DNA of 35,810 bases from a virus. Both the position numbers and the translations under genes were made by a program. The stretch spans positions 1 through 35,810 of the IMG/VR virus record IMGVR_UViG_3300023242_000019. The stretch is one strand, 5' to 3'. Every line of letters starts with the position of its first letter. The stretch's first letter is position 1. The notes below the pieces were generated by a model. That model made no database searches, had not been told where the DNA came from, and saw nothing but the letters and a program-made list of their open reading frames with translations. Shown here in pieces: positions 1 through 35,810 of the stretch.

Positions 1-487
1 TTCCAAAAGCGCCCGACGTGTTTCCAATAACAGCTTGTGCTGTAGCACTGGCCGCCCCACGACGTTGTGCGCGGGCTTGGGACTCTTCAATAAAAACGTC
101 TACGTCATCGCCTGAAAAACCGGGGTCGTCAGGTGCGACAGGAGCCGACCCGCCTTCAAAAACAGGTGCGGTACTCGTAAAGTTTCCCGGAGACTTTACC
201 GTACCAGACCAACTCTCATACGGTGTTGTTCTGTCCGTAGCATTCCATTTTTCGATGGCCGCGTTATAAGTTTCGCGGTCCTGTTGCCATTGAGCAAGGT
301 TCGCGTTCCACGGTTCGATCTGGTTGGTGTTAAAGTCATCCACCAGCTTTTGGTAATCGCCAGCTTGTGTTTTATACTGCCCCAAAGCGGTGTTGTAGAT
401 ACCGATCCGGTTATCATAATCCTCCATGATCTTTTTGTCAGTGTCGTAGTAACGATAATCAGGAGACGCATAATTTACAATTGACAT
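1..487 (-). CDS. Hypothetical virion protein, N-terminal part, cut by the window edge
   Basis: The frame is open from an ATG at 487 to the window edge, giving 162 residues with no stop, so the C-terminus lies outside. A good ribosome site (AGGGGG, six bases ahead of the ATG) supports this start, and the gene begins one base after the stop of the 1242-aa gene. The N-terminus is polar, rich in Tyr, Asp and Gln (SPDYRYYDTDKKIMEDYDNR), and looks like a long helix. A Pro/Gly-rich linker follows, with the phrase VFEGGSAPVAP, loosely like the Gly-Gly motif in other proteins of this phage. I do not recognise a family. By position it is the next member of the internal/ejection protein cassette, which is an inference. 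Confidence 0.75.
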   Translation of the reverse strand, partial: MSIVNYASPDYRYYDTDKKIMEDYDNRIGIYNTALGQYKTQAGDYQKLVDDFNTNQIEPWNANLAQWQQDRETYNAAIEKWNATDRTTPYESWSGTVKSPGNFTSTAPVFEGGSAPVAPDDPGFSGDDVDVFIEESQARAQRRGAASATAQAVIGNTSGAFG

Positions 488-488
488 G

Positions 489-3400
489 TTAACCCCCTAA
501 ACTTCCAATCCCACTTTTCATCAACTGCGTTGTTGAGTCATTTGGGAACATTGCAGCGTACCTAGTCCTGTCAACCGGTCCAGAAGATTGTACAGGTGCC
601 ACTTGGGGTGGCGCAGCGGCCTGTTGGACAGGACTAGGCTGAGTAACCGCACCGGGTAAGGCGGGAGGTCCCTCCGGTGCGGTATTCAATGACCCTTCTT
701 GGTCTGAAGGGGGTAAGGGTCTTTGTGGTTCAGACGGAACAGTAAATTTTTCTGTTTCTTCGTCTGTTTCACGAATTATTGAAGGAGGGCTTCTTCGTAT
801 CGGAGAGAAGCCTAAATCTTTAAGCATGTTTCCGACGCGCTCGGCGAGACGAACACGTTCTTTGTCATTACGCGGTTTGCGCATCATAGCTGCCAAAAGT
901 GTTGGGTTAGCCATCAATTCGGACATAACGTCCGTCTGTAATGCCGCCGGAATGTCGTTAAATATACGACGCATTGTTTCGGCACCTTGACCCGCAGCGA
1001 TAAGAGCGCCGGGGCCACTTTGACCGCCAGTAAACATGCGTTGTGCGCGAGTACCAATTGCAGAACCTGTAATGCCTAAGTAAAAATCAAACAAAGGTCC
1101 CGCACGATCCACCAGTTCCCCGATATCACCCGCTTTTTCCGAAGCTTCAAACCGAACCATTTCAGACAAATAGGTCTTTAGGTTGGAAAGTTCTGCTTCG
1201 TTCATTACTTTGTTTTCCTTCATCCAGTCCACTAACGATACGCGGCCTCTGGAGCCCTTTATAGGACGAAACATGTCATCATATAGGGTGCTTGGGCTAA
1301 AGGTCCCCGAGTGGCTGCCACCCGCCTTTGTCGCGGCCCATTCTAAAATGGAAGACTTCAAACCGGTCATGGCTTGTTCCCGCGCGTCTTCGGGGGCGTT
1401 TGTAACAACGCTTAAAAGTCGGTCCAACCCTTGGATCGGGGCTCTTGTGTTAATAGCTCGTGCAATGGCCGTTGTCGGGCTTTCTGTTCCATACACCCTA
1501 CGGCCTGTATCACTCATCACAGGGTTCATGAGGTCATAAAAGCTTAATTGAGCCAACTCTTCCGCTTGGTTCTTTCGATTAATCTCAGAAGACTCTCTTA
1601 GAAGAACGTTTGCACTTTCGGCATTTTGTAAATCAAACTGTAACCCGGGAAATTGGTCAAGCACGTCTTTGTTTTTAGCAACCCACTTAGCCAAAGCATC
1701 GGGGTTTACCTCACCAGTATTGGGATCAAAAGCCTCTGACCGCGCATTCCGAAGGATTTGCTCCGTAACGCCGCGCAACGTTCCTATGGTTGTTTCCGCA
1801 TCAGCCAAGCCTTCTTCTACCGCAAACATCCCGATTTCGTTAATTTGTTCAAGACGCAGATAGGTTGGATCATTTCCGCCCTGAAGGATGCGACGAGCCA
1901 GTAACTCTGGTCCCATGCTCGCGGCTCCCGAGCCTTTTGTTTTTGTGGCTTCGCCCGCAAAAGCCCGAGTGAACGTGTCATTAAGAGAGCGCGAATACGA
2001 ACGAGCCATGTCATACGAGAACCGGTAATCATTTGCCTCCGGTCCCAACGATGCGCCACCTAGATCGTCTAACATGGCACTGGCCATTTCATTAGCAATC
2101 CTAGCGGAGTTATAATCAGGGTTTTCCCCGGAGGAAAAACGACGTGAATAGTTTAAGGCAATGCCGCGCAGTTCCGTTAGTTCTTTTGTTGTTAACGGAT
2201 CGGTTATTACCCCGGTTCCGTCGGCCGCGGGTTGGTTACCCTGCATGACCATTAAATCAGCGGTCTTGTCTAGCGCATCCGCCAACTGACGTGTTCTAGG
2301 GGTAGACATGCGGCCGCGAGAAGAGCTTGCTTCTTGACGCAACCTTGTCAAAATATCTTGTTGTGTTGCGCCTTCGTTAGTCATCGCATCGACGATGCTA
2401 CTTACACGGTTTTCATAGCTTGTACCCGCCAGCTTTGTAACGGCGTCGGTTGCCCGTCTTTGAGCCGTGACCAACTCTCCGGAAGCCGGTGCAGGCGCAC
2501 CTAATCCCAACTCGTTTGTTTTACGATCAACAAATTGTTGAAGTAAAGGCATGTCGTCGGCAAGCTTACCTTGAAGCTCGGGAGAAACGCCCCTTACACT
2601 GTTCCATTTTGTTATGAAACTGGGAGTGTTAGTCGCTTCCCCCGCAGCGTTTGAAAAAGAAGTTATGTCGATTTCAGGGACAGAACCCCACAGTATTTTT
2701 TCTTTGCTTCGGGCTTGGCCTAACTGGTTTGTAATAACGTCAAAAAGTCTTTCAGAAAGCTGGATGTTGCTAGTTCCGTCTCTCGAAACAGTTTCGAAAG
2801 CTTTCAGTACGTTATCTGTGGCAAATGCCATGCGTTCATTTAGCTGTGCGCTAAACACGCCTTCGGCCAAATCCGCAGCCGTTTGAAGGGCGTCTTGGTC
2901 CCCTGTTTGGGACATTGCTAGAATTACGTTTCGCAAAGCTTTGATAGAGGCCTTAGAACCGGCGGTTCTTTCCGCGGACAGACCGCTGCCAAGCTGCTCT
3001 AAAGAGGCTTCAATAGCCAGCAAAGCAGGTGATCCGCCTTTTGCCCCCGCAGTTAGCATAATAGGTTTGCCGTCTTCGCCAACCAACAATTCGCCTAAAT
3101 CGTCTCCGGCCAAACGTTGGATTACGGCTTCTACGTCTTCGCCTTCTGCTTCCAAGATATCCACGATCCGCTCAACCGCTTTTCTTTGACGAGCGGATTT
3201 AAGCGGGGACAAAACCGCGCTTGCGCCGCCTTGTTCGTAGGTCTGTTTTACGCGACGCAATGCCGGTAGAATTTGATCGTAATTGTTTAGAACAGGCGCT
3301 AGAGGACTGGAGGCAACAGTCGTTCCGACACCCCCCACTGTTTCGAAGAAGATGCGGGCTAACGGATCACCTTGGAAATACGTTTCTGCTACACTTGCTC

Positions 3401-4217
3401 CGCCCACTTGACCAACACCCGAAATGGCTTCTGCGGCAAGAAAAGGAGCAGGTGCTGCGCGGGCCGCGGACCCTGTTCGAGCCAGCATGTTTTGAGCGCC
3501 TTGAAGCAAACGAGTGGACCGAGACGGCGTTACGCCGTTTTCGGCTAAGTTCTTTACAAACTCGGCCGTTCCAACCCCAACGTTTTTACTAATCATGAAG
3601 GGAAAGGGCAGCCAGCCTAAAACGCCTGCGGCGGTTTTCCCGGATTCATAGGCGGCTGTTTGTCCCGGAAGCATCGGACTTTCTGGTCCCATTAACTGGT
3701 CGGTAAGTAATTCGCCGCCTTTATAGGCGGCCAAAGACCCCGCTATACCCCCCACTAAAGCAGCGGCCCCTTTTGCTACAGGGTGCGCAACGGGCACTTT
3801 TGCGCCAACTTTTGCGCCCGCCATAAAACCGCCCAGAGACGTTGTTGCGGGACCGACTTCACGTTTAAAACCGTCTAGGAACGTACCGGCTTCAATGGGG
3901 TTACCTTCGGTATCTTGCGCCAGTAAGTTTATTATTTGGTCGTTTGTAAGGCCTCTTTCTGAGGGCGGCTTGTCTTTTAAAGGTCCAAAAGTATCAAACA
4001 ACGTGGAGTTACCGCTTAACAAACCTTGATAAGCGCCACTTCCTAAAACTTCTTCCGCCAGCATTTCTGCCATAATTTGAGACGGGTTTTGACCTTCCGA
4101 GGAGAAGTTTTGCACATAGGCATCAAACTGAGGCTTGTCAAAAACCACCGGGCTATAATTAGGTCCTACGGAATCCGCTGTTACGACTTCCGGCGCGACT
4201 ACATCATCTGGTCCCAT
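489..4217 (-). CDS. Giant virion protein, putative internal/ejection protein (1242 aa)
   Basis: No enzymatic motif is visible. Residues about 122-170 form a Gly/Ala-rich hydrophobic stretch (MAGAKVGAKVPVAHPVAKG, AALVGGIAGSLAAYKGG) that could insert in or cross a membrane. The rest is long, charged and mostly helical, and the C-terminal ~100 residues are Pro/Gln-rich before a conserved-looking end (RYAAMFPNDSTTQLM). The ATG overlaps the preceding stop by one base (TAATG), so translation is probably coupled. Large helical proteins downstream of the tail hub in short-tailed phages are typically packaged internal proteins ejected with the DNA, and that is the role I infer. A tail appendage or a packaged enzyme of unrecognised fold are alternatives. 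Confidence 0.7.
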   Translation of the reverse strand: MGPDDVVAPEVVTADSVGPNYSPVVFDKPQFDAYVQNFSSEGQNPSQIMAEMLAEEVLGSGAYQGLLSGNSTLFDTFGPLKDKPPSERGLTNDQIINLLAQDTEGNPIEAGTFLDGFKREVGPATTSLGGFMAGAKVGAKVPVAHPVAKGAAALVGGIAGSLAAYKGGELLTDQLMGPESPMLPGQTAAYESGKTAAGVLGWLPFPFMISKNVGVGTAEFVKNLAENGVTPSRSTRLLQGAQNMLARTGSAARAAPAPFLAAEAISGVGQVGGASVAETYFQGDPLARIFFETVGGVGTTVASSPLAPVLNNYDQILPALRRVKQTYEQGGASAVLSPLKSARQRKAVERIVDILEAEGEDVEAVIQRLAGDDLGELLVGEDGKPIMLTAGAKGGSPALLAIEASLEQLGSGLSAERTAGSKASIKALRNVILAMSQTGDQDALQTAADLAEGVFSAQLNERMAFATDNVLKAFETVSRDGTSNIQLSERLFDVITNQLGQARSKEKILWGSVPEIDITSFSNAAGEATNTPSFITKWNSVRGVSPELQGKLADDMPLLQQFVDRKTNELGLGAPAPASGELVTAQRRATDAVTKLAGTSYENRVSSIVDAMTNEGATQQDILTRLRQEASSSRGRMSTPRTRQLADALDKTADLMVMQGNQPAADGTGVITDPLTTKELTELRGIALNYSRRFSSGENPDYNSARIANEMASAMLDDLGGASLGPEANDYRFSYDMARSYSRSLNDTFTRAFAGEATKTKGSGAASMGPELLARRILQGGNDPTYLRLEQINEIGMFAVEEGLADAETTIGTLRGVTEQILRNARSEAFDPNTGEVNPDALAKWVAKNKDVLDQFPGLQFDLQNAESANVLLRESSEINRKNQAEELAQLSFYDLMNPVMSDTGRRVYGTESPTTAIARAINTRAPIQGLDRLLSVVTNAPEDAREQAMTGLKSSILEWAATKAGGSHSGTFSPSTLYDDMFRPIKGSRGRVSLVDWMKENKVMNEAELSNLKTYLSEMVRFEASEKAGDIGELVDRAGPLFDFYLGITGSAIGTRAQRMFTGGQSGPGALIAAGQGAETMRRIFNDIPAALQTDVMSELMANPTLLAAMMRKPRNDKERVRLAERVGNMLKDLGFSPIRRSPPSIIRETDEETEKFTVPSEPQRPLPPSDQEGSLNTAPEGPPALPGAVTQPSPVQQAAAPPQVAPVQSSGPVDRTRYAAMFPNDSTTQLMKSGIGSLGG

Positions 4218-7153
4218 CAGGGTTTTCCGTTCTGTTGGTTCATAATGTGCTGCCTAAATCCGGCGGCCGTATCGTTATCAACTTTTCCCGTAACGCTGCT
4301 TGGAACAGTGGCCAACATTCCTAACAATCTATCAATCTCAAAGTTGTTAGAAAGAACCGCTTGGCGGGTCTTGTCGTCTTGAATGCCGTCGTTAAGAGCC
4401 GTTAAATTTGCGCGTCTTTGTTGTTGTGCTAACGCCTTCATTTCTACCAGCTTACCTGCTTCAGACTCCGGGTTGGTAAAAAACTTGTCTGGATCAGGAA
4501 ATAAAGCCCCGACCTTTTCCATTTCAGCAACAGGAAACCGTGGGTTAACTACCAAGGCTGATCGCCCTAGAATGGTAAGGCCCCGCAAGAATTGACGGTT
4601 TGCTTGGGTTCCCGAAAAAGCTTGACGAGCTTGTGGGATAAAGCCCCCAAACACGTTATCGGCAAACACTGCAAACCCTGCGTAGGGGCCCGTACCGTTA
4701 CGAGCCGCAGACATTGCATCACGCATCAGGGCCGCATCTTTGCCGGATAAATTCTGCGGGTTTTCGCGGGTTCCGCCGCGGGAGACAATTCCTAGTTGTT
4801 CGTCCATAGCCTCTAAATCGGAGCCGGCCCTTAAAGCAACTCTTTGTTTTGCCGCAATATCGTAAGCAATTGTATCGCTTAGTGGATTCACGCCGGTAGT
4901 AGGCATACTTTGCGCTGTACCGTCCGAGGCTACATAGGTTCTTCCGCCGTCATAGCTTAGAACGTTGCCCAATCCTTGAATAGCGAAGGCTTTGGCCGTC
5001 GGAGCGGTGTCAGAACTCATGTTAGAAACATTGAATTTCTGCGTACCGCCGGAGTTGGCTTCGTTGGCTTTTGCAATAGCGGCCGCTCCACCCACGGTGG
5101 TTGCGTCAACCACCTGAGTAGTTTGGTTGCCCATATTGCGAATAACTTTGAAGTCGGGTTTGGTAGGTCCGCCTTCCGCTTGAAAGACGGACGTTGCCGT
5201 ATTGTCCGCAGGATTAAATAGGACCAGATCGTTGTCCACAACCTTGAGGCTTGGTGCCAGACGATCCGCTGCCGCTTCCGCCTCGGTAAACGCCTGCTTA
5301 CGAAGAGCCAAGCTTTCGTTTGCAAGCTGAGTAATCGTGCCCAAATCCAGATTACCTTGAGAGATGTCCAGACCACGCTCTTTAAGACCGTTTGCAACGT
5401 CATTTTGAAGCTGTGTAAGCAACCGATCCTTCTCAGACTCGCTACCAGTAAAGTCCTGCATGTCGTTTTGCAGCAAACTTTTAAAGTCTTGAGCATTGAT
5501 CTGCAAGCCTTCACGAGCCGCACGATCCAACGCATTTTCCGTAGCCGTTGCCAACTGTTGATTTTGCGCCGCCGCCGAAGCAATGGTGCCCTTGTGGGCT
5601 GCCAACGCAAGGTTAAAGTCGTGCCCTTTGTCCATCTGAGCCAATTCGTAACCGTTTTTAACACCGGCCACTTGTAGGGTATTGTCCAGATCAACTGCTT
5701 TTTCGGTTACGCGCAAGCTACTATTTAACTCTGCCAACTGTCGACCCAGTTCTGCACGTTGAGCAATAGTTTTCTCATCATTTGCAAACCCGAGGGCCTG
5801 ACGTGATGCACTAGCCGCGTCAATTGCCTCCTGCAACTCACCTTTAAATTCTTGTGAAGACAAGCGTTCGGAAGTTGTAAAGTCAAACTTTGCGCCTTGA
5901 AGAACTAAATCGTGAGCTTCCGACAAACGCGCTTCTTTTACGGTTAATTCATCCCGAAGTCTAATTTGGTCCTCGGTCAGCGTACCCTTTAGGTTTTCCA
6001 ATGTCCGCCGACTTTCCGACAAATCCCTTGCCAAACGTAGAGCATACCCTTGCTCTGTTTCGCCCGTTTCGCGCTGGAAGGAAAACTTATTGCCCTGCAA
6101 CAGTAGCTCTTGAGCGCGTTCCGCCGCTTTTTCTACTGATTTACTTTCCGCTAAAGCGGCCGCCGCGGAGGCATCTATCTTAGCTTGATTTTCTACTCCC
6201 AGTTTAGTCTGAGAGGACTGCAACGCTGCCATGTCTAACTGGCGTTTTTCCGCAGCTTGGCCTTGCTTAAACTTTAATAGTTCACCCGAACGGGCTCCGA
6301 TATTACCTAATACGGGTTGCGCCACTTGTGCCAAACGCTCCGCAGGGCTCATCTGACGATCCCCGGGGGTGGCAAAGGCCAATGCACCCTGCGCAATGTC
6401 AAACAACATCTGCGATTGGGTCATTTTCTTTTGTTCGTCGTAAGCCGCTTGTTGCTCGTTTCCGCCAATAAGCTGGCCATAAAGAGCCCGGTCTTGGTTA
6501 AAAAGCTCCAAGGCCCGTGGGTCAGGGGCACCGGCGACACGATTAGTGTTCTCTGGTGCAAAATACTGAACCGCGCCGCCTTGTCTAAAATTTACAGGTA
6601 CAGGAGCCTCCTCGGCACCCATATTAACCGTGGACATAATACCACCGGCCATGTCCCCCTCTATAGGGGTATTCATTGCGTCGGGAGCTAACCCGCCGAT
6701 TCCTTGATCTACCGCCGCCATTTGCATGACAGGTTGGATCAGCGTTAAAACCGAGTCTGGCGTTTGTTGGGCATCTTCTTCGCCAACCATTTCGGCCAGT
6801 TCCATACGACGGTCTTGTAGGGGAGCTTGATCCCCTCGAATGGCGTTAATCACACCTTCGTAATCTTCGTTTTCCGCCGCGGCGTCGATGCCTTCAAACT
6901 GTCCCGCAGCTTGCCCTAGCATTTGTTCCAAAACCGCTGGATCGATGCCCGCTTGAGCGCCCATTCCTTCGGCTTCGCCCATGCTGCCTGCTTCAGGCTG
7001 GGGCATTCCGGCCATTGCCATTTGTGGAATTGCAGCGGGGTCTACCGCTTGCTGTGGTGCTGGGGGCATCATTGGAGAACCGCCCGCCTGCATATACCGA
7101 ACCTGTCCGCCGTTTGCAAACATTTGTCGGCCCATTACACCTCTATCCATCAT
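4217..7153 (-). CDS. Large coiled-coil virion protein with N-terminal Gly-Gly motifs (978 aa)
   Basis: The N-terminus is Met/Gly/Pro-rich and carries FANGGQV (12-18), YMQAGGSPM (20-28) and FRQGGAVQYF (189-198), copies of a motif shared with other proteins here. Residues about 200-620 are Ala/Gln/Glu/Lys-rich and look like long coiled coil. The remainder is globular and polar, ending near DRLLGMLATVPSSVTGKVD. No catalytic signature is seen. ATG and the upstream stop share one base (TAATG), and the gene overlaps the 1242-aa gene the same way. The context suggests an internal or ejected virion protein of a short-tailed phage. Proteins with this Met-rich, GG-containing start are familiar from marine phage metagenomes, but I know of no demonstrated function. 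Confidence 0.7.
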   Translation of the reverse strand: MMDRGVMGRQMFANGGQVRYMQAGGSPMMPPAPQQAVDPAAIPQMAMAGMPQPEAGSMGEAEGMGAQAGIDPAVLEQMLGQAAGQFEGIDAAAENEDYEGVINAIRGDQAPLQDRRMELAEMVGEEDAQQTPDSVLTLIQPVMQMAAVDQGIGGLAPDAMNTPIEGDMAGGIMSTVNMGAEEAPVPVNFRQGGAVQYFAPENTNRVAGAPDPRALELFNQDRALYGQLIGGNEQQAAYDEQKKMTQSQMLFDIAQGALAFATPGDRQMSPAERLAQVAQPVLGNIGARSGELLKFKQGQAAEKRQLDMAALQSSQTKLGVENQAKIDASAAAALAESKSVEKAAERAQELLLQGNKFSFQRETGETEQGYALRLARDLSESRRTLENLKGTLTEDQIRLRDELTVKEARLSEAHDLVLQGAKFDFTTSERLSSQEFKGELQEAIDAASASRQALGFANDEKTIAQRAELGRQLAELNSSLRVTEKAVDLDNTLQVAGVKNGYELAQMDKGHDFNLALAAHKGTIASAAAQNQQLATATENALDRAAREGLQINAQDFKSLLQNDMQDFTGSESEKDRLLTQLQNDVANGLKERGLDISQGNLDLGTITQLANESLALRKQAFTEAEAAADRLAPSLKVVDNDLVLFNPADNTATSVFQAEGGPTKPDFKVIRNMGNQTTQVVDATTVGGAAAIAKANEANSGGTQKFNVSNMSSDTAPTAKAFAIQGLGNVLSYDGGRTYVASDGTAQSMPTTGVNPLSDTIAYDIAAKQRVALRAGSDLEAMDEQLGIVSRGGTRENPQNLSGKDAALMRDAMSAARNGTGPYAGFAVFADNVFGGFIPQARQAFSGTQANRQFLRGLTILGRSALVVNPRFPVAEMEKVGALFPDPDKFFTNPESEAGKLVEMKALAQQQRRANLTALNDGIQDDKTRQAVLSNNFEIDRLLGMLATVPSSVTGKVDNDTAAGFRQHIMNQQNGKP

Positions 7154-9822
7154 TAAAATAACCCCGCATTTCTAGCGCCTGCCGCTGCCGACAGACCCGC
7201 TACGCCGAGCCCCAAAATACTTTGGGCTGGCGATACTGAAGGTGCCGTAGTTGCCGAAATACTTTGTTGAGACGACGGAGCGCCCTTATAAATATCTGAC
7301 AAGAAGGACACCCGTTGATATGGCTCGTAAGCTTGTTGTAGGTCTGTTTGACGCTGGGCTTCCAAACCGGCTTGATCTTGGGCTTGGAATTGTTTGCCCA
7401 CGTCGAACAGGAACCCTTGTTCTTTTTGACCCATGCTTTGACCCAATTCACCGAGAGACGCTTGACGTAATCCAAGATTACCAAGTGCATCGCCCTGTGC
7501 CAAGCCCAATTGTCCGTATTGTGTGCCAAGTCCGCCAATGCCCTCGCCCATCCGGCCTTGCAATTCGGAGCCTTGTAGACCCAAACCGCCTGCCGCTTGT
7601 GCGCCCTGCATTCCCATGTTGGCTTGCGCCTGACCAAGCTGGCCTTGTTGACCCGCCATCTGACCGGCAAACTGCTCGCCCGCAAGAGCGGTTTGACCCG
7701 CTTGAGCGGCAATTCCAGCCTGCGCTTGAGCCCCTTGCAGCCCTAATTGGCCTTGTTGGCCAGACATCTGACCAGCTAATTGAGCCGCATTCATACCTGT
7801 TTGGGCGGAAAGTTGCTCTAAACTCATGCCCGTTTGAGCCAAAGCTTGCGCGTTGGCAGAAGCCATTTGCTCCGCGGACATTCCAATGTTGGCCGCGGCC
7901 TGCGTACCCTGTATGCCGAGTTGACCGGCTTGACCGGCACTTTGCTGCGCCAATTGCTCCGCGGACAAACCGAGTTGACCGGCTTGCTGGGAAGTCTGCG
8001 CCATAAGTTGTTGTGCCGACATTCCAGTGCTGGCCTGTTGCTGAATGAGTTGACCCGCAAGCTGTTCTGCGGAAATACCCAATTGAGCGGCTTGTCCGGC
8101 TAATTGACCTTGTAACTGTGCCGCGGACATGCCCAATTGACCCGCCAATTGCTCGGCTGATTGACCCAATTGACCCGCCGTGCCTAAATTCTGAGAGGCA
8201 AGCTGCTCGGCCGCCATGCCTTGCTGGCCTGCCGCTGTCTGCGCGGACAAACCAAGCTGACCTAATTGCCCCGCTTGTGTGGCCGCTAACTTTTCGCCTT
8301 CAAGCCCTAATTGACCCGCCGCAGTAGCTGCTTGCGTTCCAGCTTGAGCGCCTTGAGCGCCGAGGGACCCGGTAAGTTGCGCCGCTTGTTGGCCGCGTCC
8401 TTGCTGGGCCTCGTATGCGGTTTGCGCCCGTTGTGCAGCACTTTCAAAGCCCGCTTGACGCATCCCTGCGGCAGTCCGGCCTTGTTGTTCTAACACGTTT
8501 CTTGCCATTTCGGCTTCTTGAATACCCTGTCTTGACCCGCCAAACGCTCCCGCGCCTACGGCCTGTGCCCGCTGCCCTTGAGCCGCGATGTCACCTTGAC
8601 GTTGGATGTCCGACAGAGCCTGTTGAACCGCCGCATCCTCGTACTGGTTCATAAATGCGCCAGTGGAATTGGGGTCAAACGCTCCTGTTGTTCCAGCCAA
8701 ACCTGCAATGCCTTGCTGTGCGGTAGAGGTTCCTAAAGCGCCTGCCTGCTGTAAAGCGGCGGCCGCGTCACTGGTAATACCTCGGGCACCTTGAACGGCT
8801 TGTTGACTTCCAGCCAATGCGTTTTCATACGCGCCAATACCGCCGACACCCGCTTGTTGGGCCGCGGTCCGCGCTGCGTCAGAAGAGGCTCCTAGCCCCA
8901 AAGCCGTACCCGCTGCACCCAAACGAGCGCCTAGCCCAGCATCTGCCGCGGCCTGAGAACCCATTCCTGCGGCAGCGCCCAAAGCTTGGGCTCCGCCTGA
9001 TGCAACGTTACGTGCGCCCTGAATGGCCCCGGCTGTTCCGGTTCCGGCTGCGCCTGCTACGTCTTGCGCACCAAGAGCCGCGCCTTGCAGGCCTTCTTGC
9101 CCCGCTTGCGCTTGAAGGCGGGCTTGATCCGTGGCTTGATTTAAGTTCTGACCGGCTAACGTAGCGGCATCTAATGCTCCTGCACCTAATGCCCCGTAAG
9201 CTCTAGCTTGGTCAACAGACTGACCTAGTTGTCCAGCTAACGTGTTTTGAACGTTTGCTCCACCGGCTCTTGTGGCATCGGCAACTTGCCCAGCCATGCC
9301 TGCGGCACCCGTCATCCCTTGTTGGGCAGCACTAATTTGACCGGGTATAGCGTCATAAGCAGCCAATTGGTCTGTTGTGGACTGTCCCGCGGCTAATCTC
9401 GCGTTATCGGCAGCGGTTCCAAGGCCGAGGGCCGCGGTATCTGTAGCAGATTGACCGGCCCCAATTGCGTTTGCAATACCTTGTTGAGCCGCGGAAACTT
9501 GTCCCGGTACGGCGTCTGCGCCTGCCCGCATGTAGTCTGCGGCTTCTGTTTGGTAGGGTTGTGCGCCAGCCATGACACCGCCAATGGCGGTTTGGGCGTC
9601 GCCAAGCGTGTAACCGGCCTCCTCTAAGTAAGGCTGATATCCGCCAATCCCTGCTCCTGCGAGTTCCCCAGCTTTGATTTGAAGCTGGTTCATCTCCGCA
9701 ACCATGTTCGGAGGTATTGAGACGCCTTGGTCTGCTAGAGCTTTAGCGGATTTAAGTAAGCCTATTTTGTAGGCTTCAATATCCGGAGCTTCGCGGACTA
9801 TCTGTTCTGTTGTTTCGACCAT
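7153..9822 (-). CDS. Ala/Gln/Gly-rich hendecad-repeat virion protein (889 aa)
   Basis: About two thirds of this protein is a low-complexity Ala/Gln/Gly/Leu sequence. Residues about 500-735 (roughly 7620-8330) break cleanly into 11-residue units such as AGQLGQSAEQL, AGQLGMSAAQL and QGQLAGQAAQL, with apolar residues about every 3-4 positions. That is the pattern of hendecad coiled coils and of class-A amphipathic helices. Earlier residues hold looser GAAG/TAAQQG repeats. The last ~100 residues are ordinary sequence and end in a Gly/Ala-rich apolar stretch (GLGVAGLSAAAGARNAGLF). It sits between two other giant proteins with one-base overlaps on both sides. I infer a packaged internal protein that forms a long helical bundle or coats membrane during ejection. 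No enzyme motif is visible. Confidence 0.7.
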   Translation of the reverse strand: MVETTEQIVREAPDIEAYKIGLLKSAKALADQGVSIPPNMVAEMNQLQIKAGELAGAGIGGYQPYLEEAGYTLGDAQTAIGGVMAGAQPYQTEAADYMRAGADAVPGQVSAAQQGIANAIGAGQSATDTAALGLGTAADNARLAAGQSTTDQLAAYDAIPGQISAAQQGMTGAAGMAGQVADATRAGGANVQNTLAGQLGQSVDQARAYGALGAGALDAATLAGQNLNQATDQARLQAQAGQEGLQGAALGAQDVAGAAGTGTAGAIQGARNVASGGAQALGAAAGMGSQAAADAGLGARLGAAGTALGLGASSDAARTAAQQAGVGGIGAYENALAGSQQAVQGARGITSDAAAALQQAGALGTSTAQQGIAGLAGTTGAFDPNSTGAFMNQYEDAAVQQALSDIQRQGDIAAQGQRAQAVGAGAFGGSRQGIQEAEMARNVLEQQGRTAAGMRQAGFESAAQRAQTAYEAQQGRGQQAAQLTGSLGAQGAQAGTQAATAAGQLGLEGEKLAATQAGQLGQLGLSAQTAAGQQGMAAEQLASQNLGTAGQLGQSAEQLAGQLGMSAAQLQGQLAGQAAQLGISAEQLAGQLIQQQASTGMSAQQLMAQTSQQAGQLGLSAEQLAQQSAGQAGQLGIQGTQAAANIGMSAEQMASANAQALAQTGMSLEQLSAQTGMNAAQLAGQMSGQQGQLGLQGAQAQAGIAAQAGQTALAGEQFAGQMAGQQGQLGQAQANMGMQGAQAAGGLGLQGSELQGRMGEGIGGLGTQYGQLGLAQGDALGNLGLRQASLGELGQSMGQKEQGFLFDVGKQFQAQDQAGLEAQRQTDLQQAYEPYQRVSFLSDIYKGAPSSQQSISATTAPSVSPAQSILGLGVAGLSAAAGARNAGLF

Positions 9823-11654
9823 TACGCTGTCGCCCTTCCACGGTTCTCAAGGTTACGCATAACCGAGTACATGTTTTTTATTCCGGAGTTCATGTTGCCG
9901 CCACCCAAGCCTTTTACGGCATCGGTAGTCATTACAAATTCACCCGGCATTAACATGGCTTTAACGCTGTCTTGATTTGGAACACCTTCGTTAGGCATTA
10001 TACCGCCATTTCGGCGGGGGAATACTTGGCCACCTTGAGCAAGTGTTTGGCCAACGAATGGGCGAGCAAATGGCCCGCCCGGAGTGCTTCCCTGCAAGAA
10101 GTACGCGTTTGGATCAAGCTGTGCCGTTTGCATTTGTGGCTGACCCGGCTGTGTGCCCGCGTTTATTGCAGGAGGCTGGTAAGTGCTTAAACTTGCTATG
10201 CCGCCCATCGCTTCTTCACGAGCGCGGCGGTCTGCTTCAGCCTTGCTTATGTAAGTCCCTGTTTCAGGGTCTAAAACCCGGTTGCCAAGGTCTGCAATCA
10301 TATACTGTGACGGATCGGCATTAACAAGGTCTGTGCCCGTGATGACGTTGCCCTCTTCATCGCGCTCAACAACTCCTGCTTCTTCCATCGGAGGCGCGGT
10401 AAATCCGCCCGCCGCGGCTACACCGGCTGTTCCGAGCAATGCTGCGGGGCCGTATGTACGCATTAGTCCTGCGCTAACCTGACCAGCCTTTTCAGCGGCC
10501 AAGGCTAAATCCGCCGCAGTGGCCGTATTTATATTTTTGCCCATTCCGGTTAAGAAATCAGTTGCTGTCGGAGCGCCCGCGTTTGGCATAAAGGCGTTTT
10601 TCAGGCCTTCCCCAATGCTAACGCCGTCGTTTGGAGTAAACACTTGTTTAATGCTTTCGGTAAAGCCCGGGGGCTTGTAACTTGCGTTCACGGCCGCTTG
10701 TTGTTTGATCTGATCCGTGGTCAACGCTACGCCGTCTGCGGCCACGTTGGTCGCGCTCGTTACAGCATCCGTTGCCACATTCCCCCCATCAACCGTCACT
10801 AATTTTGAAGGGTCTACCGCCCCGTCAACCAAATTCATAGAGTTTGAGCCCGCAAAAGACGTACCGCCCTCGGCCGTTGGGCCCGCTTTCATGTTAGCAA
10901 AAGAAGCGCCCGAGAAATCTCCGGTCAGAGCTTTTCCAATCCCCGACATACCGGCGGACACGTTACTCAAAGCCGCCGCGTTTTGAACGCCCGTCATAAA
11001 GCCGTTGCCGCTCATGGCGCTGCCAACCCCTGCGGTAAGCCCGCCCATAGCACCCGCCATCAAGCCCGATTTAAGAGCGTCCTTTATACTACCGCCGTTA
11101 ATCAACGTTGCAATTCCTGAACCCAGTGCCGCGCCGTAAATAGGTCCTAAGAAAACCGTACCTATAATTGGTAAAACAATCGGAGCAATCTTTTTAACTA
11201 CTTTAACAACGGCCTTAACGACTTTTTTAATGCCTTTAACAACGCCTTTAACAATTTTTTTCACCCATTTAAAAAAGAACTCTGGAGCGCCTGTGTCGGG
11301 GTTAAGGCTGTTTTCCTCAGAACCAACAACATACCGCTCGGGGTTTTCAATGCCTTGCGCCTCAAGAAACGCAAAGAGGGTGTCCTTCATTTCAGGATTG
11401 TCTTCAAGAAATGCCGCCGGAATAATTAGCTCGCCCGTTTGAACGTGAGCAATCGTATCGTCGCCTTCGCGGCCCATGGCCGCCATCTTTTTGGTCAAAG
11501 CTGGAAACTGAGCAATGCCCTCATCGCCAAACTCTTCCGTCCCGTCTTCATCCGGGCCGTAAACCTCGTCCGCTTCTGCGTCCGACATCACAAAGTCTGC
11601 AATACCACCTTCAGGGACTTCCATTGCATCAATCTTTTTTGCAGCTTCTGCCAT
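9822..11654 (-). CDS. Putative ejection protein with cationic amphipathic helix and glycine-zipper membrane segment (610 aa)
   Basis: The acidic N-terminus (1-60) leads to HVQTGELIIPAAFLED (70-85). Residues 128-157 are an unbroken Lys/Val/Ile helix (WVKKIVKGVVKGIKKVVK, AVVKVVKKIAP) running into an apolar, Gly-rich segment (to ~190) with GxxxG spacing. The middle is Gly/Ala/Thr-rich and flexible. The C-terminus has LAQGGQVFPRRNGGIMP (538-554) and MLMPGEFVMTTDAV, which resembles the N-terminal GEL motif. The architecture suggests that a lipid-binding helix plus a hairpin could build or anchor a channel in the host membrane during DNA entry. This is inference from composition. The gene is tightly coupled to its neighbours (shared base at both ends). 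Confidence 0.7.
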   Translation of the reverse strand: MAEAAKKIDAMEVPEGGIADFVMSDAEADEVYGPDEDGTEEFGDEGIAQFPALTKKMAAMGREGDDTIAHVQTGELIIPAAFLEDNPEMKDTLFAFLEAQGIENPERYVVGSEENSLNPDTGAPEFFFKWVKKIVKGVVKGIKKVVKAVVKVVKKIAPIVLPIIGTVFLGPIYGAALGSGIATLINGGSIKDALKSGLMAGAMGGLTAGVGSAMSGNGFMTGVQNAAALSNVSAGMSGIGKALTGDFSGASFANMKAGPTAEGGTSFAGSNSMNLVDGAVDPSKLVTVDGGNVATDAVTSATNVAADGVALTTDQIKQQAAVNASYKPPGFTESIKQVFTPNDGVSIGEGLKNAFMPNAGAPTATDFLTGMGKNINTATAADLALAAEKAGQVSAGLMRTYGPAALLGTAGVAAAGGFTAPPMEEAGVVERDEEGNVITGTDLVNADPSQYMIADLGNRVLDPETGTYISKAEADRRAREEAMGGIASLSTYQPPAINAGTQPGQPQMQTAQLDPNAYFLQGSTPGGPFARPFVGQTLAQGGQVFPRRNGGIMPNEGVPNQDSVKAMLMPGEFVMTTDAVKGLGGGNMNSGIKNMYSVMRNLENRGRATA

Positions 11655-11884
11655 TATCCCGCTCCACCAATGATGCCTTCAGGCATTGTAACTTGTATAT
11701 TTGTACTTCTTTTTTCCGAACCTGTCCAACTCTGGTTGCAATCCGGGCAGATGCCGTCAGGGTAAGACGCAATTTCTTCCGCAGAGTCTACAACATTTTC
11801 ACAGTTGGCGCAATGAACCGTGTCTGTGCTGGCCGATGGACGCCACTTAGAACCGTCCGACATTGTAATAATTGTATCAGTCAT
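11654..11884 (-). CDS. Small zinc-ribbon protein (76 aa)
   Basis: Two CxxC knuckles are visible, C25/C28 (HCANCENV) and C46/C49 (ICPDCNQ), spaced 17 residues apart, which fits a single zinc ribbon. The chain begins MTDTIITMSDGSKW and ends with a polar tail closing in GIIGGAG. The start overlaps the 98-aa gene by four bases (ATGA) and the stop shares a base with the 610-aa gene, so the gene belongs to the same coupled string. Zinc ribbons this small in a virion operon could be minor structural proteins or transcription/packaging accessories. The sequence does not decide between them. Confidence 0.75.
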   Translation of the reverse strand: MTDTIITMSDGSKWRPSASTDTVHCANCENVVDSAEEIASYPDGICPDCNQSWTGSEKRSTNIQVTMPEGIIGGAG

Positions 11885-12177
11885 GAGATTGTCACCGTTA
11901 CTGTCCCGACAGAGCCTGTCGCTTGTGATCCCCTAACATAGGGGGAATAAATTAAAGGAACCCGAAGTTGGCCCCCGTGTTCAAATACCGCACCGGGCTC
12001 CAGCCCGCTGTCGTCCGATTGAAGAGCCGTGAAAACGGTAAACGTGTTCCGACCCTCTCCCGCGTTTTGCATGTTTTGCATGTAAACAGAATAAGACCGC
12101 AAAACCTCCGCAAAGTAGGACTGGTCATAGTCCTGCGGCGGAATAGGAAAATAAGGTAGGTTTAAATTCCTAGACAC
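11881..12177 (-). CDS. Small structural protein with C-terminal ATG-GSVGTVTV tag (98 aa)
   Basis: The start codon is GTG in a TAGTG overlap with the stop of the tail hub gene, and no in-frame ATG lies nearby. The body is unremarkable (NLPYFPIPPQDYDQSYFAEV, then a helix YSVYMQNMQN). The last 16 residues, GSQATGSVGTVTVTIS, match the repeat unit of the 389-aa protein encoded at 20,230-21,399 and the end of the 100-aa protein at 22,926. It sits between the propeller-like tail hub and the internal proteins, so a minor tail or adaptor role is likely. The exact function is unknown. Confidence 0.75.
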   Translation of the reverse strand: MSRNLNLPYFPIPPQDYDQSYFAEVLRSYSVYMQNMQNAGEGRNTFTVFTALQSDDSGLEPGAVFEHGGQLRVPLIYSPYVRGSQATGSVGTVTVTIS

Positions 12178-14291
12178 TAGCGCCTCCCGTCGGGTCTAAC
12201 TTCCACCCGAGGAGAGCCGAGCCGCCAGCCCACTCCCGTATCGTCCGTATCTATCCTAAACGCAAACGAACGTCCCCGAAGCCTTACAAACACTTGATCT
12301 GTAAATTGCTCGACAGGAACAGAAGCCGTTTTAGCTACCGTATTGCTGTTGGAATTAGAATAATTTGAGCCCGGGAAGTTACGAACCTTCAGCGTCATAG
12401 TTGCCGTGGGCGTCGGGTTAGAAGAATTTCGGAAAGTTAAGTCAGGAATAAGCCGCCGCATAAAGACAAACTGTTCGCCCTCACCCAAACTCATCTGACT
12501 GCTTTCAATATAAGAAGAAATAGCACTGGCCGGAGACGTGCTGCCGTCGTCAAAGCCAATCTCTTGGAAGTACAGATAATGGTCCGATCCCGCCGCAATA
12601 GGGTCCGAATTAACCCCGCGGTCAAGCCAAACCGTCCGTGAAAGAGTGCCATAATACCAGATTTGCTGCTGGTAATTGTAGGTAACGTAGCTGTCGTTTT
12701 CAGTGCTAGACGCCGAGGGGTAATACCACGTAACCTCAGAAAAAGCCGTGTTGGTAGAAGCCGTAACTTTCTGCAACTGGTCGCTGTTTATGTTGCTGAA
12801 CACATAATCACGGACCGAGCAAGGAAGGAGCTGTACCGAACCGCCATAAACATAAAACTCTTCCGCGCCCATCCAGAACACTTGGTCCTCAACAGCAATC
12901 GCGGCCAACGGACCCGCAATAGTCACGTTTGTAGATATTTCGTTAATGCCAAACGTAAACGGGGGGCCTAAATACTGCATCGCGTGAAGCGAAACGTCCG
13001 TAAATACCAGCACTTGTTGCCGAGTTTCAATGGCCGTGACAATCTCAGAGCCCGACCCAATCCGTAAATCTCCCGCCGTATTAGTGGCCAAAGACTGCCA
13101 CTGAGTGACGTTTTCTTGGTCCGAAAACCTAATCAAAAGAGGGTCTTGAACACCCGGTTCCACCTCGGAATCACAACCAAAGGCAACAACATGGCGGTCC
13201 CGATCCGAAACAAGGACTTGTTTCGCCACAATAGGCACCCGGTTAGCCCCGGGCAACGACGCAAGCTCCACGGCCCGCGTGTTTAAACCGTTACTCTTGT
13301 CCCAATAAAAGATGCCCCCGTTGCGCACGTTAATAATAAGGTCTTCACCAAAGTTGTCGTGCGACCATATCCGAAGAGTTTGGCCCGAAGCGGACAAAGA
13401 AGTGCTAGACCCCCACGCGCCGCGGGACCAGACCCCCGCTCCCCAGCCGTTTCCAACGATCGTCGTGTCGAGCCCCGTGTTAATCTGATATGCGCCGATA
13501 CAGCCCGTGCCTCCGGTGCCGCTGTCGGCGCTTGTGGCGAAAACATAAGTAGCATCTAGCCCTGAGGTCGTCGTAATGCTGTTAATCGTGCTGACGGTGC
13601 GAGCTTCTATTTGATAGCTGTTGTCGTTTATAACCTGTGTAACTTCGTACTCTTGGTTAAGAACAGTGGCCGTTATTACGCCACCTAGTGTAGTCGCGGA
13701 AGAATATGTTACAAAATCATTGACCAAAGCGCCGTGGTTGGTGTCAGACACTATCAAAGTAGCACAGTTTACGGCGGCACCCGAAGTGTGCGTAGCCGCC
13801 GTGGTGCCGTTTACGCCTCGAACACATCCCGTTAGATTATTCCCGACCAAAGCCGCATAAGTGAGTATTTCACTATCTATTTGAACCCGGCCCGACTCGG
13901 GGAAACCTGAACCAGACGACAACGTTATAGTTGTATCAAGCAATGATACATCTGCGCCTAGCGTGTTTGCGTTTGCCAGAAAAGTTACGTCTCCAGCCGC
14001 CGTTGTAGTTCGGATAGGCGTGATGTCGTTATACCCGCCACCTTCGTTGATGTAATACTTCAGGTGCGTCCCAACGCCCAAGTAATTAGACCCGTCCAAG
14101 GCCAACCAAGGGTGTAACGCCCGACATGTCCCCAAAAAAGCATTAGAAGACTGCTTGATCCAACCGCCAATTTTTTCTGGAAAACCAAACCGGAACCGCA
14201 CTTTGTCCATATCAAACCACCCACCCTCATTTGAATATGACGTGGTTTCACGGTTGATACCGGGGCGGAATTGAAGTTTGGTCAGCGGCAT
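12177..14291 (-). CDS. Tail hub/tubular-B-like beta-propeller protein (704 aa)
   Basis: The opening MPLTKLQFRPGINRETTSYS followed by GWFDMDKVRFRFGFPEKIGG is the typical start of the propeller-like stabilisation/nozzle proteins of short-tailed phages, where the chain declares strands around a central channel. An in-frame Met ten codons earlier exists, but GGAG eight bases ahead of the ATG at 14,291 favours the shorter form. Residues ~110-180 hold an inserted beta module (VQIDSEILTYAALVGN, then GCVRGVNGTTAATHTSGA) seen in many phage tail proteins. WG-rich GWGAGVWSRGAWG follows. The rest is beta-rich with few charges. Fold and role are inferred from sequence style and from its place after the connector and fibre genes. 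Confidence 0.7.
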   Translation of the reverse strand: MPLTKLQFRPGINRETTSYSNEGGWFDMDKVRFRFGFPEKIGGWIKQSSNAFLGTCRALHPWLALDGSNYLGVGTHLKYYINEGGGYNDITPIRTTTAAGDVTFLANANTLGADVSLLDTTITLSSGSGFPESGRVQIDSEILTYAALVGNNLTGCVRGVNGTTAATHTSGAAVNCATLIVSDTNHGALVNDFVTYSSATTLGGVITATVLNQEYEVTQVINDNSYQIEARTVSTINSITTTSGLDATYVFATSADSGTGGTGCIGAYQINTGLDTTIVGNGWGAGVWSRGAWGSSTSLSASGQTLRIWSHDNFGEDLIINVRNGGIFYWDKSNGLNTRAVELASLPGANRVPIVAKQVLVSDRDRHVVAFGCDSEVEPGVQDPLLIRFSDQENVTQWQSLATNTAGDLRIGSGSEIVTAIETRQQVLVFTDVSLHAMQYLGPPFTFGINEISTNVTIAGPLAAIAVEDQVFWMGAEEFYVYGGSVQLLPCSVRDYVFSNINSDQLQKVTASTNTAFSEVTWYYPSASSTENDSYVTYNYQQQIWYYGTLSRTVWLDRGVNSDPIAAGSDHYLYFQEIGFDDGSTSPASAISSYIESSQMSLGEGEQFVFMRRLIPDLTFRNSSNPTPTATMTLKVRNFPGSNYSNSNSNTVAKTASVPVEQFTDQVFVRLRGRSFAFRIDTDDTGVGWRLGSPRVEVRPDGRR

Positions 14292-14348
14292 CAGCAATCT
14301 CCAGTTAGGGGGATTATACACAAAAGGTAAGTTTACACCAGTGTTAGG

Positions 14349-14804
14349 TCACACCATTAGCTCGAAGTGAGGACCGTCTATAAATGGGCGTTTTCCTTGG
14401 CTGCGGCGCTCATCAACGTAGCTATTCATAGCATCTTCCATAGTGCCCCCGTGGAACTGAGCGATATTTGAAATTGTCCATGCCGCGCCCCAGCGTATAG
14501 GAACATCTACTTCCCTAGCCGCTTCGGCCATAGCGTCAGCTATATCGTCGTACAAATTTAATTCCCAAGATGCCCTTGATCCGATATAGGCCATTAAATC
14601 AACGGCATGTCCGTCAAGGTGCTTACTTTTCATGGTTTGAGACGCGCCTTTCTCGACCAAGGCTCGTTGCTCTTCCAGAGTTCGCATCCCGCAGATAACA
14701 CCGAAATCAATCTTGCTGCGGTGGATGGCAGAGTTGACAACCGCAATCAGGCGCTCGTCTAAGCCTTCCAACCTATCAAGGCTGCGCTGTGATAACTTAT
14801 ACAT
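14349..14804 (-). CDS. Endolysin, VanY/M15-type L-Ala-D-Glu or D-Ala-D-Ala peptidase (151 aa)
   Basis: Cleaves peptidoglycan stem peptides at the end of infection. The zinc site is visible: SKHLDGHAVDL (60-70) supplies H62 and D69 in the SxHxxGxAxD pattern, and GPHFEL (144-149) gives the third ligand H146 with an adjacent Glu. About 150 residues is the normal length of a single-domain M15C endolysin such as the Listeria Ply500 catalytic part, with no separate wall-binding domain, as is usual for phages of Gram-negative hosts. There is no signal peptide, so a holin is needed for export. The ATG follows an AAGGA site overlapping the end of the 3TM holin gene five bases upstream. Confidence 0.9.
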   Translation of the reverse strand: MYKLSQRSLDRLEGLDERLIAVVNSAIHRSKIDFGVICGMRTLEEQRALVEKGASQTMKSKHLDGHAVDLMAYIGSRASWELNLYDDIADAMAEAAREVDVPIRWGAAWTISNIAQFHGGTMEDAMNSYVDERRSQGKRPFIDGPHFELMV

Positions 14805-14809
14805 TAGAC

Positions 14810-15265
14810 TTATCCTTTTTTAAGATATTTTGAAACGGCACGGTTTCCGAACCAGAAAGACATGATGGCAGCAAACAGACCAGAGGTTTCTGCGGTCCAC
14901 ATTAGCGTAACCGCAGCGGCCCAGTTGCCACCCTCGTCCATAACTTTAACCATAATTACGATTTGTACGGCAACGAATAGGCCAAAAAAAGCATAAGTGA
15001 TGACAGGGCGGACAGACCCCCTAAGTGCGTTAACAAAGCCTCCAGCGTCGATACTATCATGTTTGTAAAGCCCCTCTGTCTCTTTGATGTCTGCCTGCTT
15101 GTCTAGCATGTTCAACTGAAGCTCAGAGCGTTTGCTCATAAGTTCCATTTCGAGCTTCATGCTTTCCATCTTCTGTTTGTGTTCTTGCCCCGCCTTAAAG
15201 AAGTTCAAAACTTCTGGAAGAAACGAACTGCCGAAACCTAAAAGGCTACCCAATAATGTCATCAT
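14810..15265 (-). CDS. Holin of the 3TM (GTA-type) family (151 aa)
   Basis: The chain has an N-terminal apolar segment (TLLGSLLGFGSSFLPEVLNF), a central charged coiled coil (~24-65), then two transmembrane segments: VRPVITYAFFGLFVAVQIVI and SGLFAAIMSFWFGNRAV with a preceding WAAAVTLMW. This layout and the phrase RGSVRPVITY match the gene-transfer-agent-type 3TM holin family (Pfam GTA_holin_3TM). Located directly upstream of the endolysin, it would permeabilise the inner membrane and release it. The start overlaps the upstream stop (TAATG) with GGAG eight bases ahead. Confidence 0.85.
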   Translation of the reverse strand: MMTLLGSLLGFGSSFLPEVLNFFKAGQEHKQKMESMKLEMELMSKRSELQLNMLDKQADIKETEGLYKHDSIDAGGFVNALRGSVRPVITYAFFGLFVAVQIVIMVKVMDEGGNWAAAVTLMWTAETSGLFAAIMSFWFGNRAVSKYLKKG

Positions 15266-15459
15266 TACTTAGACTCCTTACTCATCCAAATACCAAACGA
15301 GCCTGTAAAAGCCCCTGTAACGACTGAAATTAGACCCGCTTGTGATACTGACAGGTCCGGTTGCGATAGCGCCCATTCTAGGCAGCGAATGTACATTACA
15401 GTTGTTACCAGCATCATCAAACGTGGTAGAACTTTCCATTCATCTAGTTTAGTCGCCAT
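15265..15459 (-). CDS. Small two-TM protein, putative second holin (64 aa)
   Basis: MATKLDEWKVLPRLMMLVTT begins with a charged amphipathic start and passes into a first membrane segment. VSQAGLISVVTGAFTGSFGI forms the second, and the C-terminus is short and charged (MSKESK). AAGGAG eight bases before the ATG at 15,459 decides the start over an upstream in-frame one. Small two-TM proteins beside a holin and endolysin are commonly class II holins or antiholins. The position between the 3TM holin and other membrane genes supports a lysis role, but there is no direct proof. Confidence 0.7.
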   Translation of the reverse strand: MATKLDEWKVLPRLMMLVTTVMYIRCLEWALSQPDLSVSQAGLISVVTGAFTGSFGIWMSKESK

Positions 15460-15574
15460 CTTCCAAACTCCTTGCGTAAGCAATAGCGTAGTTCTTGTTG
15501 TGCGTTATTATAACAACTTTTCCATGTTTGTCATATACAACGTAATTACCTCTTTTGTTGCGATATAGCTTCAA
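15449..15574 (-). CDS. Possible 41-aa protein with TTG start nested between lysis genes
   Basis: A third reading frame bridges the end of the 57-aa gene and the start of the two-TM gene. From TTG at 15,574 it encodes LKLYRNKRGNYVVYDKHGKV followed by VIITHNKNYAIAYARSLEDG and a final Asp, a compact, protein-like basic sequence with no low complexity. A GGTG lies seven bases ahead of the TTG. It would fill the only gap in an otherwise seamless gene string and would overlap the next start by 11 bases. The non-ATG start and short length keep confidence low. Confidence 0.35.
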   Translation of the reverse strand: MKLYRNKRGNYVVYDKHGKVVIITHNKNYAIAYARSLEDGD

Positions 15575-15719
15575 AGCAATACACCGCTGTAGTGCTGCCA
15601 GTTATTAAAACCACAGCGTCTTCTTTTGCCTCTTCGCATAGCATTTCAGTAGGAAACTGCCCCAGTTGGTAGTGGGTTAAATCGTTGTTCATGAACTGAA
15701 ACCAGACAAGAAACCACAT
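15546..15719 (-). CDS. Small exported or membrane Cys protein (57 aa)
   Basis: Starting at the ATG in the TGATG overlap with the upstream stop (15,719; an ATG two codons earlier is also possible), the protein opens with MWFLVWFQFMNNDLTHYQLG, a short apolar stretch like a signal or anchor. It has two cysteines (MLCEEAKED and AVYCFEA) placed to form one disulfide in the periplasm. Small proteins of this form (a signal-like start, then THYQLGxFxTEMxC) are frequent near lysis genes of marine phages. Function is unknown; a periplasmic role in lysis or superinfection control is an inference. Confidence 0.6.
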   Translation of the reverse strand: MWFLVWFQFMNNDLTHYQLGQFPTEMLCEEAKEDAVVLITGSTTAVYCFEAISQQKR

Positions 15720-16192
15720 CACCATTTCCCCTGTTGTTTGCCCATGAAGTACAGAACAAGGGCCAAACCAGCTACACCAGACAGGACAATCAAAGTCCCA
15801 AGCGTCCACTCAATAACGGCGCGTTGTAGCTCGGCTTTGCGGTAGACTTCTTCTTTGCGCTGCTTGCGCATTTGCGCCTCAATGTGCAAGACCTCTTTCC
15901 ATGCGGATGGGCCGTAATGCCAACTGATAAAATTTTTAATTTCAGACCGCATTTCTTGCATCTTTTTCTTTTGGGCAAAGATTTCAATAGCGGTAGAAGT
16001 GTCCGACCCCTTGAAAGAATACCACGGAGGATTCTTGACTTGCTCTTCGGCAAACCCAAAATCAGAAAAAGCCTTGCCCCAAGTGGACAATTGGCCCGTC
16101 ATGTCTTGGAGTTCGCGGCCAACGGCAATACCTTTTTTTATCGCGTTATATGCGCCTGTGGCTAAACTGACAGCCGTAATGGGGTCTATCAT
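15719..16192 (-). CDS. Conserved marine-phage protein with C-terminal membrane anchor (157 aa)
   Basis: The start MIDPITAVSLATGAYNAIKK at 16,192 uses an ATGA overlap with the 59-aa gene, with AAGGAG upstream. A longer in-frame form reading into that gene is unlikely. The N-terminal half is helical. KNPPWYSFKG (~52-61) and EIFAQKKKMQEMRSEIKNFI are characteristic of a protein I recognise as widespread in marine myo- and podoviruses but of unknown function. A charged helix then leads to one TM segment (TLGTLIVLSGVAGLALVLYF) and a short basic tail. A membrane-anchored cytosolic protein in the lysis block fits. Confidence 0.75.
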   Translation of the reverse strand: MIDPITAVSLATGAYNAIKKGIAVGRELQDMTGQLSTWGKAFSDFGFAEEQVKNPPWYSFKGSDTSTAIEIFAQKKKMQEMRSEIKNFISWHYGPSAWKEVLHIEAQMRKQRKEEVYRKAELQRAVIEWTLGTLIVLSGVAGLALVLYFMGKQQGKW

Positions 16193-16368
16193 GTTAGTAC
16201 AAACTCCTTCGGGCAGGCGTAGCCGGGGCTTACCCTGTATACGCGGTTGTACCAACTGCCGTTCTTGGGGACGTTACTACAGTCGTAATAACAATACTTA
16301 AATAGCACACTCCCCGCGCCGTTTATGAACGCTTGGTTGAACCCAACGAACACCAGCACACACAGCAT
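16189..16368 (-). CDS. Small Cys-rich exported or membrane protein (59 aa)
   Basis: Starts one base after the preceding stop (TAA-A-ATG) and ends in an ATGA overlap with the 157-aa gene, so it exactly fills the space. The N-terminus MLCVLVFVGFNQAFINGAGS looks like a signal peptide or short anchor. It is followed by FKYCYYDCSNVPKNGSWYNR and a last Cys (YACPKEF). The three mature cysteines and Tyr-rich composition resemble small secreted phage proteins. I do not recognise a named family. It could act in the periplasm with the 57-aa protein. Confidence 0.65.
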   Translation of the reverse strand: MLCVLVFVGFNQAFINGAGSVLFKYCYYDCSNVPKNGSWYNRVYRVSPGYACPKEFVLT

Positions 16369-16369
16369 T

Positions 16370-16603
16370 TTACTTCTCCATTAGTCGGTCGATCTTTTCC
16401 TCAAGCCTGTCGAATTTACCCATGATCTGCAAAAGAACCTGATTGCTATCACTCTTGGTGACATACTCCTTCGCCATCTCTTCGCGCGTTCTGTTCAACA
16501 GAATGGTGACGCGCTTTATCTCATCGTGCTGGGACTTAATCCACCACCCTAAACCGCTGATTACTGCGGCAAATACCATGTTCAAAAGCGCGTCCATTTC
16601 CAT
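16370..16603 (-). CDS. XhlA-like membrane protein: one TM plus coiled coil (77 aa)
   Basis: An N-terminal TM segment (LLNMVFAAVISGLGWWIKS) is followed by a charged heptad helix (DEIKRVTILLNRTREEMAKE, then KFDRLEEKIDRLMEK). This TM-plus-coiled-coil form resembles small holin-associated proteins such as XhlA, or an inner-membrane lysis accessory. ATG and the upstream stop share a base (TAATG). The gene opens the membrane-protein block that ends with the endolysin. A spanin is less likely, since no lipobox partner is seen. Confidence 0.6.
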   Translation of the reverse strand: MEMDALLNMVFAAVISGLGWWIKSQHDEIKRVTILLNRTREEMAKEYVTKSDSNQVLLQIMGKFDRLEEKIDRLMEK

Positions 16604-16836
16604 TAGTTTACAACTTCCGCTTCTTCAGCTTCTTCTGGTGCTTCCAGAGAGTCAGCCAGAATCTTGACGAAGGCTTCACGCCCCACGTTGAGTTGGTCTA
16701 GGTTAAAACGGGCGTTGTCCATTTTACGACCAAGATCGTTTACGTGGTTAAGCAGAACCTTCTGCTCGTCTGTCATGTCTTCAACAAGGTATTCGATGTC
16801 GTTGACTGTGATTGGTGTTTTGTCATTTTTAGCCAT
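16603..16836 (-). CDS. Small acidic conserved phage protein (77 aa)
   Basis: Begins MAKNDKTPITVNDIEYLVED; the ATG at 16,836 has GGAG eight bases upstream, better than the GTG one codon earlier. The core is a helical pair (MTDEQKVLLNHVNDLGRKMD, then a region with LDQLNVGREAFV) and the tail is strongly acidic (EAPEEAEEAEVV). The beginning resembles a small phage family of unknown function (a TV-x-(I/V)-x-(D/N)-x-x-Y-x-(V/L)-E-x-(L/M)-(S/T)-(D/E) pattern, DUF6447-like). That link is from memory and not verified. It sits between the fibre-associated gene and the lysis block. Confidence 0.65.
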   Translation of the reverse strand: MAKNDKTPITVNDIEYLVEDMTDEQKVLLNHVNDLGRKMDNARFNLDQLNVGREAFVKILADSLEAPEEAEEAEVVN

Positions 16837-16860
16837 CACTAAGTCTCCTTTAAGTTTAAG

Positions 16861-17169
16861 TTAAGCAGCCCAAGGATTTCCAGAGGCTTCAGTTGGGTTT
16901 TGTAGTTTGTCTATCTTTGCAGCAATAGCCGCTTCTGTATCATCTTGTGATACATTCTCCCAGACCCAAACCTGCGCCATAGCTTCTGTTACATCAGCGT
17001 ATGGTGTGAAGTCAGGTTGAGATGAGTCAGGGGTTAACCCTACAGTGCCATAAGATGACGCTGAGTAGTCACCGTCTACGCCAGTGCAGCGCCAGTGAAT
17101 TACGTTAATGCCACCTGTTGCGATGTCGTGTTCGCAGTTAGCGATAGTCCATGTGTTTATAAGTGCCAT
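16861..17169 (-). CDS. Conserved small protein downstream of tail fibre (102 aa)
   Basis: The ATG abuts the fibre gene's stop directly. The sequence MALINTWTIANCEHDIATGG, with INVIHWRCTGVDG, then YADVTEAMAQVWVWENVSQD, is of a type I recognise as common near tail genes in marine phages, without known function. C13 and C28 could pair. It is beta-rich in the first half and helical in the second. Its place immediately after the fibre gene suggests a fibre-associated protein or assembly factor, which is an inference from position only. Confidence 0.7.
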   Translation of the reverse strand: MALINTWTIANCEHDIATGGINVIHWRCTGVDGDYSASSYGTVGLTPDSSQPDFTPYADVTEAMAQVWVWENVSQDDTEAAIAAKIDKLQNPTEASGNPWAA

Positions 17170-20100
17170 TTAAACGGCCTCCAATGCTGTTAGTCGGGCT
17201 TCCATAAGGCCGATTGTGGTTAACGCCTCTTGCAAGGCTGCTGTGAGTAGTGGCACTAGTTTGGATTTATCAATCCCCTGCATGTCTGGGACGGATCGTG
17301 TTCCCATGACGGCTTCGTCTGTCTCGGTTGCAGGTGTGACCTCGTATTCCTCATCACGCATGGCGTCTTTGGTGCCAGTTGCACACTCTGGAACGACTGC
17401 CTGTGCTTCGTGCGCAATGAAGCCATCGACACGGCTGTCGTCTACAATCCAAGCGAAGTTAACTGGCTTCAATGCCATGACACGTTCTGTTGCGCCTGAC
17501 ATTGGAATAACGTCTTTTTTGAGGCGGTAATCTGAGCTTTCGTTGTAGGCTGTGGCAGAACCTGTGACTGAGATGGAGCCCACGATGTTTCCAGCATAGT
17601 AGAACTGCGCAACAGGACCAGTCGATGTATGTCGTCCTACGTTTAAGGCAGCGGCCTCGCCTACAACCGAAGAGTACCGTCCGTCTGAACGGATAGATAT
17701 ACCACTACCGCTAGTATTGTTAGATGGGAATGTGTCTGAGGGGTCACCCACAAGCAAATTGCCGCCAGTGTCGAGGGTAGCAGCAACAGCACCATTTATG
17801 CCAAACTGGATGGGGGCATCGGCGGTTGTGCCGATCAGCATGTCGTTGGGGGTGGTCCCTGTGTAGGTTCCGCCGACACCATCCTCCCCAGCAGCATTAA
17901 CGAAAGAGATAACAGCGTTGTCATCTGTGCCATCTACGCCAAAGGTAATACCAGCGCCGCCCGGCTCGCCAACAGTATTATCTCGGTCACCATTGAGATC
18001 AAGAACAGCATACCCATTAGAGTGAACAGATAGCTTACGTGTGTCTGTTGAGGTTGTGCCTGTATCCGATAGGATAACATCACCGACAACATCGAGCTTC
18101 TCTGTGGGGCTATTCGTGCCAATCCCGACATTACCTGCGCTGTCGATGCGCATGGCTTCATTGACGAGCTTTGTATCGGTACTTGCGTCACCATACCTAA
18201 ACTGCAAATCGTTATTATCGAGAAAGAACTGCCAATCCGTAGCCGATGAAGAAAAATCTTCAAGCACGATATTAGGACGGAACTGTGAGATTAACGCATT
18301 AAAATCATCACTAGCACCTCCTGACGGTTGCAGATGTAAAAGCGCACGAGGGCTGGTCGTCCCAATCCCCAACGACTCAGCACTCGCATCCCAGAATAAC
18401 CTTGGCGTGCTGCCTGTGTCCTCGTAGAAGCTGATGTCGCCGTTGTTCTGGATGCGCATGCGTTCTGTGCCGCCCGTGGAAGCTGCCACCGTATCAGCCG
18501 CCGGAAACCACACGCCTGTGTTTAGATCGCCTGTGTTTGTAATACTGGGAGTTGATGCCGACCCATCTGCAAACGTACCTACGCCAGCCGTAGCAAACCC
18601 ACCGTTAAACACAGCCGCAGCCGTGGTGGTCAGGACGCCTGTTACTAGGGCAGTCGTTGCCATGTTCACAGCACCATCAATGTCCACAACGTCTAGGTTG
18701 GTTGTACCGTCTACGTCTAGGTCACCATTGAAGTCTACATTACCTGCAACAGCAAGTGTTGTAGCCATATCAACAGCGCCATCAATGTCTACAGCATCAA
18801 GGTTAGTAGTACCATCAACGTCTAGGTCAGTGCCAACAAACAGTTTCTTAGCTATACCAACACCGCCGTCAACAATTAAAGCACCTGAAGTTGAGCTAGT
18901 TGAGTCAGTAGTCAGATTTAGGTTAACAGCACCGCTTGTATCAAGAGTTGTTACAGACGCAGTAGCAGCAGCGCCAGACCCAAGAATACCGTCTAGTGTA
19001 CCAGTAAATCCAGTAGCTGTTATTTGGTCAGTTGCAGTAACACCATCAACAAACAAGTTAGCCCAACGAACACTGGTTGTACCAAGATCATCAGTGCTGT
19101 CTGTGTCTGAAACAATGTTTGAGCCACTTGTAATACCACCCGTTGCTACCTGCGCAGCCGTGGTGGTCAGGACGCCTGTCACTAGGGCAGTCGTTGCCAT
19201 GTTCACAGCACCATCAATGTCCACAATGTCTAGGTTGGTTGTACCGTCTACATCTATGTCACCAGAGATGTCTAATGAAGCAAAGACAGAGGTGCCTGTT
19301 GCTGTAACGGTGCCAGTGATGTCTACGCCTGTGGCGTTTACGTTTAACCGCTGTGTGCCAGCGACTGTCAAACCAACTTCGTCTGCCGCAGGGAAATACA
19401 AGCCTGTGTTAAGGTCGCCTGTTGTGGTTAAAGACGGTAGTAAATTAGTCCCGTTATCCATTGAGATAACATCATCTACACTAACAACTATATCAGTCCC
19501 ACCAGTCGTGTTGCCCTGTGCTAGAACCTCGGCAAGAGTGTCGAAAGAGCCGACCTGCGCGTCAACATACGCCTTAATAGACTGTTGTGTGGACAAGGCT
19601 GTCGCGCTGTCGGAAGCCATGTTGTCTTCGTCGAGGATATTGGTAACAGACACCGCGCCTGTTCCAGAAAGATTGTCAAACTCAACCGTACCTGCGTCAA
19701 CCGTACCTGTTACGGTCACGTCTCCACCGACTGTTACATTTCCAACTACATTTAACGCATCAAAATGAGCATTGTTAAACACGTTAGCCGCTACCGCTCC
19801 GGCTCCCGCGCCGTCGAAGTAAACAACCGCAGTAGTGCCAGCGGGTACTTCGTAGTCATTGGAAGCGTTATAAGTGCCTTGAAAAAGGATTATGCTGCGA
19901 GAGCCAGACAAGCTGTTGCGCACATAAATGATCTTCTCAGAGTCATTTGGCGTCAACTGAACGTATGCTGTAGCGCCTAAATCAGTGCCGTCTGTAAATG
20001 TAATCATGCGATTACGGCCATTTGAGGCTGAACCGTCACTAACCGGAAGGTTGTTCGGTGAGCCGGAGTTTCCCGCGCCAGCAAGTGCAATAGACACCTG

Positions 20101-20220
20101 ACCGTCGAGCGCGGTATCTACCAGTTCAAAGTTTGTGTTAGTGGTCTCGCCCCATGTACCGGACTGTTCGCCAGTGCCGATGAGTTCGATCCCGTTATTC
20201 AGGGTGTATGTACTAGGCAT
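17170..20220 (-). CDS. Tail fibre/spike with self-cleaving S74 intramolecular chaperone (1016 aa)
   Basis: Host-recognition protein, presumably a trimer. Residues 1-190 are an N-terminal virion-binding region (MPSTYTLNNGIELIGTGEQS...). 190-600 is beta-rich with near-copies of DVDGTTNLDxVDIDGAVxMA at ~323-343, 467-487 and 502-522. 600-890 is a further beta region with LGIGTTSPRALLHL and VGIGTNSPTEKLDV signatures common in fibre shafts. The last ~122 residues are a Peptidase_S74 chaperone: SSDYRLKKDV at 895-904 supplies the Ser896/Lys901 pair with the spacing known from endosialidases. The C-terminal helix (LVPLLTAALQEALTTIGLME) then ends the chain. Cleavage before Ser896 would release the chaperone after trimer folding. 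Confidence 0.9.
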   Translation of the reverse strand: MPSTYTLNNGIELIGTGEQSGTWGETTNTNFELVDTALDGQVSIALAGAGNSGSPNNLPVSDGSASNGRNRMITFTDGTDLGATAYVQLTPNDSEKIIYVRNSLSGSRSIILFQGTYNASNDYEVPAGTTAVVYFDGAGAGAVAANVFNNAHFDALNVVGNVTVGGDVTVTGTVDAGTVEFDNLSGTGAVSVTNILDEDNMASDSATALSTQQSIKAYVDAQVGSFDTLAEVLAQGNTTGGTDIVVSVDDVISMDNGTNLLPSLTTTGDLNTGLYFPAADEVGLTVAGTQRLNVNATGVDITGTVTATGTSVFASLDISGDIDVDGTTNLDIVDIDGAVNMATTALVTGVLTTTAAQVATGGITSGSNIVSDTDSTDDLGTTSVRWANLFVDGVTATDQITATGFTGTLDGILGSGAAATASVTTLDTSGAVNLNLTTDSTSSTSGALIVDGGVGIAKKLFVGTDLDVDGTTNLDAVDIDGAVDMATTLAVAGNVDFNGDLDVDGTTNLDVVDIDGAVNMATTALVTGVLTTTAAAVFNGGFATAGVGTFADGSASTPSITNTGDLNTGVWFPAADTVAASTGGTERMRIQNNGDISFYEDTGSTPRLFWDASAESLGIGTTSPRALLHLQPSGGASDDFNALISQFRPNIVLEDFSSSATDWQFFLDNNDLQFRYGDASTDTKLVNEAMRIDSAGNVGIGTNSPTEKLDVVGDVILSDTGTTSTDTRKLSVHSNGYAVLDLNGDRDNTVGEPGGAGITFGVDGTDDNAVISFVNAAGEDGVGGTYTGTTPNDMLIGTTADAPIQFGINGAVAATLDTGGNLLVGDPSDTFPSNNTSGSGISIRSDGRYSSVVGEAAALNVGRHTSTGPVAQFYYAGNIVGSISVTGSATAYNESSDYRLKKDVIPMSGATERVMALKPVNFAWIVDDSRVDGFIAHEAQAVVPECATGTKDAMRDEEYEVTPATETDEAVMGTRSVPDMQGIDKSKLVPLLTAALQEALTTIGLMEARLTALEAV
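18617..18725. repeat. Direct repeat copy A inside tail fibre gene (partner 19154-19262)
   Basis: Matches 19,154-19,262 over 109 bases with about four mismatches, offset 537 bases. It encodes the DVDGTTNLD...MATTALVTGVLTTTAA section. High nucleotide identity implies recent duplication or gene conversion within the shaft, and makes length variation by recombination likely. Confidence 0.85.
19154..19262. repeat. Direct repeat copy B inside tail fibre gene (partner 18617-18725)
   Basis: Second copy of the 109-base shaft repeat. A third, more diverged protein-level copy lies between the two (around 18,760-18,826). Confidence 0.85.
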
Positions 20221-20229
20221 GTTTCGATC

Positions 20230-21399
20230 CTATGCTGCTATGTCATCCCAGCTTGGGTTTTGAGACGGTGTTTCGTCATTCCAAGCAGGGGTGGAAGATG
20301 GTGTTATGGGAGTATAGCCCGGATTTTGATCTGGATCAACTTTGTTCCAGACAGGGCTTTGAGAAGGCGTTAACGGAGAGTATCCGGGGTCTTGATCGGG
20401 GATTATTCCGCCCCAAACAAGAACAGGGCCAACTTGGCCCGTAGCAGTGACGCCTGTTACAAGAACGTCCGCATTTGCGTTGGCATCGACTTGGCCGACT
20501 TGGCCTGTGCCTTCAACGCCTGTTACAAGAACGTCAACGGTGACAAAAATGCCGACTTCTACTTCACCGACAGAGCCGGCGGCTTCTAGTCCAGTAGGAT
20601 TAACATCGGCATTAGCGGTAACGGCAACAGAGCCAACTGATCCGGCGGCTTCAAGGCCCGTAACAGGCGCTAGGGCATCAGCTTCAACAACTACTGTGCC
20701 AACCTGACCCGTACCGGCAATTCCAGAGGCGGGAACAACTGCGGTGCCCGTTACGGTTACAGTGCCAAGACCACCCGTACCAGAAACACCTGTGACCGTA
20801 ACATCCGCGTTGGCCTGCACAACCACGCTACCTACTGCGGATGAACCGGACAATCCCGTTACAGAAACATTAGCGTCTGCAACAATTACAACAGAGCCAA
20901 CTTCCCCATTAGCTGCAACGCCATCAGGTAAGACATTGGCACCCGCAATCACTGCGACAGAACCTACTGCGCCAAGGGCCTCAACCCCGGTGGGGTTAAC
21001 ATTAGCGTCTGCGACAACAGTTACGCCACCAACAGAGCCTGTGGCCGCAAGGCCAGTAACTGATGTATTTGAGTCCGCCGTAACGACTACAGAGCCTACA
21101 TTGCCAGTGCCAGCCACCCCAGTAGGGGTAACAACAGCCTCCGCGGTGATTGTGACCGAACCCGGAGAGCCTACAGCCTCCGATCCTGTAACATTCACGT
21201 TTGCCTCTGCGACAACAGTTACGCCACCAACAGAGCCTGTGGCTTGCAGCCCAGTCACAGGAACATTGGCCTCTGCAACGATTGTTACAGGGCCAATCTG
21301 TCCGGCTGCACCCGCGTTCGTAATAGAGTCTTCGCCAAAGGCGAGTTGACCCCACGTCCCCCGGCCCCAGCCGGAAAAGGGGACGATAACGTCAGTCAT
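20230..21399 (-). CDS. Fibre-like protein of about fourteen 22-residue beta repeats (389 aa)
   Basis: The N-terminus MTDVIVPFSGWGRGTWGQLA carries a WG motif also seen in the tail hub protein. Residues ~27-331 are tandem units of consensus (V/L)xATGSVGxVTVxAxANVxVTG, 22 residues each (one of 24). The regular apolar alternation predicts two short strands per unit, as in beta-solenoid or filamentous fibre shafts. Residues 332-389 are a second, Pro/Trp repeat (DPDQNPGYTPITPSSTPAWN and relatives). No chaperone or enzyme domain is seen. It sits between the 144-aa structural gene and the S74 fibre, so a fibre or head-tail decoration is likely. Two small proteins elsewhere end in a single copy of the unit. 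Confidence 0.75.
   Translation of the reverse strand: MTDVIVPFSGWGRGTWGQLAFGEDSITNAGAAGQIGPVTIVAEANVPVTGLQATGSVGGVTVVAEANVNVTGSEAVGSPGSVTITAEAVVTPTGVAGTGNVGSVVVTADSNTSVTGLAATGSVGGVTVVADANVNPTGVEALGAVGSVAVIAGANVLPDGVAANGEVGSVVIVADANVSVTGLSGSSAVGSVVVQANADVTVTGVSGTGGLGTVTVTGTAVVPASGIAGTGQVGTVVVEADALAPVTGLEAAGSVGSVAVTANADVNPTGLEAAGSVGEVEVGIFVTVDVLVTGVEGTGQVGQVDANANADVLVTGVTATGQVGPVLVWGGIIPDQDPGYSPLTPSQSPVWNKVDPDQNPGYTPITPSSTPAWNDETPSQNPSWDDIAA
20407..21321. repeat. Tandem 66-base coding repeats, about 14 units
   Basis: DNA counterpart of the 22-residue units in the 389-aa protein. Copies are diverged at third positions but keep the GCxGGxACxGGxxxxGTxGG-like core. The repeat also opens long antisense frames with no other support. 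Confidence 0.8.
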
Positions 21400-21833
21400 T
21401 AGGCTATTCGAAGGATCGCGTTAGAAGCATCCGCTGTTGGGAATACGACAGTAAAGTCACCACTCGTAGATGTCTTGTCTGAACCAAAGTCCAAAATAAC
21501 CACCGCTGGATCACCCGCCGCTGATTCATTGTAGATCAGCGCACCACGGGCCGTAATCGTTGAAGACGCCCATGTTGTGTCTGCAAAATCAGTGAAAGCC
21601 GTAGTTCCAGAGCTTGTTGGATCAATCCGCGTTAGCGTATTGCCGCCAGCTACATAACCTGTCCCTGTTATTTCGTTAGAGGTGGTATAGGCAGCAGTTG
21701 CCGCCGTAAAGGACGCGTTGTTGTCATACAAAGCAATCTTAAAGGTGTCTCCACCGCTTAATAGAAAGTTATGCACGGCCTCAAGAATCTCTTTCTTAAA
21801 GCTCGTACACATGAAGTTACCTGTAAAGGCCAT
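21399..21833 (-). CDS. Conserved virion structural protein (144 aa)
   Basis: MAFTGNFMCTSFKKEILEAV begins a helix; then FKIALYDNNASFTAATAAYT, the beta region TARGALIYNESAAGDPAVVI, and a DFTVVFPTADASNAILRIA end. This type is very common in phage structural clusters, usually near connector and fibre genes, and is often detected in virions, but no precise role is established to my knowledge. Its first 143 coding bases are nearly identical to the start of the preceding 120-aa gene. The start has AAGGAG with normal spacing. Confidence 0.8.
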   Translation of the reverse strand: MAFTGNFMCTSFKKEILEAVHNFLLSGGDTFKIALYDNNASFTAATAAYTTSNEITGTGYVAGGNTLTRIDPTSSGTTAFTDFADTTWASSTITARGALIYNESAAGDPAVVILDFGSDKTSTSGDFTVVFPTADASNAILRIA

Positions 21834-21834
21834 G
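21692..21834. repeat. 143-bp direct repeat, copy 1 (start of 144-aa gene)
   Basis: Aligns to 22,103-22,245 with four mismatches, offset 411 bases. One mismatch changes Ile to Leu (EILEA/ELLEA). Homology ends abruptly at codon 47 on the coding side. Confidence 0.95.
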
Positions 21835-21881
21835 TCACAATCTCCTTATAAGTTTGACATTTGTTCGGTTTAAGTCGCCTA

Positions 21882-22244
21882 TCATGTCTTTTCTCGCAGA
21901 ATAAGACCTGTTCGATAAGCGTCAGTGACCTCTTGTGATTCACCGAAGTTTTTGACGCGAGAAAGCGCCTCAGTGAACCTCTGAGTGTAGTTTTGAACTA
22001 GATCGGCCTCACCCTTCATGAAGGTATAAGCCTCAATCAGAGAGCCGTACAGCATGGACACAGAAGCATTAGTGCTCAACCATGTGGTTCCGTCCTCAGC
22101 GCCAGCAGTTGCCGCCGTAAAGGACGCGTTGTTGTCATACAAAGCAATCTTAAAGGTGTCTCCACCGCTTAATAGAAAGTTATGCACGGCCTCAAGAAGC
22201 TCTTTCTTGAAGCTCGTACACATGAAATTTCCTGTAAAGGCCAT
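21882..22244 (-). CDS. Chimeric gene: start of 144-aa protein fused to C-terminus of connector-like protein (120 aa)
   Basis: Residues 1-47 (MAFTGNFMCTSFKKELLEAV ... SFTAATA) equal the N-terminus of the 144-aa protein. Residues 46-120 (TAGAEDGTTWLSTNASVSML ...) align end to end with residues 142-216 of the 216-aa connector-like protein next door, by my hand count 49 of 75 identical. The join is in frame at a shared Thr-Ala. The N-terminal part is nearly identical at DNA level, but the C-terminal part is clearly diverged, so this is not a simple tandem copy. It looks like a crossover product between two related phage genomes. Whether the protein has a function is unknown; the frame is intact and has its own AAGGAG site. 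Confidence 0.85.
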   Translation of the reverse strand: MAFTGNFMCTSFKKELLEAVHNFLLSGGDTFKIALYDNNASFTAATAGAEDGTTWLSTNASVSMLYGSLIEAYTFMKGEADLVQNYTQRFTEALSRVKNFGESQEVTDAYRTGLILREKT

Positions 22245-22245
22245 G
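22103..22245. repeat. 143-bp direct repeat, copy 2 (start of chimeric gene)
   Basis: Partner of 21,692-21,834. The upstream ribosome-site region (AAGGAGA) is also similar. Confidence 0.95.
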
Positions 22246-22278
22246 CCTAAGTCTCCTTATCGTTTACAAGTTCAAGTT

Positions 22279-22929
22279 TCATTGTTTCGGCCTAATTAAC
22301 ATACCAGTCCGATATTCATCTGTTACTTCTTTACTTTCGCCAAGCATTTTCATGCCAGATACGGCTTCGGCAAATCTTTTTTCGTACATAGCCATCATAT
22401 CAGCCTCACCCTTCATAAAGATGTAAGCTTCCATCAAGCTGCCGTACAACAAAGCTATTTCCGCGTTTTCACTAAGCCACGTGGTCCCATCTTCCGCGCC
22501 AGCCGTCAAACTAGCAGGCCGGTAAAAGTAATGTAGTTCTACGGCCGAAGAAGCGTCTGGGGTAGGGCCCAAAACAAAGTTATCTACGTCAAAAACAGCA
22601 TAATAACGAGGGCTGCCCGTCGTCGTCGCGTCCGGATTAAAAGATTGGACAAAATCCACGTCTTTAAAGTCCAAAAACACATGGTCTCCGCTCGCATCTA
22701 TAAAAGAAAGCGAAAAAGAAGCCAAATAATCACTAGGACAAGCCAAATATTTGTTAGAAGCGGACATTGATCCGCTCACATTCTTTTTAAACAGGCTTAA
22801 TTGAACGTTTTTAAGAATCCGTTCTTCCGCCTGCGTGATAAAAAGAGGCAAATTGTTGACGAAAGTGGTTTCTTCGTTCTCAGTATAGTCCTGAATAGCC
22901 TGTTTTAATTGTGCATATGTAAAGCTCAT
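22279..22929 (-). CDS. Head-tail connector/tail tubular A-like protein (216 aa)
   Basis: MSFTYAQLKQAIQDYTENEE ... FVNNLPLFITQAEERILKNV is the helical start typical of the T7 gp11/stopper-like adaptors of podoviruses. LACPSDYLASFSLSFI and GSPRYYAVFDVDNFVLGPTP form the beta core. The C-terminal helices (LYGSLMEAYIFMKGEADMMA, then YRTGMLIRPK) close the fold. Such proteins form the dodecameric ring between portal and nozzle. ATG overlaps the previous stop by four bases (ATGA). The C-terminal third recurs, diverged, in the chimeric gene downstream. Confidence 0.75.
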   Translation of the reverse strand: MSFTYAQLKQAIQDYTENEETTFVNNLPLFITQAEERILKNVQLSLFKKNVSGSMSASNKYLACPSDYLASFSLSFIDASGDHVFLDFKDVDFVQSFNPDATTTGSPRYYAVFDVDNFVLGPTPDASSAVELHYFYRPASLTAGAEDGTTWLSENAEIALLYGSLMEAYIFMKGEADMMAMYEKRFAEAVSGMKMLGESKEVTDEYRTGMLIRPKQ

Positions 22930-23228
22930 GTCACCACCGTCACTGATCCAACCTGTCCAAAGCCCGTTGCGGGCCGGAGGGCGGGGTTTTCTACCAAAGG
23001 CACACCAACATAAACGTCCATGGGCTCTACCCGGTCAGGGCGAGCGTTCTGTAACGCTTCGGGGTCTGAAACTTTACGAAAAGGCCCTAATTGGGGCTGT
23101 TTAGGCTCAAATTCGTCCGGGCCAACTAGCAACCCGTTCCATTCTTTGCGCATAAGTCGATACCGATACCGTTGCCCGGATCGGTCCGATATAGCCCATG
23201 AATTTTTACCGGATGCAAACTTAGACAT
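22926..23228 (-). CDS. Small structural protein with C-terminal ATG-x-GQVGSVTV tag (100 aa)
   Basis: MSKFASGKNSWAISDRSGQR starts a basic domain (YRYRLMRKEWNGLLVGPDEF) of a type common between connector genes of marine phages, often with a Pro-rich middle. The last 15 residues, PATGFGQVGSVTVVT, match the repeat unit of the 389-aa protein and the tail of the 98-aa protein. The start is in a TAATG overlap with the gp4-like gene and the stop in an ATGA overlap with the next, so it sits between the two connector genes. A minor head-tail junction protein is a reasonable inference. Confidence 0.75.
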   Translation of the reverse strand: MSKFASGKNSWAISDRSGQRYRYRLMRKEWNGLLVGPDEFEPKQPQLGPFRKVSDPEALQNARPDRVEPMDVYVGVPLVENPALRPATGFGQVGSVTVVT

Positions 23229-23896
23229 TAGCCCACCCTGTAATATTGATAATTAGGAACGACGTTAAACGACGAACGATCCCGATCTTCTGTGGCTGCG
23301 CGGTCAAACTCTTCTTCATATACTGCTTTCAGCATTTGAACACGGTTAGGAGCCCGCTTTAAAGCGATATAATAAGCCAATCCCGCCGCCAAACACGGAT
23401 AAAACCTAAACGGAAGGTCCATGGTGTTGGTGTATATGTCCGCATCATCCATACGGGTCAAAGCGTCATAATACACAACATCCGTGGCATTGTCCGGAAC
23501 AGGCCACAAGTTTAAAACCGGCGTAACTTGCCGGTCTAAGAAAAACTGATTTACGCGGCCTTGAGTAGCTTTGTTTGGGATTGTAAGAAACCCATCACGG
23601 CTTAGACGGTCCAAAGAATAATCTGTCCCGTCGCGTTGAACAATGACAGACAATACGTCAATAACGTCATTGCCTAGTTCATAAGAACCATCACCAACAA
23701 CCATTGCTACGGTCCGCTGCTTAATGGTCCATTGGTTCAAACCACGGTTAGCCCAATCCGCAAGCATAAGATTTAACGACCTTTTGGCCGTCTTTAGGTC
23801 ATAACCGGTTCGTACCTCTAAGCCGCAACGCTCAAAAGCTTCTTCAACGTACTCAGCTACGTCTAAATCAAAATCTTTGCTATTAGAGGTAGTCAT
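23228..23896 (-). CDS. P22 gp4-like head-tail adaptor (222 aa)
   Basis: The chain opens with a helix (DLDVAEYVEEAFERCGLEVR), then LKTAKRSLNLMLADWANRGL and LNQWTIKQRTVAMVVGDGSY, a pattern shared with P22 tail accessory factor gp4-type adaptors that bind the bottom of the portal. The second half has a beta section (TPVLNLWPVPDNATDVVYYD) and a last helix (PCLAAGLAYYIALKRAPNRV). The length is in the family range. The connector assignment fits the neighbouring stopper-like gene. It begins in a TAATG overlap with the 53-aa gene. Confidence 0.7.
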   Translation of the reverse strand: MTTSNSKDFDLDVAEYVEEAFERCGLEVRTGYDLKTAKRSLNLMLADWANRGLNQWTIKQRTVAMVVGDGSYELGNDVIDVLSVIVQRDGTDYSLDRLSRDGFLTIPNKATQGRVNQFFLDRQVTPVLNLWPVPDNATDVVYYDALTRMDDADIYTNTMDLPFRFYPCLAAGLAYYIALKRAPNRVQMLKAVYEEEFDRAATEDRDRSSFNVVPNYQYYRVG

Positions 23897-24057
23897 TACC
23901 GTTTCCTATTCGTCTTTGCGGTTTTAGCCGACAGCTTGAACGCTTTTGCCGTTGGAGCGCCCTTTGCGCCGGGTTTTCGCATCTTCTCGCCCGAACCCGC
24001 AGCAATGCGGGTTCGTTTAGCTTGAATGTTCGAGTATAAACCGGGCTTCTTTCCCAT
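23896..24057 (-). CDS. Small basic protein (53 aa)
   Basis: Encodes MGKKPGLYSNIQAKRTRIAA followed by GSGEKMRKPGAKGAPTAKAF and a Lys-rich end (TAKTNRKR). It starts in a TGATG overlap with the upstream mini-gene and stops in a TAATG overlap with the adaptor gene, so it fits the gene string exactly despite its size. The GSGEKMRKPGxKGAPTAxAF phrase is one I recognise as recurrent in marine phage genomes. It is highly basic and probably binds nucleic acid or acidic head proteins. Function is unknown. Confidence 0.8.
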   Translation of the reverse strand: MGKKPGLYSNIQAKRTRIAAGSGEKMRKPGAKGAPTAKAFKLSAKTAKTNRKR

Positions 24058-24212
24058 CAGGCATTCCTTACTACACAGCTTTTGTTGCCGACTTTACCGC
24101 CGCTGCCAAATTTCTTGACCATACCGCCGCCACGCATTTTCTTAACCATGCCGCCACCGCGCATCTTTTTAACCATGCCGCCGCCACGCATTTTCTTAGG
24201 TTTCATCGCCAT
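24057..24212 (-). CDS. Lys/Gly repeat mini-protein, MVKKMRGGG repeats (51 aa)
   Basis: From ATG at 24,212 (a second ATG two codons on is possible) the protein is MAMKPKK followed by MRGGG, two full MVKKMRGGG units and a degenerate MVKKFGSGG, then KVGNKSCVVRNA. GGGGG eight bases upstream serves as ribosome site. The gene overlaps the end of the 194-aa gene by 17 bases and the next start by one. The unit's M/F-x-x-G-G-x-V core is the motif found at the ends of several large virion proteins here, so this protein resembles a free-standing array of it. Strongly basic; function unknown. Confidence 0.75.
   Translation of the reverse strand: MAMKPKKMRGGGMVKKMRGGGMVKKMRGGGMVKKFGSGGKVGNKSCVVRNA
24096..24200. 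repeat. 27-bp tandem repeats in the mini-gene
   Basis: Two complete 27-base units (24,123-24,149 and 24,150-24,176) with partial copies on each side. Unit borders coincide with codons, giving nine residues each. Confidence 0.9.
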
Positions 24213-24780
24213 TTTTTAGCCCCCTATAAAGGTTTTCCCGCTTTGCATAGATTTCGCGAGCATTATATTCTGCGTCATAAGTATCATAGTAGCCCTTTTT
24301 TGACAACTTGTCTGCCGCTTCTTGCAGTTTTGACAACCGTTGCACAAAAATCAAGGAATAAGCTTCTTCCACGGTAGCGTCGAACTCAATGTCCGCTACA
24401 AAGTCGCTCGCGTCGTCTTCTGGGTGAAAACCCATAACCCAGATGTCTTTATCAATAAACATCCCCTCAGAAATCACTGTGTTCAAATCGTCCAAATATT
24501 CATGGAAAGCTTCCGGGGCCGTTTCAACCGTTAAGTCTACAATGATGGCTAATTCAAAATTGTCATCAAAGCTAGAAACAGTGCGGTACAAAACTTGGTT
24601 ACTACTTTCGTATTTAAAAAGTACAGCAACTTTTTCGTCCAGCCACGCTTGTTTTGCATAAGGACACGGCGGAAGGTCGTTAAAATACGGGTTGCTTTTT
24701 TCTAAAACTTCTTCGGACCACTGCATTAACTCGGATACAATGCTTGCCTCTTTAGGGTTGCCGAAAAAGGAAAGGTTCAT
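24196..24780 (-). CDS. Soluble non-structural-looking protein with NPxFxxLPPCPYA motif (194 aa)
   Basis: The start MNLSFFGNPKEASIVSELMQ at 24,780 has GGTGA ahead and avoids the long overlap that an upstream in-frame Met would need. The motif SNPYFNDLPPCPYAKQAW (29-46) is strongly conserved-looking and holds a single Cys in a Pro cage. Then an alternating strand/helix core (FELAIIVDLTVETAPEAFHE, IWVMGFHPEDDASDF) and a last helical part (LSKLQEAADKLSKKGYYDTY). The composition is that of a cytosolic enzyme or regulator, unlike its structural neighbours. I recall similar PPCPFA proteins in marine phages and bacteria, without a proven function. Confidence 0.65.
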   Translation of the reverse strand: MNLSFFGNPKEASIVSELMQWSEEVLEKSNPYFNDLPPCPYAKQAWLDEKVAVLFKYESSNQVLYRTVSSFDDNFELAIIVDLTVETAPEAFHEYLDDLNTVISEGMFIDKDIWVMGFHPEDDASDFVADIEFDATVEEAYSLIFVQRLSKLQEAADKLSKKGYYDTYDAEYNAREIYAKRENLYRGLKNGDET

Positions 24781-24787
24781 TTCTACT

Positions 24788-25072
24788 TCACCACGCTTTG
24801 CAGGACCAGTATCGGGCGCTGAACTTGTCTTTTGCCGTATCACACGAATGACGGGCTCGAAAGTTTTTACGACGGCCGGGTTGGTCTTTTTTAATGGACA
24901 TCTTAGGGTCCCCGAACCGGACCAGTTTGATCTCAGAGCCTTTTTTAGCTAGGACGGCGCTCTTTTTTGATTTGCCGGGAGTTCTTTTTGGCTTATTGAA
25001 GCCCGAAAAGCTCTCCCCACGGTAAGTTATTCTTCCGGAAGGCGTTCTAGTTATGTCTTTCGTAGTAGCCAT
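24788..25072 (-). CDS. Small basic conserved phage protein with Cys/aromatic C-terminus (94 aa)
   Basis: MATTKDITRTPSGRITYRGE, then a Lys-rich middle (KPKRTPGKSKKSAVLAKKGS), a short beta region (IKLVRFGDPKMSIKKDQPGR) and the hallmark end FRARHSCDTAKDKFSARYWS-CKAW. The two Cys and the RARH...ARYWSC layout recur in many marine phage proteins and may bind a metal with His. Function unknown. The gene lies in a run of small basic genes between capsid and connectors, so a head-associated or DNA-binding protein is likely. Confidence 0.7.
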   Translation of the reverse strand: MATTKDITRTPSGRITYRGESFSGFNKPKRTPGKSKKSAVLAKKGSEIKLVRFGDPKMSIKKDQPGRRKNFRARHSCDTAKDKFSARYWSCKAW

Positions 25073-25078
25073 ACATCA

Positions 25079-25366
25079 TCACTTTTGAATAAAAAGAGTC
25101 AAAGTAGTATTGGCCGGGATAGTAGCGTAAAGACCGTGGTAAAACAAAATGCCGTCACCCGGTATTTCCATCCCAAACAAACCAGCGTCTTTTTCGTCTA
25201 TTTCCAAAACCTCGTCACCAGACGCCGCCGCGGCGTTGTCATAAATAACAACATCCCCCGATGATCCCGACGAGTGGTTGATTAAAAAACCCGCCAGACG
25301 CCCACGGCCGGTAGCAAACGAAGCCGTCGAATGACTGTGTACCGCTTTTACCTCATTGCCTGCCAT
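25079..25366 (-). CDS. Small beta-sandwich-like structural protein, paralogue 1 (95 aa)
   Basis: MAGNEVKAVHSHSTASFATG, then GRGRLAGFLINHSSGSSGDV, VIYDNAAAASGDEVLEIDEK and MEIPGDGILFYHGLYATIPA. The order of turns and strands matches the next gene upstream (MAGSDIRTK...), with aligned positions R/G-R, D-N/G, IPxxGI and a T-rich last strand. Small proteins of this type behind the capsid gene often decorate heads or cap fibres; that role is an inference. Confidence 0.7.
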   Translation of the reverse strand: MAGNEVKAVHSHSTASFATGRGRLAGFLINHSSGSSGDVVIYDNAAAASGDEVLEIDEKDAGLFGMEIPGDGILFYHGLYATIPANTTLTLFIQK

Positions 25367-25378
25367 AAAGAGTCACTC

Positions 25379-25651
25379 CTAGCTGTAAAATACCGTTGCA
25401 GACGTACATGCGGTGAACAACGATATGTAAATATCGGTTACACGAATACCTTCGTCCGGAATGTTGACGGAGTGCGTATCAGAAGCATTTAAATCCATGT
25501 CCAAAACAGTTGCACCCCCGTTGCCGTCGGTAACCGTTAGGCGAGGAGAGCCCGTGGTTGTTTTTATTTGAATTTGACGAATACGTGCGGGACCAACCGC
25601 AGCAGAACCCGTCGCAGCCAAACGTTTTGTTCGAATATCAGAACCAGCCAT
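25379..25651 (-). CDS. Small beta-sandwich-like structural protein, paralogue 2 (90 aa)
   Basis: MAGSDIRTKRLAATGSAAVG, then PARIRQIQIKTTTGSPRLTV, TDGNGGATVLDMDLNASDTH and SVNIPDEGIRVTDIYISLFT. It is all-beta by pattern and alignable with the 95-aa neighbour along its length, though identity is low. Twelve bases separate the two. It follows the 63-aa gene after three bases. Confidence 0.7.
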   Translation of the reverse strand: MAGSDIRTKRLAATGSAAVGPARIRQIQIKTTTGSPRLTVTDGNGGATVLDMDLNASDTHSVNIPDEGIRVTDIYISLFTACTSATVFYS

Positions 25652-25654
25652 TTG

Positions 25655-25846
25655 TTAACCCTTTTTCTTAACAGGTTTATCCGCCCATATATACGCTTCA
25701 TTAACATTAGGCGTAGAAGGGTCGTCTGCTTTAAGTGTGCCGTTTTTCTTTCGGGCTCGAACTTTTTCCACCTTTATAGGTGTGCCGTCGGAGTTTAACC
25801 CCCGACGTGCTAGTTCTTCGGCCGAAGCGGTTGTAAACCTACTCAT
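25655..25846 (-). CDS. Small basic protein (63 aa)
   Basis: MSRFTTASAEELARRGLNSD, GTPIKVEKVRARKKNGTLKA, then NVNEAYIWADKPVKKKG. Charged and probably flexible apart from the first helix. I do not recognise a family. Its place within a run of tightly spaced head-region genes supports it as real. Confidence 0.65.
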   Translation of the reverse strand: MSRFTTASAEELARRGLNSDGTPIKVEKVRARKKNGTLKADDPSTPNVNEAYIWADKPVKKKG

Positions 25847-25856
25847 GACCTACCCC

Positions 25857-26081
25857 TTACGCGGCTGCGATTGTAGCGCCTGTATCAGACCGCTTCCAAT
25901 CAGTGCCGTTAGAAAAAGCTAAGATAGCAGCGCCCGCAGCGCCGTTAGAAACATATACCAAAGTGCCCGCGCCTGCATCAGAAGCGGATGGGGCATTTGC
26001 AACAGTGTAAGTTGGAACTTGGATGTCGCCAACAAAACCGTTTGTTGAGGTCACTGGACCTGAAAAAGTAGTAGAAGCCAT
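25857..26081 (-). CDS. Small fibre/decoration-like structural protein (74 aa)
   Basis: The start MASTTFSGPVTSTNGFVGDI at 26,081 is chosen because AAAGGTG lies seven bases ahead; an in-frame Met 15 codons earlier lacks such a site and reads through the leader. The chain continues VPTYTVANAPSASDAGAGTL, VYVSNGAAGAAILAFSNGTD and WKRSDTGATIAAA. The SNGAAGxAxLAFSNGTDWxR phrase is a widespread small beta-motif of phage fibre and decoration proteins. It is the first gene after the capsid terminator, so it needs read-through or its own promoter. Confidence 0.75.
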   Translation of the reverse strand: MASTTFSGPVTSTNGFVGDIQVPTYTVANAPSASDAGAGTLVYVSNGAAGAAILAFSNGTDWKRSDTGATIAAA

Positions 26082-26255
26082 TATAAGCACCTTTTTGCAT
26101 AAGGATTCGCTTCGTAGTCTATGCAACGTCAGGAGGGCAGAACCTGTCTACAAAGCTAATATGTTAACCCTTAAAGAAGTATACTCTAGGTTTGGCAAAA
26201 AAGAAAGGGGCCTCGAAAGAGGCCCCTCCTTGCAGTACAGAATGAGGTTCTGTTC
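26082..26255. other. Intergenic region after major capsid gene
   Basis: Contains the capsid terminator and about 110 bases of leader for the 74-aa gene. On the minus strand TATACT (26,178-26,183) could be a -10 box, but I find no convincing -35, so a promoter here is only possible. Confidence 0.4.
26193..26227 (-). terminator. Rho-independent terminator after the capsid gene
   Basis: A perfect 9-bp GC-rich stem (AGGGGCCTC / GAGGCCCCT, 26,206-26,214 with 26,219-26,227) closes a four-base loop and is followed, on the minus strand, by TTTCTTTTTT. It lies 29 bases after the capsid stop. Confidence 0.93.
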
Positions 26256-27167
26256 TTATGCTGCGCCGGGAGTTCCGTACACGCTACGCCAATCGGATAC
26301 ACCGAAAGAATAACGCTCACGCGCCTTAAAGCGCATGTTACCCGTATCAAAATCGCCTTCCATCGCCGTTTTAATAGGCGAACGGTTGAACAATTTGAAA
26401 CCATTTGGAGCATCAGTTTTGATGAAGAATGCGTCTGAGTCTGTCAAGAAGTGGTTAACCACTGCCCCGTCAGGAATCATACCCATGTTTTTCATCGCAT
26501 TGTTGTCGTTGTCGGCAGTGCCGGAACGCAGGTTGGAGTTCATTACCCGCTCTGCAATAAATTGCAGTTCTTTCGGAATAATCAACTTCATACCACGAAC
26601 AGCAATCTTCAGACCACGCTCATCAGTCAAACCGGCAATGTCGATCAACATCTGTTCCAACGAAGTCTCGTTGAGGTCGGCAGCAACTGCCAAGACGTTA
26701 GTCTGATTACCAGAAAGCGATGGGTGGGATGCTGAACAAAGTGCTGCACCGTCGCCAATCGCAGAAACACCAGCCGTGAACGCATTGTTCAGGATAGAAG
26801 CCGCTTTGATTTGCTTTGTCTGGGCCATAGAACGGGCCAGAGCTTTGGTGTAGCGAGATGCCAGACGATCATAAAGGTTATCTTCGATAGCCTCCTCAGT
26901 GATCGAAAATGCCAACGCAATGGTTTCGTGAGTGTAACGAGCGGTATATGTTTCCTGCGCATCGTCATAAGTAAGGGCACCGCCCTCGCTTTTAACAGGT
27001 GCTGTGGAAAATCCGCCGAGCATGACCTCCTCCTCAAAAGCTCGGTCTGAGCTTTCTTCTTCGAAGATTTCACCATGCTCGTTTTCGTAACGATTGTATT
27101 CAAGGCCGAACAAGGCATTAAGGCCGGGTTCTAGCTCTTTCGCTAATTGTGCGCGAGAAATAGCCAT
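26256..27167 (-). CDS. Major capsid protein, HK97-fold type (303 aa)
   Basis: MAISRAQLAKELEPGLNALF begins the N-arm; YTARYTHETIALAFSITEEA and EDNLYDRLASRYTKALARSM form the spine region. A catalytic-free core follows (KAASILNNAFTAG, CSASHPSLSGNQTN), then RGMKLIIPKELQFIAERVMN and the end RERYSFGVSDWRSVYG, resembling the Mu gpT-like and related capsid proteins in marine phages. 303 residues is normal. It follows the scaffold-like gene and two conserved structural genes. The strong terminator right behind it would limit expression of later genes relative to capsid. Confidence 0.87.
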   Translation of the reverse strand: MAISRAQLAKELEPGLNALFGLEYNRYENEHGEIFEEESSDRAFEEEVMLGGFSTAPVKSEGGALTYDDAQETYTARYTHETIALAFSITEEAIEDNLYDRLASRYTKALARSMAQTKQIKAASILNNAFTAGVSAIGDGAALCSASHPSLSGNQTNVLAVAADLNETSLEQMLIDIAGLTDERGLKIAVRGMKLIIPKELQFIAERVMNSNLRSGTADNDNNAMKNMGMIPDGAVVNHFLTDSDAFFIKTDAPNGFKLFNRSPIKTAMEGDFDTGNMRFKARERYSFGVSDWRSVYGTPGAA

Positions 27168-27181
27168 TTATTAAGCCCTCC

Positions 27182-27832
27182 TTATAGACCTGTTGATGTC
27201 GCGGTAGTCTGCGAATCAAACCGGCTGGTTGGTGCATTATAATGAGCGTTCAAACGAACAATCAACGGAATACCAGCGGCTGCATAGTCGCTGTTACCCG
27301 CATCGTCCATGATGCCCACAATACGCAATGGCAGAGTAGCCGTTGCAGCAATAGTAGACACGCCCAAAGCGGAATCGGAACTACCGGTGTCAGTAGAACC
27401 TGTGCGAGCAGATGTACCCAACGACGCGTTCGCAAATACATGCGCAAGAGCCGTTGCCCGATCTGACAGAGTAGCGTCAGACGCAACTTTGTACAGTTGG
27501 TTAGGGTTGTCTGCAACAAACGCCTTTACAGGGTGGTTTGTATCGACGCTTACCGAACCCGAACCGGGCCAGTAATTAATGAAGACTGGTTTCTTTTGAA
27601 CCGAGTCCACGTATTCTACGCCCATCAGGACACCCAATGCTTGCGTAGTACCACCATTAGTAGCACCAGCTTGATCTACCACACCGGAGCTCGTAGGAAC
27701 TACGATACCGTACTGGTAGATTGCATTAGTGTTGTTGGAAGCGATTTCATACTGGGTTACACCAGTAGTATTAGCCGCAGCGCCAACTAGCCCGATAGGA
27801 CGAAGACCATAGGCAGTATTAGAATTTGCCAT
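27182..27832 (-). CDS. Conserved head protein, putative decoration protein (216 aa)
   Basis: MANSNTAYGLRPIGLVGAAA, then VTQYEIASNNTNAIYQYGIV, GVLMGVEYVDSVQKKPVFIN and PLRIVGIMDDAGNSDYAAAG. It is beta-rich, with low Lys content, and of a type regularly found immediately before the capsid gene in marine podoviruses. I infer a head decoration or stabilising protein. Fifteen bases separate it from the capsid start, and an AGGAG site precedes the gene. Confidence 0.7.
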   Translation of the reverse strand: MANSNTAYGLRPIGLVGAAANTTGVTQYEIASNNTNAIYQYGIVVPTSSGVVDQAGATNGGTTQALGVLMGVEYVDSVQKKPVFINYWPGSGSVSVDTNHPVKAFVADNPNQLYKVASDATLSDRATALAHVFANASLGTSARTGSTDTGSSDSALGVSTIAATATLPLRIVGIMDDAGNSDYAAAGIPLIVRLNAHYNAPTSRFDSQTTATSTGL

Positions 27833-27858
27833 TAGATTTCACTCCTATTGAGGTAGCC

Positions 27859-28347
27859 CTATTTCTTGGGGCCACCGAAGGTTACACGAGATTGACGATC
27901 GGGTTTAGCAATCGTCATGGTTGAATGTGCATTCTCGCGCATCATATCGTGATCGACAGCTTGCATCTGATCCATATTTCTACGAGAGAAATACGCTGTT
28001 CGTTCTGCAATTGTTTCGACAGGAATACGAGCGAGAAGCAACCCGCCAACTCCAAACACACCTTCATGTTTACCTGATTCAACAACAGGGGATTCAAAAT
28101 CAGGATACTCGTCCTTACGGACCAATTCCCAACCTTCCCTCATTTTAGCACTGATGTTTTTAGTATCATCAAAACCGCGCGTTTCGGCGCGTATCCAACG
28201 ATGCTTAAAGCCATCAGGGGCAGGTGGTGCGTCTAGCATAGACGGTGGGGCCCAAGGCTTACGAACAGCCTGTTTCTCCCGGGTTTGGTTAGCGCGAGAA
28301 GTACGGTTAATTGCCGAACCATCGTTTTGGTTGTTTTGTTCAGTCAT
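27859..28347 (-). CDS. Conserved head-assembly region protein (162 aa)
   Basis: A disordered basic start (MTEQNNQNDGSAINRTSRAN) leads to FKHRWIRAETRGFDDTKNIS, REGWELVRKDEYPDFESPVV and GVFGVGGLLLARIPVETIAE. The WIR..-DDTKN-REGWE..-EYPDF pattern recurs in marine phages between scaffold and capsid genes. No function is known to me; a scaffold cofactor or minor head protein is likely by position. Four bases separate it from the scaffold gene. Confidence 0.7.
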   Translation of the reverse strand: MTEQNNQNDGSAINRTSRANQTREKQAVRKPWAPPSMLDAPPAPDGFKHRWIRAETRGFDDTKNISAKMREGWELVRKDEYPDFESPVVESGKHEGVFGVGGLLLARIPVETIAERTAYFSRRNMDQMQAVDHDMMRENAHSTMTIAKPDRQSRVTFGGPKK

Positions 28348-28351
28348 CTTC

Positions 28352-29212
28352 TTACTCCTTCACGTATTTCGCATATTCTTCTAGCGGCACACCCAATTTT
28401 TTCGCTATTGCGACTTGGCTCGGGGTGAGACGAACCTTTCTCCCAATGCGCCCAGATGGTGTTCTTGAAGCGCCAACAACCGTTTGAGCGGGCCGTCTGT
28501 TCGCGGTGTTTCCGGCATTTACAAACTTACTTGAAATGCGACGGTCAAGTTCATTATAGTAGTCATCGCTCGTCGGGTCAAACCCTTCGTCTTCAACGAG
28601 CTTTTTATGTATTCCAAACGCCGCATACGTCATGGCCTCGTCTTGGCCAAACCAACTGTTTTTCATGGCCCATGTCTCCGCTTTGGGATCAGGGCGCTTG
28701 GGCGCTTGGGCAGGCATAGGCTGACGCGATTGGTGCTGCGCAGCGGCCTGTTGCTGTTGTCGCGAACGATCTTGTTGCGCTTTTGCCTGTTCGGCTCGGT
28801 CTTGCTGGATAGCCAACTTAGTCAAGTTGCGCTGGGCTTCCACCGAGGCCTTGCTGTCACCCATCTCAATTGCACGGGCTAATTCATTTTCAGCCTGTTG
28901 CACCTGAGTGTTGACACGGTTTGTATATTCGTTGACGTAATTCGTATCCATGTGGGACATCCGGTTCTTTAGGCCGGTTGCCTCCGTCTGGACCGCTTGA
29001 GCGTACTTAATCGCTTCTTGCTCGCGCCGTTCAGCTTCACGCATCTTCTTCGTCAAACGATCAATTCGTTTTTGAGTTGCCGTCTCCGCTTTGGAGAACT
29101 GGTCATCACGGTCATCGTCTTCCGACGAAGATACCTCACTTACAACCTCAACCTCAGTTTCTTGGTTGTCCCCAACGTCTAGTTCAATCGGGTTTTCACT
29201 ACTATTAGCCAT
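28352..29212 (-). CDS. Putative capsid scaffolding protein (286 aa)
   Basis: Three-part layout typical of scaffolds: an acidic, disordered N-terminus (ELDVGDNQETEVEVVSEVSS), a long coiled coil (about 40-160: KRIDRLTKKMREAERREQEA ... QQAENELARAIEMGDSKA) with a Gln-rich end, and a basic helical C-terminus (RLTPSQVAIAKKLGVPLEEY) that would bind capsid subunits. It directly precedes the head genes. No protease gene is visible in the window, so removal by exit rather than digestion is possible. Confidence 0.72.
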   Translation of the reverse strand: MANSSENPIELDVGDNQETEVEVVSEVSSSEDDDRDDQFSKAETATQKRIDRLTKKMREAERREQEAIKYAQAVQTEATGLKNRMSHMDTNYVNEYTNRVNTQVQQAENELARAIEMGDSKASVEAQRNLTKLAIQQDRAEQAKAQQDRSRQQQQAAAQHQSRQPMPAQAPKRPDPKAETWAMKNSWFGQDEAMTYAAFGIHKKLVEDEGFDPTSDDYYNELDRRISSKFVNAGNTANRRPAQTVVGASRTPSGRIGRKVRLTPSQVAIAKKLGVPLEEYAKYVKE

Positions 29213-29224
29213 ATTTTACCTCGT

Positions 29225-29698
29225 TTACAAATGCTGGATGTCTTCAGGGTCCAAAATAGTCGCAAGAACCTCGTCGTCATTGAGGATGCGGACTTCTCCC
29301 CCATCGATCTGTAGGCGCGAACCGGCATAACGGGCAAACAATACCCACTGCTTCTCCGCGCACCACGCGCCGTCAGGAAACTTGTCACGGTCTTTGTAAG
29401 CCAAAGGACCGACTTTAAGGACATAACCCACCTGTGTGGATATCTGGCTCTTCTCTTGAATTTCGGTAGGGATAAAAATACCCCCGGCCGTCTTCGCCTT
29501 ACCTTGGTAGGGCAAAATGAGAATACGCCATCCAGTAGGGGCAGGCATTCTTTCCAGAAGACTTGCGTCTAAAGCTTCTGGGTTTAAACGGGGTTTTTCG
29601 ACATAAGCATCAGCTAAATTAGCCTTTGTCGTTTCCGCCATAGCCGCCACACCTTCGGCAGCCGCAGACAGATCAATTCTTGTTGACTGGTTAGTCAT
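29225..29698 (-). CDS. GroES-like co-chaperonin (157 aa)
   Basis: Residues ~54-150 form a Cpn10 fold: TGWRILILPYQGKAKTAGGI with the mobile-loop phrase KTAGGIFIP (compare K-S-A-G-G-I in GroES), then VGYVLKVGPLAYKDRDKF, WCAEKQWVLFARYAGSRLQI and NDDEVLATI. Residues 1-53 are an extra helical, polar N-terminal extension. Such phage proteins can replace GroES on the host GroEL to fold the capsid protein, as T4 gp31 does. Placement a few genes before scaffold and capsid agrees. The start overlaps the 67-aa gene by eight bases. Confidence 0.87.
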   Translation of the reverse strand: MTNQSTRIDLSAAAEGVAAMAETTKANLADAYVEKPRLNPEALDASLLERMPAPTGWRILILPYQGKAKTAGGIFIPTEIQEKSQISTQVGYVLKVGPLAYKDRDKFPDGAWCAEKQWVLFARYAGSRLQIDGGEVRILNDDEVLATILDPEDIQHL

Positions 29699-29894
29699 CG
29701 GATCGCTCCTGTTTATCTAGCAGGCCCTTGAGTTCCTGTTCCACGTGATTTAGGCACTCTAAGTTGCCCATAAGCTCACGATATTGCTCCATTGATTTGA
29801 CGTTTCCAAAAATCATCAAATCCGTAACCCCTTGCCGTCTTTCTCTCAAGATACGAAAAACCGCTTCGGCTACATATATTTCATCCATTCCCAC
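29691..29894 (-). CDS. Small helical protein (67 aa)
   Basis: MGMDEIYVAEAVFRILRERR, QGVTDLMIFGNVKSMEQYRE, then LECLNHVEQELKGLLDKQER. Two amphipathic helices around a short loop. No named family recognised. An AGGTGGG site precedes the ATG. It may be an adaptor or a co-chaperonin partner, since the two genes overlap. Its coding sequence includes a partial parS-like string (29,737-29,752), which I consider chance. Confidence 0.7.
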   Translation of the reverse strand: MGMDEIYVAEAVFRILRERRQGVTDLMIFGNVKSMEQYRELMGNLECLNHVEQELKGLLDKQERSDD

Positions 29895-29995
29895 CTCGCA
29901 TAATATCTAACATTATCAGATATAATCCTAGCACAACTTGTATAAGATAAGCTAGGACTATCTGTAAATTTATGCGATTTACGGAAAAAACAACG
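29895..29995 (-). promoter_or_regulatory. Intergenic region with inverted repeats and possible promoter
   Basis: On the minus strand TTTACA (29,963-29,968) and TATACA (29,939-29,944) stand 18 bases apart and could be a sigma70-type promoter for the co-chaperonin/scaffold/capsid genes. The spacer and start region contain inverted repeats TCCTAGC...GCTAGGA (29,926-29,932 with 29,951-29,957) and ATATCT...AGATAT (29,903-29,908 with 29,918-29,923), candidate operator or mRNA-leader hairpins. This is one of the few AT-rich gaps in the window. Confidence 0.4.
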
Positions 29996-30202
29996 TTAAG
30001 AACCGCTGCCCATGTAACTCGTGCCGCGGATCGCGGCTCCCGTGCCACGCGTTTTCATCTTACGCACGTTGTCCGTGGCCATCGGGGCGGGGGCTGTTTT
30101 TCCGTAAGGAATGCGGCCTTGACCCTTAATGTCCGCGTAACCAACCGCTTTTGGCGGATCACTCGGCGCAGAGCCGTTTACTTTAATTTTACGATCTTTC
30201 AT
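29996..30202 (-). CDS. Small basic conserved protein (68 aa)
   Basis: MKDRKIKVNGSAPSDPPKAV, GYADIKGQGRIPYGKTAPAP, then NVRKMKTRGTGAAIRGTSYM. The KDRKIKVNGxAPSD and KMKTRGTGAAxRGT phrases are ones I recognise as recurrent beside portal genes in marine phages. Basic, Gly-rich, probably disordered. Function unknown. Confidence 0.75.
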   Translation of the reverse strand: MKDRKIKVNGSAPSDPPKAVGYADIKGQGRIPYGKTAPAPMATDNVRKMKTRGTGAAIRGTSYMGSGS

Positions 30203-30205
30203 AAT

Positions 30206-30781
30206 TTAACTCCTTTGGAAGACGCTTGTACGGGGACCCGAATTATTTAACAAATAATCGGTGTCTGTAATTAGGGATTGAAGGTCCGGGCCCTGCGCTT
30301 GTTGCGGGGGCATGTACGGGGTGAAGGGCTGAATAGAATTAGTAGGACCCATTGGGGTGCCGCTATACGCGCCGTATGTCCGACCTTCTACTGGAGGAGG
30401 CGGCGGAGGCGTAAATGCGGTGTTATCCGGGGAGGGTGTAAACACGGGGTTAACCACCGGTGGAGGTGTAACAGGGGCAGGGAGCATAGGGTCCACACCG
30501 GGAGGAAGGGAAAAAACGGGCGTATCAGGGGCAGGCGCTTGTTCTAAAAAAGATACATTGTATTTTTCATTGGTGCCCGGCCCAAAAAGACCGGACTCAA
30601 CATTCTTGCGTTGAGTTACCCCAGATTGCGCTTCCCGACCTTTATCGTCGTAAAGAACGTATCTAACCATGCCGCCACTGGCGCTAGGGGTAAACTCCAG
30701 TCGTTGACGCGTATCCGGAGCCACATCGCCACCTTCCGCAAACTTCTGCGGATAGGCGTAATTTAAACTCTTGCTCATCAT
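30206..30781 (-). CDS. Proline-rich protein with N-terminal FAEGGDV motif (191 aa)
   Basis: The start MMSKSLNYAYPQKFAEGGDV carries the Gly-Gly motif shared with the giant proteins. A short beta region follows (MVRYVLYDDKGREAQSGVTQ). Residues ~85-150 are a Pro/Val/Thr linker (LPAPVTPPPVVNPVFTPSPD; FTPPPPPPVEGRTYG), and the end is helical (LQSLITDTDYLLNN). ATG overlaps the portal stop by four bases (ATGA). The architecture is that of a tether or spacer, and it may link packaged proteins to the portal. Function is unproven. Confidence 0.75.
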   Translation of the reverse strand: MMSKSLNYAYPQKFAEGGDVAPDTRQRLEFTPSASGGMVRYVLYDDKGREAQSGVTQRKNVESGLFGPGTNEKYNVSFLEQAPAPDTPVFSLPPGVDPMLPAPVTPPPVVNPVFTPSPDNTAFTPPPPPPVEGRTYGAYSGTPMGPTNSIQPFTPYMPPQQAQGPDLQSLITDTDYLLNNSGPRTSVFQRS

Positions 30782-33234
30782 TGCGTTTGCCCTCGCTGTT
30801 TAAGTATCTCACGGTCCATGGCCGATTGAATACGAGCCGCCGTCTGCTCTTCCTGAGACTGCAACCGCTGCTGGAACTGCTGTCCGCGCATCTTCTGGTT
30901 CTGCGCATCCAACTCCAGCTTGGCCTGATCGATCTGAGTGTCCGCCTGATCTGCCGTCGCCTTCTGCTGCAACTCCTGCTCTTTAAGCTGAACAAGTGGA
31001 TCAGGAGCGCCAGCACCCGAAAGCTCACCAGACAATTCTTTAAGCTGCTGCAAGCCTTCCGCAATTAACTGAGCCGTCATCTGCTCGACCTGAAGCATCT
31101 GCTCCTCGTCCGCAGGTTGACCACCCTGCTGCTGAACTTGCTGCAAATACTGAACCGCCGCTTGCTCGCGGGACGCAATCTGCACATGCTCCATAACGTG
31201 CTTCTGAACAGCAACCGCGACAGGAGGCATACCGCCCACAATCGGAGAAGTGCCAAACAACAAGTGAGCCGTAATGTGCGCCTGATGGTTCTGACCCTCA
31301 AACGCCTTCAACGGCAACATGTCTAAAGCATTAATGTTTTCTTGCGCCGGATCAACAGGCTCATCCGTATCCGCCGGTATAGACTTCAACAAACGATCCG
31401 TGTCCGTAACACCCAAAGCGTCGTACATGTCCCTAAAGACTTCGTGCATGTTGTGTATCTCAGGAGCCTGAGACGCCAACTGCAACTTAGTCTGAGCCAA
31501 CATAATACGCTGCGATTGACTAAACACATTCGGATTGCTGACCGGTATAACATCTACCCGACCATCAAAATCCTCGCGCATAATCGTCTCATCACCGCCC
31601 GGAACCGAATACGGATACTCCTGCGGCAAACTCTCCGACATAACACGGGCCAAAATCCGAAACTCTTGGCGCATCGCATAGTGCAACCGCTTGTGAACAG
31701 CACTCATAACACGAGAGCCCTGCTCCATCATAGCCATCGTTGTGCCGACAGCCGCGTTCTCGTTGCCGTCTCCAACCTTCAAGTCTGTAATCGTCGCAAA
31801 CCGCTGACCAGCCTGAACAACAAAACCCAACAACTGGAACAACGTCTGATCCGGACCCTTAAAGGGCAACGGCATAAGACTATCGCGGATAGCCCCACCC
31901 GGAGCATCCACATCGCGGAACTCACCGGGCTGCAACGGTTCATCATCGTCTCTGATCCGTAGTCCACGGGCCTTGAAACCCGCAGGGAGGTTGGACAACG
32001 TACCCGCGTCAATCAACTGTCGCAGTGCCGAAGTGGCGGTCCGTGACAGACCCCCAATCGTGTGTATCAAGCCAAGGCCGTAAAAACCAAACCCCGGCAA
32101 AAACTTAAAATGCGTGAAAAATTGTATCTTCTTTTTCCGCTCATCTTCCTCGGTCCAATTCCGACGAACAGACAAAACCTGCCCGTTGTCCATGGAAAGC
32201 GTAACAATATAAGGGACCCGGATGCCCGTAGGCTCGCCGTCCTCGTCAAGCTCCTCATAACCCTCAAGGTCCAAATCAACGTGACACTCAAGTATCGTGC
32301 AGTCGTAATCAATCGTACCCGGCTGTAGGCCGTCAATTCGATCTATCGTGCCGTCAAGCCCCGTAACCTCACGCTGCGCAGGAATAACGTCAACATCATC
32401 CAAATAAATCCCAGCAATCTGACGCTTGCGCAAATCATTCAAAGACATCCGAACAACCTGAGTAATATTAGGACACGTCTCAAGATCAGAAGTTTCATAC
32501 GGAACAACTAAATTCTCCGCAGGAACAAACTTACTGACCGCACGGCCCATAGCCTCGTCGTAATACGTCTTCTTAAACGTCGAACCAGCAAGCGGTAAAT
32601 AAAACAACATCTGATCCATGTCAGGAGTGTAATCCTCCATGACATTCGTAATGTAATAATTCATAAATTGACGAACACGCTGCGATTGAGCAGCCTTGGC
32701 CCGCGTCTCTTGGCCCATAACAACAGTACGAACAGGACCGCTAGACGGCAAAAGCTCATTAAAAGCCTGCGCCTGAAACTGTGTGGCAGCCTCCGCAAGC
32801 AACGGATGCGTAACACCCGAGGCCCCACGAAACGGCTGCGTCCGCTCCTCGTAGTTAAAGCCCAAAAGCTCCAAACCACTCGAATACGCATCCTCCCAGT
32901 CCTGACGACTGGCCTTGTTCGCGTCATACTCGCTCAATAAATCACCCGCAATGCGCTGCAATTCACGATCCGGCATCTCTTCAGCCAAGTTGGCATAAAA
33001 ATCCATGTCCTCGCCGCGCTGGTCTTGGGGATCGAAATCAACCTCAACACCGCCGTCGTCAGTCTCACTGATTTCTATCTCGCCAACGTCCTCGGCACTA
33101 ATCATAGCCATAACGTCGTTCTGTGAATCAGGAAGCTCAATCTCCATCTCAGCCTTTAGGTCATCCTCGTCAAGCTGCGCAGGAACATTGTTGTCCATTA
33201 AACTACCCGAGTAACCATTTATTTCTTCAGCCAT
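30778..33234 (-). CDS. Portal protein (818 aa)
   Basis: The large P22-type portal layout is visible: an acidic N-terminal extension (~1-80), TQPFRGASGVTHPLLAEAAT and QFQAQAFNELLPSSGPVRTV (~132-171), a long mixed core containing GNENAAVGTTMAMMEQGS and HKRLHYAMRQEFRILARVMS (the helical stem/crown region), and a Gln/Ala/Glu-rich coiled-coil C-terminus (LKEQELQQKATADQADTQID) like a portal barrel. 818 residues fits short-tailed phage portals of this class. It forms the dodecameric DNA gate that docks the terminase and the connector proteins. It lies two genes after terL. Confidence 0.85.
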   Translation of the reverse strand: MAEEINGYSGSLMDNNVPAQLDEDDLKAEMEIELPDSQNDVMAMISAEDVGEIEISETDDGGVEVDFDPQDQRGEDMDFYANLAEEMPDRELQRIAGDLLSEYDANKASRQDWEDAYSSGLELLGFNYEERTQPFRGASGVTHPLLAEAATQFQAQAFNELLPSSGPVRTVVMGQETRAKAAQSQRVRQFMNYYITNVMEDYTPDMDQMLFYLPLAGSTFKKTYYDEAMGRAVSKFVPAENLVVPYETSDLETCPNITQVVRMSLNDLRKRQIAGIYLDDVDVIPAQREVTGLDGTIDRIDGLQPGTIDYDCTILECHVDLDLEGYEELDEDGEPTGIRVPYIVTLSMDNGQVLSVRRNWTEEDERKKKIQFFTHFKFLPGFGFYGLGLIHTIGGLSRTATSALRQLIDAGTLSNLPAGFKARGLRIRDDDEPLQPGEFRDVDAPGGAIRDSLMPLPFKGPDQTLFQLLGFVVQAGQRFATITDLKVGDGNENAAVGTTMAMMEQGSRVMSAVHKRLHYAMRQEFRILARVMSESLPQEYPYSVPGGDETIMREDFDGRVDVIPVSNPNVFSQSQRIMLAQTKLQLASQAPEIHNMHEVFRDMYDALGVTDTDRLLKSIPADTDEPVDPAQENINALDMLPLKAFEGQNHQAHITAHLLFGTSPIVGGMPPVAVAVQKHVMEHVQIASREQAAVQYLQQVQQQGGQPADEEQMLQVEQMTAQLIAEGLQQLKELSGELSGAGAPDPLVQLKEQELQQKATADQADTQIDQAKLELDAQNQKMRGQQFQQRLQSQEEQTAARIQSAMDREILKQRGQTQ

Positions 33235-33256
33235 GTAATCCTCCTATTTGACCAAC

Positions 33257-34189
33257 CTAAACGCCGTAATTACGGTACTTACGAGGAGATATCCCCATAA
33301 CGCCTCTAGTCGTGTCAAAATAACCTTCCTCGTTGCGAGGGAAAAAAACATCCGGACCCTCAGACGGTGATTTAAAGTTCCGTGGGGCGCGAGGCTGATC
33401 CGCCGATGGCGTCATACGATCCTCCTCCGAACGTCCCATTATCTTATCTAACTGCTTAAATATCTCAGCGTCAACCTGCTGGGTTAACTCCTCAACAGTC
33501 GCGTCTATTCCAGCCTTCATAAATATCTGACGACCAATCGCGTTGTTGCGCTGGTCCATAGCAACGTCACGCTTGTTCTGACCACCACCCATAAGAATCG
33601 GCGCAAAACGATCCATAAACTCACTAAAGTTTCCAGCACTCTCCGCAGTATCAGGCCCATACTCCGACGCCATAACAGCCGAACCTAACAAATGACCCCG
33701 AGCATCCTCTAACTCAGGATACGTCGGCAAATCACCACGGTCCTCGGGCCGCGCATGACGGACTTCTTCAGAATAAAGGTCCAAATCGGTAGGTATTATC
33801 TTCTCGCCCGTCTCCTCGTCAAAGACACTCGGATAGCCGTACTCGTCAATTAATGTCTCCATAAACTCAGGGGAGGTGCCGCCAACACGGCCAGACTCAC
33901 GTAAATCTTCCGTGACGTTCTTTCCACGTATCCGGTCCATGATAAGGGACCCTAAACCTTTTTGGTCCTCAAACTCCGCAAGCTCTTCTTCAGACATAAC
34001 AGGCGCATCGTCGCCCACGGGGCCCCTGAGATCAGCAAACTCAGGCCTCGGGCTTTGTGACCCCGGTGCCGTGCCCGTCAACGTTTCTTCCAAGTACATA
34101 GGACTGCCGCCCCCCTCGAAATACATCACGTCGTCAAAGCCGCCAGCCCCAAGATTTACCGCAGTACCATACATCCAGACGCCCTTCAT
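33257..34189 (-). CDS. Unknown protein between terminase and portal, with YFEGGGSPM motif (310 aa)
   Basis: The ATG directly follows the terminase stop (TAG-ATG). Residues 13-31 read LGAGGFDDVMYFEGGGSPM, matching the GGSPM motif of the 978-aa protein. Residues ~165-235 hold ARGHLLGSAVMASEYG, ESAGNFSEFMDRFAPILM and MDQRNNAIGRQIFMKAG, a His/Glu/Asp-Asn spacing reminiscent of small helical domains of the DUF6973/toxin-like type. I offer this only as a possibility. The C-terminus is polar. Many marine podoviruses have an unassigned gene here. It may be a packaged protein or a packaging factor. Confidence 0.65.
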   Translation of the reverse strand: MKGVWMYGTAVNLGAGGFDDVMYFEGGGSPMYLEETLTGTAPGSQSPRPEFADLRGPVGDDAPVMSEEELAEFEDQKGLGSLIMDRIRGKNVTEDLRESGRVGGTSPEFMETLIDEYGYPSVFDEETGEKIIPTDLDLYSEEVRHARPEDRGDLPTYPELEDARGHLLGSAVMASEYGPDTAESAGNFSEFMDRFAPILMGGGQNKRDVAMDQRNNAIGRQIFMKAGIDATVEELTQQVDAEIFKQLDKIMGRSEEDRMTPSADQPRAPRNFKSPSEGPDVFFPRNEEGYFDTTRGVMGISPRKYRNYGV

Positions 34190-35653
34190 CTAATAATACA
34201 ATCTCACTTTAGCAGAGTTTTCTTCATCTTCCCAGTCATCTGTTGGTAATTGTACAAAATTACCTTGTCTATAGCGCATAAGTGCCTGCGTCATACTATC
34301 AACCAAATCGTCATGCTCCCCATTCGGAAAGGCCGCAACCTCCTCAATTAACTCCTCCGCCCACATCTCGTCAGGAGCCCAAACCATCCCAGCCTCAAAT
34401 AATGGCGCTATACTATGCGCCCGAGTAATCTTGTCATTACCACGACTTGGAGTGAAATTCACAACAGGAATCCCCATAGCACGTAACTCCTGCGTCAAAG
34501 GGGTCCCAGAAGCCTTCGCCTCAACAATAACCGTGTCAGGCTCCCAAAATTTATAATTTTCTAAAGCCTCCTGCTTTAATTCCGGAAAATCCCAACGCCC
34601 CTTCTTACTATCCAACAAAATTAAATTAGGCCCAGAACCACCCTCATTCGGATAAAATACCCCCCACGTTGTAATCGCACTAAAGTCAGCAGTCTCCCGC
34701 TTACTAAAAGCCGTATCGTAACTTTGAATAACATATTCCAACTGAGGAACCTTATCCTGATCCCAAACACGCCACCACTCGCGCTTGATAATCGCATTCT
34801 CCTCGCCAGTAGGATTTTGCTGATATTGCGCATTCCACTTGCTCGGAGGAATCGAAGCCTTGACCGCAGTCAAATCCTCCAAACTCCAATACTCAGGCCA
34901 ACAAGAAGTCCCGTCCTCAAAAATAGCAGGTAACTCAACAACCTCCCACTGATCCGCAGAACCATCCTTCGCTTGAGCCCGCAGCAACTGACCCGTCATA
35001 TCCTTCTCAGACCACCGCGTCTGAACCAAAACAATGCTCCCCCCCGGCTGTAAACGCTGACGAGGACCACCAGTATACCAATCCCAAGCGTCCTCAAAAC
35101 CCGTGTTGCTCATCGCCGTCTGCTCCGAATGAGGATCGTCAATGATAATTAAATCACCACCACGACCAGCTAAGTTCGAACCAACACCAACAGCATAATA
35201 CATCCCACCGTCGCTCGTGTCCCACCGACCACTCGCCTTGCTGTCCGCAGCTAACTTTACCCCCGGAAACACATCCCTGTAATCGTCACTCTCAATCAAG
35301 TTCTTCGTCTTGCGACCAAAGTTAACAGCTAACTCCGTCGTGTGCGTAGCCTGAATGATCTTCATCTTCGGATTACGGCCCATCATCCATGACGGAAATA
35401 AATAACTCGCAAACTCACTCTTCGTGTGCCGCGGAGCCATGTTGATGATAAGTCGCTTTAAGTCGCCATTTGCAACCCTTTCCAACTTCTCAGCAATAAT
35501 CTTATGATGACGGCCCGCAATAAAATCAGGCCAAACTGTTTTTACAAAAATTAAAAAATTATTTTGGCACTCCTCGTTCTTCATGATCTGCGCCAAACGT
35601 AATTCTAATTTTAATTTTTTATCCTCTAACATCGAATTTTGAGCAACGTTCAT
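34190..35653 (-). CDS. terL: Terminase large subunit (487 aa)
   Basis: ATP-driven packaging motor and nuclease. The ATPase half has APRHTKSE (73-80, a Walker A variant), GDLIIIDDPH (166-175, Walker B with D172/D173) and the coupling-type VLVQTRWSEKD (208-218). The nuclease half (RNase H-like) has D313 in QSYDTAFSK, E378 in VIVEAKASGTPL and D448/D449/D452 in GEHDDLVDSM. 487 residues is a full-length form. The ATG has AGGG eight bases ahead. No small terminase is recognised in the window, so it may lie to the right of the edge. First gene downstream of the parS/promoter region. Confidence 0.95.
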   Translation of the reverse strand: MNVAQNSMLEDKKLKLELRLAQIMKNEECQNNFLIFVKTVWPDFIAGRHHKIIAEKLERVANGDLKRLIINMAPRHTKSEFASYLFPSWMMGRNPKMKIIQATHTTELAVNFGRKTKNLIESDDYRDVFPGVKLAADSKASGRWDTSDGGMYYAVGVGSNLAGRGGDLIIIDDPHSEQTAMSNTGFEDAWDWYTGGPRQRLQPGGSIVLVQTRWSEKDMTGQLLRAQAKDGSADQWEVVELPAIFEDGTSCWPEYWSLEDLTAVKASIPPSKWNAQYQQNPTGEENAIIKREWWRVWDQDKVPQLEYVIQSYDTAFSKRETADFSAITTWGVFYPNEGGSGPNLILLDSKKGRWDFPELKQEALENYKFWEPDTVIVEAKASGTPLTQELRAMGIPVVNFTPSRGNDKITRAHSIAPLFEAGMVWAPDEMWAEELIEEVAAFPNGEHDDLVDSMTQALMRYRQGNFVQLPTDDWEDEENSAKVRLYY

Positions 35654-35693
35654 GGGGGACCCTACTTAATTTATGGTACGCGGTTCACGGCCA

Positions 35694-35711
35694 ATGTTTC
35701 ACGTGAAACAT
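35694..35711. promoter_or_regulatory. parS: parS centromere-like palindrome
   Basis: ATGTTTCACGTGAAACAT is an 18-bp perfect inverted repeat with no loop. Its inner 16 bases (35,695-35,710) equal the consensus chromosomal parS, TGTTNCACGTGAAACA, bound by ParB. It lies 40 bases before the terL start codon and about 11-28 bases downstream of the predicted transcription start, an operator-like position. A transcription terminator is excluded by the lack of a loop and T-run. No parA or parB gene is present in the window. Confidence 0.85.
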
Positions 35712-35728
35712 ATGCGATATTACGGGCT

Positions 35729-35757
35729 ATTATAGGACAGTTAAGGCTCGTTGGAAA
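35729..35757 (-). promoter_or_regulatory. Predicted sigma70-type promoter for terL operon
   Basis: On the minus strand TTTCCA (35,752-35,757, four of six to TTGACA) stands exactly 17 bases from a perfect TATAAT (35,729-35,734). Transcription would start near 35,722 and run through the parS palindrome into terL. Confidence 0.65.
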
Positions 35758-35763
35758 TAACTA

Positions 35764-35810
35764 ATGAATATTCGTGAGAAACATGGCCCAAGCCCTCGGT
35801 ACGCAAACCC
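35764..35810 (+). CDS. Possible divergent gene, 5' end only
   Basis: An ATG at 35,764 opens a frame, MNIREKHGPSPRYAN, that runs off the window edge. It would be the only rightward gene and would share the control region with terL. The ribosome site is weak (GGA about seven bases upstream) and fifteen codons prove little, so this may be chance. Confidence 0.25.
   Translation, partial: MNIREKHGPSPRYAN

Follow-up and report, generated by a model that had tools for sequence, protein, structure and literature searches.

RGG-box low-complexity domains are basic, presumed to be disordered, and built on an Arg-Gly-Gly core. The 51-residue mini-protein analyzed here resembles them in its R-G-G core and its basic character, but an RGG box is recognized by conserved, closely spaced Arg-Gly-Gly, whereas here the cores lie 9 residues apart and many family members have Lys, Ser or Ala in place of the Arg. 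The internal head proteins of phage T4 are larger and are not tandem repeats. The likeness that we propose between them and the mini-protein is the packing of a small protein with DNA: these internal (ejection) proteins are described as small proteins that are packed in the T4 head together with the DNA (PMC7697877). As for the SAP/HeH DNA-binding motif (Pfam PF02037 and PF12949), the first half of SAP is matched, below the cut-off, by a C-terminal extension carried by some relatives; the extension is absent from the mini-protein of the window.

The family phrog_16028, which has members in 74 phage records and is represented in the window by the 53-aa neighbor at 23896-24057, is likewise small, basic and part of the head module. 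Its gene lies just before that of the adaptor, which it directly precedes even in the T7-like cyanophage P-SCSP1u, but its sequence is unrelated to that of the mini-protein and is without the Gly-Gly repeat. Excerpts of the cryo-EM study of P-SCSP1u (PMC10575957) assign no virion density to a protein like the mini-protein, a comparison limited by the fact that this phage was seen to carry only the neighboring 53-aa family, and excerpts of PMC9860041 name no mini-protein of this type. In the open-licence literature of PubMed Central we found no paper on the mini-protein family and no mass-spectrometry or binding results for it; the string MRGGG led to unrelated papers among the matches listed.

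Gene and repeat array in the head module

The window, by which we mean the whole stretch of DNA analyzed, is a tailed-phage contig (a virus record of 35,810 bases) whose minus strand codes for a terminase (Pfam Terminase_6C), a Cpn10 co-chaperonin, a gpT-like capsid protein, a second protein with the adaptor fold (2.7e-23) and an S74-domain tail protein. The mini-gene lies inside the head gene module, between the capsid and adaptor genes, in the order 215-aa gene, mini-gene, 53-aa gene, adaptor:

23228 to 23896, minus strand: head-tail adaptor (Pfam SU10_adaptor, E 4.1e-14)
23896 to 24057, minus strand: downstream basic protein, 53 aa (phrog_16028, 6.9e-26), net charge +15
24057 to 24212, minus strand: mini-protein gene, 51 aa, MAMKPKK(MRGGGMVKK)3FGSGGKVGNKSCVVRNA
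24060 to 24077, minus strand: C-terminal tag C-x-V-R-N-A, kept by some relatives with other codons
24065 to 24070, minus strand: TAAGGA within the mini-gene, from its sequence probably the Shine-Dalgarno site serving the 53-aa gene
24090 to 24116, minus strand: diverged unit 4, KKFGSGGKV (translation)
24111 to 24198, minus strand: 27-bp tandem array, 3.3 copies (Tandem Repeats Finder, period 27, score 134)
24117 to 24143, minus strand: unit 3, KKMRGGGMV (translation)
24144 to 24170, minus strand: unit 2, KKMRGGGMV (translation)
24171 to 24197, minus strand: unit 1, KKMRGGGMV (translation)
24196 to 24843, minus strand: upstream partner, 215 aa (phrog_28122, 1.8e-23), weakly DUF1415-like
24220 to 24225, minus strand: AGGGGG within the upstream gene, a possible Shine-Dalgarno site of the mini-gene
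30778 to 33234: 818-aa gene, called portal (51% identity to the annotated DSL-LC04 portal)

Translation of the minus-strand ORF (24212-24057) gives MAMKPKKMRGGGMVKKMRGGGMVKKMRGGGMVKKFGSGGKVGNKSCVVRNA. The preliminary description had placed a 51-aa gene here that overlaps both neighbors, and we find the ORF, its strand and its ends as it gave them, with an overlap of 17 bp with the upstream gene (24196-24212) and of 1 bp with the downstream gene (TGATG). Its statement that the gene consists almost wholly of a 27-bp repeat was right as to the period but slightly strong as to the extent: the array covers 88 of 156 bp, and the repeats account for 36 of the 51 residues if the diverged fourth unit is included. 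That unit has Phe in the Met position, like the large-protein motifs described below. The three exact units differ pairwise at 2-6 of their 27 bases, every change being synonymous. The protein is strongly basic, as had also been claimed, with a net charge of +15 over 51 residues and neither Asp nor Glu. Small basic proteins cluster around the mini-gene (net charges +19, +15 and +15), and similar clusters occur in other loci.

Searches with the mini-protein gave no match in Pfam (SAP included) or NCBIfam, none by sequence in the PDB, and a best E of 0.37, not significant, in PHROGs. AlphaFold produced no confident fold for the 51 residues (mean pLDDT 59.9, pTM 0.18) and, because this is a low-confidence model, gives weak evidence for disorder.

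Elsewhere in the window, the gene at 21882-22244 looks chimeric: its N-terminal part falls in a 158-nt stretch that is 95% identical to the gene at 21399-21833, and toward the C-terminus it is similar to the adaptor-like gene at 22279-22929, the product either of recent recombination or of an assembly fault. A 389-aa protein (20230-21399) is built of GxVGxVTVxA repeats, and a neighboring 100-aa protein (22926-23228) ends in a short copy of the same repeat.

A widespread family under protein-level selection

Among the 599 pattern matches listed in viral contigs, 470 encode relatives of the mini-protein, and the best 80 of these 470 were kept as loci for study. An open family ORF is present in all 80 of these best loci, with the N-terminus MAM.P[KR] followed by repeated Gly-Gly units (read by eye), so that no frame disruption was seen in relatives. 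The mini-protein of the window carries the family traits: the N-terminus MAMKPK (family pattern MAM.P[KR]K), two or more Gly-Gly units spaced 9 residues apart, and a gene placed directly after a phrog_28122 homolog. The 86 distinct family proteins have a median length of 50 residues and a median net charge of 0.37 per residue; 63 of them contain no Asp or Glu, and their commonest Gly-Gly spacing is 9 residues (205 intervals).

To estimate selection we took 95 genes that have two or more canonical units and represent 74 distinct DNA sequences and 45 distinct proteins. From 169 pairs of distinct genes, matched in length, with 75% or more protein identity and three or more differences, a choice which favors conserved pairs, we obtained pN = 0.038 and pS = 0.341 (pN/pS = 0.113). 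The same nine residues are coded by 84 distinct DNA versions; the repeat is therefore held at the protein level and not as DNA. Distinct genes have 3 units (20 genes), 4 (50), 5 (2) or 8 (2), and the prediction that repeat number should vary between strains is borne out by two loci, L007 and L008: over 4,858 bases they share 97.2% identity, and one of them has exactly one in-frame 27-bp unit more than the other. We reject the idea that the C-terminal VRNA serves solely the ribosome site of the next gene: L037, L051 and L053 encode these residues by different codons. We conclude that the mini-protein is a member of a genuine, widespread, unnamed family under protein-level selection.

The position of the gene was examined in scans seeded on its neighbors. 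In the adaptor-seeded scan (68 of 80 loci, those with a full kilobase on the examined side), a small basic ORF containing two or more Gly-Gly pairs lies upstream of the adaptor on the coding strand in 59/68 loci, compared with 0/68 upstream antisense, 1/68 downstream sense and 0/68 downstream antisense; nine of the ten sequences in the seed alignment come from the window or from gene-carrying contigs, so these loci lean to this lineage. In the phrog_28122-seeded scan, whose seeds come mostly from carriers, the mini-gene directly follows the phrog_28122 gene in 75 of 79 loci (those of 80 with room downstream). Some adaptor loci have a wider Gly-Gly basic form (e.g. MAMKKKGYRNGGKVKKMSKGG...) before a different, 224-aa gene. 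Bacterial genomes yielded one relative among 47 pattern matches, on a Maricaulis MAG contig where the same adaptor gene stands behind it; this contig is therefore probably viral. Loci L174, L216 and L226 have several small, very basic genes clustered between capsid and adaptor, and for two of the gene types in these clusters the relatives in named phages match DUF6321, or DUF5872 below its cut-off.

At least ten relatives carry a C-terminal extension that in its first half looks like a SAP-type DNA-binding helix. Among 10 proteins, most of them chosen for the extension, 6 match Pfam SAP at 4.8e-4 to 0.077, every match falling below the Pfam cut-off, and a PDB search with a profile built from 14 extensions turned up no SAP structure. 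L010, L038, L213, L217, L226 and others carry the C-terminal segment TVAxLRxxAKxKGYKLVK, which is half a SAP-like motif; in L072 a DNKVTKKDVL insert stands in its place. As for the upstream partner, 2 of 7 phrog_28122 members match DUF1415 weakly (best 5.7e-4), and its model is a confident alpha/beta structure (pLDDT 82, pTM 0.78) for which a fold search gave nothing in the PDB at E ≤ 0.001 and otherwise brought up viral proteins that were uninformative.

A tblastn search of the mini-protein against 50,697 phage records gave no match, maybe owing to the low-complexity filter, since synteny did find relatives in cultured phages. In CRP-345, gp77 (L171 2626-2748) follows that phage's phrog_28122 homolog; an in-frame upstream start gives MAMKPRAMTKKK..., restoring MAMKPR, and on this reading of the sequence the annotated start probably lies seven codons downstream of the true one. 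In HMO-2011 a 50-aa Gly-Gly basic ORF (L397 45349) that is absent from the annotation lies just after gene 66, beside a DUF1415-like gene, and DSL-LC04 encodes a 75-aa relative (WJZ48052) directly before its adaptor. Like the protein of the window, all three are basic and rich in Met, Lys and Gly, with a repeated Gly-Gly core, and those of CRP-345 and HMO-2011 adjoin a DUF1415-like gene as in the window, whereas that of DSL-LC04 adjoins the adaptor. They differ from it in their looser repeats and, except in CRP-345, in lacking the MAMKPR N-terminus; they are annotated as hypothetical or left unannotated.

The Gly-Gly motif in large proteins

The core of the repeat unit can be written as [FYM]xxGGx[VPI], a pattern defined after the fact from the window. 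In the window minus the mini-protein, this post hoc pattern occurs 6 times versus 1.34 expected, a number reached in 2/1000 shuffles. With the pattern unchanged, DSL-LC04 has 7 motifs versus 2.48 (9/1000 shuffles), its second piece alone not being enriched (1 versus 1.68), and seven related contigs have 42 versus 12.7, the highest of 300 shuffles being 25. In nine related genomes we counted 54 forward motifs versus 15 reversed, with 12-27 for other orders and spacings around Gly-Gly and, for shuffles of 20-residue blocks, a mean of 18.3 and a highest value of 35 in 300; these counts are not independent because the genomes have homologous motif proteins in common. Proteins below 150 aa with a net charge above 0.12 per residue were left out of the motif tests, except that for the window and the first DSL-LC04 test only the mini-protein and its named relatives were left out. 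The earlier claim that large virion proteins contain the Gly-Gly core describes a real feature.

A few matches look like folded-domain matches (e.g. FYVYGGSV). Many of the motif carriers are large proteins whose size and position suggest a place in the tail, in ejection or on the portal side. Carriers in the window include:

4217 to 7153, minus strand: 978-aa protein with three motifs, FANGGQV, MQAGGSP and FRQGGAV
30206 to 30781, minus strand: 191-aa protein with FAEGGDV near the N-terminus
33257 to 34189, minus strand: 310-aa protein with FEGGGSP near the N-terminus

When HMO-2011 is searched in six frames with a family protein, the best match falls inside a 706-aa protein in the tail-side gene block (E 4.8e-4). 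Over 50 kb of each phage, the gene-carrying CRP-345 and HMO-2011 have 4 motifs each (versus 1.26 and 1.32), and HTVC027P, in whose 50 kb the mini-gene was not found, is enriched as well (6 versus 1.26). Three phages without the mini-gene are not enriched (HTVC023P, 1 versus 1.94; CRP-902, 2 versus 1.72; RW, 3 versus 1.36). Motif enrichment does not track the presence of the mini-gene.

Candidate roles of the mini-protein

What could such a peptide do in the head module? We tentatively favor the view that it is a late peptide of the head module, intrinsically disordered, able to bind DNA and probably packaged, because of its high charge, the scarcity of acidic residues, the lack of an AlphaFold fold and the SAP-like ends of relatives; its composition, as read from the sequence, favors nucleic-acid binding. 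The peptide would be a late product of the head module, translationally coupled to the DUF1415-like gene before it. It would form a disordered polycation, with Lys-Lys/Arg clusters spaced by flexible Gly runs, that binds DNA non-specifically, is probably packaged in the head, near the portal/adaptor vertex, and exits together with the DNA. Its MxxGGxV units may in addition occupy or bridge a site bound by large proteins, since several large virion-module proteins carry the same short motif singly. Against packaging stands the close association with the gene of an enzyme-like relative of DUF1415, which could point to a role outside the virion.

The motif in common suggests that the mini-protein may also gather virion-protein partners or compete for them, and it keeps open the linker and competitor ideas of the preliminary description. 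As a multivalent linker or hub, the mini-protein with its three or four motifs would gather partners during assembly, the large proteins carrying single motifs and one pocket of a virion protein (portal, adaptor or scaffold) binding [FYM]xxGGx[VPI]. The excess of forward over reversed and block-shuffled motifs in nine genomes fits this account, as do the conserved 9-residue phase of the Gly-Gly units and the F-type motif inside some mini-proteins (e.g. RRFNGGGSV), but HTVC027P is motif-rich with no mini-gene found, and the motif counts draw on homologous proteins; we regard it as rather unlikely, though worth keeping in view. The same enrichment (54 versus 15) and the small size are compatible with a competitor or timing factor that holds the motif-binding site until assembly and is then displaced, a role for which the extreme charge is unneeded and to which we give very little weight.

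Adjacency in 75/79 loci, seen also in CRP-345 and HMO-2011, raises the prospect that the mini-protein instead serves the DUF1415-like protein, as substrate, cofactor peptide or assembly tail, within a mobile two-gene cassette. The HMO-2011 coat gene is annotated as P22-type, versus the gpT-like capsid of the window, which would suit a mobile cassette, and the partner has a confident model; yet other phages place a Gly-Gly basic gene before the different 224-aa gene and the partner has no PDB fold at E ≤ 0.001, and we consider this improbable. A cationic peptide that binds RNA or is aimed at the host, as a regulator or a membrane-active agent, would match the composition, but the head-operon position and the replacement of the RGG-core Arg in many members speak against it, and we rate it only just above the competitor. 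An artefact of repeat or annotation, with no protein, might be suspected from the short ORF and from two antisense frames that are likewise open in the window; it is already contradicted by the pN/pS of 0.113 with variation at synonymous positions, by the open frames of the best 80 loci and by a C-terminal tag conserved with changed codons, and its probability is close to negligible.

Returning to the favored DNA-binding peptide, a broader and distinctly speculative proposal, unlikely on present evidence, would join it to the motif: in several capsid lineages of aquatic phages, [FYM]xxGGx[VPI] would serve as a common short linear motif that recruits virion proteins to a single receptor site, and a free-standing tandem motif array on a polycationic backbone would tie those proteins to the packaged DNA. 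The family itself is abundant in marine viral contigs and is nameless in Pfam, NCBIfam and PHROGs. If the motif is an assembly or cargo code, it could reveal virion proteins that are missed by sequence similarity, and its receptor could be found with one peptide pull-down.
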